A stretch of 64,000 nucleotides of DNA from positions 124,001 through 188,000 of the forward strand of contig NZ_FRXO01000004.1 of NCBI RefSeq assembly GCF_900148505.1. Reading direction: 5' to 3'. The position numbers were made by a program, and so were the translations under genes. The notes beneath the pieces are model-generated. The model did not search any database, was not told the DNA's origin, and worked only from the letters and a program-made list of their open reading frames with translations. The DNA is from Pseudoxanthobacter soli DSM 19599 (lineage in GTDB: Bacteria; Pseudomonadota; Alphaproteobacteria; Rhizobiales; Segnochrobactraceae). Below are positions 1 through 64,000 of the stretch, piece after piece; the first letter of the stretch is position 1, and each line of letters starts with the position of its first letter.

Positions 1-1055
1 ACGACCTGCGGGGCAACGGACGCTACCGCAACAGCCGCGAGGGCTCCGTCTACATCGTCAAGCCGAAGATGCACGGCCCCGACGAGGTTGCGCTCACCAA
101 CGAGCTGTTCGGCCGGGTGGAAGACCTGATCGGCGCGCCGCGCTTCACGCTGAAGCTCGGCATCATGGACGAGGAAAGGCGGACGTCCGCGAACCTCGCC
201 GCCTGCATCGCGGCGGCGGCGGACAGGGTCGTGTTCATCAACACCGGCTTCCTCGACCGCACCGGCGACGAGATCCACACCTCGATGGAAGCCGGCCCGG
301 TGGTGCGCAAGAACGACATGAAGTCGACCACCTGGATCGACGCCTACGAGCGCAACAATGTCGATGTCGGCCTTGCCTGCGGGCTGCCCGGCCGCGCCCA
401 GATCGGCAAGGGCATGTGGGCGGCGCCCGATCTGATGGCGGACATGCTGAAGGCCAAGATCGGCCACCCCAATGCCGGCGCCAACACCGCCTGGGTGCCG
501 TCGCCGACGGCGGCGACGCTGCACGCCACCCATTATCATCAGGTCGACGTGCGCGCCCGGCAGAAGGAGATCGCCTCCCGCGCGCCGGCCCGGCTTTCCG
601 ACATCCTGACCATCCCGCTCGCGCAGTCGAACTTCGCGCCCGCCGACGTCCAGCAGGAACTCGACAACAATCTGCAGGGGCTGCTCGGCTACGTCGTCCG
701 CTGGATCGACCAGGGCGTCGGCTGCTCGAAGATCCCGGATATCCACGATGTCGGGCTGATGGAGGACCGCGCGACGCTGCGTATTTCGAGCCAGCACGTC
801 GCGAACTGGCTGCGCCACGGCGTCGTGACCCGCGAGCAGGTCGCGGCGACGCTGCGCAGGATGGCCGAAGTGGTCGATCGCCAGAATGCGGGCGATCCGC
901 TATATGTGCCAATGGCGCCCGGCTTCGACGGACCGGCGTTCCACGCCGCAGAGGATCTGGTGTTCGAGGGCTGCGCCCAGCCGAACGGCTACACCGAGTT
1001 CATCCTGCATGCGCGCCGCCGCGAGGCGAAGGCCAAGGCCGGCGCCGCCGCCTGA
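1..1055 (+). CDS. glcB: Malate synthase G, C-terminal part (5' end outside window)
   Basis: Condenses glyoxylate and acetyl-CoA to malate in the glyoxylate bypass, in the cytoplasm. The frame is open from base 3 and about 350 residues are present; the family is about 720 residues, so roughly half is missing at the left edge. The segment shows the family blocks [51 protein letters not shown] and [12 protein letters not shown]. The last block carries the aspartate known as the catalytic base in E. coli GlcB. The stop is followed by a strong GC hairpin, so the gene appears to end its transcription unit here. Identity is very secure. Confidence 0.96.
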
Positions 1056-1092
1056 GGCTCGACCGTCTCTTTTTCAGCTTCTGCGCCTGATA

Positions 1093-1119
1093 GCGCCGCC
1101 GCATTCGTTGCGGCGGCGC
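1093..1119 (+). terminator. Hairpin after malate synthase G
   Basis: An 11-bp perfect stem, GCGCCGCCGCA and TGCGGCGGCGC, encloses a 5-base loop 38 bases after the glcB stop. Only a short T run (cctgttt) follows, so it may act as a weak terminator or as a 3' end stabiliser. Confidence 0.55.
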
Positions 1120-1328
1120 GCCTGTTTCCGGCCTGCCGCGAGCCGACGGTGCAATCGGCGGAAAGGGATGCTCCAATCCGGCGTTTCAACGGAATGATAT
1201 TGCTTCATTCGCAAGTGCGGCTGCTCTACAGACGTGCGCTGCAGATTGCATTTATTAGAATGCGATTGCGCGCCATCGCGGTATGAGTCGATTTTCGTCT
1301 CGTGCCGGTGCAAGGAACCCCGCCGATC

Positions 1329-2174
1329 ATGTCGCAAGTCCGCGTCGATGCCGCAGCCATCCTGCCGCAACTGCTCGATCTGTCGTTGCAGGCGGGACGG
1401 GAAATTCTGGACGTCTACGCCAAGGGATGCTCGGTCAGCCACAAGGCGGATTCCTCGCCGGTGACAATTGCGGACCAGCGCGCCGAGGCCGTGATCCTCG
1501 CGGGTCTCGCGAAGATCGCGCCGGACGTTCCGGTGGTCGCTGAAGAGGAGTGCGCCGCCGGGCGCATGCCGCCCCATGGCGCGCTGTTCTTCCTGGTCGA
1601 CCCGCTCGACGGCACCAAGGAATTCCTGTCGCGCAACGGCGAGTTCACCGTGAACATCGCGCTGGTGGACGCGGGCGTGCCAGTCGCCGGCGTGGTCTAT
1701 GCGCCGGTGATCGGCGTGATCTACGCGGGCTACGGGCACGGCGACGAGGCGGTTGCCTTCAAGGCGAAGGTCGAAGGCGGCGTGATCGGACCGCAGAGCC
1801 CGATCGCGGTGCGGTCGGCCCCGGCCGAAGGCCTCGCTGCCATCGGCAGCCGGTCCCATGGTGCCAAGGAAACCGGAGACTGGCTCGAGCGCTTCCGGGT
1901 CGACACGTTCGTTTCCGCCGGATCGTCGCTGAAGTTCTGCCTCGTCGCCGAGGGCAAAGCGGACATCTATCCGCGCCTTGGCCGCACGATGGAGTGGGAT
2001 ACGGCGGCCGGCGACGCCGTGCTGCGCGCGGCGGGCGGGCTCGTGACCACCCTCGACGGACGTCCGCTCGTCTACGGCAAGCGCGAGCAGTCGGCGGATT
2101 CGCCCTATGCGAACCCGCATTTCGTCGCCTACGGCGACCGGCACCTGATCGCCGCGGCGGGCGAGGCCGCGTGA
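1329..2174 (+). CDS. cysQ: 3'(2'),5'-bisphosphate nucleotidase CysQ
   Basis: Hydrolyses 3'-phosphoadenosine 5'-phosphate to AMP, recycling the by-product of PAPS use. Inositol-monophosphatase fold, 281 residues. Metal-binding motifs are visible: AEEE at 71-74, DPLDGTKEF at 91-99 and WDTAAGDA at 223-230. The ATG at 1329 is preferred because AAGGA lies about 12 bases upstream; an in-frame GTG at 1302 has no better site. cysD follows after 68 bases, so the gene probably joins the sulfate-activation operon and removes the PAP that PAPS consumption releases. Confidence 0.92.
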   Translation: MSQVRVDAAAILPQLLDLSLQAGREILDVYAKGCSVSHKADSSPVTIADQRAEAVILAGLAKIAPDVPVVAEEECAAGRMPPHGALFFLVDPLDGTKEFLSRNGEFTVNIALVDAGVPVAGVVYAPVIGVIYAGYGHGDEAVAFKAKVEGGVIGPQSPIAVRSAPAEGLAAIGSRSHGAKETGDWLERFRVDTFVSAGSSLKFCLVAEGKADIYPRLGRTMEWDTAAGDAVLRAAGGLVTTLDGRPLVYGKREQSADSPYANPHFVAYGDRHLIAAAGEAA

Positions 2175-2242
2175 CGATGCCGCTTTCCATTCGCCCGCTT
2201 CCCTCAAGCCATGCCCGTGCGGCGCGTTGAAGAGGTTCCGGC

Positions 2243-3151
2243 ATGTCGGTTGATCGTCTGACGCACCTCAAGCGTCTCGAAGCGGAATCGATCCACATCA
2301 TCCGCGAGGTCGCGGCCGAGTTCAAAAACCCGGTCATGCTCTATTCCATCGGCAAGGATTCGGCGGTGATGCTTCACCTCGCGGTGAAGGCGTTCTACCC
2401 CTCCAAGCCGCCGTTTCCGCTGATGCACATCGATACGACGTGGAAGTTCCGCGAGATGATCGCCTTCCGCGACGAGACGGCGAAGCGGCTCGGCTTCGAT
2501 CTGATCGTGCACACCAATCAGGCCGGCGTCGCCCAGGGCATCAACCCGTTCGACCACGGCTCGTCGTTCTACACAAACGTCATGAAGACCGAGGCGCTGA
2601 AGGAGGCGCTGACGAAGCACGGCTTCGACGCGGCCTTCGGCGGCGCACGCCGCGACGAGGAAAAGAGCCGGGCCAAGGAGCGCGTGTTTTCGTTCCGCAC
2701 CGCCAACCACGGCTGGGACCCCAAGAACCAGCGGCCGGAGCTGTGGAACCTCTACAACGCGCGGGTGAAGCCGGGTGAATCGATCCGGGTGTTCCCGCTG
2801 TCGAACTGGACCGAACTCGACATCTGGCAATATATCCTCGCCGAACGCATCCCGATCGTACCGCTCTATTTCGCCGCCAAGCGCCCGATCGTGTGGCGCG
2901 ACGGCCAGATGATCATGGTCGACGATGCGCGGATGCCGCTCCATCCCGGCGAAGTGCCCGAGGAGCGCATGATCCGCTTCCGCACGCTCGGCTGCTATCC
3001 GCTCACGGCCGCCATCGACAGCGATGCGACGACGCTCGAGGAAATCGTCCGCGAGATGCTGATCGCGCGCACCTCCGAGCGTTCGGGCCGGCTGATCGAC
3101 CACGACGAGGCCGCCTCGATGGAAAAGAAGAAGCGCGAGGGATATTTCTGA
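2243..3151 (+). CDS. cysD: Sulfate adenylyltransferase subunit 2 (CysD)
   Basis: Catalytic subunit of ATP sulfurylase, making adenylylsulfate from ATP and sulfate with CysN. 302 residues, the usual length. The PP-loop SIGKDS is at residues 35-40, followed by the family blocks [26 protein letters not shown] and [13 protein letters not shown] lies just before the ATG. The TGA stop overlaps the ATG of cysNC by one base (TGATG), indicating translational coupling of the two subunits. Confidence 0.97.
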
Positions 3152-5058
3152 TGAGCCTTGTCGCCCAGTCCGCCCTCGATGCCGAAGCGTTCGCCGACTA
3201 TCTCACGGTGCACGAGAACAAGAGCCTGCTGCGGTTCCTGACCTGCGGCAGCGTCGACGACGGCAAGTCGACGCTGATCGGCCGGCTGCTCTATGACACC
3301 AAGCTCCTGTTCGAGGACCAGCTCGCGACACTTTCGAGCGATTCCCGCAAGCACGGCACGACGGGCGAGGATCTCGATTTCGCGCTTCTCGTCGACGGGC
3401 TTGCCGCCGAGCGCGAACAGGGCATCACCATCGATGTCGCCTATCGCTTCTTCACCACGGAGAAGCGCAAGTTCATCGTGGCCGATACGCCCGGCCACGA
3501 GCAGTACACCCGCAACATGGCGACCGGGGCCTCGAACTCCGACCTCGCGGTGATCCTGGTCGATGCGCGCCAGGGCATCCTGACCCAGACCCGGCGGCAT
3601 TCCTTCATCGTGTCGCTGCTCGGCATCCGTCATGTCGTGCTGGCGGTGAACAAGATCGACCTCGTCGGCTTCTCGCAGGCGCGGTTCGACGAGATCGTGG
3701 CGGAATATCGCGCGTTCGCGGCGGATTTCGGCTTCGAGACGCTGGTGGCGGTGCCGCTTTCCGCCCGCTTCGGCGACAACGTGCTGGAGCCGAGCGCCAA
3801 CACGCCATGGTACGACGGCCCGACTCTGGTGCAGCACCTGGAGACCGTCGAGGTCGAGGACCGCGCCATCCGCGCGCCGTTCCGGATGCCGGTGCAGTGG
3901 GTGAACCGGCCGAACCTCGATTTCCGCGGCTTCTCCGGCACCATCGCCGGCGGCACCGTGCGGCCGGGCGACGCCGTGGTGGTGGCGTCCTCCGGGCGGA
4001 CCTCGAAGGTGCGCGCCATCGTGACCGCCGACGGCGCCCTCGCGCAGGCCGGGGCGGGCGAGGCGGTGACGCTGACGCTCGAGGACGAGGTCGACATCTC
4101 CCGCGGCGACATCATCGCCGCCGCCGACGCACGGCCGGAGGTTTCCGACCAGTTCGCCGCCCACCTGATCTGGATGGTCGACGAGCCGCTGCTTCCGGGC
4201 CGTCCCTACCTGATCAAGGCCGGCACCCGCACCGTCGCGGCGACCTTCACCGAGATCAAGCACAAGATCGACGTCAACACGTTCCAGAAGCTGGCAGCCA
4301 AGACGCTGGCGCTGAACGAGGTGGCGGTCGTCAACGTCTCGACCCAGGACCCGATCGCGTTCGACCGCTTCTCGGACCTGCCCGCGACTGGCGCCTTCAT
4401 CGTGATCGACCGCATGACCAATGCCACGGTCGGCGCGGGCATGATCGATTTCGGCCTGCGGCGCGCGACCAACGTGCACTGGCAGGCGCTGGAGGTGACC
4501 AAGGCCTCGCGGGCGGAAATGAAGCGGCAGAAGCCGGTCGTTCTCTGGTTCACGGGATTGTCGGGCGCCGGCAAGTCGACCATCGCCAATCTGGTCGAGA
4601 AGAAGCTCCACGAGCTGTCGCGCCACACCTACATGCTCGACGGCGACAACGTGCGCCACGGCCTCAACCGCGACCTCGGCTTCACCGAGGCGGACCGGGT
4701 GGAGAACATCCGTCGCGTTGCGGAAACGGCGAAGCTGTTCGTCGATGCCGGCCTGATCGTGCTGGTGTCGTTCATCTCGCCGTTCCGCGCCGAGCGGCGC
4801 ATGGCGCGCGAACTGGTCGAGGCGGGCGAGTTCGTCGAGATCTTCGTCGACACGCCGCTGGCGGTCGCGGAGGAGCGCGACGTGAAGGGGCTCTACAAGC
4901 GCGCCCGCAAGGGTGAGATCAAGAACTTCACCGGCATCGACAGCCCCTACGAGGCGCCGGAGTCGCCGGAAATCCACCTTCACGCCGCCGAACAATCCGC
5001 CGCCGAGGCCGCCGAGCGGATCGTCGCCTACATGCTCGACAACGGCTATCTGGGCTGA
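3151..5058 (+). CDS. cysNC: Bifunctional sulfate adenylyltransferase subunit 1 / adenylylsulfate kinase (CysNC)
   Basis: The N-terminal GTPase half drives APS synthesis with CysD; the C-terminal APS kinase half phosphorylates APS to PAPS. 635 residues, as expected for the fused CysN/CysC (NodQ-type) enzyme of alphaproteobacteria. GTPase motifs are GSVDDGKST (33-41), DTPGH (from 112) and NKID (from 167). The kinase P-loop GLSGAGKST is at 469-477. The one-base overlap with cysD sets the start at 3151. An open frame extends upstream into cysD, but it has no role. A terminator follows the stop. Confidence 0.97.
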
Positions 5059-5083
5059 TCGGCACGCGAAGAATCGGGACAAG

Positions 5084-5114
5084 AAGGGGGAGGCATCCGC
5101 GCCGCCCCCTTTTT
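5084..5114 (+). terminator. Rho-independent terminator of the cys operon
   Basis: AAGGGGG-A-GGC pairs with GCC-G-CCCCCTT and runs into TTTTT, 26 bases after the cysNC stop. The opposite strand also ends in a run of A and T, so it may serve the convergent hutG as well. Confidence 0.75.
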
Positions 5115-5127
5115 CACGACCGGGATA

Positions 5128-5928
5128 TCACGCCATGGCGGCGGCGCGGTCGCGCAGGCTGGTCAGGAGATCGGTGAGGAACAGGCGCATCGGCGTCGCG
5201 ACGGCGGGGTCGTAGATCGGCGTTCCCTCCTCGGTCTCGTCGATATAGCCGCGGCAGGCGATTTCCATCTGCACGGCATGGACGCCGGCAGCCGGGTTGC
5301 CGAGGCTGCGGGTGATCCAGCCGCCCTTGAAGCGGCCATTGAGGACGTGGGACACCGACGAGCCCGCGCACGCCTCGACCACGAGGCGCTCGATCTCCGG
5401 TGCCGCGCTCAGCCCGCCATTGGTGCCGATATTGAGGATCGGCAGCTCGCCGTCGAACAGCCGCGGCACGAACGAACGGATGGAGTGGCAGTCGTAGACG
5501 ACGATGGCGGGATGCGCCTCGCGCAGGCGGGACACCTCCCGCGAAAGCGCGTCGTGGTAGGGCGTGAAATAGGTCTGCTTGCGTCGCTCGATCTCGCCCA
5601 AATCCGGCTCGCGACCGGGGCGGTAGAGCGGGCGGCCGTCGAACGTCGTGACCGGGCAGAGACCGGTGGTCGCCTGGCCGGGATAGAGCGAGGCGCCGGA
5701 CGGGTCGCGGTTGACGTCGATGACGGTGCGCGAGACCGCGGTATGGACAACGGTCGCGCCGAGACCGGCGGCGAAGTCGTAAAGGCGGTCGATCCACCAG
5801 TCGGTGTCGTGGAGGGCGAGCTCCCGCGAGACGAGATCGTTCTCGATCCCGTCCGGCAGCGTGGTGCCGGTGTGGGGCATGCTCACCAGCAGCGGTGCAT
5901 CGCCGCGCGTGACGGTCAGCCAGGTCAA
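5128..5928 (-). CDS. hutG: N-formylglutamate deformylase HutG (TTG start)
   Basis: Hydrolyses N-formyl-L-glutamate to glutamate and formate, the last step of the HutF branch of histidine breakdown. Conserved blocks include VSMPHTGT, HDTDWWIDRLYDFA, VIDVNRDPSG, YDCHSIRSF and GRFKGGWITR. The frame stays open far upstream through a repeat and hutD, but homology begins at TWLTVTRGD. A TTG at 5928 lies 8 bases after GGGAG, giving 266 residues, the usual family length. No ATG or GTG sits there. The gene follows hutD in the same direction, but the whole spacer is a repeat element. Confidence 0.9.
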   Translation of the reverse strand: MTWLTVTRGDAPLLVSMPHTGTTLPDGIENDLVSRELALHDTDWWIDRLYDFAAGLGATVVHTAVSRTVIDVNRDPSGASLYPGQATTGLCPVTTFDGRPLYRPGREPDLGEIERRKQTYFTPYHDALSREVSRLREAHPAIVVYDCHSIRSFVPRLFDGELPILNIGTNGGLSAAPEIERLVVEACAGSSVSHVLNGRFKGGWITRSLGNPAAGVHAVQMEIACRGYIDETEEGTPIYDPAVATPMRLFLTDLLTSLRDRAAAMA

Positions 5929-5942
5929 GGTGTCTGCTCCCG

Positions 5943-6054
5943 GGGCATATTCCGTCCGGACCGGAGCGGCCGGAACGACGGCAATATGCGCAAGCTCTTG
6001 AATCCGGAGCGGCTTCTTCCCGGCCGGAGCTTTCCAGCCGATCGAAGGGCGCCC
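5943..6054. repeat. Dispersed double-hairpin repeat, copy 1 (hutD-hutG spacer)
   Basis: 112 bp that align along their full length with the copy at 19209-19320. Shared blocks are GGCATATTCCGT, AATATGCGC, CTTGAATC, GGAGCG and GATCGAA near the right end. The right end coincides with the third base of the hutD stop codon, and the left end lies 14 bases before the hutG start. It therefore occupies virtually the whole intergenic space inside an operon and would form two RNA hairpins in the hutUDG message. Confidence 0.8.
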
Positions 6055-6665
6055 TAGACGGTGTTGACGTGAACGGCGACCAGCACTCCGCTGCCTGCGA
6101 ACGTGACGGGACAGGCCGCATCGCGATCGAGTTCGAGAAGGTCGCCCGCGGCGAGCGGGCGATCCGGCAGCAGCGATGCCGCGAACGCGCCCTGCACGAC
6201 GAAATAGCATCGCAGGGCTGCCGGCGACACGTCCTCGAAGTTGCCGTCGCGGCGCGACACCACGGCCCGGGCGACGGCGCGGTCCACCATCACGTTGAAG
6301 TCCCGCGAGGGGCCGTCGACCTTCGTGGCCGCTACATCGTCGTCGCCCGAGAAGGCGAGGGGCTCGCCGAACGCCACGGGCACGACGCGGCCGTTGACCG
6401 AGAGCGTGAAGCCCTGGCCGTCGATCAGGGTGAGATGCCGGTCGATGCCCGGCAGGGGCGAGAAGGCGCCGGGCTCCACCACGTCCGCCACCGACAGGCG
6501 GCAGAACAGCCGGCCGTCCGGCGTCTCGCGCCGCAAGAGTTCGCGCGTGACGCCACGGCCGTTGGCCCACGGCATCACCTTCGCGTCGGCGAGCGACGAC
6601 AGCCGGGCCCCCGCCGGCAGGGTGGCCGCGCCGGCCGGGGCGTGGTCGCCGGTCGCCGCGATCAT
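6054..6665 (-). CDS. hutD: HutD family protein
   Basis: Cupin-fold protein of the HutD family, found in many hut operons. Its role is not enzymatically settled; work in Pseudomonas suggests it limits or tunes hut activity. 203 residues, with the characteristic [14 protein letters not shown] near the N terminus and [10 protein letters not shown]. The ATG at 6665 overlaps the hutU stop (ATGA), fixing the start. A repeat element begins at its stop codon. The function call is by family only. Confidence 0.88.
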
Positions 6666-8335
6666 GCGCCGAGCATGGGCAGGTTGAGGCCCTTCTCGCG
6701 CGCGCAATCGATGGCGATCTCGTAACCGGCATCGGCATGGCGCATCACGCCGGTCGCGGGATCGTTGGTCAGGACGCGCTCCAGCCGCCGCTCGGCGGCG
6801 TCCGTGCCGTCGGCGACGATCACCATGCCGGCATGCTGCGAGAAGCCCATGCCGACGCCGCCGCCATGATGCAGCGAAACCCACGTCGCGCCGGACGCGC
6901 AGTTGAGGAGGGCGTTCAGGAGCGGCCAGTCGGAGACGGCGTCCGAGCCGTCGCGCATCGCCTCGGTCTCGCGGTTGGGCGAGGCGACGGAGCCGGAATC
7001 GAGGTGGTCACGGCCGATCACGATCGGAGCCTTGAGTTCGCCGCTGCGCACCATCTCGTTGAAGGCGAGGCCGAGCTTGGCACGGTCGCCGAGACCCACC
7101 CAGCAGATCCGGGCGGGCAGGCCCTGGAAGCTGATGCGCTCCCGCGCCATGTCGAGCCAGCGGTGCAGGTGGGTGTTGTCGGGAAGAAGCTCCTTCACCT
7201 TGGCGTCGGTGCGGTAGATGTCCTCCGGGTCGCCGGAGAGTGCGGCCCACCGGAACGGGCCGATGCCGCGGCAGAACAGCGGTCGGATATAGGCCGGCAC
7301 GAAGCCCGGGAAGTCGAAGGCGTTCTCGACGCCCATCTCCTTCGCCATCTGGCGGATATTGTTGCCGTAATCGACGGTCGGCACGCCCATCGCATGGAAA
7401 TCCAGCATGGCGCGGACATGAACCGCCATGGATTCCTTCGCCGCGCGGGTGGTGCCGGCCGGGTCGAGGCGGGCGCGCTCGCGGTATTCATCCCATGTCC
7501 AGCCGATCGGCAGGTAGCCGTTCAGGGGATCGTGGGCGGAGGTCTGGTCGGTGACGATGTCCGGACGCACGCCGCGGCGGACGAGCTCGGGCACGATCTC
7601 GGCGGCATTGCCGAGGAGCGCGACCGACAGTGCCTTCTTCTCGGCGCAGGCGCGCCCGATCATCGCCAGTGCCTCGTCGAGGTCGGCGGCCTGCACGTCG
7701 ACATAGCGGGTGCGGAGGCGGAAATCGATGCCGGCCTGGCGGCATTCGATGTTGAGGGAGGCGGCACCGGCGAAGCTCGCGGCGAGCGGCTGGGCGCCGC
7801 CCATGCCGCCGAGGCCGGCGGTGAGGATCCAGCGGCCGGCGAGATCGCCGCCATAGTGCCGTCTGCCGGCTTCGGCGAAGGTTTCGTAGGTGCCCTGCAC
7901 GATGCCCTGGCTGCCGATATAGATCCATGAGCCCGCGGTCATCTGGCCGTACATCATCAGCCCCTCGCGATCGAGGGCGTTGAAGTGCTCCCAGTCGGCC
8001 CAGTGCGGCACGATGTTCGAGTTCGCGATCAGCACGCGGGGCGCGTCGGCATGGGTACGGAAGACGCCGACCGGCTTGCCGGACTGCACCAGCAGGGTCT
8101 CGTCATCGGAAAGCGTCTTCAGCGTGGCGACGATCCTGTCGAAGCACGCCCAGTCGCGGGCGGCCCGCCCGATGCCGCCATAGACGACGAGTTCCTTCGG
8201 GTTCTCGGCGACGTCGGGATCGAGATTGTTCATCAGCATGCGCATCGGCGCTTCGGTGAGCCAGCTTTTCGCGGAGAGCTCGCTGCCGCGCGGCGCACGG
8301 ATTTCGATGTCGCGGTAACGGGTGTTGCTGGTCAT
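6662..8335 (-). CDS. hutU: Urocanate hydratase HutU
   Basis: Converts urocanate to 4-imidazolone-5-propionate, the second step of histidine degradation, using tightly bound NAD. 557 residues, the usual length. Blocks [21 protein letters not shown]-like [25 protein letters not shown] and [17 protein letters not shown] are diagnostic. The ATG at 8335 follows AGGGA by about 7 bases; a longer frame to 8401 would run over the HutC operator. It is the first gene of the leftward hutU-hutD-hutG unit. Confidence 0.97.
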
Positions 8336-8361
8336 CGTCGATTCCCTGACCCAATCGCCAA

Positions 8362-8375
8362 CTTGTATATACAGG
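8362..8375. promoter_or_regulatory. HutC-type operator upstream of hutU
   Basis: CTTGTATATACAGG contains the perfect 10-bp palindrome TGTATATACA at 8364-8373, 27 bases before the hutU start. HutC repressors of the GntR family are known to bind TGTATA-type palindromes and release them with urocanate. It resembles the site at 9245-9258. The binding itself is inferred. Confidence 0.7.
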
Positions 8376-8426
8376 CTAGGCAAGCGCGTGATGGCTGTCA
8401 ATCGGGTTCAGGGCGTGCGACGGACG

Positions 8427-9170
8427 TCAGCGGGCGATCTGGCGCCCCTGCAGTTTGTACCGGCCACCCGGAATGAGGATGCGGACGGCGGTCACCACCT
8501 GGTCGGCGCGCCATGTCTTGCGGCGCATCAGCAGGCACGGATCGGCGCGGCCGATGGAGAGAAGCCGCGCTTCCCAGGCGGCGGGCAGCACGGCCTCGAT
8601 CTCCTGTTCCGCCTCGGTCCACGGCGCGACATCGGTGAGGAAGCGGTTGGGGGTGATGGTGGTGAAATCCTGGTCGATATAGGCCGGCGCGACGGCGGCA
8701 TTGACGTAGCGATCCTCGAGTTGGACCGGTATATCGTCCTCTAGATGAACGATGACGGAATGATAGACGGGATCGCCGATTGAAATAGAAAGAGATTCAG
8801 CGATTTCAGGCGATGCCTTACCGCTGTCGATGCTGATGATACGCGCGAGATGGTCATGGCCGCGCTCGGCAATCTCGTCGGCGATATTGCGCACTTCGAA
8901 GATGCTGGACTGGCCTTTGCCTTGCGCGACGAAGGTGCCGAGCCCCTGGACGCGCACCAGCTTGCCTTCCGCGGCGAGCTCCCGCAGCGCCCGGTTGATG
9001 GTCATGCGGCTGACGCCGAGCTGGGCGACGAGCTCGTTTTCCGAGGGGATCCGGAAGCGCGGCGGCCACTCGCCGCTGACGATGCGGGCATCGATCATGC
9101 GCTTCACGCCCTCGTAGAGCGAGGTGCCGGGACCGCGTTCGGACGGAATGACGGGGTCTATAGTGCTCAT
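8427..9170 (-). CDS. hutC: Histidine utilization repressor HutC (GntR family)
   Basis: Transcriptional repressor that senses urocanate and controls the hut genes. 247 residues from the ATG at 9170, which has a GGA stretch just upstream; an ATG at 9221 is possible but gives an unusually long N terminus. The winged helix-turn-helix lies around residues 40-80 (IPSENELVAQLGVSRMTINR), followed by a UTRA ligand domain (YIDQDF, EAEQEIEAVLPA). It is divergent from hutF and separated by an operator-like sequence, consistent with self-regulation. Confidence 0.94.
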   Translation of the reverse strand: MSTIDPVIPSERGPGTSLYEGVKRMIDARIVSGEWPPRFRIPSENELVAQLGVSRMTINRALRELAAEGKLVRVQGLGTFVAQGKGQSSIFEVRNIADEIAERGHDHLARIISIDSGKASPEIAESLSISIGDPVYHSVIVHLEDDIPVQLEDRYVNAAVAPAYIDQDFTTITPNRFLTDVAPWTEAEQEIEAVLPAAWEARLLSIGRADPCLLMRRKTWRADQVVTAVRILIPGGRYKLQGRQIAR

Positions 9171-9244
9171 TTTCCAGTCAGTTTCCGTGTCTGCCCGGTT
9201 TCTTGCCAAACCGTCTTGCATCGCTGGCGATTCTGAATATCATA

Positions 9245-9258
9245 CTTGTATAGGCAAC
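9245..9258. promoter_or_regulatory. HutC-type operator between hutC and hutF
   Basis: CTTGTATAGGCAAC matches the hutU site in its left half (CTTGTATA) and keeps CAA in the right half. It lies 20 bases before the hutF start in the divergent hutC-hutF interval, where a site regulating both directions is expected. Confidence 0.6.
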
Positions 9259-9277
9259 TTTATCGAGTCCGGCCGCG

Positions 9278-10657
9278 ATGATCGAGTCTTATGCCGCCCG
9301 CCTTCATGCCGAAAGGGCCCTTCTTCCGGAAGGGTGGGCGGAGCATGTCACGATCGCCATCGCCGAGGACGGCACGATCGCGGACGTCTCCGTCGGTGGT
9401 GACGGGGCGGGGGCGGAAAAGGTCGCCGGGCCGCTGGTTCCGGCGATGCCGAACCTGCACAGCCACGCCTTCCAGCGCGCCATGGCCGGCCTTGCCGAGG
9501 TCGCCTCCGGCGGGGCCGACAGCTTCTGGTCCTGGCGGGACACGATGTATCGCATCGTCGGCGCAATCGGGCCTGACGATGTCGAGGCCATCGCGGCCAA
9601 GCTGTTCGTCGAGCTTCTGAAGGGCGGCTTCGGCTCCATTGCCGAGTTTCATTATCTCCATCATGCCCCAGGCGGCGCGTTCTATGCCGACCGCGGCGAA
9701 CTCGCCCGCCGCATTCTCGCGGCGTCGTCGCGCGCGGGCATCGGCATGACGCTGCTGCCGGTGTTCTATGCCCACGCCGATTTCGGCGGCGTGCCGCCGA
9801 ATGCCGGGCAGGCGCGGTTCGTCCACGGCGTCGACGACTATCTGCGGCTGGTGGGTTCGCTGGAGCGCGACGTCGCCGATGCCGGCGCGCGGCTCGGCGT
9901 CGCGATCCATTCGCTGCGGGCGGCGACGCCGGACGAAATGGACGCCGTGCTCGCCGACCGGACGGGCAAGGGGCCGATCCACATCCACATCGCCGAACAG
10001 CCGCGCGAGGTGGAAAGCTGCCTTGCCTGGAGCGGTCGGCGTCCCGTCGAGTTCCTGTTCGACCGCTTCGCCGTCGATGCCGACTGGTGCCTTGTCCACG
10101 CCACCCACATCGACGCGGTTGAATGCGCCGCCATCGCCACCTCCGGTGCGATCGCGGGTCTTTGCCCGGCGACGGAGGCCAATCTCGGCGACGGCCTCTT
10201 TCCGGCGACGGACTATCGCGACCGCGGCGGTGCCTTCGGGATCGGCACCGACAGCCATGTCGCGACCACCGTCGCGGAGGAACTGCGCACACTGGAATAT
10301 GGTCAGCGGCTGCGCGACCTGCAGCGCAACCGCCTTGCGGACGGCCCTGGCCGCTCGGTCGGGCGCAGCCTGTTCGATGCGGCGACGGCGGGTGGCGCGC
10401 GGGCGCTCGGCCGGCCGGGCGCCGCCATCGCACCGGGCCTTCCGGCGGATCTCGTCGTGCTCGACGGCGCCAATCCGTTCATCGCGACCTCGCGCGGCGA
10501 TGCGGTTCTGGATCGCTGGATGTTCGCTCTCGGCGACCGCGCGGTGCGCGACGTGATGGTGGGCGGTGCCTGGCAGATCCGGGAGGGTCGCCACGCCCGC
10601 GACGAAGAGATCGATCGCGCCTTCGCCGGCGTGCTCGAACGGCTGGCGTCCATCTGA
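9278..10657 (+). CDS. hutF: Formimidoylglutamate deiminase HutF
   Basis: Converts N-formimino-L-glutamate to N-formyl-L-glutamate and ammonia; HutG then completes the route. Amidohydrolase superfamily, 459 residues. Zinc motif HSH at 61-63, then IHIHIAEQ, LVHATHID and GTDSHV supply the other metal and catalytic positions expected of this fold. The gene opens the rightward arm of the cluster, directly downstream of a HutC-type site. Confidence 0.96.
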   Translation: MIESYAARLHAERALLPEGWAEHVTIAIAEDGTIADVSVGGDGAGAEKVAGPLVPAMPNLHSHAFQRAMAGLAEVASGGADSFWSWRDTMYRIVGAIGPDDVEAIAAKLFVELLKGGFGSIAEFHYLHHAPGGAFYADRGELARRILAASSRAGIGMTLLPVFYAHADFGGVPPNAGQARFVHGVDDYLRLVGSLERDVADAGARLGVAIHSLRAATPDEMDAVLADRTGKGPIHIHIAEQPREVESCLAWSGRRPVEFLFDRFAVDADWCLVHATHIDAVECAAIATSGAIAGLCPATEANLGDGLFPATDYRDRGGAFGIGTDSHVATTVAEELRTLEYGQRLRDLQRNRLADGPGRSVGRSLFDAATAGGARALGRPGAAIAPGLPADLVVLDGANPFIATSRGDAVLDRWMFALGDRAVRDVMVGGAWQIREGRHARDEEIDRAFAGVLERLASI

Positions 10658-10802
10658 GGGAGACATCGGCCGCCTGGGAAAAGACCACGGCTTTCGCCGG
10701 GGTCGGAATGAGTGACGAGGGCGAAGCCATCGCCCCGGCAGCGCGATACGGCGCTCACGAACAACACCGCAAACGACGGACCAGACAGAAGGGGATCTGA
10801 AG

Positions 10803-11654
10803 ATGACCAACCGCAGGCATTTCCTCAACGCCATCGCCGCGATCGGCCTCGGCGTGCTCGCGCTTCCGGGCGTTGCCGCCGCGAAGGAATGGAAGACCGT
10901 CACGATCGCGCTCGAGGGCGCCTATGCGCCGTGGAACCTGACCAATCCCGACGGCAGCCTGGACGGCTTCGAGCCGGAACTCGCCAAATATCTCTGCGCC
11001 CACGCCAAGCTCGACTGCAAGCTGATCCCGCAGGATTGGGACGGCATGATCGCGGCCCTGAACGCCGGCAAGTTCGACGTCATCATGGACGCGCTGTCGA
11101 TCACCGACGAGCGCAAGCAGGTGATCGATTTCTCGATCCCCTACGCCGCCACCCACGCCGCCTTCGCCGCCACCAAGGACAGCGCCTTCGCCAATGCCGC
11201 CGGCACGGGCACGGTGGTGAAGTTCACCCCGGAACTGACCGACGCCAAGCCGACCATCGAGGCGCTGCGCCAGAAGTTCAAGGGCGCGACCATCGGCATC
11301 CAGGCCGCGACGGTCTACGCGAAGTTCATCTATGACAACTTCGGCGATATCGCCACGGTGCGCGAATACAAGACCGGCGGCGAGCGCGATCTCGACCTGG
11401 AGACGGGGCGTCTCGATCTCGCGTTCGACGACGCGGTCTACCTGCTCTCGGCCTTCGAGAAGGCCAATGGCTCCCTCGCCTTCACCGGTCCTGAAGTCGG
11501 CGGCACCATCTTCGGCGTCGGCGAGGGCCTCGGCCTGCGCAAGTCCGATCCCGAGCTGAAGGCCAAGTTCGACGAGGCCATCAAGGCCGCGCTCGCCGAT
11601 GGCACGATCAAGACGCTGTCGATGAAGTGGTTCAAGACCGACGTCACGCCCTGA
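10803..11654 (+). CDS. Amino-acid ABC transporter substrate-binding protein (histidine/LAO type)
   Basis: Periplasmic binding protein of the HisJ/ArgT family, 283 residues, with a signal peptide ending near residue 26 (GVAAAKEW). Family blocks GFEPELAKYLC, KFDVIMDALSITDERKQVIDFSIPY and a C-terminal KWFKTDV are present. AAGGGG lies before the start. Its place between hutF and the lyase genes makes histidine, urocanate or a related compound the likely substrate, but specificity is inferred from context only. Confidence 0.9.
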   Translation: MTNRRHFLNAIAAIGLGVLALPGVAAAKEWKTVTIALEGAYAPWNLTNPDGSLDGFEPELAKYLCAHAKLDCKLIPQDWDGMIAALNAGKFDVIMDALSITDERKQVIDFSIPYAATHAAFAATKDSAFANAAGTGTVVKFTPELTDAKPTIEALRQKFKGATIGIQAATVYAKFIYDNFGDIATVREYKTGGERDLDLETGRLDLAFDDAVYLLSAFEKANGSLAFTGPEVGGTIFGVGEGLGLRKSDPELKAKFDEAIKAALADGTIKTLSMKWFKTDVTP

Positions 11655-11669
11655 GGCCAGCGACCGCCG

Positions 11670-11694
11670 CCCGCCCGGACCGGATCCGGGCGGG
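11670..11694 (+). terminator. Hairpin between binding-protein and permease genes
   Basis: CCCGCCCGGA and TCCGGGCGGG form a 10-bp stem with a 5-base loop 16 bases after the binding-protein stop. No T run follows, so it more likely protects the upstream mRNA or attenuates read-through than stops transcription fully. Confidence 0.6.
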
Positions 11695-11812
11695 TGGTGA
11701 AAAGAGCGGTTGAATCCGGCGTGAAGTCCGGAAAGCTGGACGCCGGCCCGGCGAGCCCGTCGGCCGCAGGCAAGTCGAACGCGCTCCATGTTCGCGCGCA
11801 GAGGGGGAGGCG

Positions 11813-12535
11813 ATGTCGATCCTGGATTTGCTGGGGTTCGGCCCCAAGGGATGGGGCGGGCTTCTGCTCGTCGCGGCCCTGACGACGCTCGCCGTGACCC
11901 TGACGGCGCTCGCGATCGGTGCGGTCATCGGCACGCTCGTGACGGCGATGAAGCTTGCCCGCTCGCGGGTGCTGCGCGTCGTCGCCACCGCCTACACGAC
12001 CGTGTTCCGCGGCGTGCCGGAACTTCTGGTGATCTATCTCATCTATTTCGGCGGTTCGAGCGCGGTGACGGCGGCGGGCCACTGGCTGGGCGTCGAGGGC
12101 TTTCTCGGGATGCCGTCCTTCATCGCCGGTGCACTTGCGGTCGGCCTGATCGCCGGCGCCTACGAGGCGGAAGTGTTCCGCGGGGCCTATCTCGCGATCC
12201 CGCTCGGCGAAATCGAGGCGGCGAAGGCCGTCGGCATGCCGACCTTCATGCGGCTTCGGCGCATTATCCTGCCTCAGGTGCTGCGCACGGCGATCCCGGG
12301 CCTCGGCAATGTCTGGCAGCTGAGCCTGAAGGACAGCGCGCTGGTGTCCGTGACCGGCCTTGCGGATCTCATGCGGACGAGCCAGGTCGCCGCCGGCTCC
12401 ACCCGGCAATATTTCCTGTTCTTCATCGTGGGCGGCGCGCTCTACCTCATTCTCACCAGCCTGTCGGATCGCATCTTCACGGGCGCTGAAAAGCGCACCC
12501 AGAAGAGCATGGCCGGCGATCTCGGACGGGTGTGA
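11813..12535 (+). CDS. Amino-acid ABC transporter permease (HisQ type)
   Basis: Inner-membrane permease of the histidine/arginine importer family, 240 residues with about five hydrophobic segments. The EAA loop that docks the ATPase reads AAKAVGMPTFMRLRRI. GGGGGAGG precedes the ATG. It forms the importer with the permease and ATPase genes downstream; the next start lies at or 3 bases after its stop. Confidence 0.92.
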   Translation: MSILDLLGFGPKGWGGLLLVAALTTLAVTLTALAIGAVIGTLVTAMKLARSRVLRVVATAYTTVFRGVPELLVIYLIYFGGSSAVTAAGHWLGVEGFLGMPSFIAGALAVGLIAGAYEAEVFRGAYLAIPLGEIEAAKAVGMPTFMRLRRIILPQVLRTAIPGLGNVWQLSLKDSALVSVTGLADLMRTSQVAAGSTRQYFLFFIVGGALYLILTSLSDRIFTGAEKRTQKSMAGDLGRV

Positions 12536-12537
12536 CC

Positions 12538-13242
12538 ATGGATGTCGCCTTCCTTCTCTCGACCATGGGCACCCTGATCGCGGCGGTGCCGACGACGCTC
12601 GGCCTGTTCGTGCTCTCGATCGTTTTCGGTTGCATGCTGGCACTGGTCGTCGTGTGGATGCGGGTGGCCGGCGGGCCGGTGCTGAGCCGCTTCGCACGCG
12701 TCTACGTGTTCGTGTTCCGCGGCTCGCCGCTGCTGATTCAGATGTTCCTGGTTTTCTACGGCCTCGGCCAGTTCGCGGTGATCCGGCAGTCGCCGCTGTG
12801 GCCGGCGCTGCGCGAGCCGTTCTTCTGCGCGGTGCTGTCGCTGGCGCTGTGCAATGCCGGCTATTCGGCGGAGATCTTCCGCGCCGGGCTGAAGGCAGTC
12901 TCGCCGCGCGAGATCGCGGCCGGCCGCGCCATCGGCATGTCGGGCTTCCTGCTGGTGCGCCGGATCATCGCCCCCATCGCGCTGCGCCACGCGCTGCCGG
13001 CCTATTCGACCGAGATCGTGCTGATGGTGAAATCCACCGCGCTCGCGAGCCTCGTGACGGTGTGGGAAGTGACCGGCGTCGCCCAGCGGCTGATCTCGCA
13101 CACCTACCGCACCATGGAGGTGTTCCTCTGTGCGGCGGCGATCTACCTCATCCTCAACTTCGTCCTTCTTCAGGCGATGGCCTATCTCGAATACCGGCTC
13201 TCGGCCCATCGCCGCGCGCCGGCCATCGCCACCGGGCATTGA
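12538..13242 (+). CDS. Amino-acid ABC transporter permease (HisM type)
   Basis: Second membrane subunit of the importer, 234 residues, with hydrophobic segments and the EAA-type loop AAGRAIGMSGFLLVRRI. The ATG at 12538 follows the upstream stop by 2 bases; a GTG at 12532 overlapping that stop is an alternative and adds two residues. It pairs with the permease before it as a heterodimer. Confidence 0.92.
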   Translation: MDVAFLLSTMGTLIAAVPTTLGLFVLSIVFGCMLALVVVWMRVAGGPVLSRFARVYVFVFRGSPLLIQMFLVFYGLGQFAVIRQSPLWPALREPFFCAVLSLALCNAGYSAEIFRAGLKAVSPREIAAGRAIGMSGFLLVRRIIAPIALRHALPAYSTEIVLMVKSTALASLVTVWEVTGVAQRLISHTYRTMEVFLCAAAIYLILNFVLLQAMAYLEYRLSAHRRAPAIATGH

Positions 13243-13268
13243 GCGCACCATTTCCGCAGGAGGCTTCC

Positions 13269-14039
13269 ATGTCCCGTCCCACCCGCCTTTCGATCTCCGG
13301 CCTCCGCAAATCCTTCGGCAACCACGAGGTGCTGCGCGGCATTTCGTTCGACGCCCACGACGGGGACGTGATCTCGCTGCTCGGCTCCTCCGGCTCCGGA
13401 AAGTCGACCCTGCTTCGATGCATCAACCTGCTCGAGATTCCGGATGCCGGCGACATCACCGTCGACGGGGAGCTGATCCGGCTCGAGAAGCGCCGGGGCC
13501 GCACGGTGCCGTCGAGCCAGCGGCAGGTCGACCGCATCCGCACCGAACTCGGCATGGTGTTCCAGTCGTTCAATCTCTGGTCGCACATGACGATCCTTCA
13601 GAACGTCATCGAGGGGCCGGTGCACGTGCTGAAGCGCCCGCGGGCGGAGTGCATCGCCGAAGCCGAGGCGCTTCTGGAGAAGGTCGGCCTTGCGGACCGG
13701 CGCGACTATTACCCGGCGCATCTCTCCGGCGGCCAGCAGCAGCGCGCCGCGATCGCGCGGGCGCTTGCGATGAAGCCGAAGGCGATGCTGTTCGACGAGC
13801 CGACCTCCGCGCTCGACCCGGAGCTGGTCGGCGAGGTGCTGCGCGTCATGCGCGGCCTCGCGGAGGAGGGCATGACCATGCTGGTCGTGACCCACGAGAT
13901 GAACTTCGCCCGCAACGTCTCGAACCGAGTGATCTATCTGAACGACGGATCCGTGGACTGCGAGGGCACGCCGGACGAGGTCTTCGGCGACGGCGCCTCG
14001 CCGCGCTTCCGCCAGTTCATCGGCACGGTTCACGCGTGA
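13269..14039 (+). CDS. Amino-acid ABC transporter ATP-binding protein (HisP type)
   Basis: Cytoplasmic ATPase of the importer, 256 residues. Walker A GSSGSGKST at 39-47, signature LSGGQQQR, Walker B LFDEPTSALDPE, and the H-loop in VVTHEMNFAR. An insertion around RGRTVPSSQRQVDRIRTELGMVFQ is typical of the HisP group. AGGAGG lies directly upstream of the ATG. Confidence 0.95.
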   Translation: MSRPTRLSISGLRKSFGNHEVLRGISFDAHDGDVISLLGSSGSGKSTLLRCINLLEIPDAGDITVDGELIRLEKRRGRTVPSSQRQVDRIRTELGMVFQSFNLWSHMTILQNVIEGPVHVLKRPRAECIAEAEALLEKVGLADRRDYYPAHLSGGQQQRAAIARALAMKPKAMLFDEPTSALDPELVGEVLRVMRGLAEEGMTMLVVTHEMNFARNVSNRVIYLNDGSVDCEGTPDEVFGDGASPRFRQFIGTVHA

Positions 14040-14096
14040 GAGGAGAGCCGCCGGGGCCGCCGGGGACCGGGGGCATTGGAACCGGGGGCGCTGGAC

Positions 14097-15629
14097 ATGA
14101 CGATCACCCTTGATAACGCACTCGGCTGGCGGGACGTCGCGGCGGTCGCCCGCGGAAGCGCGCTTGCGCTGTCGCCGGCCGCCTGGACGCGGATCGCGAA
14201 CGCGAACACGCTCGTTGCCGCCATCGTGGAGCGCGGCATTCGCGCCTACGGCGTCAACACCGGCGTCGGCGCGCTGTCCGACACCGTGGTCGACCGCCCG
14301 CAGCAGCGGCGCCTGTCGCGGAACCTGCTGATGAGCCATGCCTGCGGTGTCGGCGAGCCGCTCGGTGCCGAGGCGGTGCGGGCGATCATCGCGGCCGAGA
14401 TCAACAATTTCGCCCACGGCCGCTCCGGGGTTCGAACCGAGGTGGTGGCGACGCTCGCCGGGCTTCTCGAACACGGCATCGTGCCGGAGGTGCCGGCACG
14501 AGGATCCGTCGGCTACCTGACCCACGCCGCCCATATCGGCCTCGTCCTGATCGGCGAGGGCAGGGCGGTGGTCGGCGGCGACACGGTCGCCGGTGGCGAT
14601 GCCCTGGCCGCGGCGGGTTTAGCGCCGCTGGTGCTGGAGGCGAAGGAGGGGCTCAGCCTCGTCAACGGCACACCGTGCTCGACGGGGCTCGCCTGCCTCG
14701 CCCTGGCGCGGACGGAGCGGTTGCTGCTCGTCGCCGATGCGGTGGCGGCTCTCAGTCTGGAGGCGCTCGGCGCGCAGATGGCGGCGTTCGAGGCGGACGT
14801 GCTGGCCGCCCGGGTGTCGCCGGGCCTCAAAGAGTCCGGGGAGGTGATCCGGACGTTGCTTACCGGCAGCCGGATCATCCAGGCGGCCCAGGGCGCACGT
14901 ACACAGGATGCGCTGAGCCTGCGTGCTGTACCGCATGTGCATGGTGCCGCGCGGGATACATTCGAAAACGCCTGTACGGTCGTCGATCGCGAGTTGCAGT
15001 CTGTCACGGACAACCCGATCCTGTCCGGCACACCGGAGGCGCCGGTGGTGTCGTCCGAGGCCCATGCGGTCGCTCCCGCACTGGCCCACGCGATGGATTC
15101 CCTCGCAATTGCGGTGGCGCAGGTCGCAGCCATGGCCGAACGGCGCCTCGACCGGTTGGTGAACCCGCTGGTCAGTCGTCTGCCGCCTTTTCTGGCAGCG
15201 GATGCCGGTTCCTGTTCCGGTTATATGATCGCTCAATATACCGCTGCGGCGCTCGTCGGCGAGAATCGCCGGCTTGCCGCGCCGGCGAGCCTCGACGGCG
15301 GCATCACCTCCGCGCTGCAGGAGGATTTTCTCGCCCACCCGACGGCGGCGGCGACGAAGATCCAGACGATCATCGACAATTGCGAGCGCATCCTCGGCAT
15401 CGAACTGCTCGCGGCGGTCGATGCCGGCGATCTGAGGGGCGATGCTGCGGACTGCGCGCCGGGAACGGCTGCGCTTCGCGCTCAGGTTCGCGCCGTCGCC
15501 GCACCCTATCGCGATGACCGGCCGATGGCCGACCATCTTGCCCGGGGTTTCGACCTCGTGCGCGGCGGGCTTTCAATCGCCCGACCCTCGACAGGCCAGC
15601 CCCCGATTGCCAGCGGAGCCTCCTCATGA
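14097..15629 (+). CDS. Histidine/aromatic ammonia-lyase family paralog lacking the MIO triad
   Basis: 510 residues of the HAL/PAL fold. The substrate-loop tyrosine motif YGVNTGVG (51-58), [25 protein letters not shown] and VTDNPI are kept. The Ala-Ser-Gly triad that cyclises to the MIO electrophile in active lyases is missing. After GSVG (136-139) the sequence reads YLTHAAH instead of [10 protein letters not shown], a loop about three residues shorter. It is therefore unlikely to be a classical MIO ammonia-lyase. It overlaps hutI by 4 bases (ATGA) and sits with the importer, suggesting a role tied to histidine-related substrates. Frame and codon use look normal, so it is not an obvious pseudogene. 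Confidence 0.85.
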
Positions 15630-16840
15630 CGCGGTTCGTCGACACGCTCTGGACCGGTGCCCGGCTCGCGACGCTCGATCCTCAAAGGCCGGGGCTCGGG
15701 ATCGTCGAGGACGGCGCGATCGCCGCCAGGGACGGCCGCATCGTCTTCGCCGGGCCGCACGGCGACCTGCCGGGCGACATCGACGCCGCTGTCTGCGAGG
15801 ATCTGGACGGCCGCTGGGTGACGCCGGGCCTGATCGATTGCCACACCCATCTCGTCCACGGCGGCGACCGGGCGATGGAATTCGAGATGCGTTTGGCCGG
15901 CGAGAGCTACGAGGCGATCGCGGCCGCGGGCGGCGGCATTCTCTCCACCGTCAACGCCACCCGCCGCGCGAGCGAGGCCGATCTGGTGGCCTCCGCGCTG
16001 CCGCGGCTCGACGCGCTGCTTGCCGAGGGCGTCACGACGGTCGAGGTGAAATCGGGCTACGGCCTCGATGAGGCGGCCGAGCGCAGGATGCTCGGGGCGG
16101 CCCGCGATCTCGCCGGAGCACGCCGCGTCCGGGTGGCGACCACCTATCTCGGCGCCCACGCCGTGCCGCCGGAGTTCAAGCAGGATCGCGCCGGCTATCT
16201 CGATCTCGTCTGCGAGCGGATGATCCCGGCGCTGGCTGCGGAGGGGCTCGCGGACGCGGTCGACGGCTTCTGCGAGGGTATCGCCTTCCAGCCCGACGAG
16301 ATCGCGCGGGTGTTCACCGCGGCCCAGGCCGCAGGCCTGCCGGTCAAGCTTCATGCGGACCAGTTGTCCGATCTCTCGGGCGCGGCGCTTGCCGCGCGCT
16401 TCGGCGCGCTGTCGGCCGATCATCTGGAATATACGAGCGAGGCCGGCGCTGAGGCGATGGCCGCGGCGGGGACGGTCGCGGTGATCCTGCCGGGGGCGTT
16501 CTACGTGCTGCGCGAGCGGCAGGCGCCGCCGATCGAAGCCTTCCGCCGCCATGGCGTGCCGATGGCGGTCGCCACCGACTGCAATCCCGGCACGGCGCCG
16601 ATCACGTCGCTGCTGACCACCATGAACATGGCCGCGACGCTGTTCCGAATGACGGTCGGAGAATGCCTCGCCGGCGTGACCCGCGAGGCGGCCCGCGCCC
16701 TCGGCCGCGCCGACGAGGTCGGCACCATCGAAGCGGGCAAGGCATGCGACCTTGCCATCTGGAACATCGAGCGGCCGGCTGAACTCGTCTACCGCATCGG
16801 CTTCAATCCGCTCCATCGCAGGATATTTGCAGGATCATGA
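15626..16840 (+). CDS. hutI: Imidazolonepropionase HutI
   Basis: Opens the ring of 4-imidazolone-5-propionate to N-formimino-glutamate, the third step of histidine degradation. Amidohydrolase fold, 404 residues. Metal motif HTH at 73-75 ([10 protein letters not shown]), KLHADQLSD, and [10 protein letters not shown] near the C-terminal part. Start and stop both overlap neighbours by 4 bases (ATGA), so it is tightly coupled to the MIO-less lyase and to hutH. Confidence 0.97.
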
Positions 16841-18384
16841 CCACGCTCGTCCTGAATGCGGGGGATGTCCCGCTGGCAACCTGGCGCGCCCTCTATTTCG
16901 GCGCCCGCCCGATGCTCGATCCGGCGTGCCGGCCGGCGGTGGAACGCGCAGCGGAAACCGTCGCGGCCATCGTCGCCAAGGGCGACCCGGTCTACGGGAT
17001 CAACACGGGCTTCGGGAAACTCGCGAGCGTGCGCATTCCCGATGCCGATCTCGCGCGGCTCCAGCGCAACATCGTCATCTCCCATGCCGCGGGCGTGGGC
17101 GAGCCGCTGCCGGCCGCGGTCGTGAGGCTCGTGCTTGCGCTGAAGCTCGCGAGCCTCGCGCAGGGGGCATCCGGCGTGCGGTGGGCGGTGATCGAGCGGC
17201 TTTCGACCTGTCTCGATGCCGACCTGCTGCCGCTGATCCCGGCCCAGGGCTCCGTCGGCGCCTCGGGTGACCTCGCGCCCTTGTCGCACCTCGCGGCAGC
17301 GTTGATGCTGGGCGTGGGCGAAGCATCGCTCAAGGGCGAGACGATGCCGGCCTCCGAGGCGCTTCTGCGCGCGGGGCTGAAGCCGCTCGATCTCGGTGCC
17401 AAGGAAGGCCTCGCCCTTCTCAACGGCACTCAGGTCTCGACCGGGCTCGCGCTCGCCGGGCTGTTCGAGGCTGAGCAGGTGTTCCAGGCGGCGCTCGTCA
17501 CCGGCGCGCTGGCGACCGATGCCGCGCGCGGTTCCGACGGGCCGTTCGACCCGCGCATCCACGCCGTGCGGCGGCATCACGGGCAGATCGCGGTGGCGGA
17601 CGCACTGCGCCACCTGATGGCGGGAAGCCCGATCCGCGCCTCCCATCTCGTTGGCGACGAGCGCGTTCAGGACCCCTATTGTGTGCGCTGCCAGCCGCAG
17701 GTGATGGGAGCCTGTCTCGATCTTTTGCGACAGGCCGCGACGACGCTCGGCGTGGAGGCGAACGCGGTCTCCGACAATCCGCTGGTGTTTCCGGACGAGG
17801 GCGACGTCATCTCCGGCGGCAATTTCCATGCCGAGCCGGTGGCGTTCGCCGCCGACATGATCGCGCTGGCGCTGTGCGAAATCGGCTCCATCACCGAGCG
17901 GCGGATCGCGATGCTGGTCGACCCGGCGCTTTCCGGCCTGCCAGCGTTCCTGACGCCACAGCCGGGGCTGAATTCCGGCTTCATGATCCCGCAGGTCACC
18001 GCGGCGGCACTCGTCTCGGAGAACAAGCAGAAGGCTCATCCCGCGAGCGTCGATTCCATCCCGACCTCCGCGAACCAGGAAGACCATGTTTCCATGGCGA
18101 CCCACGGCGCACGGCGCCTGCTGCCGATGGCGGAGAACGTGGTGCAGGTCGTCGCCATCGAACTGCTCGCCGCAGCGCAGGGTTGCGATTTCCACGCACC
18201 GCTCGCATCGAGTCCGGCGCTGGAGCGTGTGCGGGATGCGGTGAGAGAGGTGGTGCCGACGCTGATCGAGGACCGGTTCTTCGCGCCCGACATCGCTTCG
18301 GCGGCGGGGCTGGTGCGCTCCGGCAGGCTCAATCTGGCGACGGGCCTCGCGCTGCCAGGCGTCGCGCTGCCGGGACTTGGCTGA
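16837..18384 (+). CDS. hutH: Histidine ammonia-lyase HutH
   Basis: Deaminates histidine to urocanate, the first step of the pathway. 515 residues. The MIO-forming Ala-Ser-Gly triad is at 142-144 inside [12 protein letters not shown], the same numbering as Pseudomonas HutH, and the catalytic-loop tyrosine is in YGINTGFG (53-60). [14 protein letters not shown] and the lysine-rich [10 protein letters not shown] are further signatures. It overlaps hutI by 4 bases. This is the catalytically competent copy of the two paralogs. Confidence 0.97.
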
Positions 18385-18471
18385 CAGCAGCAAGCCGGGG
18401 CAAACCCGAGCTCGCGGCGGTTGAAGCGGACAATTCGCCCGGTCGGGACCGATGCGGGCAGGAGACAGGAT

Positions 18472-19755
18472 ATGACGGCTCAGTTCGATGTCGCGGTGAT
18501 CGGCCTCGGCGCGATGGGGGCGGCGGCCGCCGCCCATATCGCCGCGCGCGGCCAGAGTGTGGTCGGCATCGAGGCGTTCTACCCGGCGCACGAACTCGGC
18601 TCGTCTCACGGCGATAGCCGCATCATCCGGCTCGGCTATTTCGAGGATCCGGCCTATGTGCCGCTGTTGCGCCGCGCCTATGCCAACTGGCGCGCGCTGG
18701 AGGCGCGGGTGCGGGAGGACCTGCTGACGGTCACCGGCGTGCTGCAGCTCGGCCGGCCGGACAGCCCGATCGTCAGCGGCTCGCGGCAGGCCTGCGAACT
18801 GCACGGCCTTCCGTTCACCGTCTTCGAGCCGGACGAGGTGCGCGCCCGCTTTCCGGCGTTCGCCCTCGACGACGACGAGGTGGCGCTGCTGGAGCCGGAA
18901 GGCGGCTACCTGCGCCCGGAAGCTGCCGTGATGGCGCACCTGAAGTGCGCGGCGCGGGACGGCGCCGTGCTGCGGTTCGGCGAGCGTGTCACCGCGATCG
19001 AGCCGGGTGATGCCGGCGTTACCATCGTGTCCGATCTCGGCCGCGTCAGGGCCCGCAAGGTCGTCGTCGCCACAGGTCCGTGGATCGCGGAACTGGTGCC
19101 GTCGCTGAAGGGCGTGGCGAAGCCGATCAAGCAGGTGGTCGCCTGGTTCCAGCCGCGGGACAGCTTCGCGACCGCGCTCGGCCGGATGCCGGTGTTCCTC
19201 CGCGACGAGAGCATATTCCGTTCAGATCGAAGCGATCTGGACGATAAGAATATGCTCCCGCATTCGAATCTGGAGCGATTTCTTGTCGATCAGATGGTTC
19301 CATCTGATCGGAAAGCGCTCGAGGGCGAGGCCGGCTCGTTCTTCGGCTTCCCGGTCATCGGCCGCGACGCCGTGAAGGTCGGCAAGCACTGCCACTTCTT
19401 CGAAGAGATCGATCCGGACCGGCCGAACCCGGCGGTCGACGACCGCGACACGGCGGTGCTGGAGGACTTCGTCGCCCGTCGCGTGCCGGGCGCGGCCGGC
19501 GTGCGCGTCGCCACCTCGACCTGCCGCTACACGCTTCTGCCCGGGGAGAACTTCCTGCTCGACCATGTGCCCGGCGAGCCCAACATCGTCGCGGCCTCGC
19601 CGTGCTCGGGCCACGGCTACAAGTTCGCCAGCGTGATCGGCGAGATCCTTGCGGACCTCGCCCTCGATGGCGGCACGGCGCTGCCCGTGGCGTTGTTCTC
19701 GTTCGAGGCCCTGCAGCGCACGATCGGGCAGACGCCCGCCATCAATCCGACATGA
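18472..19755 (+). CDS. Sarcosine / N-methyltryptophan oxidase-like flavoprotein with an in-frame repeat insertion
   Basis: FAD-dependent amine oxidase of the MSOX/SolA family, expected to oxidise an N-methyl amino acid. The dinucleotide motif VIGLGAMG is at the N terminus, then GSSHGDSRIIR and the flavin-linking cysteine in TCRYTLLP (Cys351). The 427-residue product is about 38 longer than usual. Residues 247-283, between FLRDE and EGEAGSFFGFP, are encoded by a dispersed repeat (19209-19320). Removing them gives 389 residues and moves the cysteine to about 313, close to the family position. The frame is kept, so the protein may still fold. The start at 18472 gives the usual short N terminus. 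Confidence 0.85.
   Translation: MTAQFDVAVIGLGAMGAAAAAHIAARGQSVVGIEAFYPAHELGSSHGDSRIIRLGYFEDPAYVPLLRRAYANWRALEARVREDLLTVTGVLQLGRPDSPIVSGSRQACELHGLPFTVFEPDEVRARFPAFALDDDEVALLEPEGGYLRPEAAVMAHLKCAARDGAVLRFGERVTAIEPGDAGVTIVSDLGRVRARKVVVATGPWIAELVPSLKGVAKPIKQVVAWFQPRDSFATALGRMPVFLRDESIFRSDRSDLDDKNMLPHSNLERFLVDQMVPSDRKALEGEAGSFFGFPVIGRDAVKVGKHCHFFEEIDPDRPNPAVDDRDTAVLEDFVARRVPGAAGVRVATSTCRYTLLPGENFLLDHVPGEPNIVAASPCSGHGYKFASVIGEILADLALDGGTALPVALFSFEALQRTIGQTPAINPT
19209..19320. repeat. Dispersed double-hairpin repeat, copy 2, inside the oxidase gene
   Basis: 112 bp. Hairpin one has ends GAGCATATTC (19209-19218) and GAATATGCTC (19248-19257), with inner arms CGTTCAGATCG and CGATCTGGACG. Hairpin two runs from GAGCG (19273) to GCGCTC and contains the perfect arms CGATCAGATGG and CCATCTGATCG around TT. 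GAG codons flank the insert (19207-19209 and 19321-19323), so 114 bases or 38 codons could have been added without a frameshift. Confidence 0.85.
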
Positions 19756-20467
19756 AGCCGCCGTCGACCGGCATCGTGACGCCGTTCACCATCGCGGCGC
19801 CATCGCCCAGCAGATAGAGGATCACTTCGGCTACCTCATCCGGCTCGGCGAACCGGCCGAGCGGAATGCGCGAGAGCATGCCGCCGGCCTTGTCGGGATC
19901 GCTCCACGCCTTGACGGCCATCGGCGTCAGCGTGACCGTCGGGTTGACGGCATTGACGCGGATGCCCTTGCGGCCGAGTTCGTTGGCCATAACCCGGGTC
20001 ATCGCATCGAGCGCGCCCTTGGAGGCGCAATAGGCGGCGTGGTCGGCGAAGCCGATGAACGAGGAGATCGACGACACGTTGACGATGGCGCCGCCGAGAC
20101 CCTTGGCGATGCGATCCTTGGCATATTCCTGCGCCAGGATCAGCGGGGCGCGGGTGTTGACGGCATAGAGGAGATCGAAGGTCTCGGCGCTGACGTCGAG
20201 CACGGAATCGAGCGCCGTCGTGCCGGCATTGTTGACGAGATAATCGACCGGCATCGCCTCACGCGCGGCCGCCCGGGTCGCCGCCGCATCCGAGAGATCG
20301 ACCACGATGGAGCGGCAGCCGATTTCGGCTTCCAGGCTTTCGAGATCAGCCGCAGTGCGTGTCATCGCCACGACGGAGGCGCCGCGGGCGGCGGCGAGTT
20401 TCGCGATCGCACGGCCGATGCCCTTGCCGGCACCCGTGACGAGAATGGTCTTGCCCGTAAAATCCAT
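19742..20467 (-). CDS. Short-chain dehydrogenase/reductase (L-xylulose-reductase-like)
   Basis: NAD(P)-dependent SDR of 241 residues. The cofactor motif TGAGKGIG is at 11-18, then NNAG, the catalytic serine in NVSSISS and YCASK. The short length and MDFTGKTILVTGAGKGIG opening resemble the carbonyl/L-xylulose reductase group, fitting a polyol or ketose interconversion. It lies downstream of a second SDR with an 11-base gap, and its 3' end overlaps the convergent oxidase gene by 14 bases. The exact substrate is not determinable. Confidence 0.8.
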   Translation of the reverse strand: MDFTGKTILVTGAGKGIGRAIAKLAAARGASVVAMTRTAADLESLEAEIGCRSIVVDLSDAAATRAAAREAMPVDYLVNNAGTTALDSVLDVSAETFDLLYAVNTRAPLILAQEYAKDRIAKGLGGAIVNVSSISSFIGFADHAAYCASKGALDAMTRVMANELGRKGIRVNAVNPTVTLTPMAVKAWSDPDKAGGMLSRIPLGRFAEPDEVAEVILYLLGDGAAMVNGVTMPVDGGFMSD

Positions 20468-20477
20468 GTTCGTTTCC

Positions 20478-21266
20478 TCACCAGCACGTAAAGCCGCCGT
20501 CCGCGACGACGACCGAGCCCGTCATCAGGCTCGCCGCGTCGGAGACGAGGAATTGCACGACGGACGCAATCTCGTCCGGCTGGCCGAGGCGTCCCATGGG
20601 GGTGTCGCGCAGCCAGACGTCCACCATGCCCGGCGTTTCCTTGGCATAGATGGTGAGCGGCGTCTCGATATAGGTCGGCGCGACCGCGTTGACCCGCACG
20701 CCGCGGCCGGCCCATTCGGCGGCAAGCGAACGCGTCAGGTGATGAACGGCCGCCTTGGAGGCATTGTAGTGCGATTGCATCTGCGGCCGGTTGATGATGA
20801 AGCCGGAGATCGACCCGATATTGACGATGGCGCCGCGGCCGGCCGCGAGCATGTGGCGACCGAAGGCTCGGTTGCACCAGAACACGCCATTATAGTTGAC
20901 GTTGTTGACGCGCAGCCAATCCTCGTCGGTCGTGTCTTCAGCGCCCGCTCCGGCGCCGCCGATGCCGGCATTGGCGACGAGAATGTCGATGCGCCCGTGA
21001 CGGGCGGCGATCTCGTCGGCGGCCGCGGTCACGGCCTTCGAGTTCGTGACATCGAGCGTGACGCTGTCGGCCGCGTGCCCCTTGGCCGCCAGAGCGGCAA
21101 GCCCCTTTTCCGCCGTCGCGGGGTTGATGTCGGCGATGACGACCTTCGCGCCGGTCTCCGCCAGTGCCTCCGCGCAGGCGAGGCCGATACCCTGGCCGCC
21201 GCCGGTGACGACCGCGATACGGCCGTCGAGCCTCAATTTGTCCCAGTACAACGCCGTTTCCTCCAT
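20478..21266 (-). CDS. Short-chain dehydrogenase, probable polyol dehydrogenase
   Basis: SDR of 262 residues with the cofactor motif TGGGQGIG, ANAG, a catalytic serine in NIGSISG and YNASK. It belongs with classical NAD-dependent polyol (threitol, arabinitol or similar) dehydrogenases. Its company (a second SDR, a xylitol-dehydrogenase-like enzyme and a UgpC-type ATPase) supports polyol catabolism. The start at 21266 gives MEETALYWDKLRLDGRIAVV, with a plausible N-terminal lead-in for the family. Confidence 0.8.
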   Translation of the reverse strand: MEETALYWDKLRLDGRIAVVTGGGQGIGLACAEALAETGAKVVIADINPATAEKGLAALAAKGHAADSVTLDVTNSKAVTAAADEIAARHGRIDILVANAGIGGAGAGAEDTTDEDWLRVNNVNYNGVFWCNRAFGRHMLAAGRGAIVNIGSISGFIINRPQMQSHYNASKAAVHHLTRSLAAEWAGRGVRVNAVAPTYIETPLTIYAKETPGMVDVWLRDTPMGRLGQPDEIASVVQFLVSDAASLMTGSVVVADGGFTCW

Positions 21267-21385
21267 TCGGGTCTTGTTCAGCGGCGAGACCGCATCTGAC
21301 CGGCCGGATGCGTCGATCCGGACGGCGGACGCGTGTCCAGGGTGACGGGAAAGCGTCGACGGCGACGCCCGCCCGGCCCCGGCTT

Positions 21386-22453
<1,068 letters not shown>

Positions 22454-22461
22454 GGCGTTCC

Positions 22462-23499
22462 TCAGTCCGGCATCTCGATTTGGACCTTCACCTGCCCGCT
22501 CGGCGACGAAGCGGCGAACTCGAACGCCTCGATGCTGCTGGAGAACGGGAAGGTGCGGGTGATGAGCGGCGTCACGTCGATCGATCCGCTCGCCAGCATG
22601 GCGACGCAGCGCGGGAAGACGTGGGCATAGCGGAACACGTGCTCGACGCGCGCTTCCTTGATCTGCCCCGCCGCCACGTCATAGCGGATCGGCTCCAGCG
22701 GAATGCCGACATAGACGACGACACCGCCGGGGCAGAGCGGCGCGAACACATCCGCCGCCGCGCGCTCGTTGCCGGAGCATTCGAGCACGATGTCGGCGCC
22801 CCAGTTCTCCGTCTCCGCCATCACCGCCTCGGCAAGCGAGCGGGAGCGGACATTGACGGGCGTGACGGCGCCGAGCTTCTCGGCGATGCCGAGCTTCACG
22901 TCGTCGACATCGGAGACGATTACCCGGGCGCACCCGGCGGCGAGCGCCGCGAGCACGGTGACGAGGCCGATGGGACCGGCGCCGATGACGACGGCGACAT
23001 CGCCCGGCTTCACCCGCGCCTTGGTGACCGCGTGCACGCCGACGGCGAGCGGCTCCACCATGGCGGCGGCGGCGAACGAGACATTGTCCGGCAGCTTGAA
23101 GGTGAAGTCGGCCGGGTGGACGACCGACGGCCGCAGCACGCCGTGGACCGGCGGCGTTGCCCAGAACTGCACGGCGGGATCGAGATTGTAGAGCCCGAGG
23201 CGGGTGGCGCGGCTGGCCGGATCCGGGATGCCCGGTTCCATGCAGACGCGGTCGCCGACCTTGAACTCGCTGACCTCCGCGCCGACTTCCGTGACGACAC
23301 CGGCCGCCTCGTGGCCGAGGATCATCGGCGCGCGCACCACGAACGGACCGATGGCGCCGTGGGTGTAGTAATGCACGTCGCTGCCGCAGACGCCGACGAC
23401 CTTCGGCGCGATGCGCACGTCGCGCGGGCCGAGCGTCTCCTCGATCGGGAAATCACGCAGCGACAGCCGGCCTTTTTCTTCGAGGACCAATGCTTCCAT
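22462..23499 (-). CDS. Zinc-dependent polyol dehydrogenase (xylitol/sorbitol dehydrogenase-like)
   Basis: Medium-chain dehydrogenase, 345 residues from the ATG at 23499, expected to oxidise a polyol to a ketose with NAD. Catalytic zinc ligands are Cys38 (GVCGSD) and His63-Glu64 (GHEAAG). The cofactor fold is GAGPIGLV. The four-cysteine structural zinc loop is replaced by a cysteine-free segment ([16 protein letters not shown]), a known feature of bacterial xylitol dehydrogenases. It is embedded between importer genes. Confidence 0.85.
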
Positions 23500-23510
23500 G
23501 AGACGAAATC

Positions 23511-23735
23511 CTAGCCCCGCGCGACGATGAAGACGCCGAGGATAACAGAGAGAACGGTGCCGACGGTCAGCGGGATGTTGGCCTCGAGGAACCGCATCCA
23601 CAACAGGTTGATCGCTACGAACACGATGACGGCGATGAAGACGCGGTCGAAGGCATTGGTGTGGATCGGCAGGAAGCCCTGGCGCTGCGGCTTCGCAACC
23701 GGGGCGTCCACGGGATCGGGCATGTGCTCGGTCAT
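23511..23735 (-). CDS. Small two-helix membrane protein in the polyol importer operon
   Basis: 74 residues. The N-terminal 27 are polar and proline-rich ([16 protein letters not shown]). Two hydrophobic segments follow, about 32-47 ([14 protein letters not shown]) and 53-72 ([18 protein letters not shown]), ending in ARG. AAAGGAG 8 bases before the ATG supports translation. It lies between permease and dehydrogenase genes with 5- and 11-base gaps, so it is co-expressed. I do not recognise a named family. It could be an accessory subunit of the importer. Confidence 0.75.
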
Positions 23736-23740
23736 GGCGG

Positions 23741-24577
23741 TCACTCCTTTACGGCGCCGAAGGTGAGACCGGCCACGATGTGGCGCTGCACAAGCCCGAG
23801 CACGAGCAGGGCCGGCACCAGCGTGAGCATCGCGGTCGCCGCCATCTGGCCCCAGTTGGTGCCGGTGACGGTCACGAACTCGGCGAGGCCGGTCGTGATC
23901 GTGCGCGCGTGGACCGAGGTGAGGGTGGCGGCGAACAGGTATTCGTTCCACGCGAACACCCAGGTGAGGATGCCGGTGACGGCGATGCCGGGCTTGGCGA
24001 GCGGGATCACCACGCGCGTCAGCACCTGCCACGTCGACGCGCCGTCCATGTAGGCAGCCTCGTCGAGTTCCTTAGGGATGCCATCGATGATGTTGCGCAG
24101 CGTCCAGATGGCGAACGGCAGGTTGAACACGCAATAGAGCAGGATGAGCCCGATCCGGGTGTCGAACATCCGGAAGTCGCCGATCACGAACACCTGGGTG
24201 TAGAGCAGGAACAGCGGCAGCAGGAACACCGCGGGCGGCGCCATGCGGTTGGTGATCGTCCAGAAGAAGATGTTCTCCTTGCCGGCGAGCTTGTACCGCG
24301 ACAGCGCATAGGTCGCGAGGACTGCGAGGGTGGTGACGAGAACGGCATTGCACGTCGCGACGATGATCGAATTCAGCATGTAGCGCTGGAAATTCGGGTT
24401 CGTCAGGACGGTGATGTAGTTCTCGCTGAAGAAGCCCTTGATGATCAGGCTGGGCGCGCCGAACAGCTCGACGCGGCTCTTGGCCGAAACGGCGAACATC
24501 CAGTAGATCGGAATGAGCGTGATCAGGCTGGAGATCGTCCAGAACGCGATGGAGAGCAGGGGGCGCTTGCGGTGCAT
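23741..24577 (-). CDS. Carbohydrate ABC transporter permease (MalG type)
   Basis: Inner-membrane subunit of a CUT1 sugar or polyol importer, 278 residues with six hydrophobic segments. The EAA loop reads [28 protein letters not shown] in the family position. The ATG at 24577 shares one base with the TAA of the preceding permease (TAATG), which sets the start despite a long upstream open frame. Confidence 0.93.
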
Positions 24578-25458
24578 TATTCGGGCCTCCTGAGATCGCG
24601 CCGGGCAACGAGAGCGGCGTAGAGCAGCCAGCACATGACGATGGTGAGATAGAGCGTGATCAGCGACATCGCAGAACCGTAACCGTAATCGGTCTTGGGA
24701 AAGACGACGCGCCAGATATAGAGGCCGATATAGCGAGTCGCGGAGCCGGGACCGCCGCCGGTGAGCATCCAGATCTCGTCGACGGTGCGCAGCGCGTCCA
24801 TGAGGCGGATGAACACGGTGGCGAGGATCGCCGGCTTCAGCAGCGGCAGCGTGACATGCCAGAACACCTGGAAGCGGTTGGCGCCATCGATCTGGGCCTG
24901 CTCGAACGGCTCCTTCGGCATGGCGGCGAGGGCGGCCAGCAGCGTGAGCGTCACCAGCGGCGTCCAGTGCCAGATATCCATGATCACCGTGATGGTGAAC
25001 GCCTGGGTCGGGTAGCGGCTGATGTTGAAGTCGTAGCCGAACCAGCGGTCGAAATAGTAGGCGAGCGGGCCGAGGCCGGGCACCGTCAGCAGGCGCCACG
25101 TCGCGCCGACCGCGATCGGGGCCACCACCAGCGGTAAGGTGTGCAGGGTGCGGAAGAAGCCCTTGCCCGGGAAGTCGCGCATGAAGAGCTGCGCGAGGAA
25201 GTAGCCGAGCACGACCTCGCCGAGGACCGCGAAGATCGCGAACTTCAGGGTCAGCCAGAGCGAGCGCAGGAACTGCTCGTCGAACACCAGCCGGCGGAAG
25301 TTCTCCCCCCAGATGAAATGGATCGACGGGTCGGCTGCGAACGAGTTCCACTGCGTGAAGCCGATGACCAGCACGTAGAGGAACGGCACGACGCCGAAGA
25401 CGAAGAGTATGAGGAAAGTCGGGGCCAGAAACAGCCAGCCGACCGATGATGAGCGCAT
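24577..25458 (-). CDS. Carbohydrate ABC transporter permease (MalF type)
   Basis: Partner permease, 293 residues, with a first membrane segment at [20 protein letters not shown] and the EAA loop [30 protein letters not shown] (family position). It is coupled to the downstream permease by a one-base overlap. The binding-protein gene lies 269 bases upstream, across a spacer with two hairpins. Confidence 0.93.
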
Positions 25459-25620
25459 GAAACTAGCTCCGTCGAACCGGGTCGGGCATCGGGCGCGGCA
25501 GCCGCATAAGCCTCACCGTGGCGGATCGAGAGGATCCGGCGTGCGTAAGCTCAGGCGTCTATCCGGGGCGCGCGGTCTTGAGGGAAGGGGGCCTGATGAC
25601 CGCCTGCCCGGTAAAGCGAT

Positions 25621-25652
25621 GGCGGAACCTCGGGCTCTGTCCGGGTTCCGCC
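25621..25652. repeat. Inverted repeat in binding-protein/permease spacer
   Basis: GGCGGAACC and GGTTCCGCC form a 9-bp stem with a 14-base loop. It precedes a second, stronger hairpin at 25679-25708. Together they could separate binding-protein from permease expression. Confidence 0.5.
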
Positions 25653-25678
25653 GCCGCCTCGCGGCAATGGTGCAGAAG

Positions 25679-25708
25679 CGTTACCGCGGCGCTCTTGCCG
25701 CGGTAACG
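25679..25708 (-). terminator. Strong hairpin just after the polyol binding-protein gene
   Basis: CGTTACCGCGGC and GCCGCGGTAACG make a perfect 12-bp stem with a 6-base loop, 19 bases beyond the binding-protein stop on the minus strand. No long T run follows, so partial termination or mRNA protection is the likely role. Confidence 0.65.
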
Positions 25709-25727
25709 GACGAACCGGGACGTCCGG

Positions 25728-27158
25728 TTACTTCTGGTAGCCGAGGTTCTTCAGCTCGGCGTCGACAGCGGCGGCCGCCTTGTCCAGGGCCTCGCCCGCC
25801 TGCAGTTCGCCGGTGATGGCCTGATAGATGAAGGGCGCCATCGCCTCGCGGGCCTGGTTGTGGAACGGGTAGGGCGGGGCGCCGCGGAACAGCTTGCCCT
25901 TGTCGCGCATCAGCGTGTAGTAGCCGTCGACCTTCTTGTCCTGCTCGATGATCTTCGGATCGTCGTAGGTCGCGGTGTGGGTGATGCGGCTGCCGGCGAG
26001 TGCCCAGTCCGCCTGCACTTCATCCTGGCCGATATATTCCAGGAACAGGACGGCCGCTTCCTTGTTCTTGGAGGAATGCGGGATGCCGAAGGCGCCGCCG
26101 TCATAGTAGCCGATATAGCCGGCGCCGGACTCGGCTTCTTCCATCACGCCCGGCTCGACCGGGGGCAGCGCAACGCCGACCTTGCCGACGACGGTGGACT
26201 TCTCGGGGTTGGTCGCGATCCAGGCGGCGTTCTCGCCGTAGACGAGACCCTGGGCCGCGCGGCCCGCGGCGAACGTGGCGGCGACTTCGTCCCACGTGCT
26301 GGAGGTCGATTCCGGCGGGGCGTAGGCCAGGTTGCCGATCCACCAAGCCAGCGCCTTCTTGGCGGTGTCGCTGTTCATCTTGCCGCCCTTGTCAACCGAG
26401 GCGACGTAGGTCTTCGGATCGATGCCCCAGTTGTAGATGCCGTAGGTCGGCAGGATGCTCTCGACGAACTCGTAGACCGAGGCCGGATGGCCCGACGCCG
26501 CCTGGACGGTTGTGCCCCAGAGCTGCAGGTCGTTCGACTTGCCGTAGTCGGTGAAGAACTCGGCGATCTGGGTGTATTCGGCGTGATCCTTCGCGGGCGC
26601 CAGGTCGCGGCCGTACTTGGCCTTGAAGTCGGCCTGCACCTTCGGATCGCTGAACAGATCCTTGCGATACAGATAGACCTTGATGAAGGCTTCCATCGGC
26701 ACGCCGAACAGGTCGCCGTTGTCGCCCTTGAAGTTGTCGATGAAGCTGGTGAAGTGCGAGATGTCGAACGACGGAGCCTTCAGCGACGGGTTCTTGTCGA
26801 GGAACTCCGTCAGATCCACCAGGAACTTGCGGGAGAGATAGCTGTAGATGATGTCCTGCTCGATATAGACGAAGTCATAGATGCCGGTGTTGGCCTCCAT
26901 GTCCTTGATCGCCTTGTCGTACATCTGGTCCCAGGACGTGCCCTCGAACTCGACCTTGATGCCCGTGGCCTTGCTGAAGGCCGGCGCCAGCACGTCCTTC
27001 ACATAGTTGGACGGCGGCGTGCTTTCGGAAATGCCGCGGATGGTGACGCCCTGAAGATCCTTCGCGGCGTCGGACCAGAAGTCCGCGAACGCCGGGGCCG
27101 TGCTCGACAGCAGCGTTGCGGTGAACGCGGCGGCGACCCAGTTTCTCATATGTTTCAT
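25728..27158 (-). CDS. ABC transporter substrate-binding protein, polyol/sugar type
   Basis: Periplasmic binding protein of 476 residues, with a signal peptide cut near APAFA-DF (about residue 25). Family blocks [38 protein letters not shown] and [11 protein letters not shown] are visible. The size and the CUT1 partners fit a sugar-alcohol or glycoside importer. It is the first gene of the leftward operon and probably the most expressed, given the hairpin after it. The substrate is inferred from the dehydrogenases downstream. Confidence 0.9.
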
Positions 27159-27536
27159 CGTGCTCTCCTCCCCATGACGCGCATTCTCGGATGCGGTCTA
27201 TGCCCTCCGGGTTCATCCGCGCCGCGGTGGAAGCGGCCACGGTGCCCGGCTGTTCTTTCTCGTTGCCGCCATCGACACTCGTCGTGGCAACCGATGCCCG
27301 GCTCGACCATGTTTCATGCCGAGCGGGATACGTAGTCGTCCAGGAAATTGCCCCTCCCGGACTTTGAAACTTATCGAAAATTCCGAACTTAAATTCGAAT
27401 AGACTATCTGCTGCCCGATACGATCAGCCTCGAACACGCTACTGATTGTTATTGTTGGCAGCCACGCCTACTTTTTTGGTGTCCGATACTTTTTTGCTCC
27501 GCAAGGCAACGGAGGGCCTTCCGCAGGCACACGCCA
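27159..27536. promoter_or_regulatory. Upstream region of the polyol operon with a 10-bp direct repeat
   Basis: No gene is seen in these 378 bases between the araC-type gene and the binding-protein gene. TACTTTTTTG occurs at 27469-27478 and again at 27487-27496, spaced 18 bases apart. Direct repeats of this kind are a usual arrangement for AraC-family sites. An AT-rich stretch at about 27365-27410 could hold the promoter of the leftward operon. Function is inferred. Confidence 0.45.
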
Positions 27537-28457
27537 TTACATCGGCGCGTGAAAGACCCCTGCGAAGGGAACGGGCGTAGCGACCATGCGCGTGCGCCGG
27601 CGATAGGCGGACGGGGTCTGGTCGCAGAACTTCGAGAACTGACGGTTGAAGTTCGCGATGTTGTTGAAGCCGACCTCGAAACAGATGTCGGTGATAGGCT
27701 GATCCGTCTCCATCAGCCGTGTGCAGGCTGAATACACACGGGTTCGATTGACGAACTTCGCAAAAGTATGGCCGGTCTGCTTCTTGAACCACCGGGAGAA
27801 TGCTGTCGGCTCCATCCCGCACAGCTCGGCGACCGTGGAAAGACGAATGTCGGCGACGTAGTTCTCGCGGATATATTCCAGTGCGATCTCGATGCGCTCC
27901 TCCACCTGCGAACGCGCCGGCGTCGGCAGCCGGCGCGACAAGCTGCGGCGTTCGGACGGGCGCGCCGCCAGCAAGGCGAGCAGGTCGAGGAAGAGAACGA
28001 GGCGCGTCGCGCCGATGGCCGGGCCGATCTGGCGCAGAAGTTCGGCGCCCTCGCGCGCCGTGCGGCCGGAAAACACGAGCCCGAACGCGGCCTCATCGAA
28101 CAGCGTGCGGACTTCCTCGAACTCCACGAAGGACGCGCAGAGCCGGTCTGCGAACTGCGGCGTGAACTGCACCAGCATGTCGCGATTCGGCACCACGACC
28201 CCGGCCGGAACGTCGCTCATCCAGTTGTGCGGAACGTGAGGCCCCGTCAGCACGAGGCACCCCTCTGTGAACGGCTCGACATGGTCGCCGACCATCATCG
28301 TCCCGCTCGAAGCCTGGATCAGGTGCAGTTCATATTCCGGATGATGATGCCATTTTGCGAGATGATGCGGATAATCGTGCACGTTCCAGCGAAATGACTC
28401 CGACGGACGGTAGACGATCACCTCGTGATCGGGCGCAAGTCTGCGATCCACACCCAT
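27537..28457 (-). CDS. AraC family transcriptional regulator
   Basis: 306 residues. An N-terminal cupin-like sensing domain contains KWHHHPEYELHLI and TGPHVPHNW. The C-terminal double helix-turn-helix (about 195-290) contains LSTVAELCGMEPTAFSRWFKKQTG and ITDICFEVGFNNIANFNRQF. GGGAGG lies 6 bases before the ATG. Between the polyol importer operon and the divergent erythritol-dehydrogenase-like gene, it is the likely activator of both, with a polyol as probable inducer. Confidence 0.9.
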   Translation of the reverse strand: MGVDRRLAPDHEVIVYRPSESFRWNVHDYPHHLAKWHHHPEYELHLIQASSGTMMVGDHVEPFTEGCLVLTGPHVPHNWMSDVPAGVVVPNRDMLVQFTPQFADRLCASFVEFEEVRTLFDEAAFGLVFSGRTAREGAELLRQIGPAIGATRLVLFLDLLALLAARPSERRSLSRRLPTPARSQVEERIEIALEYIRENYVADIRLSTVAELCGMEPTAFSRWFKKQTGHTFAKFVNRTRVYSACTRLMETDQPITDICFEVGFNNIANFNRQFSKFCDQTPSAYRRRTRMVATPVPFAGVFHAPM

Positions 28458-29006
28458 GTCGACCTCCCACTCTCATTGTTAAGGGCCGCTCTTCGGCAGC
28501 TCCTTCAGCCACTTCGCCCCGTTTCGACCGAGCGGCCAGCGCTCACTCCCCTTGCCGAGAACACGGGCGATCACTTCGATTCAGTTCGGCGGATTTCCGA
28601 CGTCGACCTGTCGGCTCTCTCCGGCGACGATTGGTCCCGGCGCGTGAAACGCGCCTCTCTCCCTCCCATCTCGAACAAGACGCGGCCAGCCTTTGCTGAG
28701 CCTTTGGCGACGGCGCCATGCCCCTGGCACCGCCGCGGAGCGGGTCCGCTCCCGCACCCGTTCACCCGGCTCTGAGGATCGTTCCTCAATCCCGCCGCTG
28801 CCGCAAATCGTATGTGCGGCTTGCGGTGGTGGCTATCCCCGTTTCCGGCGCGACTTGTATTATTTTGGCACACGAAGCCGAGAAAGTATGGATGAGCCCG
28901 CACGATCACGATAGCGGCCCGCGCCGGCATTGATAGCCTTTCCGCAGAACGTCCGCACCGGACCCGCCGTGCCGGCGGCGCAAACAACCACAAGCGGGAG
29001 GAAACC
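28458..29006. promoter_or_regulatory. Divergent intergenic region between araC-type and dehydrogenase genes
   Basis: About 550 bases without a convincing gene; small open frames here are arginine-rich shadows without start sites. It must hold both divergent promoters. CCGCAA (28801-28806) and TTGCGG (28821-28826) form an inverted repeat about 200 bases before the dehydrogenase start. An AT-rich patch, TTGTATTATTTT, follows at about 28855. Confidence 0.4.
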
Positions 29007-30101
29007 ATGCTGAAAAACGCGATCGAACTGCCGAAGACGATGGCCTCTGTCGTTTGCTTCGGTCCGAAAGACTATCGCCTCGAAGAAATTCCGGTGCCGA
29101 AGGCCGGTCCCGGAGAAGTTTTGGTAAAGGTGAAATCCGCCGGAATATGCGCCAGCGATCTCAAGTGCTATCTCGGCGCACCGCTTTTCTGGGGTGATTC
29201 GACTCGGAAGGGCTATTGCCAGCCGCCGATCACGCCCGGACACGAGTTCGTGGGCGAGGTGGTGGCCCTCGGCGAGGGGGCGGGGGAAAAGTACGGACTG
29301 GAGATCGGCGACCTCGCCGTTTCCGAGCAGATCGTGCCCTGCTGGGACTGCCGGTTCTGCCGGACCGGCAAGTACTGGATGTGCCAGCGCCACGACATCT
29401 ACGGATTCCGGCAGTCCACCCCGGGTGCGATGGCGGAATTCATGTGCTTCCCGGTCGGCGCGCTGAACCACAAGGTTCCCCGCTCGATGCCCGCCCATCA
29501 TGCCGTCTTCATCGAGCCGCTGGCGTGTTCGGTCCATGCCGTGCAGCGCGGCAACATCGAGTTCCAGGACGTCGTCGTGATCGCCGGCGCGGGCCCGCTC
29601 GGCCTCGGCATGTTCGCCGCGGCGCGCATGAAGCAGCCTGCGCTGCTGATCGCCATCGATCTCAACGACCAGCGGCTTGAGATGGCCAAGCGCTGTGGCG
29701 CGGACATCGGCCTCAATCCCACCCAGGTCGACGTCGTGGCGGAGGTGCTGCGGCTCACGGGCGGCTACGGCTGCGATGTCTACATCGAGGCGAGCGGACA
29801 TCCCCAGGCGGTGGTCGACGGGCTTGCGATGATTCGCAAGCTCGGCACCTTCGTCGAGTTCTCGGTGATGCGCGAGCCGGTGACGGTCGACTGGACGATC
29901 ATCGGCGACACCAAGGAACTCAACATCCACGGCGCGCATCTCAGCCCCGACACCTACCCGGTCGCGATCCGGATGCTGGAGCAGGGCTTGCTGCCGATCG
30001 ACGAAATCGTCACCCACCGGCTGCCGCTCAAAGACTTCCAGGCCGGCATCGACCTCGTCGCCTCCGGCAAGTCGTCCATCAAGGTGACGCTGGAACCCTG
30101 A
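29007..30101 (+). CDS. Zinc-dependent dehydrogenase, erythritol/L-threitol dehydrogenase-like
   Basis: Medium-chain dehydrogenase of 364 residues. The catalytic zinc site shows GICASDLKCY and GHEFVGEV. The structural zinc cysteines are present (PCWDCRFCRTGKYWMC). The cofactor fold is GAGPLGLG. Blocks such as DYRLEEIPVP, ICASDLKCYLGA, FWGD, YGFRQSTPGAMAEFM and WTIIGDTKELNIHGAHL closely match my memory of the mycobacterial erythritol/L-threitol dehydrogenase (EltD). It reads away from the araC-type gene with GGGAGG upstream. The tetritol substrate is by similarity only. Confidence 0.8.
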   Translation: MLKNAIELPKTMASVVCFGPKDYRLEEIPVPKAGPGEVLVKVKSAGICASDLKCYLGAPLFWGDSTRKGYCQPPITPGHEFVGEVVALGEGAGEKYGLEIGDLAVSEQIVPCWDCRFCRTGKYWMCQRHDIYGFRQSTPGAMAEFMCFPVGALNHKVPRSMPAHHAVFIEPLACSVHAVQRGNIEFQDVVVIAGAGPLGLGMFAAARMKQPALLIAIDLNDQRLEMAKRCGADIGLNPTQVDVVAEVLRLTGGYGCDVYIEASGHPQAVVDGLAMIRKLGTFVEFSVMREPVTVDWTIIGDTKELNIHGAHLSPDTYPVAIRMLEQGLLPIDEIVTHRLPLKDFQAGIDLVASGKSSIKVTLEP

Positions 30102-30126
30102 GCCTGCCGCCGGCGTCCGATTCCGG

Positions 30127-30157
30127 CCGGGCGGCCCGTTCGATTCGGGCCGCCCGG
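30127..30157 (+). terminator. Hairpin after the erythritol-dehydrogenase-like gene
   Basis: CCGGGCGGCCCG and CGGGCCGCCCGG form a perfect 12-bp stem around a 7-base loop, 25 bases after the stop. No T run follows. A dispersed repeat starts ten bases further on. Confidence 0.65.
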
Positions 30158-30166
30158 TCTGCCTCA

Positions 30167-30272
30167 TAGCGCCTTCCAATCTGATCGCAGCATCGGATCG
30201 ACAGGAAATCGCTTCAGGTTCAGAGGGCTGAGCTTATGCTTTCCGCTCTGATCGGCCGAGCGGGATATGCTC
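30167..30272. repeat. Dispersed double-hairpin repeat, copy 3 (reverse orientation)
   Basis: About 106 bp. Its reverse complement aligns with the copy at 19209-19320: GAGCATATCCCG, AAGCGATTTCCTGTCGAT, GATCAGATTGGAAGGCGC and matching hairpin order. It lies between two convergent genes, in inverted orientation relative to the oxidase copy, and is slightly shorter in the first hairpin. Confidence 0.75.
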
Positions 30273-30279
30273 CAGCCGC

Positions 30280-30603
30280 TCAGGACTTCTTCGTGCACTG
30301 GTCGGCGATGATCTCGCCGTCGCCCTGATAGTCGTTCGCCGCGGACAGCCAGGTGTGGCACGCCTGACGGGTCTTGAAGCAGGCCTCGACAGCCTTGCCG
30401 GAATAGTCGCGGGTGCCCTTCACGACATAGCGTGCGGTCCAGATGTTCTGGGTCTTGCCGCAGGAAGCCTCGTCGCGCTGGGTCTCCACATAGGGGCTCT
30501 TGGTCTGGTTCAGCGCGATCTCCGACGGGCTCTGCACGCAACCCGCCAGCATGAGAACGGCGCAGCTGCCGGCCGCCACCATCGAGGATATGTTCTTCAT
30601 CAT
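30280..30603 (-). CDS. Small cysteine-containing lipoprotein of unknown function
   Basis: 107 residues. The lipobox is LMLAGC, with the lipidated cysteine at residue 22. The mature part has four further cysteines (EASCGKT, EACFKT, QACHTW, ADQCTKKS), which could form two disulfides in the periplasm. AAGGAG lies about 8 bases before tandem ATG codons. It is monocistronic and its 3' end is bordered by a repeat element. I do not recognise a family. Confidence 0.8.
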   Translation of the reverse strand: MMKNISSMVAAGSCAVLMLAGCVQSPSEIALNQTKSPYVETQRDEASCGKTQNIWTARYVVKGTRDYSGKAVEACFKTRQACHTWLSAANDYQGDGEIIADQCTKKS

Positions 30604-30956
30604 TCGGTTCTCTCCTTGTTGGGTGATCGTCGCCCACGGCCGGGAGAGGATAGCCCGGCCTTTCGCGCCGGGGCACTGCAAATGAGGCCGCCCTGCCATA
30701 TTTCGGGCGAGACGGGGGCATTTACGGGCGTTTCACAATCGCCCGAAGAAATCGGCCCGGCGGTGTCCTGCCGGCTCGTATCGGCTTGAATTGCGCATAA
30801 GCGCTGCCCACTATTCCAACGCAGGGAAGGGCCGGCGGAACCGGTGCCGCAATCCGCATGTTATTTTCGCCGTGCTAGTCTCGCCCGAGAGGGCAACGCA
30901 TACCTCCACGGTCCGTTCAGGGCCGATGTGATTCAACCAGGAAAAGGTACCGTCCG
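30604..30956. other. Intergenic region between lipoprotein gene and dps
   Basis: 353 bases with no supported gene. It must contain the divergent promoters of the lipoprotein gene and dps. I see no clear palindrome or textbook promoter pair in it. Confidence 0.5.
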
Positions 30957-31445
30957 ATGACCGTCCACTCGACACGGAACGATCTTCCGTCCAACACCAA
31001 AACGGTTGTTATCGACCTTCTCAACAGGACGCTGGCCTCGACCATCGATCTGGCGCTCGCCACGAAGCAGGCGCACTGGAACCTGAAGGGCCCGCAGTTC
31101 ATCGCCGTTCACGAGATGCTCGACGGTTTCCGTGGCGATCTCGACGGCCATTCTGACACGATCGCCGAGCGTGTCGCCCAGCTCGGCGGCACCGCGTTCG
31201 GCAGCCTCCAGACCGTTGCGTCCGGCACCAGCCTGCCGCCGTATCCCACGGACATCTACTCCGTGCACGATCACCTCGCTGCCCTGATCGAGCGCTACGG
31301 CATCGTCGCCAACGCGGTTCGCAAGGCGATCGACGAGGCCGACGAGGCCGGCGATCCGAACACGGCTGACATCTTTACCGCCGCCTCCCGTTCGCTCGAC
31401 AAGGACCTCTGGTTCCTCGAGGCGCACGTGCAGGAGAAGAACTGA
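30957..31445 (+). CDS. dps: Dps family DNA-protecting ferritin-like protein
   Basis: Dodecameric iron-storing protein that oxidises Fe(II) with peroxide and shields DNA in stress or stationary phase. 162 residues. Ferroxidase ligands His40, His52, Asp67 and Glu71 have exactly the spacing of E. coli Dps (H51, H63, D78, E82), within KQAHWNLKGP and DGHSDTIAER. AGGAAAAGG lies upstream. It is a single-gene unit ending in a strong terminator. Confidence 0.96.
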   Translation: MTVHSTRNDLPSNTKTVVIDLLNRTLASTIDLALATKQAHWNLKGPQFIAVHEMLDGFRGDLDGHSDTIAERVAQLGGTAFGSLQTVASGTSLPPYPTDIYSVHDHLAALIERYGIVANAVRKAIDEADEAGDPNTADIFTAASRSLDKDLWFLEAHVQEKN

Positions 31446-31516
31446 CGCGACCGGCTGCGGCCGCGTCACGGTCCCGCCGGGCACTGATCTGGCGGGACTT
31501 CCATCCGGAGACGAAA

Positions 31517-31551
31517 AAAGCGCGCCCGACCGGTCGGGCGCGCTTTGTTTT
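31517..31551. terminator. Bidirectional terminator between dps and gguB
   Basis: A perfect 15-bp stem (AAAGCGCGCCCGACC with its complement, 31517-31546) is flanked by an A run on the left and TTTGTTTTT on the right. It can serve both convergent genes. Confidence 0.9.
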
Positions 31552-31603
31552 TCGATCGCGGAGGAACGGTACCGGGAAGGGGCCCTCCGCCGGCACCGGG
31601 CCG

Positions 31604-32818
31604 TCACTTGTTCTTGTTGTAGACGTCGATGAACACGGCGGCGAGCAGCACCAGGCCCTTGATGACCTGCTGGTAGTCGATGCCGATGCCGAGGATCGAC
31701 ATGCCGTTGTTCATCACGCCCATGATGAACGCGCCGATCACGGCGCCAACCACCGTGCCGACGCCGCCATAGGCCGAGGCACCGCCGATGAAGCAGGCCG
31801 CAATCACGTCGAGCTCGAAGCCGACGCCGGCCTTCGGGGTCGCGGTGTTCAGGCGGGCCGCGAAGATGAGACCGGCGAGCGCGGCCAGCATGCCCATGTT
31901 GACGAAGGTGAAGAAGGTCAGCCGGTCGGTCTTCACACCGGAGAGCTTCGCGGCCTTCTCGTTGCCGCCGAGAGCATAGATGCGCCGGCCGATGATCGTG
32001 CGATTTGTCACGAACGCGTAGATGGCGATCAGCGCGAACATGATGATGAGGACGTTCGGCAGGCCCTTGTAGGTGGAGAGCAGGTACGTGAAGTACAGGA
32101 TGACCGCGGCGCCGATGCCGTTCTTCAGGAGGAAGAAGCCGAACGGCTCGGTCTCGACGCCGTGGTGAACCTGCTTCTGGCGGTTGCCGTAATTCACCCA
32201 GATCAGGATCGCGGCCACCGCCACGCCCAGGATCATCGACGTGATGCGCAGGCCGGGCTCGCTGCTGAAGTCGGGAATGAAGCCCGACGAAAGCCGCTGG
32301 AACGCCTGGGGGAACGGACCGACCGACTGACCGGCGAGCAGGGCAAGCGTCAAGCCCTTGAACACAAGCATGCCCGCGAGGGTGACGATGAACGACGGGA
32401 TGCGGAAGAACGCGACCCAATAGCCCTGTGCCGCACCGATCACGCCGCCGGCCACGAGGCAGACGATGGTCGTCGGCAGCGCCGGAACGCCCCATTGCAC
32501 CATCATCACCGCCGCGAGCGCGCCGATGAAGCCGGCGACCGAACCGACCGAAAGGTCGATGTGGCCGGCGACGATCACCAAAAGCATGCCCAGCGCCATG
32601 ATGACGATGTAGCTGTTCTGCAGCACCAGATTGGTGAGGTTGAGCGGGCGCAGCAGGGTGCCGTTGGTCACGATCTCGAAGAAGACCATGATCGCGAACA
32701 GCGACAGCAGCATTCCGTATTCGCGCAGGTTCGACTTCAGAAAGCCGGCGCCGGACTTGCCCGGAGGAGTGGTCTTGGAGGGCGCCGTCTTGCCGGCCGT
32801 GGAATCGGTTGTTGTCAT
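31604..32818 (-). CDS. gguB: Multiple-monosaccharide ABC transporter permease GguB
   Basis: Inner-membrane permease of a CUT2 sugar importer, 404 residues with about ten hydrophobic segments and the family blocks [17 protein letters not shown] and [19 protein letters not shown]. It begins with a polar tail ([18 protein letters not shown]). Its ATG overlaps the gguA stop... by 4 bases at 32815-32818. With gguA and chvE it forms the glucose/galactose/arabinose-type uptake system of rhizobia and agrobacteria. Confidence 0.93.
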
Positions 32819-34350
32819 TGCAGCTTATCCCCAGCCTTCATGATCGAGCGCATGATGATCTCCTGCGACGCTTCCGCCGTCGGGAATTCGCCGACGAAAG
32901 CTCCCTCGTTCATGACGTAGATACGGTCGGTGATGCCGAGCAGCTCGGGCATTTCCGACGAGATGACGATCACGCCCTTACCTTCGTCGGCGAGCTCGTT
33001 GATGATGCCATAAATTTCGTACTTCGCCCCGACGTCGATGCCCCGGGTCGGCTCGTCCAGGATCAACACTTCGGGTCCGGCGAACAGCCACTTGCTGAGC
33101 ACGACCTTCTGCTGGTTGCCGCCCGAGAGATTGACCGTCTGCTGGTAGACGCTGGAGCAGCGGATGCGCAGCTTCTGGCGGAACGAACTCGCGACCGTCA
33201 GCTCGCGCATGTCGTCGATGACGGGCCCGCGCGAAACACCCGGCAGGTTGGCGAGCGTGACGTTCTTGCGGATGTCCTCGCCGAGCACGAGGCCATAGTG
33301 CTTGCGGTCTTCCGTGGCGTAGGCGAGGCCGTTCTGGACCGCCTTGCCGATGGTGCTGACGTCGATCTTGCGGCCGTTGAGGGTGACGTCGCCCGAAATC
33401 TTCTGCCCATAGGAGCGGCCGAACACGCTCATGGCGAACTCGGTGCGTCCGGAGCCCATCAGGCCGGCGATGCCGACGACCTCGCCACGTCGCACGTGGA
33501 AGTCGACGTTCTTGATGATCTGCCGCTCGGAATGGATCGGGTGGTACACCGACCAGTTCTTCACCTCGAAGATCGGCTCTCCGATCTTCGGCACGCGCTT
33601 CGGGTAGCGGTCGGCCATCTCGCGCCCGACCATCCCCTTGATGATGCGGTCTTCGCTGATCGCCGTGGCATGACAGTCGAGCGTCTCGATGGTGGCACCG
33701 TCGCGCAGCACCGTGATCGAATCCGCCACCCGCGAAATCTCGTTGAGCTTGTGGGAGATCAGGATCGAGGTGATGCCCTGCTCGCGGAAGCCTTCGAGCA
33801 GCGTGAGCAACGCCGCACTGTCGCTTTCGTTGAGGCTCGCCGTCGGCTCGTCGAGGATCAGCAGCTTCACCTTCTTCGAAAGCGCCTTGGCGATTTCCAC
33901 GAGCTGCTGCTTGCCGACGCCGATATTGGTGATGAGCGTGTCGGGAGATTCGTCGAGCCCGACGGTCTTCAGCAGTTCCTGCGTGCGCCGGAACACCGAG
34001 GAGCGATCGATCACCCCGAAACGCGCGGGCTCGTTGCCGAGAAAGATGTTCTCGGCAATCGAGAGCAGCGGAACCAGCGCCAGTTCCTGATGGATGATGA
34101 TGATGCCCAGCTCTTCGCTGTCGGCAATGTCGCGGAACTGCCGCGTCTCGCCCTGGTAGACGATATCGCCTTCATAGGTGCCGTGCGGGTAAACGCCGCT
34201 CAGCACCTTCATCAGCGTCGACTTGCCGGCGCCGTTCTCTCCGACGAGGGCATGGATCTCACCGGCGCGGACGACAAGGTTAACGTCGTTCAGCGCCTTG
34301 ACCCCTGGAAAGGTCTTGGTGATCCCTCGCATTTCCAGGATGGCATTCAT
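32815..34350 (-). CDS. gguA: Multiple-monosaccharide ABC transporter ATP-binding protein GguA
   Basis: ATPase of 511 residues with two fused nucleotide-binding halves. The first Walker A is GENGAGKST at 37-45; the second half has the degenerate P-loop GLMGSGRTE. Signatures are [16 protein letters not shown] and [15 protein letters not shown], and the second Walker B is [14 protein letters not shown]. This is the usual layout for CUT2 importers. It lies downstream of chvE across a 239-base gap with a hairpin. Confidence 0.95.
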
Positions 34351-34462
34351 CGCTTGACCTCAAATCGCCTCCGGCTGACCGAACCTTCCGGTTAAGGGGG
34401 AGCCGGATGAGCCCGGAGCGCCCGCGTGGCGCGGGCCGGACCGGGTGACCGATACAGAAACA

Positions 34463-34493
34463 GGGCCGGCAGACCTTGCGGCGATGCCGGCCC
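34463..34493 (-). terminator. Hairpin between chvE and gguA
   Basis: GGGCCGGCA and TGCCGGCCC form a 9-bp stem with a 13-base loop. It lies in the chvE-gguA gap, where partial termination would give more binding protein than transporter. Confidence 0.5.
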
Positions 34494-34589
34494 TAGGACC
34501 TTAAGTCGTGCCCCGGTCGTCCATGAGCCACCGGTCCACGCCCCGCGTCGGGGGCGTTTTCCGGCCGCGCCTGACGACGCCGGTCGAGA

Positions 34590-35654
34590 TTACTGGATCT
34601 GATCGAGCGTGTAGTACTTGCTACCGATCAGGATCGGCTCCCAGTTGCTCTTGTCCACCGAGACCGGCTTCAGCAGGAAGGACGGAACGACCTTGATGCC
34701 GTTGTTATAGGTCTTGGTGTCGTTGATTTCCGGCTGCGAGCCGCTCAGGAGAGCGTCAACCATGCCGGCCGTGACCTTGGCAAGCTCACGGGTATCCTTG
34801 AACACCGTCTGGCTCTGCTCGCCGGCGATGATCGACTTCACCGACTGGATTTCGGCGTCCTGGCCGGTGATGACCGGCATCGGCTGGTCGGAACCACCGT
34901 AGCCGACGCCCTTCAGCGACGAGATGATGCCGATGCTGAGACCGTCATAGGGCGACAGGACCGCATCGACGCGCTTGTCGGTGTAATAGGCGCTGAGCAG
35001 GTTGTCCATGCGAGCCTGAGCGACGGCCGGATCCCAACGCAGGGTCGAGACCTTGTCCATGCCCATCTGGCCGCTCTGCACGACGAGCTTGCCGCTGTCG
35101 ATGTAGGGCTGCAGCACGGAGAGCGCGCCGTTGTAGAAGAAGTAGGCGTTGTTGTCGTCCGGCGAGCCGCCGAACAGCTCGATATTGAACGGACCCTTGC
35201 CCTGGTCGAGGCCGAGCGCCTTGATGATGTAGCTTCCCTGCAGCACGCCGACCTGGAAGTTGTCGAACGTGGCGTAGTAGTCGACGTTCGGGGATTCGCG
35301 GATCAGACGATCATAGGCGATGGTCTTCACGCCCTTGTCGGCGGCCTGCTGCAGGACGTCCGAAAGCGTGGTGCCGTCGATCGAGGCGATCACGAGCACC
35401 TTGGCGCCCTTGGTGACCATGTTCTCGATCTGGGAGAGCTGGTTCGGAATGTCGTCGTCGGCATACTGCAGATCGACGGTGTAGCCCTTCTCCTCAAGGA
35501 CCTTCTTCATGTTGTCGCCGTCCGCGATCCAGCGGGCGGAAGACTTGGTCGGCATCGCGACGCCGATGATGCCCTTGTCCGCGGCGAACGACGGCGCCGC
35601 AAAGGCCATCGAGCCGACGACGAGCCCTGCGAGGATGGAGGTCAGTGCCCTCAT
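34590..35654 (-). CDS. chvE: Multiple-monosaccharide binding protein ChvE
   Basis: Periplasmic sugar-binding protein, 354 residues, with a signal peptide cut near PSFAADKG. Blocks [56 protein letters not shown] and [14 protein letters not shown] are those of ChvE. In Agrobacterium this protein also presents sugars to VirA for chemotaxis and vir induction. No vir genes are in view, so only uptake can be claimed here. It is divergent from gbpR. Confidence 0.95.
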
Positions 35655-35885
35655 GCTTTTCTTCTCCCAGCGTTGTGGTTGTTGTCATCGGGAGGGCTCG
35701 ACGTGCCGTCCGCCGGCCGGCCTGGCGGCCAACCGTCGCTTGCCCTCTCTGAGCCGGGCTTTCCCCCCAGCCGCGTTTCGAACTCTCCCGGTACCGGAGG
35801 CACCTCCCGCTCGGAATGATGGGCGCCCCTCAGATTGGCAGACGTTGATGCGATTTCCGTATAACTTTCAAGTGCAATTTTTCGC

Positions 35886-35915
35886 ATGAGACATATCAGA
35901 AATGATATATCTCAT
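35886..35915. promoter_or_regulatory. Palindrome in the chvE-gbpR interval, likely GbpR operator
   Basis: ATGAGACATATCA and TGATATATCTCAT are 13-base arms matching at 12 positions around a GAAA spacer. They lie 90 bases before the gbpR start and about 230 before chvE. LysR-type regulators often bind such dyads in divergent intervals. The rest of the 350-base gap holds no gene. Confidence 0.65.
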
Positions 35916-36004
35916 GCCAAACGGTGTATCGCAAGCCGCCAAAATGAGGGGTCAGACGTCCGGAGAGGGCCTCGGGCGAGCGTGAGGAACGAGGGACGAA
36001 CCGC

Positions 36005-37012
36005 ATGAAAGACTTCAGTTCCGGGAAAGTCGGGATGCGGGCGACCGCTTCCGCCGGTGCCGTCGTGGCCCCTCGCGAACCCGTGCAGATCGATAGGTTG
36101 CTGCGAGCAGGGCTGAAGCTTCGCCATCTGCAATTGCTGATCGCGCTCGACGACGAGCGGAAGCTCCAGCAGGCCGCCGCGTCGCTCAACATCTCCCAGC
36201 CGGCGGCATCGAAGATGCTGAACGACGTCGAGAAGATCGTGGGCGTCACGCTGTTCGACCGGCTAGCGCGCGGCATCGAGCCCAACCTCTACGGCGAGGC
36301 GCTGATTCGTCGCACGCGGACGATGCTGGCCGAACTCGGTCATGCGGAATCCGAGATCGCCGCGCTCAAGGGCGGAGAGGGTGGCGTCGTGTCCGTCGGC
36401 GCCGTGATGGCGCCCGCCATCGAGGCGCTGGTGACGGCGATCGAGTCGGTGCGCCGCCGCCTACCGCGGCTTGAGATCTTCGCGCAGGTGGAGACGAGCG
36501 ACGTTCTTTCCGAGGCCCTGCTCGCCTCCCGGCTCGATTTTGTGATCGCCCGCATTCCGTTCTTCGCCGATCCGGCGCCGTTCGACTACCGCGAGGTCGG
36601 GGCAGAGGAGGCGTGCCTCGTCGTGCGGGCCGGTCATCCGCTGGCCTCGCTGGAGGCGGTTACCCCGCGCGACCTGGAGAACCGCGACTGGGTTCTGCAG
36701 CCGCGCGGCTCGCTGCTGCGCCGCAGCCTCGAAGCCATGATGGTGCGCAACGGTGTCGCTCCTCCCGACCGTATCGTCACGACCGGCTCGTTCCTGATGA
36801 CGATGGTGATGGCCGCGAAGACCGATTCCATCGCGCCGATGGCGACCTCGGTCGCGGATCTGATGATGTCGGCGGGACAGTTCTGCAAGCTGCCCTTGAC
36901 GGAGCGGGTCATGGTCGAACCGTTCGGGCTGATCAAGGCGAAGGGAAGAAAGCTCTCGCCCGCAGCGGAGGTGCTCTATCAGGCCGTCGCGGCGCAATTG
37001 ATGCCCGGATAG
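36005..37012 (+). CDS. gbpR: LysR family regulator GbpR
   Basis: 335 residues. An N-terminal helix-turn-helix contains LRHLQLLIALDDERKLQQAAASLNISQPAASKML, preceded by an unusual lead of about 30 residues. A C-terminal substrate-sensing domain follows. In Agrobacterium, GbpR lies divergent to chvE and activates it in response to sugars; the same gene order and a dyad in the interval support the same role here. Confidence 0.9.
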   Translation: MKDFSSGKVGMRATASAGAVVAPREPVQIDRLLRAGLKLRHLQLLIALDDERKLQQAAASLNISQPAASKMLNDVEKIVGVTLFDRLARGIEPNLYGEALIRRTRTMLAELGHAESEIAALKGGEGGVVSVGAVMAPAIEALVTAIESVRRRLPRLEIFAQVETSDVLSEALLASRLDFVIARIPFFADPAPFDYREVGAEEACLVVRAGHPLASLEAVTPRDLENRDWVLQPRGSLLRRSLEAMMVRNGVAPPDRIVTTGSFLMTMVMAAKTDSIAPMATSVADLMMSAGQFCKLPLTERVMVEPFGLIKAKGRKLSPAAEVLYQAVAAQLMPG

Positions 37013-37122
37013 CTTGATATCGACGATTGAAAGCCCAGATCAAAAGACGTTCTTATTGTCGGCAAGCTTCGTCGCATGCAGGCCGAGTGTGTCGGACGGG
37101 TGGAACGCGGCGGGCAAGTGAC

Positions 37123-37917
37123 ATGAAGCAGGCATATCCCCGGGACGGAGAGACCGAAGGCGATCCTGGACGGAGACGGTCCTCGCGCCTGCTGCGGGCG
37201 TCGCCGCGCGGGCGCGCAGGTCCGGTCAGCGGTGACACGCAGGAACAGGGGTTCAGCCTCGACGGCATCGCGGTCGATCCGTCTCTGCCGGAGGAGGACC
37301 GCCTCTACGCCGCCATCCGGGACGGTCTGTCGGCCGGGCGCCTGATGCCTGGTCAAGGCATCGGCATTCGCACGCTCGCCGAAGCCTTCGGCATCGGCCC
37401 GGGCGCCGCGCGGGAGGCCGCAAGGCGGCTTGCCGCCGAGGACGCGGTCCTGCTGACGGACAGCCGCATCGAGGTGCCTCCGCTGTCGCTGGATTGCTTC
37501 GAGGAACTGATGCAGGCCCGGCTGTTGCTGGAACCGGCCTGCGCCGTGCGGGCGATGCCCTATGTCGACCGCGGCCTTCTCGGCCGCGTGCACGATTACG
37601 ACGCGGTGGCGCGGCGGGCGGCCATCAGCGGCGATGCCGAAATCGGCATGATGGCGAACCATCGGTTCCACTTCGAAATCTACCGGGCCGCGCCCTCCCA
37701 TGTGCTCGTTCCGCTCGTCGAGCGCATCTGGATGCGCTTCGGACCGTTCATGCGCGCGGTCTACGGCATGGCGGGAACGCCGGAGCCGCCGCTGCAGCAT
37801 GCCGCCATCATCGCCGCCATCAAGCGCCGCGATCCAGAGGCTCTGAAGGCTTCGGTGGCGGAGGACATACGGTCCGGGCTGTCGGTCTTCGACAGCGCGA
37901 TGTCGGCACGACGCTGA
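37123..37917 (+). CDS. GntR/FadR family transcriptional regulator
   Basis: 264 residues from the ATG at 37123; about 45 charged N-terminal residues precede the domain. The winged helix contains RLYAAIRDGLSAGRLMPGQGIGIRTLAEAFGIGPGAAREAARRL, followed by a helical FCD ligand domain (LLLEPACAVRAM, NHRFHFEIYRAA). It stands 158 bases before an aminotransferase / glutamine-synthetase-like pair in the same direction and probably controls it. The effector is unknown. Confidence 0.85.
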   Translation: MKQAYPRDGETEGDPGRRRSSRLLRASPRGRAGPVSGDTQEQGFSLDGIAVDPSLPEEDRLYAAIRDGLSAGRLMPGQGIGIRTLAEAFGIGPGAAREAARRLAAEDAVLLTDSRIEVPPLSLDCFEELMQARLLLEPACAVRAMPYVDRGLLGRVHDYDAVARRAAISGDAEIGMMANHRFHFEIYRAAPSHVLVPLVERIWMRFGPFMRAVYGMAGTPEPPLQHAAIIAAIKRRDPEALKASVAEDIRSGLSVFDSAMSARR

Positions 37918-38075
37918 ACCGCGTTCCGGCGGCGGGGGTGGTGCCGTTGAACCGCCACGATCGCGGGGTCGCCCGCTATGCTTCCGCCTCGAAATCGGAT
38001 TTGATCGGCGCGCTTTAACCGTGGTTCGGCGCATTCGTGCGGTCCGGACGACCCATAGCCTGCCGAACGGACATC

Positions 38076-39476
38076 ATGTCTTCCCAACCCGATTCTTCCG
38101 CTTCGAGTTTCCGTGCCTTCGAAAGCGCCGCGGCGGCGCTCTATGCCAGGGAGGCCGCGGTCTATGCCGAGCGGAGGCCCCGGTCCTCGGCGGCGTGCCG
38201 CGACCACGGCGCCGGTTTCGTCTCCAACGTGCCGCTGCACTGGATGCTGGACTGGCCGATGCCGTTTCCCATGGTGGTGGCCGAGGCGCAGGGCGTTCAT
38301 ATCGCCGACATCGACGGCAACCGGCTGACGGATTTCTGCCTCGGTGACACCGGCGCCATGTTCGGCCACGCTCCGCCGCCTGTCGTGCGGGCGCTCGCCG
38401 GGCTTGCGACGCGGGGCTTCACCTTCATGCTGCCGTCGGCCGATGCCTTCGCCGCCGGCGACCTGCTGGCCGCGCGCTTCGGGCTGCCGCATTGGCAGGT
38501 GGCGACCACGGCGAGCGATGCCAACCGGTTCGCCATTCGCGCCGCGCGCGCCGTGACGCGCCGCCCCAAGGTCCTGGTTTTCGACGGCTGCTATCACGGC
38601 ACCGTCGAGGACACCCTGGTCGATCTCGTCGACGGCCGCACGATCGCGCGCCGCAGCCTGATCGGCCAGGTCGCGGACCTGTCGCAGACGACGGTCGCGA
38701 TCCCGTTCAACGATGTCGACGCGCTGCGGCAGGCGCTTGCTGCCGGAGACGTCGCCTGCATCATCGCCGAGCCGGTGATGACGAACTGCAGCATGATCCT
38801 GCCGGAACCCGGCTTCCACGAGGCGCTGCGCGCGCTGACCCGTGCCGCCGGAACGCTGCTGCTGATCGACGAGACCCACACCCTGTCCACGGGGCCGGGA
38901 GGCTACACGCGCGTTCACGGGCTGGAACCCGACCTGATGGTGATGGGCAAGCCGATCGCCGGTGGTGTTCCGGCGGCGGTCTGGGGCATGACGGCAGCGG
39001 TCGCCGAGGCGTTCGCGGCGGCGCGCGATCGCGACGAGCATGGCCACTCCGGCATCGGCACCACGCTTTCGGGGAGCGCTCTGCAACTCGCCTGTCTGAG
39101 GGCCTGCCTTGAAGAGGTCATGACCGAGGAGGCCTATGCCGCGATGCTCGATCGCGCCGCCGAGATCGAGGCGGGGCTGGCGTCCGTCATCCGCTCGTTC
39201 GGACTGCCGTGGCACGTCGCCCGGGTCGGTGCGCGGCTCGAGGTCGTGTTCCGGTCGGCGCCGCTGCGCAATGCCGCCGAGGCGCGTGCCGCGGCGATGC
39301 CGGAGACCGAGCGGGCGCTGCACATGATGCTGCTCAACCGCGGCTTCCTGCTGACCCCGTTCCACAACATGGTGCTCGTCGGCCCCGGCGTGACGAACGC
39401 GGAGGCGGCAGCGTTCGTCGCCGCGTTCGCGGATGCGGTGGCGGAGCTTTCTTCGTCCGCGGAGGCGATCCAATGA
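38076..39476 (+). CDS. Class III aminotransferase (PLP-dependent)
   Basis: 466 residues, aminotransferase class III fold. The PLP lysine is Lys292 in MVMGKPIAGGVP. LLIDETHTLSTGPGG carries the cofactor-binding aspartate, and VFDGCYHGTVED is conserved. It is near glutamate-1-semialdehyde aminomutase-like and omega-aminotransferase proteins. The 4-base overlap with the glutamine-synthetase-like gene suggests successive or alternating steps on one amine substrate. Start chosen at MSSQPDS; no strong Shine-Dalgarno is evident. Confidence 0.85.
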   Translation: MSSQPDSSASSFRAFESAAAALYAREAAVYAERRPRSSAACRDHGAGFVSNVPLHWMLDWPMPFPMVVAEAQGVHIADIDGNRLTDFCLGDTGAMFGHAPPPVVRALAGLATRGFTFMLPSADAFAAGDLLAARFGLPHWQVATTASDANRFAIRAARAVTRRPKVLVFDGCYHGTVEDTLVDLVDGRTIARRSLIGQVADLSQTTVAIPFNDVDALRQALAAGDVACIIAEPVMTNCSMILPEPGFHEALRALTRAAGTLLLIDETHTLSTGPGGYTRVHGLEPDLMVMGKPIAGGVPAAVWGMTAAVAEAFAAARDRDEHGHSGIGTTLSGSALQLACLRACLEEVMTEEAYAAMLDRAAEIEAGLASVIRSFGLPWHVARVGARLEVVFRSAPLRNAAEARAAAMPETERALHMMLLNRGFLLTPFHNMVLVGPGVTNAEAAAFVAAFADAVAELSSSAEAIQ

Positions 39477-40885
39477 ACATCCAGGCCCCCGATGCCGAGG
39501 CCGTCCGCCCTCGCGGCGCGGCGCCCGTGGAGGAAGCGCAGGAATTCCTCGACGCTCATCCGGAAATCGTGGCGATCGATCTCGTCCTCGTCGACGCCAA
39601 CGGCATCGGGCGGGGCAAGATCGTGCGCCGCCACGAGCTGATGGCGATCTACCGCAACGGCCGCCACCTGCCGGGTTCGATCCTCGGCCTCGACGTGACC
39701 GGCGAGGACGTGGAGGAAACCGGCCTCGTCTGGTCGGACGGCGATGCGGACCGCCGCGCGTGGCCGGTTCCGGGGTCGCTCGTCGCCATGCCGTGGACAT
39801 CGCCGCCGCGGGCACAGGTGCAACTCACGCTCCATGAACTCGACGGCTCCCCGATGATGGCCGATCCGCGCCATGTGCTGGCGTGGCAGGACGAGCGCCT
39901 GAGGCGCCAGGGGCGCCGGCCGGTGCTCGCCTTCGAGCTTGAGTTCTATCTGCTCGACCGGGAGCCGTGCGCCGACGGAACGCCGAGGCCGGCACGGCTG
40001 CCGGTGACGGGCGAGCGACCCGAGACGATCCAGGTCTATGGCGTGCAGGAGCTCGACAGGCTCGAGCCGTTCATCGACGCGGTCTACCGTGCCGCGGAGG
40101 CCCAGCGGCTGCCGGTGGAGACCATGATCTCCGAATATGCGCCCGGCCAGTACGAGCTGACCCTGCGCCACCGCGACGACGCGCTGCGCGCCGCCGACGA
40201 CCTCGCGATGCTGAAGCGGCTGCTGCGCGGCCTCGCCGCCCGCCACGGCATGATCGCGAGCTTCATGGCGAAGCCCTTCGCCGACCGGGCCGGTTCCGGC
40301 ATGCACCTCCATGCGAGCCTCGCCGACGAGACCGGCGCCAATCTGTTCGCCGATCGCGAGGGACAGGTGGTGCCGCTCCTCGCACACGCGGTCGCGGGCC
40401 TCCTCGACACCATGGCCGATGGAATGTTGGTGTTCGCACCTCATCAGAATTCCTGGCGTCGTTTCTCCGCCGGGAGCTACTCGCCGATCGCCCCGAACTG
40501 GGGCACCAACAACCGCAGCGTCGCCGTCCGACTGCCGGCGGGGCCGGCGCCGACCCGTCACCTCGAACAGCGCGTCGCGGGTGTGGATGCCAATCCGTAC
40601 CTCGTGGGGGCGGCGATTCTGGCCGGCATCCGACAGGGCATCGAGCGCGCCCTCGATCCCGGCGAGCCGGTGTCGGGGAATGGATATGCCACTGCAAAGA
40701 CAAGCGAAATTCCGTCGAGCTGGCACGCTGCCATCGGGCGCGCGGCCGGTTCCGCCTTCCTGAGGGACGAGGCGCTCGGGCCCGTGATGCACGACGTCTT
40801 CCTGGCGTTGAAGCGTGCGGAATATGCCCGGTTCGCGCGGGATATCTCGCCGTTCGAATATCGCACCTATCTCGAAACCGTGTGA
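39473..40885 (+). CDS. Glutamine synthetase family protein (gamma-glutamylamine synthetase-like)
   Basis: 470 residues, PuuA-like. ATP-dependent ligation of glutamate to an amine is expected. Blocks AFELEFYLLD, APGQYELTLRHRDDALRAADD, GSGMHLHASL and NRSVAVRLP cover the metal and nucleotide sites of the glutamine synthetase fold. The ATG overlaps the aminotransferase stop (ATGA), so the long upstream open frame is ignored. It is unlikely to be the housekeeping GlnA, which has a different N-terminal domain. Confidence 0.87.
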   Translation: MNIQAPDAEAVRPRGAAPVEEAQEFLDAHPEIVAIDLVLVDANGIGRGKIVRRHELMAIYRNGRHLPGSILGLDVTGEDVEETGLVWSDGDADRRAWPVPGSLVAMPWTSPPRAQVQLTLHELDGSPMMADPRHVLAWQDERLRRQGRRPVLAFELEFYLLDREPCADGTPRPARLPVTGERPETIQVYGVQELDRLEPFIDAVYRAAEAQRLPVETMISEYAPGQYELTLRHRDDALRAADDLAMLKRLLRGLAARHGMIASFMAKPFADRAGSGMHLHASLADETGANLFADREGQVVPLLAHAVAGLLDTMADGMLVFAPHQNSWRRFSAGSYSPIAPNWGTNNRSVAVRLPAGPAPTRHLEQRVAGVDANPYLVGAAILAGIRQGIERALDPGEPVSGNGYATAKTSEIPSSWHAAIGRAAGSAFLRDEALGPVMHDVFLALKRAEYARFARDISPFEYRTYLETV

Positions 40886-40894
40886 GCGGTGGAG

Positions 40895-40916
40895 GGGCGG
40901 CCCGTGGCCGCCCTTT
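40895..40916 (+). terminator. Terminator after the glutamine-synthetase-like gene
   Basis: GGGCGGCC and GGCCGCCC form an 8-bp stem with a CGT loop followed by TTT, 9 bases past the stop. Confidence 0.6.
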
Positions 40917-41021
40917 CCCGTCCGGACGCGACGTTGTGAGGGAAACGCAGGCGGCAGCCGTCAAAATGACTTGCGTACATCAGCCGCGATCAATATAGCG
41001 GTTGCAGGGAGGTTGGCTCTC

Positions 41022-42047
41022 ATGGGCAAAATGACACTGGAAGATGTCGCCCGAGAAGCCGGTGTAAGCCTTGCGACCGTGGACCGGGTGGTGAACGGGC
41101 GCGCCGGCGTACATGCGCGCACCATCGAGCGGGTTCAGACAGCGATAAAGCAGCTCGACTTCCGGCCGGACCGGCATGCCTCGCGGCTTGCCCGGGGACG
41201 CGATTACGATTTTCGCATCATCCTGCCGACGGGCGAGAACGACTTCATGAAGATCCTGGAGGCCGAGTTCCGCGCCACGGGGGAGCGCATGGTGCGCGAG
41301 CGCGTTCGGCTGGACATTTCCCAGGTCGACGTGTTCGACGGCGCCGCGCTGGCCCGCGCGCTGGAGAACCTTCCTTCCGGCGTCGATGGCGTGGCGCTGG
41401 TGGCGCTCGACCATCCGGCGGTGGCGGAGGCGGTGAACGCGCTCACCGATTCCGGCGTGACGGTGCTGACGCTCGTTTCGGATCTGCCGGCCACGCGGCG
41501 GGCAAGGTTCGTCGGCATTGACAATTTCGCCGCGGGCCGCACGGCGGCGTCCCTCGTCGGCCGACTGGCAGGCCGGCGTTCTGGAAAAGTGGGACTTATC
41601 GCCGGCTCGATGTCGCTGCGCGACCATATCGAGCGCCACTACGGCTTCGAGCAGGTCATGGCGCTCGAATATCCGAACCTCGAAGTGCTGCCGGTGCGCG
41701 AGGGGCGCGACGAGAACGCGCGTGCCGAGGCCGCCGCGAGGGCGCTTCTCGCCGATCATCCCGATCTCGTCGCGATCTACAATGTCGGCGGCGGCCAGCT
41801 CGGCGTGGTCAACGCGCTGGAGGAAAGCGGGCGGTCCCAGGAGGTCGTGTTCGTCGCGCACGAACTGACCGCGCTGGCGCGGCGCCAGCTCGTGCGCGGC
41901 ACCATCGACGCCATCATCAATCAGGACGCCGGCCACATGGCGCGCAGCGCCGCGCGGATCCTGCTGGCGTTGCGGGAAGGCGATCCCATCATCGCCGCCC
42001 AGGAGCGGATCCGCATCGAGATCTTCCTGCGCGACAACGTGCCTTGA
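41022..42047 (+). CDS. LacI family transcriptional regulator
   Basis: 341 residues. The N-terminal helix-turn-helix is LEDVAREAGVSLATVDRVVNG, followed by a periplasmic-binding-protein-like sensing domain (FVGIDNFAAGRTAASLVGR). GGGAGG precedes the ATG by about 9 bases. It opens the cluster of a ribose-type importer and probably represses it until the sugar binds. The spacer to the ATPase gene is 139 bases. Confidence 0.92.
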   Translation: MGKMTLEDVAREAGVSLATVDRVVNGRAGVHARTIERVQTAIKQLDFRPDRHASRLARGRDYDFRIILPTGENDFMKILEAEFRATGERMVRERVRLDISQVDVFDGAALARALENLPSGVDGVALVALDHPAVAEAVNALTDSGVTVLTLVSDLPATRRARFVGIDNFAAGRTAASLVGRLAGRRSGKVGLIAGSMSLRDHIERHYGFEQVMALEYPNLEVLPVREGRDENARAEAAARALLADHPDLVAIYNVGGGQLGVVNALEESGRSQEVVFVAHELTALARRQLVRGTIDAIINQDAGHMARSAARILLALREGDPIIAAQERIRIEIFLRDNVP

Positions 42048-42186
42048 ACGTGATCGAGCGGGCGGCGCAGGCTTGCCCGCGCCGGTCCATCGACTGACCG
42101 GATTGACCGCCAGCGGACGAACGAAGCCGCAGCGGCATTCGACCGCCGACGCCGCCGAAGAGCGACGTGGCAGGGAGGCGACGACA

Positions 42187-43779
42187 GTGACCATCGTAAC
42201 GGATCCGCCGTATGCGGCGGAGCAGGGCAGGCCGGGTCGTTCTCCGGGTTCGGAGGCAGCCGCCCCCGTGCTCCAGGCGCGCGGCATCTCCAAGTCCTTC
42301 GGCCCGGTCGAGGTCTTGAGCGGCATCGACCTGTCGCTCGAGGCCGGCACCGTTCATGCGGTGATCGGTGAGAACGGCGCCGGCAAGTCGACGCTGATGA
42401 AGGTCCTTTCCGGCCATCTCGCGCCGACCGAGGGGACCATCGCAATGGACGGAAAGCCGGTCCCGCTCAACGGTCCGGTGGACGCGGAGCGCCACGGCAT
42501 CGTTCTGGTGCATCAGGAGATATTGCTCGCGCCACATCTGACGGTCGCGCAGAACATCTTCATGGGCCGCGAGCTGCGCCGGGGGCTCGTGCTCGACGAC
42601 CGGCGCATGAACGCGCTCGCAGCCGAGGCGGTCCACAATCTCGGCGCCGACATCGCGCCGACGACGGTGGTCTCGCGGCTGTCGATCGCCCAGCGCCAGC
42701 TCGTGCAGATCGCCCGCGCGTTGCAGGTGCCCCATCGCGTCGTGATCTTCGACGAGCCGACGGCCTCCCTTACGCCGGTCGAGACCGAGGCGCTGATCGC
42801 CGTCATCCTCGACCTGAAGGCCAAAGGCGTGGCGGTGCTCTATATCTCGCACCGCCTCCCCGAGGTCGCGGCCATCGCCGACGAGGTCACGGTCCTCAGG
42901 GACGGCAAGCGCATCGCGACACGCCCGGCCGACGGCATCTCGCCGGAAGAGATGGCGCGCCTGATGGTCGGCCGCGACATGGCGAACCTTTATCCGCACC
43001 GCCCGGACGAGGATGCCTCTGCGCCGGCCGTGCTCGCGGTGCGGAACCTGACCGTGCCGGGCTGGGCATCCGACGCGACGTTCGAACTGCGGCAGGGCGA
43101 GATCCTCGGCTTCGCCGGACTGATCGGTGCCGGCAGGACCGAGTTGATGGAGGGCCTCGTCGGCCTGCGGCCGACACATGGCGAAATCCAGGTCGACGGC
43201 AAGCCGGTCCATTTCGCGGATGCCCGCGATAGCATGAAGGCCGGCATCGTCTATCTCAGCGAGGACCGCAAGGGGAAAGGGCTGCTGCTCGGCCAGCGGC
43301 TCGGCGTCAACCTCACGCTTGCCGCGCTCGACCGCTTCCGGAAGGGCTTCCTGATCGACCGGTCGAAGGAAGAATCCGGCCTCACTCAGGCGATCAAGGC
43401 CTTCGACATCCGCGCGAAGCGACGCGAGATGCTGGCCGGCCAGCTTTCCGGCGGCAACCAGCAGAAATTGCTGCTCGCCAAGATGATGCTGCTGGAGCCG
43501 CGGATCGTGATCATCGACGAGCCGACGCGCGGCATCGACATCGGCACCAAGCAGCAGATCTACCGCTTCATCGCCGACCTGGCCGCGGGCGGAAAAGCCG
43601 TGATCGTGGTCTCGTCTGAGATGCAGGAACTGATCGGTCTCTGCCACCGCATCGTGGTGATGCGCGGTGGCCGGATCGTGGGAGAGGTCTCCGGCGAGGC
43701 GATGACCGAGGACGAGATCGTCGTCTACGCCACCGGCGTCAGGACGCAGGACAACCCAACAGCCGAGGCCCGAGCATGA
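42187..43779 (+). CDS. Sugar ABC transporter ATP-binding protein (RbsA type, GTG start)
   Basis: 530 residues with two ATPase halves. Walker [10 protein letters not shown] is at 61-69 and the second half has GLIGAGRTE. Signature [16 protein letters not shown] and Walker [15 protein letters not shown] follow. The GTG at 42187 lies 8 bases after GGGAGG, better than any upstream choice. Its product energises the permease encoded next, which it overlaps by 4 bases. Confidence 0.93.
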   Translation: MTIVTDPPYAAEQGRPGRSPGSEAAAPVLQARGISKSFGPVEVLSGIDLSLEAGTVHAVIGENGAGKSTLMKVLSGHLAPTEGTIAMDGKPVPLNGPVDAERHGIVLVHQEILLAPHLTVAQNIFMGRELRRGLVLDDRRMNALAAEAVHNLGADIAPTTVVSRLSIAQRQLVQIARALQVPHRVVIFDEPTASLTPVETEALIAVILDLKAKGVAVLYISHRLPEVAAIADEVTVLRDGKRIATRPADGISPEEMARLMVGRDMANLYPHRPDEDASAPAVLAVRNLTVPGWASDATFELRQGEILGFAGLIGAGRTELMEGLVGLRPTHGEIQVDGKPVHFADARDSMKAGIVYLSEDRKGKGLLLGQRLGVNLTLAALDRFRKGFLIDRSKEESGLTQAIKAFDIRAKRREMLAGQLSGGNQQKLLLAKMMLLEPRIVIIDEPTRGIDIGTKQQIYRFIADLAAGGKAVIVVSSEMQELIGLCHRIVVMRGGRIVGEVSGEAMTEDEIVVYATGVRTQDNPTAEARA

Positions 43780-44774
43780 GCGACGTCGCCACTTCCAAGC
43801 CCTGGCGGAAATGGGCCGATCTCGATCTGCGCGCCGTCGCCCCGTTTGCCGCACTCGCGGTGCTGATGGTGCTCGGCACGCTGGTGAACCCGAGCTTTCT
43901 CGGCATCGAGAACCTGACGAACGTGCTGACGCGGTCGGCCTTCATCGCCATCATCGCCGTCGGGGCGACCTTCGTGATCGCGTCCGGCGGACTGGACCTT
44001 TCGGTCGGATCGATGTCGGCGCTGGTCGCCGGCACCATGATCCTGTTCATGAACGCGGGCTTCGTCGACGGCGGCATCGGTGCGATTGCCACGGCGATGG
44101 CATTCGCGCTGGTCGTCGGCGCGGTCTGCGGGCTGGCGAACGGGCTGACGATCACCATCGGACGTATCGAGCCGTTCATCGTCACGCTCGGCACGATGGG
44201 CATCTACCGTGCGCTCACGATCTATCTCGCCGAGGGCGGTTCCATCGCGATGAAGTCGCAGGAACTGCGCGCGCTGTATCGCCCGGTCTATTTCGGATCG
44301 GTGTTCGGAATTCCGATCCCGGTGCTGGTGATCGTTGCGGTGGGAATCGTCGGGGCTTTCCTGCTCTATCGCACGGCGTTCGGCCGGCATGTGGTGGCAG
44401 TGGGTTCCAATGAGGATGTGGCGCGCTATTCCGGCATTCCCGTCAACCGGGTGCGGACGCTGACCTATGTGATCCAGGGCATCTGCGTGGCCATCGCCGT
44501 GCTGGTCTATGTGCCGCGCCTCGGCGCCGCCACGCCGACGACCGGGCTTTTGTGGGAATTGCAGGCGATCACGGCCGTCGTCATCGGCGGCACGGCGCTG
44601 AAGGGCGGCGTCGGCCGGATCTGGGGCACGATCTGCGGGGCCGTCATCCTGGAGGTCGTCGGCAACATCATGGTGCTGTCGGATCTCGTCAGCGAGTACC
44701 TGATCGGCGCGGTGCAGGGCGCGATCATCATCATCGCCATGCTTGTGCAGCGCTCGCTGTCGCGGCGGCCATAG
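43776..44774 (+). CDS. Sugar ABC transporter permease (RbsC type)
   Basis: 332 residues, about nine to ten hydrophobic segments, with the CUT2 blocks [34 protein letters not shown] and [18 protein letters not shown]. It is coupled to the ATPase by ATGA. The binding-protein gene follows after a 149-base spacer. Confidence 0.93.
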
Positions 44775-44830
44775 CACGGGAGAAAATCCGCGCGCGGAAC
44801 GGGGCGGCCGCGCGGGGCGCTGACAAGCCT

Positions 44831-44858
44831 CGAAGACCGAAGACCGAAGACCGAAAAC
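44831..44858. repeat. Short 7-bp tandem repeat
   Basis: Three copies of CGAAGAC followed by CGAAAAC, in the spacer before the sugar-binding-protein gene. A small simple-sequence tract with no evident function. Confidence 0.7.
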
Positions 44859-44923
44859 CACACAATGAGCGGGCGGGTCGGGGCAATCCGCGGCAGCCGT
44901 CCGCCGAACGGGGAGAAAGCGAA

Positions 44924-45868
44924 ATGCGCAAGTTGGTTCTTGGCCTTGCGGCGGCAGCTCTGCTGGCGGCCGGCGGTGCGGCCGGTGCTCAGGAGAAGAG
45001 CGTCACGATGGCGGTCTCCATTCCCGCCGCCGACCACGGCTGGACGGGCGGCGTCGTCTTCCATGCGGAGCGCGCCAAGAAGATCCTCGAGGAGCGCTAT
45101 CCGGGCCTGAAGATCATCGTCAAGACGTCGCCGGACGGGGCGTCCCAGGCGAACGCACTGGAAGACCTCACGACTCAGGGCATCGATGCCCTCGTGACCC
45201 TGCCGCACAATTCAGACGAGCTGACCGACCCGATCCGTCAGGTGAAGGACAAGGGTGTGTTCGTCACGGTGGTCGACCGTGCGCTGTCCGATCCGACGAT
45301 CCAGGACCTCTACGTCGCCGGCAACAACCCGGAACTCGGCCGCGTGGCCGGCGAGTACATCAAGGAGAAGCTCGGCTCGGGCGACGTCGTGGTGATCCGC
45401 GGCCTGCCGATCGTGATCGACGAGGAACGCCAGAAGGGCTTCGACGAGGCGATCGCCGGCAGCAACATCAAGGTTCTCGACCGGCAGTTCGGCAACTGGT
45501 CCCGCGACGACGCCTTCAAGGTGATGCAGGACTACCTTTCCAAGTACCCGAAGATCGACGCGGTGTGGTGCCAGGACGACGACATGGCCGTCGGCGTGCT
45601 GGAGGCGATCAAGCAGGCGAACCGCACCGACATCAAGTTCGTCGTCGGCGGCGCCGGCATGAAGGACATGATCAAGCGCGTCGCCGACGGCGACACGATG
45701 ATCCCGGTCGACGTGCTCTATCCGCCGGCGATGATCGCAACCGCCATGGAGCTGACGGCGTCCAATTTCTACGATCACATCCCGACCCGTGGCCGCTACA
45801 TCCTGGATGCGACCCTGGTGACGAAGGACAATGCGGCCGAGTTCTATTTCCCGGATTCGCCGTTCTGA
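44924..45868 (+). CDS. Sugar ABC transporter substrate-binding protein (RbsB type)
   Basis: 314 residues with a signal peptide ending near AAGAQEKS. Typical blocks are [47 protein letters not shown] and a conserved [22 protein letters not shown] lies before the ATG. With the LacI regulator, RbsA- and RbsC-type genes it makes a complete CUT2 importer. The sugar cannot be told from sequence; a ribokinase gene lies 8 kb downstream. Confidence 0.92.
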
Positions 45869-45916
45869 TCCCCAGCGCCGGCGCAAGCCGGCACGACTCA
45901 AGTCCGACGATGAAAG

Positions 45917-45944
45917 CGAGGCTCCGGTTCGTCCCGGGGCCTCG
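45917..45944 (+). terminator. Hairpin after the sugar-binding-protein gene
   Basis: CGAGGCTCCGG pairs with CCGGGGCCTCG (one G-T pair) around a short loop, 48 bases after the stop. The downstream T run is poor. Confidence 0.5.
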
Positions 45945-45981
45945 TTCCGTTCCGGAGGGTCGATTTGGCTGTGTTGACGAG

Positions 45982-45996
45982 TGTTATATTATAACA
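45982..45996. promoter_or_regulatory. Zur box upstream of the zinc importer operon
   Basis: TGTTATATTATAACA is a perfect dyad (TGTTAT-ATT-ATAACA), matching the known core of Zur operators (GTTATANTATAAC). It lies about 165 bases before the znuA start, the only zinc-uptake operon in view. Zinc-bound Zur would repress here. Confidence 0.85.
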
Positions 45997-46161
45997 TAAC
46001 AATCGCGGCCGCGGCATGAGCCCACCCGTGCGGACGTTGGCGTTGCGCAGGGAACACGGGCTCCAGCATCTGGAGTGGCATTCGGTCGGGCGCCGGCACC
46101 CGACCGGAATCCCATCCAGGCCGTTCCGATGAACCGACATCGAAGACAAGGGTCTGCGAAC

Positions 46162-47037
46162 ATGAGAAAACTGCTTCTGGCGGCGGCTGCCGCCACGGCC
46201 TTGGCCGCGCTTTCCGGCAACGCTCTGGCCGCGGAGAAGATCAGCGTCGTCGCCGCCGAGAACTTCTACGGCGACATCGCCAAGGAAGTCGGCGGCTCTC
46301 ATGTGGACGTGACGAGCATCATCTCGAACCCGGACGACGATCCGCACCTGTTCGAGGCCAGTCCCTCCACCGCGCGTGCGCTCGCCGACGCCGCCATCGT
46401 GGTCTATAACGGGGCGGACTACGATCCGTGGATGGGCAAGCTCTTGTCGGCTTCGCCGAACCCGGAACGCGCCGACATCGTCGCCGCCAAGCTCACCGGA
46501 CACAAGGACGGCGACAACCCGCACCTCTGGTATGATCCGGCGACGGCGCCGGCCGTCGCCGCGGCGATCGCGGCGGCGCTGGAGAAGAAGGATCCCGAGC
46601 ACGCCGCCGACTACGCGGCCGGCCTTGCCCGCTTCGACGGTTCGCTGACGCCGGTCAAGGCGAAGATCGAGGAGATCAAGTCGCGCTACAAGGGCGTGGC
46701 CGTGACCGCGACCGAGCCGGTGTTCGGCTACATGGCGGAAGCACTCGGCTTCGAGATGCGCAACATGGCCTTCCAGAACGCCGTGATGAACGATGCAGAG
46801 CCGACGCCTTCGCAGGTCGCGGCGTTCGAGAACGACCTGAAGAGCGGTGCGGTCAAGATTCTGTTCTACAATTCCCAGGTGACGGACAGCGCGACGGAGC
46901 GTCTGCTCGCCATCGCCAAGCAGGGCGGCGTTCCGGTGGTCGGCGTGACCGAGACGGCACCCGCCGGCAAGACTTTCGCCGCGTGGATGCTCGGCGAACT
47001 CGATGCGGTCGAGGCCGCCCTGAAGCACAGTTCGTGA
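46162..47037 (+). CDS. znuA: Zinc ABC transporter substrate-binding protein
   Basis: Periplasmic metal-binding protein of cluster 9, 291 residues, with a signal peptide ending near NALAAEKI. Candidate metal histidines sit in DDDPHLFEAS and GDNPHLWYDP. Unlike many ZnuA proteins it has no long histidine-rich loop. Such a histidine-rich stretch occurs instead on the ATPase encoded next. The Zur box upstream supports zinc as substrate. Confidence 0.9.
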   Translation: MRKLLLAAAAATALAALSGNALAAEKISVVAAENFYGDIAKEVGGSHVDVTSIISNPDDDPHLFEASPSTARALADAAIVVYNGADYDPWMGKLLSASPNPERADIVAAKLTGHKDGDNPHLWYDPATAPAVAAAIAAALEKKDPEHAADYAAGLARFDGSLTPVKAKIEEIKSRYKGVAVTATEPVFGYMAEALGFEMRNMAFQNAVMNDAEPTPSQVAAFENDLKSGAVKILFYNSQVTDSATERLLAIAKQGGVPVVGVTETAPAGKTFAAWMLGELDAVEAALKHSS

Positions 47038-47078
47038 CCGGGGGCTGTCGAGGCCGCGAGCAAGATGGACGTTCGTGA

Positions 47079-48002
47079 ATGAGTGCCGTCGTTTTCCGCG
47101 ATGTGGCTCTCGATCAGGGGGGGCGCCGGGTTCTGTCCGGCGTCTCCTTTGTCGTTGAGCCCGGACAGTTCGTCGGTGTGCTCGGCCCGAATGGGTCGGG
47201 CAAGACGACGGTGATGCGCGCCATCGTCGGCCTGCTGCCGGTGACGGCGGGGTCGATTTCCGTGTGCGGCGCCCCGGTGCGCCGGGGCAACCCGGCCATC
47301 GGCTACGCCCCGCAGCTGAGGCGCACGCTGGCCGATGCCCGGTTCACCGGGTTTGAAGTCGTCCTGTCCGGCGCCGGTGGCGAGCGATGGGGCTGGCCCT
47401 GGGCCAGCAAGCGCGACCGGGCTGCAGCCTGGTCTGCCCTCGAGCGCGTTGGCGGGCTGGACCTTGCCGGCCGGCCGGTCGGAGAGATGTCGGGCGGTGA
47501 GCGGCAGCGCCTCATGATCGCGCAGGCGCTTCTCGGCGAGCCGCGCCTGCTTCTGCTCGACGAGCCTCTCGTCAGCCTGGATCCGGCGCGCCAGGCCGAC
47601 ATCGTGGCCCTCGTGGCCTCGATTGCGCGCGAGCGCAACATCGCCGTGCTGTTCAGCGCCCACGAGGTCAATCCGCTGGTCGGAGCCATAGACCGGGTGC
47701 TTTATCTCGCGCGCGGTCATGCCGCGACGGGAACAATCGACGAGGTCGTGACCGGGCCGGTGCTGTCGCGGCTCTACGGTTCGTCGATCGATGTCGTCCG
47801 GGTCGACGGCCGGATCTTCGTCATGAGCGGCCGCCACGACGTCGAGCGCGGCGAACATTGCGGCCATGCCCATTCCCATGAGCACGCGCACGGTGCGCAT
47901 TCGCACGGGCACGATCACGGTCCGGCGGGCGTGCTTTCCAGTCCCGGCTCCGCCTCGGTCGGACATCAACATCGCGAGCGGTCGCCCCATGCTGAACTAT
48001 GA
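47079..48002 (+). CDS. znuC: Zinc ABC transporter ATP-binding protein with histidine-rich tail
   Basis: ATPase of 307 residues. Walker A GPNGSGKTT at 36-44, signature MSGGERQRLMIAQALL, Walker B LLLLDEPLVSLD and H-loop FSAHEVN. The C-terminal stretch of about residues 252-280 has eleven histidines in 29 residues (for example HAHSHEHAHGAHSHGHDHG), likely a zinc-binding sensor or store at the cytoplasmic face. The last 14 bases overlap the permease gene. Confidence 0.92.
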   Translation: MSAVVFRDVALDQGGRRVLSGVSFVVEPGQFVGVLGPNGSGKTTVMRAIVGLLPVTAGSISVCGAPVRRGNPAIGYAPQLRRTLADARFTGFEVVLSGAGGERWGWPWASKRDRAAAWSALERVGGLDLAGRPVGEMSGGERQRLMIAQALLGEPRLLLLDEPLVSLDPARQADIVALVASIARERNIAVLFSAHEVNPLVGAIDRVLYLARGHAATGTIDEVVTGPVLSRLYGSSIDVVRVDGRIFVMSGRHDVERGEHCGHAHSHEHAHGAHSHGHDHGPAGVLSSPGSASVGHQHRERSPHAEL

Positions 48003-48852
48003 CTTCATGGTCAACGCCTTCCAGGCGTCGGGCATCGTCGCGGTGCTCGCCGGGGCGGTCGGCTATTTCCTCGTGCTGCGCGGGCAGACCTTCGCCGGCC
48101 ATGCCCTGTCCCATGTCGGTTTCGCCGGTGCCACCGGCGCCGCGCTGTTCGCCGTCTCGCCCTTCGTCGGCATGACGGGCTTCACCGTTGTCAGCGCCAT
48201 CGGGATCGGGCTGCTCGGCGACAAGGCCCAGGGCCGCGACGTCGCCATCGGCCTCGTGCTGTCGATGTCGCTCGGGCTCGGGCTTCTGTTCCTGCACTTC
48301 TATACGGCCTATGCCGGCCAGGCGACGGCGCTGCTGTTCGGCAACGTTCTCGGCGTCTCGCGCAGCACTGTCGCGACGCTCGCCGTGATGGCGCTCGTCG
48401 CGCTGGCGGCGCTGGCTGTCGTGCTGCGGCCGCTCGTGTTCGCCAGCCTCCAGCCGGAGGTCGCGGAAGCGCGGGGCGTGCCAGTGCAGGCGGTCTCGGT
48501 CGTCTTCCTGGTGATCGTCGCCGTCGCGGTTTCCGAAGCGACGCAGATCGTCGGGGTGCTGCTCGTGTTCGCGCTCCTCGTCGGTCCCCCGGCTGCAGCG
48601 ATGCTGCTGACGGCGCGCATCGGCTGGGGTGTCGCGCTGGCCGCGGCGCTGGCCTTGCTCGAAGCCTGGGGCGGGCTCGTGCTCGCCTATTATACCGACT
48701 GGCCGGCCAGCTTCTGGATCACGCTCCTGTCCGTGGTGGTCTACGGCTTCGCCCGCCTCACCCGCCGGCTGCTGCCCGCCGCCGGCCGTGCGCCCGTCGC
48801 TGCACGGTTCGGCGAAGACGACCTTCCGGATGGCATCCGCTCGGAAGTCTGA
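47989..48852 (+). CDS. znuB: Zinc ABC transporter permease
   Basis: 287 residues, with about eight hydrophobic segments and the ABC-3 family blocks GQTFAGHALSHVGFAGATGA and EATQIVGVLLVFALLVGPPAAA. The ATG at 47989 overlaps the ATPase gene by 14 bases. An upstream ATG would add a polar, arginine-rich stretch that is really the antiphase of the histidine tail, so it is not used. Confidence 0.92.
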   Translation: MLNYDFMVNAFQASGIVAVLAGAVGYFLVLRGQTFAGHALSHVGFAGATGAALFAVSPFVGMTGFTVVSAIGIGLLGDKAQGRDVAIGLVLSMSLGLGLLFLHFYTAYAGQATALLFGNVLGVSRSTVATLAVMALVALAALAVVLRPLVFASLQPEVAEARGVPVQAVSVVFLVIVAVAVSEATQIVGVLLVFALLVGPPAAAMLLTARIGWGVALAAALALLEAWGGLVLAYYTDWPASFWITLLSVVVYGFARLTRRLLPAAGRAPVAARFGEDDLPDGIRSEV

Positions 48853-48876
48853 CCGGAACGAGGTGCGCAAACCGGA

Positions 48877-48916
48877 AAAGGCCGGCAGGGGCGTTCGCGC
48901 GCCACGGCCGGCCTTT
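48877..48916. terminator. Bidirectional terminator between znuB and dctA
   Basis: AAAGGCCGGC and GCCGGCCTTT form a 10-bp stem followed by CGCTTTTTCC, 24 bases after the znuB stop and 54 bases beyond the convergent dctA stop. Confidence 0.7.
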
Positions 48917-48969
48917 CGCTTTTTCCTCAGGAAGAGGGGACGTCCCTCAGGGCGGTGTGACCTCGCGGA

Positions 48970-50298
48970 TCATTCCGCCAGCAGCGGCCGCTCGGTCTCA
49001 CCGGCGAGGATCGGCTTGCCAGCGAGGGCGCTCGCGAGGCTCGCCCTGTCAAGCTCGCCCTCCCAGCGGGCGACGACGATGGTCGCCACCGCGTTGCCGA
49101 TGAAGTTCGTCAGCGCACGGCACTCCGACATGAACCGGTCGATGCCGAGGATCAGCGCCATGCCCGCGACCGGAACGGCCGGAATGACCGACAGCGTGGC
49201 GGCAAGCGTGATGAAGCCGGCGCCGGTGATGCCAGCGGCGCCCTTCGAGCTCAGCATAGCGACGAGCAGCAGCAGGATCTCGTCGCCGAGTGAGAGTGGC
49301 GTGTCGGTCGCCTGGGCGATGAACAGCGCCGCCAGCGTCATGTAGATGTTGGTGCCGTCGAGATTGAAGGAGTAGCCGGTGGGGACCACGAGGCCGACGA
49401 CGGACTTCGAGCAGCCCGCACGCTCCATCTTGTCGATCAGGCTCGGCAGCGCGGCCTCCGAAGACGAGGTGCCGAGGACGAGCAGCAGTTCCTCTTTCAG
49501 GTAGCGGATGAGCGCGAGGATCGAGAAGCCGTTATAGCGCGCGACGAGGCCGAGCACGCCGAGCACGAAGATCAGTGACGTCAGGTAGAACGTGCCGATC
49601 AGCATGGCGAGGTTTGCGATGGAGCCAATGCCAAACTTGCCGATGGTGAAGGCCATGGCGCCGAACGCGCCGATGGGGGCTGCCTTCATCAGGATCGCGA
49701 CGAGGCGGAACATCGCGTTCGACAGCGACTGGAGCACGTTCAGCAGCGGCTTGCCGCGCTCGCCGATCATGCCGAGGGCGATGCCGAACAGCACCGAGAA
49801 GAACAGCACCTGGAGAATGTCGCCGGACGAGAACGCCCCCACCACGGTCGAGGGGATGATGTTCGACAGGAAGCCGACCAGCGATTGCTCGTGCGCCTTG
49901 GCGGCATAGTCGGCGACCGCCTTGGCGTCGAGGCTCGCCGGATCGATGTGCAGCCCGTAGCCGGGCTTCACGAGGTTGGCGACCACGAGACCGACGATCA
50001 GCGCCAGCGTGGAGAAGGTAATGAAATAAAGCATCGCCTTGCCGGCGACGCGGCCGACCTTCTGCAGGTCGCTCATGCCGGCGATGCCGGTGGTGACGGT
50101 GAGGAAGATGACCGGTGCGATGATCATCTTCACGAGCTTGATGAAGGCGTCGCCCAGCGGCTTCATCTGGGCGCCGATCGTGGGGTAGTAATGGCCGAGC
50201 GTCACGCCGATGGCGATGGCGACCAGCACCTGGAAATAAAGGTGCCGGTAGAATCTGCGGGGCTGGCGCGGCTGTGCGGTTGGGATCGTGGCTACCAT
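48970..50298 (-). CDS. dctA: C4-dicarboxylate transporter DctA
   Basis: Inner-membrane symporter for succinate, fumarate and malate, 442 residues with about eight hydrophobic segments of the glutamate/dicarboxylate (DAACS) fold. Blocks [64 protein letters not shown] and [14 protein letters not shown] are diagnostic. It is divergent from dctBD and has a sigma-54 promoter upstream. In rhizobia this transporter feeds nitrogen fixation, though no nif or fix genes are visible here. Confidence 0.96.
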
Positions 50299-50437
50299 CG
50301 GACTGTCATTTCCTGCCCAGGGAGCCCGGCGTGTGTCGGCGGTGTGCCGCCGTACACGATCGAGGGCTCATGTTTCGCTTCGGGTTTGTGGGCGGCGTCT
50401 CGCGGGTGAACCCGCATGAGCCTCCTGACAAACCCAG

Positions 50438-50453
50438 AGCAATGCCCGTGCCA
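50438..50453 (-). promoter_or_regulatory. Sigma-54 promoter of dctA
   Basis: On the minus strand TGGCACGGGCATTGCT matches the -24/-12 consensus TGGCAC-N5-TTGCW at every conserved position. It lies about 140 bases before the dctA start and reads toward it. Confidence 0.92.
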
Positions 50454-50536
50454 GCGTCGGCGGCCTTCTGTGATCCGATTTAAATCGTTGAATTAAAAGA
50501 TATTTTCACTTTCTGGTATTTCTGGCGGGCTTTGAA

Positions 50537-50556
50537 TTTGTGTGGAAATCCGCACG
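50537..50556. promoter_or_regulatory. Upstream activating site, DctD-type
   Basis: TTTGTGTGGAAATCCGCACG carries arms GTGTGGA (50540-50546) and TCCGCAC (50549-50555), matching at six of seven positions. It resembles my memory of rhizobial DctD sites (GTGCGGAAATCCGCAC). It lies about 95 bases beyond the -24 element of dctA, the usual enhancer distance. The remainder of the 314-base gap to dctB holds no gene. Confidence 0.75.
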
Positions 50557-50612
50557 CTCATGCGGTAGAACAGGCGGAAAGACGCACCGAGCCAGGAGGA
50601 GGCCGGACGGAG

Positions 50613-52589
50613 ATGCCGGATCGCGGGGACGCCGGGGCGGCGCAGAGCGCTTCCGTCCCGCCAGCAGTGGACGACGGGGCGGACCTGCGCGCGTCACACG
50701 CTGTGTCCCCGTTCCTCGGCAAGGCGCGATGGCTGGCCGTCGCCGCAGTCGCGCTGGTGGCGGGGATCGCGGCCGGCCTTGGCGTTCATCAGGTCGTGCT
50801 GTCGCGCGAGCTCGCCGCGCTTCAGAACCGGGGGCGCGAGGCGGCGACGCTGAGCGCGCTGCTGCTGCAGGGCGAACTCGAAAAGCAGCGCGCCGTGCCC
50901 CTCGTGCTTGCGGAAGACCCCGACGTGCGCGCCGCGCTGCGGGCCCCGATCCAGGCGCGGGTGGAAGCGCTCGACATGCGGCTCGAAGCGCTGGCCGCCG
51001 AGACGCGGGCGAGCGTGATCTATCTGCTCGACGCCCGCGGTGTGGCGATCGCGGCCAGCAACTGGCGCCGGCCGGACAGCTTCGTCGCCAGCGACTATTC
51101 GTTTCGTCCCTATTTCCAGCGTGCCGTCGCGGACGATGCGACCGAATACTTCGCTCTCGGAAATGTCAGTCTTCGGCCCGGACTCTATCTCGGCCGGCGG
51201 ATCGAAAGCGCCAACCGTCTTCTCGGCGTCATCGTGGTCAAGGTCGAGTTCGATGCCATCGAGCAGGGCTGGCGCGAACTCAGTGCGCCGGTGTTCGTTA
51301 CGGACCCGCGCGGTATCGTCCTCATCACCAGCGTGCCGGAATGGCGCTTCGATACCGATCGGCCGCTCGATGATGCGGTGCGGGCGGAGATCCGGGCGAG
51401 CCGGCAGTTCGGGGCCTCACCCCTCGAACCCTTGCCGCTTGGCCCGCCCCGGCAAAGCGGCGGCCAGGCATTGGTCGCGCTGGAAGGAGCGAAGGACCGC
51501 CCGCGCGAGCGCTTCCTCGAAGTCGCGGTGCCGGTCGCGACCAAGGATTGGATGCTGCACGTGTTGATGCCGGCCGACGGCCCGGGCCGAAGGGCGTCTG
51601 CCGCCGGCTGGGCGAGCGCGGGCGCCGTGTGCGCGGTGCTGTTCGGCGCCGCGGGGATCATCGTCCGGCGGCGCGACCGCGCCCGCGCGAGCCGAGAGGA
51701 CGAAGCGCGAATGCGCGCGGAACTGGAGGCCCGCGTGCGGGAGCGGACCGCCGCGTTGAGCGCGGCCAACGGGCTACTGCTCGACGAGATGGAAGAGCGG
51801 CGCCGCGCAGAGGCCTCTCGCGAGGTGCTTCGCGACGAACTGCGGCAGGCGAACCGCCTCGCCACCCTCGGCCAGATCGCCGCCGGTGTCGCCCACGAGA
51901 TCAGCCAGCCCGTCGCCGCCATTCGCACCTATGCCGACAATGCCGAGACCTATCTGGCGCGCGGCGACATGCCGGGTGCCCGGCGCAGTGTCGGCACCAT
52001 CGCCGGCCTGACGGAGCGGATCGGAGCGATCACGGCGGAACTGCGCGGCTTCGGCCGCAAGGCGCCGACGGAAACCCAGGAGGTTTCGATCCGGCAGGCC
52101 ATCGACGGCGCGCTGCTGCTGGTTGGGCACAGGCTGCGGGCAGGCGGCATCACGCTGAAGGGACCGGTCGGCGACAGCGACATCGTGATCATCGCCAACC
52201 GGGTGCGACTGGAGCAGGTGCTGGTCAACCTGCTGCAGAACGCGATCGACGCCCTGGCGGACCGCACCGACGGCGCGATCGAGATCGGCCTTTCCATCGA
52301 GGAAGACGCTGTGCCGGAACAGGCCGCGCGGCCGTCCCGCATGGCGATGATCATCGTCGCCGACAACGGGTCGGGGCTGGCGCCGGAGATCCTCGGGGCC
52401 CTGTTCACGCCGTTCTCGACGACGAAGCCGAAAGGCCTCGGGCTTGGCCTCGTCATTTCCCACGATATCGTCAGCCGGGCAGGGGGCACGCTTTCCGCCT
52501 TCAACCGGCCGGAGGGAGGCGCCGTGTTCACGGTCCGCCTCCCGCTGACGCCGCCATTGCAGGCGGCTTTGGTGGAGGCCGCGTCATGA
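50613..52589 (+). CDS. dctB: C4-dicarboxylate sensor histidine kinase DctB
   Basis: Membrane sensor that phosphorylates DctD when dicarboxylates are present. 658 residues from the ATG at 50613. There is a membrane segment at about 42-62, a periplasmic sensing region ([26 protein letters not shown]), a second membrane segment, then a coiled linker. The HisKA motif [16 protein letters not shown] has the phosphorylated histidine at 428. The ATPase domain has [10 protein letters not shown] and [12 protein letters not shown]. An in-frame TTG at 50532 would cover the DctD site and is rejected. Confidence 0.92.
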
Positions 52590-53971
52590 ACCCGTCCCGT
52601 TCCGCGTCGGCCGTGCCGGAGGTCGTCGTATTCGTCGACGACGACGACGACCTGCGTGCAGCGAATGCGGAGAGCCTCGCGCTGGCAGGGTTCGAGCCGG
52701 TGCCGTGCGCATCCGGGGAGGAAGCGTTGCGGCATATCGGCCCGGATTTCGCCGGCGTCGTCGTGACCGACATCCGCATGCCGAAGATGGACGGCCCGGC
52801 CCTGTTCCGTCGCATCAAGGCGATCGATCCGGATATTCCGGTGCTGTTCATCACCGGCCACGGCGACGTCGAGACCGCGGTCGCGGCAATGCGCGACGGT
52901 GCATACGACTTCGTCACCAAGCCGTTCGCGGCGGAGCGTCTGGTGTCGTCCGTCCGCCGCGCACTGGAGAAGCGCCGGCTAGTGCTGGAGAACCGCCGGC
53001 TGCGCCATGCCGTGGAGGCGGCGGCCGACGATTTCCCGCTGATCGGCGAAACGCCGGCGATGGAGCGTCTTCGGCGAACCCTGCGCCACGTCGCGGCGGC
53101 CGATGTCGACGTGCTGGTGACGGGCGAGACCGGATCGGGCAAGGAGGTGGTGGCCACGGCGCTGCATCGCTGGAGCCGGCGCGCGCGCAAGCCATTCGTC
53201 GCGCTCAATTGCGGCGCCCTGCCGGAGACGGTGATCGAGAGCGAACTTTTCGGCCACGAGCCGGGCGCCTTCACCGGAGCCCAGCGCCGCCGCATCGGCC
53301 GCATCGAGCACGCGAGCGGGGGAACCCTGCTGCTCGACGAGATCGAGAGCATGCCGCTCGCCTTGCAGGTGAAGCTGCTGCGCGTGCTCGAGGCGCGCGA
53401 GGTGACGCCGCTCGGAAGCAACGAGGTGAGGCCCGTGGATATTCGGGTCATCGCGGCGACGAAGGCCGACCTGGCGGAGCCGAAGGCGCGCGAGACCTTT
53501 CGCGAGGATCTGTTCTATCGCCTCAATGTCGTCAGCCTGCGCATTCCCCCGCTGAGGGAGCGGCGCGCGGACGTGCCGCTGCTGTTCGCCTATTTCCTCG
53601 GACGGGCGGCGACCCGGTTCGGGATCGATCCACCTGAGGTCGGCGACGGCGTGCGGCACCACCTGCTCGCCCACGACTGGCCGGGCAACGTGCGCGAACT
53701 CGCCCACTTCGCCGAGCGCGTCGCCCTCGGCCTCGGGGAAACCGGCGAGGCGTCGCACGAGGTCGATTCCGATGCTCCCGCCGCCAGCCTGCCGGAGCGG
53801 GTGGACAGGTTCGAGGCAGACCTGATCCGCCGGGAACTTGAGGCGAACAGGGGCGATGTCCGTGCCACTGTCGAGGCGCTGGCGATCCCGCGAAAGACGT
53901 TCTACGACAAGCTGAAGCGGCACGGCATTCGGCAGGCGGACTATCGCCGCGACCCGGATGGCGAGGCGTAG
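52586..53971 (+). CDS. dctD: Sigma-54 activator and response regulator DctD
   Basis: 461 residues. The receiver domain has its phospho-acceptor at Asp62 ([12 protein letters not shown]). The AAA+ domain has Walker A GETGSGKE (180-187) and the sigma-54 contact loop GAFTGA at 227-232. A Fis-type helix-turn-helix lies at the C terminus ([22 protein letters not shown]). It overlaps dctB by 4 bases. The stop TAG ends on the first base of a dispersed repeat. Confidence 0.95.
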
Positions 53972-54090
53972 AGCATGTCCCGTCCGGATCGACGCGATCC
54001 GAACGGCAAGGATATGCTCAAGCTGCCAAAGCCCGGGTGCTGCGGATTCGGCCGGATGGTTCCGATCCGGCCGGCTACTCCGGGGCGCTG
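53971..54090. repeat. Dispersed double-hairpin repeat, copy 4 (diverged)
   Basis: The first hairpin, 53971-54019, matches the oxidase copy closely: GAGCATGTCCCGTCCGGATC at the left and AAGGATATGCTC at the right. The second hairpin is diverged but keeps GGATGGTTCC at its centre (about 54053) and GGGGCGCT at its end. It starts on the final base of the dctD stop and lies between dctD and ribokinase. Confidence 0.65.
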
Positions 54091-54157
54091 CGGCGGGACG
54101 TGTCGCGCCTTTGGGCGCCACGGCCTCAGAACAACGAGAAATCGCGGGAGGGAATCC

Positions 54158-55105
54158 ATGGCTCAGCGCATCGCCGTCGTCGGCAGCAACAATGTCGATC
54201 TCATCACCTACGTGAATCGCATTCCCGGACCCGGCGAGACTCTGGAAGCGCCGAAGTTCCAGATCGGCAACGGCGGCAAGGGCGCCAATCAGGCGGTTGC
54301 CGCCGCGCGCCTTGGTGCCGACGTCCTGATGGTCTCCAAGGTGGGGGACGACCTGTTCGCGGACAGCACGGTCGCCAACCTTGCCGCCGCCGGCATCGAT
54401 GTGCGCCATGTCGGCCGGGCGGCGGGCGTGTCGAGCGGAGTCGCGCCGATCTTCGTCGAGCCGTCGGGCGAGAACCGCATTTTGATCGTCAAGGGCGCGA
54501 ACGACGTGCTGTCGCCGGCCGATATCGATGCGGCGGCGGAGGATCTCTCCCGGTGCCGCCTGATCCTGCTTCAGCTCGAGATCGCGATCGAGACGGTCTA
54601 TTACACGCTCGATTTCGCGGCCCGCCATGGCATCGAGGTTCTTCTCAATCCAGCACCCGCCTTGCCGGATCTCGACCCCGCCAAGGTCTCTCTCGCGACC
54701 TTCCTGGTTCCTAACGAGAGCGAACTCGCGATCCTGACCGGTCTGCCGACCGGCACGGAGGACGAGGTGGAGGTGGCGGCTCGCGCGCTGATCGCCAAGG
54801 GCAACCGCACCGTGATCGTGACGATGGGCGCGCGCGGCGCGCTGCTGGTGACGGCGGACGGCAAGGTTCATGTGTCCTCGGTGCCTGTGACTCCGAAGGA
54901 CACGACCGGGGCGGGAGACGCCTTCATCGGCGCGTTCGCACGTTACTATGTTGACGGGTTCGATCCGGTGGCAGCCGTAGAGCGCGCGGTCCGTTACGCC
55001 GCCGACTCGATCACGCGGCTTGGCACGCAATCCTCCTACGCGACAGAGGCCGCTTTCGAGGACCTGCTGACACGGGAGGGAGCGCTTGCGGACGCAGAAG
55101 GCTGA
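54158..55105 (+). CDS. rbsK: Ribokinase family sugar kinase
   Basis: 315 residues, PfkB fold. The N-terminal substrate motif GNGGKGANQAVAAARLG and the C-terminal catalytic motif DTTGAGDAF, with the general base Asp, match ribokinases. GGGAGGGA precedes the ATG. It stands alone between dctD and a tetR gene, and could phosphorylate the sugar imported by the ribose-type system at 42-46 kb. Substrate is by family. Confidence 0.9.
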   Translation: MAQRIAVVGSNNVDLITYVNRIPGPGETLEAPKFQIGNGGKGANQAVAAARLGADVLMVSKVGDDLFADSTVANLAAAGIDVRHVGRAAGVSSGVAPIFVEPSGENRILIVKGANDVLSPADIDAAAEDLSRCRLILLQLEIAIETVYYTLDFAARHGIEVLLNPAPALPDLDPAKVSLATFLVPNESELAILTGLPTGTEDEVEVAARALIAKGNRTVIVTMGARGALLVTADGKVHVSSVPVTPKDTTGAGDAFIGAFARYYVDGFDPVAAVERAVRYAADSITRLGTQSSYATEAAFEDLLTREGALADAEG

Positions 55106-55123
55106 TCGCCGCCCAAGCGAAAG

Positions 55124-55155
55124 ATAAGTGATGAATTTTGAATATCGTCACTTAT
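55124..55155. promoter_or_regulatory. Operator-like dyad upstream of the tetR gene
   Basis: Arms ATAAGTGATGA (55124-55134) and TCGTCACTTAT (55145-55155) match at ten of eleven positions. A near copy lies before the efflux operon at 56009. The two shared sites flanking one TetR gene make it the likely ligand. Confidence 0.75.
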
Positions 55156-55225
55156 AATATCCGATTATGCGCGGGGAAACGGACAGCGGTGCGGCAAGCA
55201 CCCCCATGCCAAGGCTGGACTGATC

Positions 55226-55882
55226 ATGAGTAGAGTGACGCGCAATGCGGCTTCGCCGGACGACACCCGCGCCCGGATCATCGAAGTCGCGGAAGAGAGT
55301 TTCCGTCGGGTCGGTTACGCCAAGACGACCGTTGCCGACATCGCCAATGCCTTGGAGATGAGCCCGGCGAACGTCTACCGCTTTTTTCCGTCCAAGGCCG
55401 CGATCAACGACGCGATCCTGCAAAGGACTCTCGCGGAGATGGAGGAGATCGCCTGGAAGTGCGCGCGCGCCGATGAGCCCGCGCTCGACCGCATTGAGGC
55501 GATCGCGCTCGGCATGCTCCGCTTCAATCACAACAGCCTGATGCACGAGCGGCGCGTGCACGATATGGTGACGGCCGCTTTCGACGAAAACTGGCCTTCT
55601 ATCAATAAGTTCATCGAACGTTTTGTGACATTGATAGAGGGCGTCATCCGCGACGGAATCGCTAAGGGCGAACTGATCGCCGTCGATCCCGGCGAGACGG
55701 CGCATGTCCTCAAGATGACGCTGGTCCGGTTCATGCACCCGGTGGTGGTGTCTCAGTGCTGGAAGGAAGGCGACGACCCTGAAGCGGACCTGAGAATGCT
55801 GATGCGTTTCCTGCGTCGTTCCCTCGGCAACCGCCCGCCTGCCAAAACGCCGGCCCGTCCGGTTCAGCAGCGCCTGCTCTGA
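55226..55882 (+). CDS. TetR family transcriptional regulator
   Basis: 218 residues. The helix-turn-helix around 30-60 reads TTVADIANALEMSPANVYRFFPSK, followed by a helical ligand domain. It precedes an RND efflux operon by about 200 bases in the same direction. Matching inverted repeats before both units suggest it represses itself and the pump, responding to a pump substrate. Confidence 0.9.
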   Translation: MSRVTRNAASPDDTRARIIEVAEESFRRVGYAKTTVADIANALEMSPANVYRFFPSKAAINDAILQRTLAEMEEIAWKCARADEPALDRIEAIALGMLRFNHNSLMHERRVHDMVTAAFDENWPSINKFIERFVTLIEGVIRDGIAKGELIAVDPGETAHVLKMTLVRFMHPVVVSQCWKEGDDPEADLRMLMRFLRRSLGNRPPAKTPARPVQQRLL

Positions 55883-56008
55883 TCGCGTCCGTTTCTCGGC
55901 CAATCTTTCCCCTTCCGACCGCCGCCTTCGCTGGTGAGGCCTGCGTTTCGTGACCGCGTGGCCCATCGGCAGCGCCCGAACCTGGGCCAGAGGAAGATTT
56001 ATGTTTTT

Positions 56009-56038
56009 AAAGTGACGAATTTCAATTATCGTCAGTTC
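56009..56038. promoter_or_regulatory. Operator-like dyad upstream of the RND efflux operon
   Basis: AAAGTGACGAATTTCAATTA followed by TCGTCAGTTC repeats the layout of the site before tetR (AGTGAYGA, an AT-rich centre, TCGTCA). It lies about 45-70 bases before the fusion-protein start, where it could block the promoter. Confidence 0.72.
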
Positions 56039-56079
56039 ATATTTCGCTGTCGTGAATCGTGATTATGGGATCCTCTGCC

Positions 56080-57279
56080 ATGGTGCGGAACTCCGCCATC
56101 TCGCTCGGTGTCGTCGGGCTCGCCCTCGCCGTGGCGGCCTGCAAACCGGAACAGGTGGCCTCGAAGCCCGATCCCGTGGTGCGCGTCACCACCGCCTTCT
56201 CCGCGCCCGATGCGGAGGTGCGCAGCTATACCGGCGTGATCCGTCCCCGCACCGAGATCGCCCAGGCCTTCCGCGTCGGCGGCCGTGTCGTCGAGCGGCT
56301 GGTGGATGTCGGCGATACGGTGAAGCAGGGTCAGGTTCTCGCCCGTCTCGATCCGACCGATTTCGCGCTTTCGGTCGAAAGCGCCGAGGCCGAACTCACC
56401 GCAGCGCAGTCCGCTCTGGTGCTCGCCAATGCGGAGGAAGGCCGCTTCGAGGAACTGCTGAAAGGCGGCCATACCAGTCAGGCGTCCTACGACGCCCGCA
56501 AGGTCGCTCTCGACGAGGCGAGGGCGAGGGTCGACCGCGACGAGCGTGCGCTCGATCTCGCCCGTAACCAGCTCGGCTATGCGGTCCTCACCTCCAATGT
56601 CGACGGCGTCGTCACCTCTGCCACCGTCGAGGCGGGCCAGGTCGTCGGCCAGGGCCAGGAGATCGTCAAGGTCGCCAAGCAGGCCGAGCCCGCGCAGGCG
56701 GCAGGCGGGACGGCGGCGGGCGGCTCAAAAGGGGCCGAGAAGGAGGTGCTGGTCGCCATTCCCGAAAGCCGGCTCGCCGATCTCGATCGTTCCGCCGCCA
56801 CCGTCACGCTGTGGGCGGATGGCGGGCGCCAATATGCCGCCACGGTGCGCGAGATCGCGCCGCAGGCCGATCCCGCGACCCGAACCTATGCAGTGCGCTT
56901 CTCGCTGCCGGATGCCGACGACGCCGTCCGGCTCGGCATGACGGCGACGCTCGCGCTCGCCAGCGGCTCCGACCGGCCGGTCGTCCGCCTGCCGTTGTCC
57001 GCCGTGTTCAGCGTGGGCGAGGGCGCTGGGGTCTATGTGGTGAAGCGCGATCCGGAGGAGACCGGGCACGGCGTGCTGGCGTTCCAGCCTGTCGAGATCG
57101 TGCGGTACGGCTCCAACGAGGCCGTCGTCACCGGCGTGCCCCACGGCGCGGCCGTGGTGGCCATGGGCGCGCGCCGCCTGGAGAACGGCGAGCGTGTGCG
57201 CTTCGAGGCATCCGCCCAGTCCGCCCCGCAGCCGGATGCCGCGGCCGCGGCAACGCCCGGCCTGGCCTCGCGGTCGTGA
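56080..57279 (+). CDS. RND efflux periplasmic adaptor (membrane fusion lipoprotein)
   Basis: HlyD/AcrA-type adaptor linking the inner-membrane pump to an outer-membrane channel. 399 residues, with lipobox LAVAAC near residue 21. It has a lipoyl-like half motif (GGRVVERLVDVGDTVKQGQVLARLD), a central coiled-coil hairpin rich in Ala and Glu, and a beta-barrel part (VRLGMTATLAL). The ATG at 56080 follows GGGA by 9 bases; ATG at 56065 or GTG at 56059 are alternatives. It is co-transcribed with the pump. Confidence 0.9.
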   Translation: MVRNSAISLGVVGLALAVAACKPEQVASKPDPVVRVTTAFSAPDAEVRSYTGVIRPRTEIAQAFRVGGRVVERLVDVGDTVKQGQVLARLDPTDFALSVESAEAELTAAQSALVLANAEEGRFEELLKGGHTSQASYDARKVALDEARARVDRDERALDLARNQLGYAVLTSNVDGVVTSATVEAGQVVGQGQEIVKVAKQAEPAQAAGGTAAGGSKGAEKEVLVAIPESRLADLDRSAATVTLWADGGRQYAATVREIAPQADPATRTYAVRFSLPDADDAVRLGMTATLALASGSDRPVVRLPLSAVFSVGEGAGVYVVKRDPEETGHGVLAFQPVEIVRYGSNEAVVTGVPHGAAVVAMGARRLENGERVRFEASAQSAPQPDAAAAATPGLASRS

Positions 57280-57293
57280 CGGGGGACGGGGGC

Positions 57294-60200
57294 ATGGGTC
57301 GTTTCAACCTCTCTCATTGGGCCGTCACGCACCAGCCGCTGGTGCTGTTCCTGATGATCCTGCTGTCGTTCGGCGGCGTGCTCTCCTATTTCAACCTCGG
57401 CCGCGCCGAGGAGCCGGATTTCACCGTCAAGATCATGATCGTCTCCGCGCAATGGCCCGGCGCCACGGCGGAGGAAATGCAGCGCCAGGTTGCCGATCCG
57501 ATCGAGAAGGTGCTGCAGGAGATTCCCCATTTCGACAAGGTGAAGACCTATTCGCGGCCGGGCAGCACCTTCATGCAGGTGCAGTTCAAGGACGATACGC
57601 CGCCCAAGGACGTGCCGGCCCTGTTCCTGCGGGTGCGCGACCGCGTCTCCGACGCCCGCGCCAGCCTGCCCGCCGGTGTCATCGGCCCGTTCTTCAACGA
57701 CGACTTCGCCGACGTGTCGTCCACGCTCTACATGCTGACAGGCGACGAGGGCGTCTCTGCGCGGACCCTGAAGGATGAGGCGGAGGACATCCGCCAGCAG
57801 CTTCTCCGCGTGCCTGACGTCGCCAAGGTGCTGTTCTTCGGCGAACAGGACGACCGGATCTATGTCGAGTTCAGCCACACCAAGCTCGCGACGCTCGGCA
57901 TCACGCCAGACCAGATCTTCGCCTCCGTGGCGCGGCAGAACGCGGTCGCGCCCGCCGGCCGGTTCGAAAGCAACGCCGACCAGATCTATCTGCGCGTCGA
58001 TGGCGCGCTCGACGGCGAGAAGGCCGTCGCGGACGTGCCGATCTCTGCCGGCGGGCGGCAGTTCCGCCTCGGCGATATCGCCACCGTTCATCGTGGCCCG
58101 CCGGATCCGCCGACCTATCTGGTGCGGCAGCAGGGCGTGCCCGCGCTCGGCATCGGCGTCGTCATGGCGAAGGGCGCCAACATCCTCGATCTCGGCGAGA
58201 ACCTGCATTCCACCATCGACCACATCCGCGCCGACCTGCCGGCCGGCCTCGAACTGATCCAGATCGCCGATCAGCCGAAGATCGTCGAGGAATCGGTCGG
58301 CGAGTTCGTCCGGGTGTTCATGGAAGCGCTGGTGATCGTGCTCGGCGTGTCGTTCCTGTCGCTCGGCATCAGGACCGGCATCGTGGTCGCGTTCGCGGTT
58401 CCGCTCGTGCTCGCCATCACGATCATGATCATGGATTTCATGGGCCTGTCGCTGCAGCGCGTCACGCTCGGCGCGCTCATCATCGCGCTCGGCCTGCTCG
58501 TCGACGATGCCATCATCGCTGTCGAGATGATGGTGGTGAAAATGGAGCAGGGCTTCGACCGCATTGCCGCGGCGAGCTACGCCTGGACCTCGACCGCCTT
58601 TCCGATGCTGACGGGCACGCTCGTCACCGCGGCCGGCTTCATGCCCGTCGGCCTGTCCCAGTCCTCCACCAGCGAATATGCCGGCGGCATCTTCTGGGTG
58701 GTCGCCATCGCGCTCCTGGTGTCGTGGGTCGTGGCGGTGGTGTTCACGCCCTATCTGGGCGTCAAGCTTCTGCCGAACTTCAAGGCCCACCACGGCGATC
58801 CGAATGCCGTCTACGACACGCGCGTCTACCGCGCCCTCCGCCGCGTGGTGGCGTGGTGCGTGCGCCATCGCATCGTGGTCGTGCTGGCGACGCTGGCGCT
58901 GTTCGCCTCCGCGATCTTCTCGATGCGCTTCGTGCAGCAGCAGTTCTTCCCAACCTCGGCCCGTCCGGAGGTGATCATCGAGGTCGCGACCCCGCTTGGA
59001 AGCGCCTTCGGCACCACCGACGCGGCCGTGAGGAAGATCGAGAAGCTGGTGGCGGCCGACGACGAGGTCGAGACCTACACCTCCTATATCGGCTCCGGCG
59101 CCCCGCGCTGGATGCTCGGGTTCAACCCGGAGCTTCCGAAGGAGAGCTACGGCGTCGTCATCGCCTATGCCAAGGACTTCCACGCCCGCGACAGGGTGAT
59201 CGAGCGGCTGAGGGCCGAGGTGGGCGACGGCGCGGTGCCGGAAGCGACGGTGCGCGTCAGCGAACTCGTGTTCGGTCCGCCGGTCGGCTATCCCGTGCAG
59301 TTCCGCGTGATCGGGCCCGACCCGATCGAGGTACGCCACATCGCCGGCGCCGTCCGCAAGGTGATGGAGGCCAACCCCAACACCCGCGACGTCAATCTCG
59401 ACTGGAACGAGCAGGCGAAGTCGATCCGCATCGAACTCGACCAGGATCGCATCCGCGCGCTCGGCCTGACCCCGGCGGACATCGGCTCGACCCTTCAGAC
59501 GCTCCTGTCCGGCACGACCGTGACTCAGGTCCGCGACGGCATCGAACTGGTGGATGTCGTGGCCCGCGCGGTGCCCGAGGAACGGCTCGATCTGCGGAAG
59601 CTGCGCGATCTCACGATCACGACCCGCGACGGAATCGCCGTACCGCTGTCCCAGGTCGCGAAGGCCGATTTCGGCTTCGAGGAGCCGATCCTGTGGCGGC
59701 AGAACCGCGACATGGTGATCACCGTCCGCTCCGATGTTATGGCCGGGCTTCAGCCACCCGACGTCTCCGCCCAGATCGAGCCGGCATTGAAGCCGATCAT
59801 CGAAGCGCTGCCGATGGGCTACCGCATCGAGGCCGGCGGATCGGTCGAGGAGAGTGCGAAGGCGAATACGGCGCTCGCCAAGATCTTCCCGATCATGGTC
59901 GCCGTGATGTTGCTGTTCATCATGATCCAGGTTCAGAGCTTCGGGCGCCTGTTCCTCGTGATCGCCACCGCGCCGCTGGGGCTGATCGGCGCCGTCTATG
60001 GCCTGATCCTGTTCGATCGGCCGTTCGGGTTCGTGACGCTGCTCGGCGTGCTGTCGCTCGCCGGCATGATCATGCGCAACACGCTGATCCTGGTCGACCA
60101 GATCAAGCACGATCTCGACGCCGGGGTGGCGCCTTTCGAGGCGGTGATCGGATCGACGGTTCGCCGGGCCCGTCCGGTCGTTCTGACCGCGGCCGCGGCG

Positions 60201-60404
60201 ATCCTGGCGATGATCCCACTGTCGCAGAACATCTTCTGGGGGCCGATGGCGGTGTCCATCATGGGTGGTCTGACGGTGGCGACGCTGCTCACCCTGTTCT
60301 TCGTGCCGGCCCTCTACGCGCTTTGTTTCCGCGTCCGCGAGGGGGCCGCCCCGGTGGCCGCGACGTCCAACGTCGCGGCCGAACCGAGGCTCGCCGCCGA
60401 ATGA
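57294..60404 (+). CDS. RND family efflux pump, inner-membrane transporter
   Basis: AcrB-like proton antiporter, 1036 residues in two homologous halves, each with a first membrane segment and large periplasmic loop. Blocks include GRAEEPDFTVKIMIV near the N terminus, the central LGLLVDDAIIAVEMM and GTLVTAAGFMPVG, and C-terminal GMIMRNTLILVDQIKHDLD. It starts 14 bases after the adaptor stop with GGGGGACGGGGG upstream. An in-frame GTG at 57276 is possible. The pump substrate is unknown. No outer-membrane gene is adjacent; the NodT-type gene at 62-63.7 kb is on the other strand. Confidence 0.94.
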   Translation: MGRFNLSHWAVTHQPLVLFLMILLSFGGVLSYFNLGRAEEPDFTVKIMIVSAQWPGATAEEMQRQVADPIEKVLQEIPHFDKVKTYSRPGSTFMQVQFKDDTPPKDVPALFLRVRDRVSDARASLPAGVIGPFFNDDFADVSSTLYMLTGDEGVSARTLKDEAEDIRQQLLRVPDVAKVLFFGEQDDRIYVEFSHTKLATLGITPDQIFASVARQNAVAPAGRFESNADQIYLRVDGALDGEKAVADVPISAGGRQFRLGDIATVHRGPPDPPTYLVRQQGVPALGIGVVMAKGANILDLGENLHSTIDHIRADLPAGLELIQIADQPKIVEESVGEFVRVFMEALVIVLGVSFLSLGIRTGIVVAFAVPLVLAITIMIMDFMGLSLQRVTLGALIIALGLLVDDAIIAVEMMVVKMEQGFDRIAAASYAWTSTAFPMLTGTLVTAAGFMPVGLSQSSTSEYAGGIFWVVAIALLVSWVVAVVFTPYLGVKLLPNFKAHHGDPNAVYDTRVYRALRRVVAWCVRHRIVVVLATLALFASAIFSMRFVQQQFFPTSARPEVIIEVATPLGSAFGTTDAAVRKIEKLVAADDEVETYTSYIGSGAPRWMLGFNPELPKESYGVVIAYAKDFHARDRVIERLRAEVGDGAVPEATVRVSELVFGPPVGYPVQFRVIGPDPIEVRHIAGAVRKVMEANPNTRDVNLDWNEQAKSIRIELDQDRIRALGLTPADIGSTLQTLLSGTTVTQVRDGIELVDVVARAVPEERLDLRKLRDLTITTRDGIAVPLSQVAKADFGFEEPILWRQNRDMVITVRSDVMAGLQPPDVSAQIEPALKPIIEALPMGYRIEAGGSVEESAKANTALAKIFPIMVAVMLLFIMIQVQSFGRLFLVIATAPLGLIGAVYGLILFDRPFGFVTLLGVLSLAGMIMRNTLILVDQIKHDLDAGVAPFEAVIGSTVRRARPVVLTAAAAILAMIPLSQNIFWGPMAVSIMGGLTVATLLTLFFVPALYALCFRVREGAAPVAATSNVAAEPRLAAE

Positions 60405-60532
60405 CATCTCCGGCCGGCCTCGACATCCGCGTCGCCGCGCAATAACGAGGTGATCGGGGCGGCGCCGGGATCTGGCCCGGCAGCGCCGATCAAGCGCGCC
60501 GCAGAACGAGCGCGGGTGCGGGGAGGGGCGCG

Positions 60533-62140
60533 ATGGCCGAGGACGAGTTCGACTTCGTGATCGCGGGCGCGGGCTCGGCCGGCTGCGTGCTCGCCAACCG
60601 GCTTTCGGCCGGCGGGCGTTACCGCGTGGCCCTCGTCGAGGCCGGCGGTCCCGACAACTGGATCTGGTTCCACATTCCGGTCGGCTACCTGTTCGCGATC
60701 GGCAATCCGCGGGCGGACTGGATGTTCCGCACCGAGCCCGAGCCGGGCCTGAACGGCCGCGCGCTCGCCTATCCGCGTGGCCGGGTGCTCGGCGGATCGT
60801 CGGCGATCAACGCCATGATCTACATGCGCGGGCAGGCAGCCGACTATGACGGCTGGCGTCAGCTCGGTCTCGATGGCTGGGGCTGGGACGACGTTCTGCC
60901 GGTCTTCAAGCGCCACGAGGATCATTTCGCCGGGGCGAGCGAGTGGCACGGTGCCGGCGGGGAATGGCGAGTCGACCGTCCCCGGCTGAAATGGGAAATC
61001 CTGGATGCCTTCATCGCTGCGGCGAACGAAATCGGTATCCCTCCAACGGCGGATTTCAACACCGGCAGCAACGAAGGCTGCGGCTATTTCCAGGTGAACC
61101 AGAAGAACGGGCGCCGCTGGAGTGCGGCGCGCGGCTTCCTCAAGCCGGCTCTGGGTCGGCCCAACCTCTCCGTTGTCACCGGCGCCCTCGTCGACAAGGT
61201 GATGATCGCCGAGGGCCGCGCCACCGGGCTCGTGGTGCGGCAGAACGGTCGCGAACGCCGGTTGACGGCCCGCGTGGAGACCATCCTCTCCGCCGGGGCG
61301 GTGGCATCGCCGGTTCTTCTGGAACGATCCGGCATCGGCGACGGCGAGCGGCTTACTACCCTCGGCATCGAGACACGCCGGCATCTGCCCGGGGTCGGCC
61401 GCAACCTGCAGGATCACCTGCAGATCCGGCCGGTGTTCAAGGTCTCCGGCGTCGCGACGCTCAACACCGATTATCTGTCGCTCTGGAAGCGGGCGCGCAT
61501 GGGTCTGGAATATGCCGTGCTCCGGCGCGGCGCGCTGACCATGGCGCCGTCGCAGCTCGGCGCCTTCACCCGATCCTCGCCGGAGTTCGCGACGCCGAAC
61601 CTGCAGTTCCACGTCCAGCCGCTTTCGCTCGGCGCGTTCGGCGAGCCGATGCACACGTTCGGCGCCATAACCGTCAGCGTCTGCAATCTGCGCCCGACCA
61701 GCCGCGGCGAGATCCATGCGCGCTCCGCCTCGCTCGACGATGCGCCGGTGATCCAGCCGAATTATCTCTCGACGGATCAGGATCGGCACGTCGCCGTCGC
61801 CTCAATCCGCCTTGCGCGAAAGGCGATGGCGGCGCAGGCGATGCGGCGCTACCGGCCGGAGGAGTTCAAGCCCGGCGATCACCTCACCGGCGAGGGCGAA
61901 CTCGAACGCGCGGCCGGCGACATCGCCACCACGATCTTCCACCCCGTCGGAACCGCGAAGATGGGCATCGAGAGCGATCCGTTCGCGGTGACCGATACGC
62001 GGCTCAGGGTGAGGGGGATCGAGCGGCTGCGCGTCGTCGATGCCTCGGTCATGCCCACGATCACGTCCGGCAACACCAACAGCCCGACGATGATGATCGC
62101 CGAGCGCGGCGCGGACATGATCCTCGCCGACGCCCGTTGA
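60533..62140 (+). CDS. GMC family FAD-dependent oxidoreductase (choline/alcohol dehydrogenase-like)
   Basis: 535 residues. The FAD motif FVIAGAGSAGCVLANRL is at the N terminus, then GRVLGGSSAINAMIYMRG, LSAGAVASPVLLERSGIG and the C-terminal HPVGTAKMG with the catalytic histidine, ending in GNTNSPTMMIAERGADMI. The group includes choline dehydrogenase and long-chain or polyethylene-glycol alcohol dehydrogenases. The absence of bet neighbours argues against choline. It stands alone; its 3' end faces the NodT-type gene. Confidence 0.9.
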   Translation: MAEDEFDFVIAGAGSAGCVLANRLSAGGRYRVALVEAGGPDNWIWFHIPVGYLFAIGNPRADWMFRTEPEPGLNGRALAYPRGRVLGGSSAINAMIYMRGQAADYDGWRQLGLDGWGWDDVLPVFKRHEDHFAGASEWHGAGGEWRVDRPRLKWEILDAFIAAANEIGIPPTADFNTGSNEGCGYFQVNQKNGRRWSAARGFLKPALGRPNLSVVTGALVDKVMIAEGRATGLVVRQNGRERRLTARVETILSAGAVASPVLLERSGIGDGERLTTLGIETRRHLPGVGRNLQDHLQIRPVFKVSGVATLNTDYLSLWKRARMGLEYAVLRRGALTMAPSQLGAFTRSSPEFATPNLQFHVQPLSLGAFGEPMHTFGAITVSVCNLRPTSRGEIHARSASLDDAPVIQPNYLSTDQDRHVAVASIRLARKAMAAQAMRRYRPEEFKPGDHLTGEGELERAAGDIATTIFHPVGTAKMGIESDPFAVTDTRLRVRGIERLRVVDASVMPTITSGNTNSPTMMIAERGADMILADAR

Positions 62141-62152
62141 GCGCGGGGCCGT

Positions 62153-63673
62153 TCAGGTCCGGTTGCCCGACGCGGGAACGATGGCCGCAGCCTGGGGCGT
62201 GCCGGCCGGCGCAGGCGACGGGTCAGGCGCGAGCGGCGCCTTCTTGATGTTGCCTGCCGTCGGCAGGTCCGCCGTCTCCCAGCCGCCGCCGAGTGCACGG
62301 ATCAGCGAGACGGTAGCGTTGACCCGGTCCGAACGCGCCTGCAGCAGGGTCTGCTCGTTGCTGAGCGCGGTGGTCTGGGCCTGCACGACGGTCGTGTAGT
62401 CCTGCGTGCCAGCCTGGTATTCGTTGAGGCTGATGGTGACCGCCTGCTGCGCGGAGGCGACCGCTCGCCGCTGCACGGCGATCTGGCGCGCGAGGATGCG
62501 CAGCGACGAGAGTTCGTCTTCCACGTCCTGGAAGGCTGCCAGCACCGTCTGGCGGTAGTTCGCCACGCTCTGCTCGTAGCCCGCCTGCGCGGCCGCCACC
62601 GTCGCCGTGCGAAGCCCGCCGTCGAACAGGATCTGCGCGCCGCTCGCGGCGAGGCTCCAGACCTGGTTGGAGGCGGTCAGAAGCTGCTGCATGGCGCCGC
62701 CGCCGAAACCGGCCGAGGCCGACAGGTCGATGTTCGGGAAGAACGCCGCCGTCGCCACGCCGATCTGGGCGTTCTGCGCCTGCATGGTGCGTTCCGCGGC
62801 CGCGATGTCCGGTCGCCGCTCCAGAAGCGTCGACGGCAGTCCCACGGGAATCTTGGGCACGCGGTCCGTCAGCGCGCCCGGCGGGATCGAGACCTCGCTC
62901 GGGGTTTTGCCGACCAGGAGCGCGATGGCGTGCTCGTATTTCGCCCGATCGACCTCGGCCGCGATCGCCCGGGCCTGGGTCGAAAGCAGCTGGGTTTCGG
63001 CGGTGATGACGTCGGAGCGCGCGGCGGTGCCCTGTTCGTACTGATTGCGCGCGATCTGGAGCGAGCGCTGGTACGCGGTCGCCGTCTCGTTCAGAAGTCG
63101 CTTCAGGGAATCCTGATAACGCAAGAGGAAGTAGTAGTTTGCGAGGTCCGCCTGCGCGGAAAGCCGGGCATTCGCCAGATCCGCCGCGCTGGCCTGGGCG
63201 CTGGCGGTATTGCCTTCCACCTGGCGACGGACCGAGCCCCAGATGTCGGGCTCCCAGCTCGCGTTGGCGAGAACGTTGTATGAGACCTGATCGTTGTTGC
63301 TGGCGCGCTGGCGCGACACCTCCGGGTTGAAGGTCGCGCTTGGATATAGCCCGGACTGGGCTTCCGCGACGATGGCGCGCGCCTGGCGGTAGGCAGCCTC
63401 GAAGGCCTTGAGGTTCTGGTTGTTGACGACGACCTCCGCCTCTAGCCGCGACAGCAGCGGATCGCCATAGAGGTCCCACCAGGGACCTCGGTCGACATGG
63501 TCCGACGGGTTCGCCGGCTTCCAGCCGTCGAGTTCCTTGTAGGCGACGGGGACGTCGGCGCTTGGCCGCACATAGTTCGGCCCCACCATGCAGCCGGCGA
63601 GAAGGCTCGTTGCCAGCAGCGCCAGGGCGGCGCGCCGGCGGGGATGAGCGACGATCGAGGACCGGAGGTTCAT
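62153..63673 (-). CDS. Outer-membrane efflux lipoprotein (NodT/TolC family)
   Basis: Outer-membrane channel of an RND system, 506 residues. Lipobox LLAGC at about residue 28, then MVGPNYVRP, which opens NodT-type factors. Two repeated helical stretches (VNNQNLKAFEAAYRQARAIV and its second-half counterpart), TLLERRPDIAAAERTMQAQN and the C-terminal LNEYQAGTQDYTTVVQAQT are typical. It lies 21 bases after an RND pump on the same strand, forming one export system with it. Confidence 0.93.
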   Translation of the reverse strand: MNLRSSIVAHPRRRAALALLATSLLAGCMVGPNYVRPSADVPVAYKELDGWKPANPSDHVDRGPWWDLYGDPLLSRLEAEVVVNNQNLKAFEAAYRQARAIVAEAQSGLYPSATFNPEVSRQRASNNDQVSYNVLANASWEPDIWGSVRRQVEGNTASAQASAADLANARLSAQADLANYYFLLRYQDSLKRLLNETATAYQRSLQIARNQYEQGTAARSDVITAETQLLSTQARAIAAEVDRAKYEHAIALLVGKTPSEVSIPPGALTDRVPKIPVGLPSTLLERRPDIAAAERTMQAQNAQIGVATAAFFPNIDLSASAGFGGGAMQQLLTASNQVWSLAASGAQILFDGGLRTATVAAAQAGYEQSVANYRQTVLAAFQDVEDELSSLRILARQIAVQRRAVASAQQAVTISLNEYQAGTQDYTTVVQAQTTALSNEQTLLQARSDRVNATVSLIRALGGGWETADLPTAGNIKKAPLAPDPSPAPAGTPQAAAIVPASGNRT

Positions 63674-63694
63674 GGGAGGCGTCCGCGCAGGCGA

Positions 63695-64000
63695 TCAGGA
63701 GGCGGCGCGGCGGTTGCCGCGCGTGAAGCTGCGCCACTTCGCGGCTGAACGGAGCCGCAAGCGGTCGAGGGTCAGGTAAACGACGGGGGTGGTGTAGAGC
63801 GTGAGAAGCTGACTGACGATCAGGCCGCCGATGATGGCGATGCCGAGCGGCCGGCGGATCTCACCGCCTTCGCCGAAATCGAGCGCGAGCGGCAGCGCGC
63901 CGAGAAGTGCGGCGAGCGTCGTCATCATGATCGGTCGGAAGCGCTGCACGGCGGCGCGGTGGATCGCCTCCAGCGGCGCGAGTCCCTCGTTGCGTTCGGC
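63695..64000 (-). CDS. RND efflux pump, C-terminal fragment (rest outside window)
   Basis: About 101 residues of an AcrB/MdtB-C type transporter; the frame is open to the window edge. [20 protein letters not shown] and [29 protein letters not shown] are the last two membrane segments of this family. It is upstream of and co-directional with the NodT-type gene. This is a second pump, distinct from the one at 57-60 kb. Confidence 0.92.

Follow-up and report, generated by a model that had tools for sequence, protein, structure and literature searches.

A dispersed 112-bp double-hairpin repeat lies in frame inside a flavoprotein oxidase gene of Pseudoxanthobacter soli

The RPE repeats of Rickettsia are described, in the available excerpts of two sources (PMC2229807, PMC10969869), as palindromic units of about 100–150 bp with an open frame that lie in frame in unrelated genes. 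The same excerpts give them long stem-loops with 12-bp terminal inverted repeats and many copies in genes, with 19 reading frames in the first report (PMC2229807, PMC10969869). Among the alphaproteobacteria, the CcrM-associated intergenic repeats (CIR; Chen and Shapiro 2003, as reviewed in PMC2229807) are about 110 bp long and consist of two arms and a linker, with GANTC sites, TA ends and many intergenic copies; according to the excerpted review, they are not found inside genes and carry stops in all six frames (PMC2229807). RUP of Streptococcus pneumoniae, as summarized in the same excerpt, is a 107-bp unit present in 108 copies, with a TA target; its movement is attributed to an IS630-type transposase supplied in trans (PMC2229807). 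Small units that are translated within genes or fused to them are further reported there for the 107-bp Correia elements of Neisseria and for enterobacterial and Yersinia repeats (PMC2229807), and Cod-2 of Corynebacterium diphtheriae is described in the excerpt of another paper as a small coding repeat (PMC2267715).

We analyzed a stretch of 64,000 nucleotides from Pseudoxanthobacter soli DSM 19599 (the window; positions 124,001 to 188,000 of contig NZ_FRXO01000004.1), for which an initial annotation had described a 112-bp double-hairpin repeat at 19209–19320 within an oxidase gene. The observation is confirmed: the repeat was found there, in frame, and the frame through it is open. The features of this locus are as follows.

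18472..19755, plus strand: putative FAD-dependent oxidase gene, N-methyl-L-tryptophan oxidase / monomeric sarcosine oxidase family (427 aa; NF008425, PF01266 and conserved residues)
19207..19208, plus strand: left GA of the presumed 2-bp target duplication (C-GA, then the repeat; from the sequence and the empty site of the best homologs)
19209..19320, plus strand: 112-bp double-hairpin repeat, codons 247–283, its first base finishing codon 246 (88.8% identity to the family consensus)
19209..19257, plus strand: hairpin 1 (from folds of this copy and of the consensus)
19258..19272, plus strand: linker of 15 bases, with GAATC (a GANTC site) at 19266–19270 (from the sequence)
19273..19320, plus strand: hairpin 2, with the loop GGTTC where the consensus has GATTC (from the fold and comparison with the consensus)
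19321..19322, plus strand: right GA of the presumed 2-bp target duplication (the repeat, then GA-G; from the sequence)

The oxidase reading frame runs without interruption from the ATG at 18472 to the stop at 19755. Its product matches the NCBIfam profile NF008425 (N-methyl-L-tryptophan oxidase) with 398 bits against a cut-off of 257, in two separate stretches of which the better one stops at residue 244, and it contains a PF01266 DAO domain; the TIGR01377 score (241.5 bits) is under the cut-off of that profile (479.65). Residues R50, R53, K302, C351 and K384 are all present and are invariant across an alignment of 40 sequences. We take these five to be the equivalents of the catalytic and flavin-binding residues of sarcosine oxidase, C351 being the putative flavin-binding cysteine by analogy with that enzyme. 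Judged by the profile score above cut-off and the conserved residues, the gene is a member of the N-methyltryptophan / monomeric sarcosine oxidase family. Fourteen distinct PDB sequences were matched, and 11 of them, sarcosine and N-methyltryptophan oxidases, aligned in two stretches. In the three alignments inspected, the hole lies between residues 231–245 and 283–287; the repeat fills that place.

The insertion site reads C-GA-[112 bp]-GA-G, with GAG at both codon 246 and codon 284, so that the repeat and one 2-bp GA make a net gain of 114 bp, or 38 codons, as the initial annotation had deduced from these flanking codons. Its expectation that subtracting the repeat would restore a length of about 389 residues also holds, since 427 minus 38 equals the 389 residues of the solved chain 1el5. 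The insert had been counted as about 37–38 extra residues (247–283); its in-frame nature stands, and the exact count is 38 (247–284 or, equally, 246–283). Searches with the oxidase found no match beyond its own gene in 61 genomes (60 relatives and P. soli itself) at E 1e-60, and none in two other genomes of the family at E 1e-30; homologs for alignment were taken from a wider search of genome contigs. The 40-sequence alignment comprises 40 of the 53 rows first gathered, rows with a stop codon in the translation having been left out, some of them as a precaution. In this alignment, the homolog comparison that the initial annotation had proposed as a check bears out its reading: the insert is absent from 39 of 39 homologs, each of which has one residue across the 38 columns. 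The five homologs with the best scores (three from Rhizobium and two from Brucella endophytica, 59–64% identical) show a BLASTP gap of exactly 38, and their empty site reads R-D-E-G-E. Over all 23 homologs aligned pairwise (from 28 loci, the remaining five being included in the 40-sequence alignment), the gap ranges from 38 to 51. Both flanks of the insert align with homologs, and nothing has been lost.

The AlphaFold model of the oxidase has a mean pLDDT of 86, which falls below 50 at residues 249–283, between strands 241–245 and 289–294. Against known sarcosine oxidases, the TM score is 0.95 when normalized to 7exs and 0.83 when normalized to the model. The low confidence at the insert, combined with the good match of the core, suggests a disordered loop on an intact fold. 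Thus the insert looks like a disordered loop in the turn of a β-hairpin within an otherwise normal predicted fold, in line with the structural outcome that the initial annotation had proposed to check.

As single-stranded DNA, the segment 19205–19325 is far more stable than its shuffled versions (z = −7.7; none of 200 shuffles is as stable). The copy shares 88.8% identity with the family consensus over 116 columns, and it differs from the consensus of 107 copies at 12 of 112 bases, which ranks it 90th of 107, i.e., more diverged than most. Its nearest relatives are copies from the same genome (11 differences), the nearest copy in the other genomes examined being 22 differences away. Compared with the consensus, 9 of the 11 changed codons are non-synonymous, with His, Ser and Gln among the replacements of Leu. 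Both stems stay paired through two pairs of changes, 19217/19249 and 19292/19305; the GANTC site of the linker is retained, and that of loop 2 is lost. These changes fit neutral drift together with palindrome correction, and they do not demonstrate selection on the peptide. A search of the repeat against Rfam gave nothing at gathering scores, the only two matches being chance-level hits to mir-4520 (E 0.19 and 0.84).

The repeat belongs to a large dispersed family. A BLAST search of the genome gave 49 match rows, among them the query and short antisense pieces, and a covariance model based on 32 copies retrieved at least 150 matches. A profile applied to the loci from those places and to the window yielded 171 copies distinct by genome coordinate, which is a lower bound on the copy number; 148 of them are near full length. 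Within the window, an ungapped direct-repeat search at 40 bp missed diverged copies, which the consensus profile and BLAST recovered. The following three copies bear out the earlier statement that the repeat occurs elsewhere in the window.

5944..6056, plus strand: diverged copy outside called genes; CTAG at its border closes a coding frame of the minus strand
30167..30274, minus strand: diverged copy between two called genes (profile and BLAST with the consensus)
about 53969..54074, plus strand: strongly diverged copy overlapping the start, as called, of the ORF at 53975–55105 (profile and BLAST with the consensus)

Among the 148 near-full-length copies, 107 are exactly 112 bp long, and the consensus folds into two independent arms joined by a linker. 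The dinucleotide TA flanks 78 copies on the left, 84 on the right and 51 on both sides, leaving 97 of 148 without TA on both sides; C is found at position −3 in 111 copies and G at position +2 in 98, giving C-TA-[112 bp]-TA-G as the typical site. The tetranucleotide CTAG is itself scarce in the window, with 10 occurrences against about 53 expected from trinucleotides. Of the 148 copies, 62 carry GANTC exactly at both the linker and the loop-2 position and 31 only at that of the linker, and 14 have no GANTC. Among the five bases of the loop site, the middle one varies most (T 77, G 27 and C 3 of 107); two other bases of the site vary too, which makes this pattern weak evidence for a kept methylation site. 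The GA/GA flanks of the oxidase copy are the sole such pair among the 148 copies. Identical non-TA flank pairs occur in 8 of 37 cases versus 4.8 by shuffling (p = 0.064), a slight excess that gives weak support to duplication of non-TA targets across the family, and the GA/GA of the oxidase therefore rests on its own sequence and its homologs. Several copies stand head to tail (L004/L023, L005, L007/L010 and L030), mostly 114 bp apart with a shared TA or TG between them, and look as if one had inserted at the border of another.

The genome-wide search that the initial annotation had recommended shows that three of the 171 distinct copies examined in P. soli lie inside genes, namely in the oxidase, TreZ and an MFS transporter, all of them open in frame. 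The second gene (L148) encodes a malto-oligosyltrehalose trehalohydrolase (TreZ; TIGR02402, 578 bits), in which the copy separates the catalytic part from the C-terminal domain. In the 38 columns of the insert, the 19 aligned TreZ homologs have 3–8 residues, and about three additional residues remain unaccounted for by the copy. The TreZ model has pLDDT below 50 at exactly residues 504–541, other low stretches being 1–5, 44–64, 629–632 and 667–669, and the low-confidence stretch thus coincides with the insert in both models (249–283 in the oxidase). The third gene (L244) encodes an MFS transporter matched by PF07690 in two stretches, with the copy in the loop between the two halves. A Sinorhizobium homolog (30% identical) has a shorter loop at this site; a search for orthologs at E 1e-40 in 249 genomes retrieved its own gene alone.

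Two more in-gene copies were found among 60 copies from three other genomes, both of them among the 49 copies of one genome (G043); none was found among the nine copies of G012 and the two of G002. One of them (L304) lies between the HATPase and receiver domains of a hybrid histidine kinase. The other (L307:790–1476) lies in reverse orientation in a GNAT acetyltransferase, which matched 16 PDB acetyltransferases and had no Pfam match at E 1e-5. This protein is exactly 38 residues longer than two plasmid homologs (54–57% identical); the borders of the copy, TC and GA, are not repeated. The plasmid homologs adjoin a DUF1778 gene. Altogether, 5 of the 231 examined copies are inside genes, all in frame and in genes of unrelated families.

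When the consensus is placed at CTAG, a single one of its six frames is free of stops from end to end, and two others lack internal stops and are closed by TAG at both borders. The copies in TreZ, the MFS transporter and the kinase use the fully open frame. The oxidase copy uses one of the two TAG-bordered frames, in the phase of the border stops described below; with GA instead of TA at its borders, the border codons are GAG rather than TAG, and so the frame is open. The GNAT copy is read in a reverse frame that has stops in the P. soli consensus and none in that copy.

Since 80% of the window is called coding, random landing would place about 137 of the 171 copies in genes, against the three observed, i.e., in-gene copies are strongly depleted. 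The first search for in-gene copies required open frames, and a second one, from which this condition was dropped, gave 10 interrupted or shifted pairs of frames on the same strand (8 at the 171 P. soli copies and 2 at the 60 others). We rejected these as genes split by a repeat; read by eye, all 10 look like two neighboring genes, the left one stopping at or next to the copy and the right frame having its own start nearby. For example, the left protein at L253 has Gly-Gly as its last residues and its right neighbor is MoaE-like, as expected of a moaD-moaE pair. Frames were also seen to read through a copy near a contig end (L392) and, at L184:1513–1628 (minus strand), through a whole copy to an end about 149 bp later, a possible long C-terminal extension; the 49 codons after the latter copy look non-coding, and it was not counted among the insertions.

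The most frequent relation between copies and genes is a stop codon at the border of the repeat. Coding frames were scored by codon usage, with the window as the training set. A coding frame that ends within 150 bp or enters the copy was seen at 145 of 296 copy ends. In 41 of these 145 cases, the stop codon begins exactly 2 bases before the copy, any other distance accounting for at most 3, and 38 of the 41 stops are TAG, formed by the flanking TA and the first G of the repeat; among stops elsewhere upstream of copies, TAG accounts for 6 of 97. Border stops are found in both orientations (17 and 24). The loci include L112–L259 in P. soli and the minus-strand frame 6057–6884 of the window, and at L161 convergent genes end at both borders of a single copy. 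In the three other genomes (60 copies), to which the same window-trained model was applied, 5 of 31 scored ends have a border stop. In further loci (40 copies, three of the loci being from P. soli), 10 of 14 frames reaching a copy end in this way, frames that stop before the copy not being counted.

Truncation of genes at these stops was considered and rejected, on a scan of 18 of the 41 border-stop proteins at E 1e-40 and on the frames that follow the copies. In the scan, 14 of the 18 had a family match and 4 had none, and 13 of the 14 reach at least 97% of the profile, the remaining one reaching 91%. Coding in phase after the copy was seen in 2 of the 41 cases, versus 3 and 1 in the other phases. 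The border-stop genes thus look as if they end naturally. At four loci, the copy lies between neighboring genes of an apparent operon, with the TAG of the left gene at the border; read by eye, the pairs are NtrX-like and TrkA-like proteins (L236), parts of a TRAP transporter (L235), a sugar ABC binding protein and its ATPase (L190), and MoaD-like and MoaE-like proteins (L253). At L127, L213 and L254, coding frames enter the reverse end of the copy for five codons and then stop, giving a short C-terminal tail (consensus ERFPI).

The distribution of the repeat across genomes is patchy. The covariance model found copies at E 1e-6 in 5 of 61 genomes (the relatives and P. soli), and a search of the order with the consensus peptide was positive in 12 of 397 genomes, P. 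soli included, from six families. Class-wide, the figure is 6 of 190 genomes, again with P. soli included. Weak matches at E 0.001 occur in 8 of 16 genomes with oxidase homologs, namely in three Rhizobium, two Ancylobacter, Azorhizobium, Roseicella and Brucella endophytica, the last with one match at E 3.7e-5. Two plasmid-borne copies from Methylocella have 74% identity; together with the nearest oxidase homologs, they point to Hyphomicrobiales as the order.

Compared by description, the repeat shares four features with CIR, namely its size (112 bp), its two hairpin arms with a linker, its GANTC sites and its TA termini (GA in the oxidase copy). In contrast to the excerpted account of CIR, one of the six consensus frames is open at CTAG, two more are open inside, and five copies lie within genes. 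We therefore call it CIR-like rather than CIR. The likeness to RPE drawn by the initial annotation is apt for the mode of working: a palindromic repeat lies in frame inside five unrelated genes, as judged here from the frame and the homologs. The likeness does not extend to the family, and by description (the RPE side being taken from excerpts) the repeat differs in its two independent hairpins, its TA/CTAG site and GANTC sites, its occurrence in what are probably genomes of about 5 Mb from another order, the small share of copies in genes (5 of 231) and its preference for CTAG and TAG stops. The repeat thus works like RPE but is another family. With RUP it shares a similar size and the TA target, but no PF13358 domain was found in the P. 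soli genome; RUP, as excerpted, differs further in its stops in all six frames and in terminal inverted repeats like those of IS630-Spn1 (PMC2229807). Correia, enterobacterial, Yersinia and Cod-2 repeats belong to unrelated lineages, and the available excerpts on them make no mention of rebuilt TAG stops (PMC2229807, PMC2267715). A literature search over the titles and abstract openings of the papers listed, with most subscription journals outside its scope, found neither in-gene copies of double-hairpin repeats from this order nor rebuilt stops, in agreement with the initial annotation, which knew of no described in-gene case.

Taken together, the insert in the oxidase is real, was correctly read by the initial annotation, whose interpretation is supported, and is part of a wider pattern. 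At least five affected genes in two genomes, the CTAG preference and the formation of TAG stops go beyond that annotation. It is highly probable that the segment is a dispersed non-autonomous palindromic element that inserted into the gene, and whose copies mostly survive between genes or on TAG stops and rarely in frame at tolerant sites. Under this explanation, an element of two hairpins and a linker with a GANTC site would have been placed into the oxidase gene by an IS630-like transposase that acts in trans and targets the TA of CTAG. Targeting of TA or CTAG is a habit of IS630-type elements. A search of the P. soli genome for the IS630-type transposase domain PF13358 at E 1e-5 gave no match; the mover may have another domain or may since have been lost. 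A 2-bp target duplication would bring each full-length insertion to 114 bp (112 + 2), with no frame shift; its signs are TA on both sides in 51 of 148 copies and a net 38 codons in two genes, the empty site being seen at the protein level only. Most surviving copies would lie between genes or at a CTAG holding a stop codon that the insertion rebuilds. Selection would remove most in-gene insertions, the survivors combining an open frame with a site that tolerates a loop. In the oxidase, the target would have been C-GA-G instead of C-TA-G, giving GAG border codons, and the segment would be read as a disordered loop. The insert is most likely neutral or close to it, and the oxidase would still be functional.

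An inactive oxidase, broken by an insertion whose frame has simply not decayed yet, is unlikely, though the insert lies directly before the strand with the Gly-Phe-Pro motif and K302, and the active site could thus be disturbed. Against this, the frame is open over 427 codons with codon scores of 31.2 on the right flank and 27.9 on the left, the five presumed functional residues are kept within a confidently modeled core, and the divergence of the copy, greater than in most others, implies that the frame has stayed open for some time. All five in-gene copies are likewise open, although the first search sought open ones. Domestication of the insert, with the loop, the mRNA hairpins or the GANTC site tuning activity, partner binding or expression, is improbable. 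The 9 of 11 non-synonymous codon changes, the two stem-preserving pairs and the retained linker GAATC can be cited in its favor, but the same changes fit drift or the correction of imperfect palindromes, the loop GANTC has become GGTTC, the segment is predicted to be disordered, and its absence from every homolog means that conservation cannot be seen. We consider it very unlikely that the element is excised from the mRNA like an intron or that ribosomes bypass it, either of which would leave a protein of normal length. In favor of such a process, the segment folds strongly, and skipped segments rich in hairpins are known from other systems. It needs no open frame, yet the five in-gene copies are open while only one in six consensus frames at CTAG is, and the 10 interrupted or shifted pairs among 231 copies all look like neighboring genes. 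Finally, an assembly or sequencing artefact, conceivable in that repeats can confuse assemblies, is hardly credible, because the nearest other 112-bp copy of the genome differs at 11 positions, the flanks align fully with homologs and the same event recurs in four further genes, of which two belong to a different genome.

The preferred reading, that of an inserted dispersed element, carries a broader proposal, for and against which we see about equal weight: that the repeat is a low-harm palindrome by virtue of its 38-codon size, the TAG rebuilt by its own first base and three of six frames without an internal stop. As such, it would be a stop-restoring passenger at the ends of genes and, where an open frame offers it a sense codon, would repeatedly supply enzymes, kinases and transporters with disordered peptides in frame, in several families of a single alphaproteobacterial order. 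Palindromes that code in frame are chiefly known from Rickettsiales, in which they could be tolerated as a result of genome decay; here they occur in genomes of about 5 Mb. The pattern suggests a rule for the survival of a mobile repeat in a dense genome, which is to rebuild the stop codon it has landed on or to keep the frame. For annotation, it is a warning that genes beside such repeats may acquire tails or loops. The in-gene copies also provide natural examples, open to testing, of enzymes that have gained a new peptide segment.
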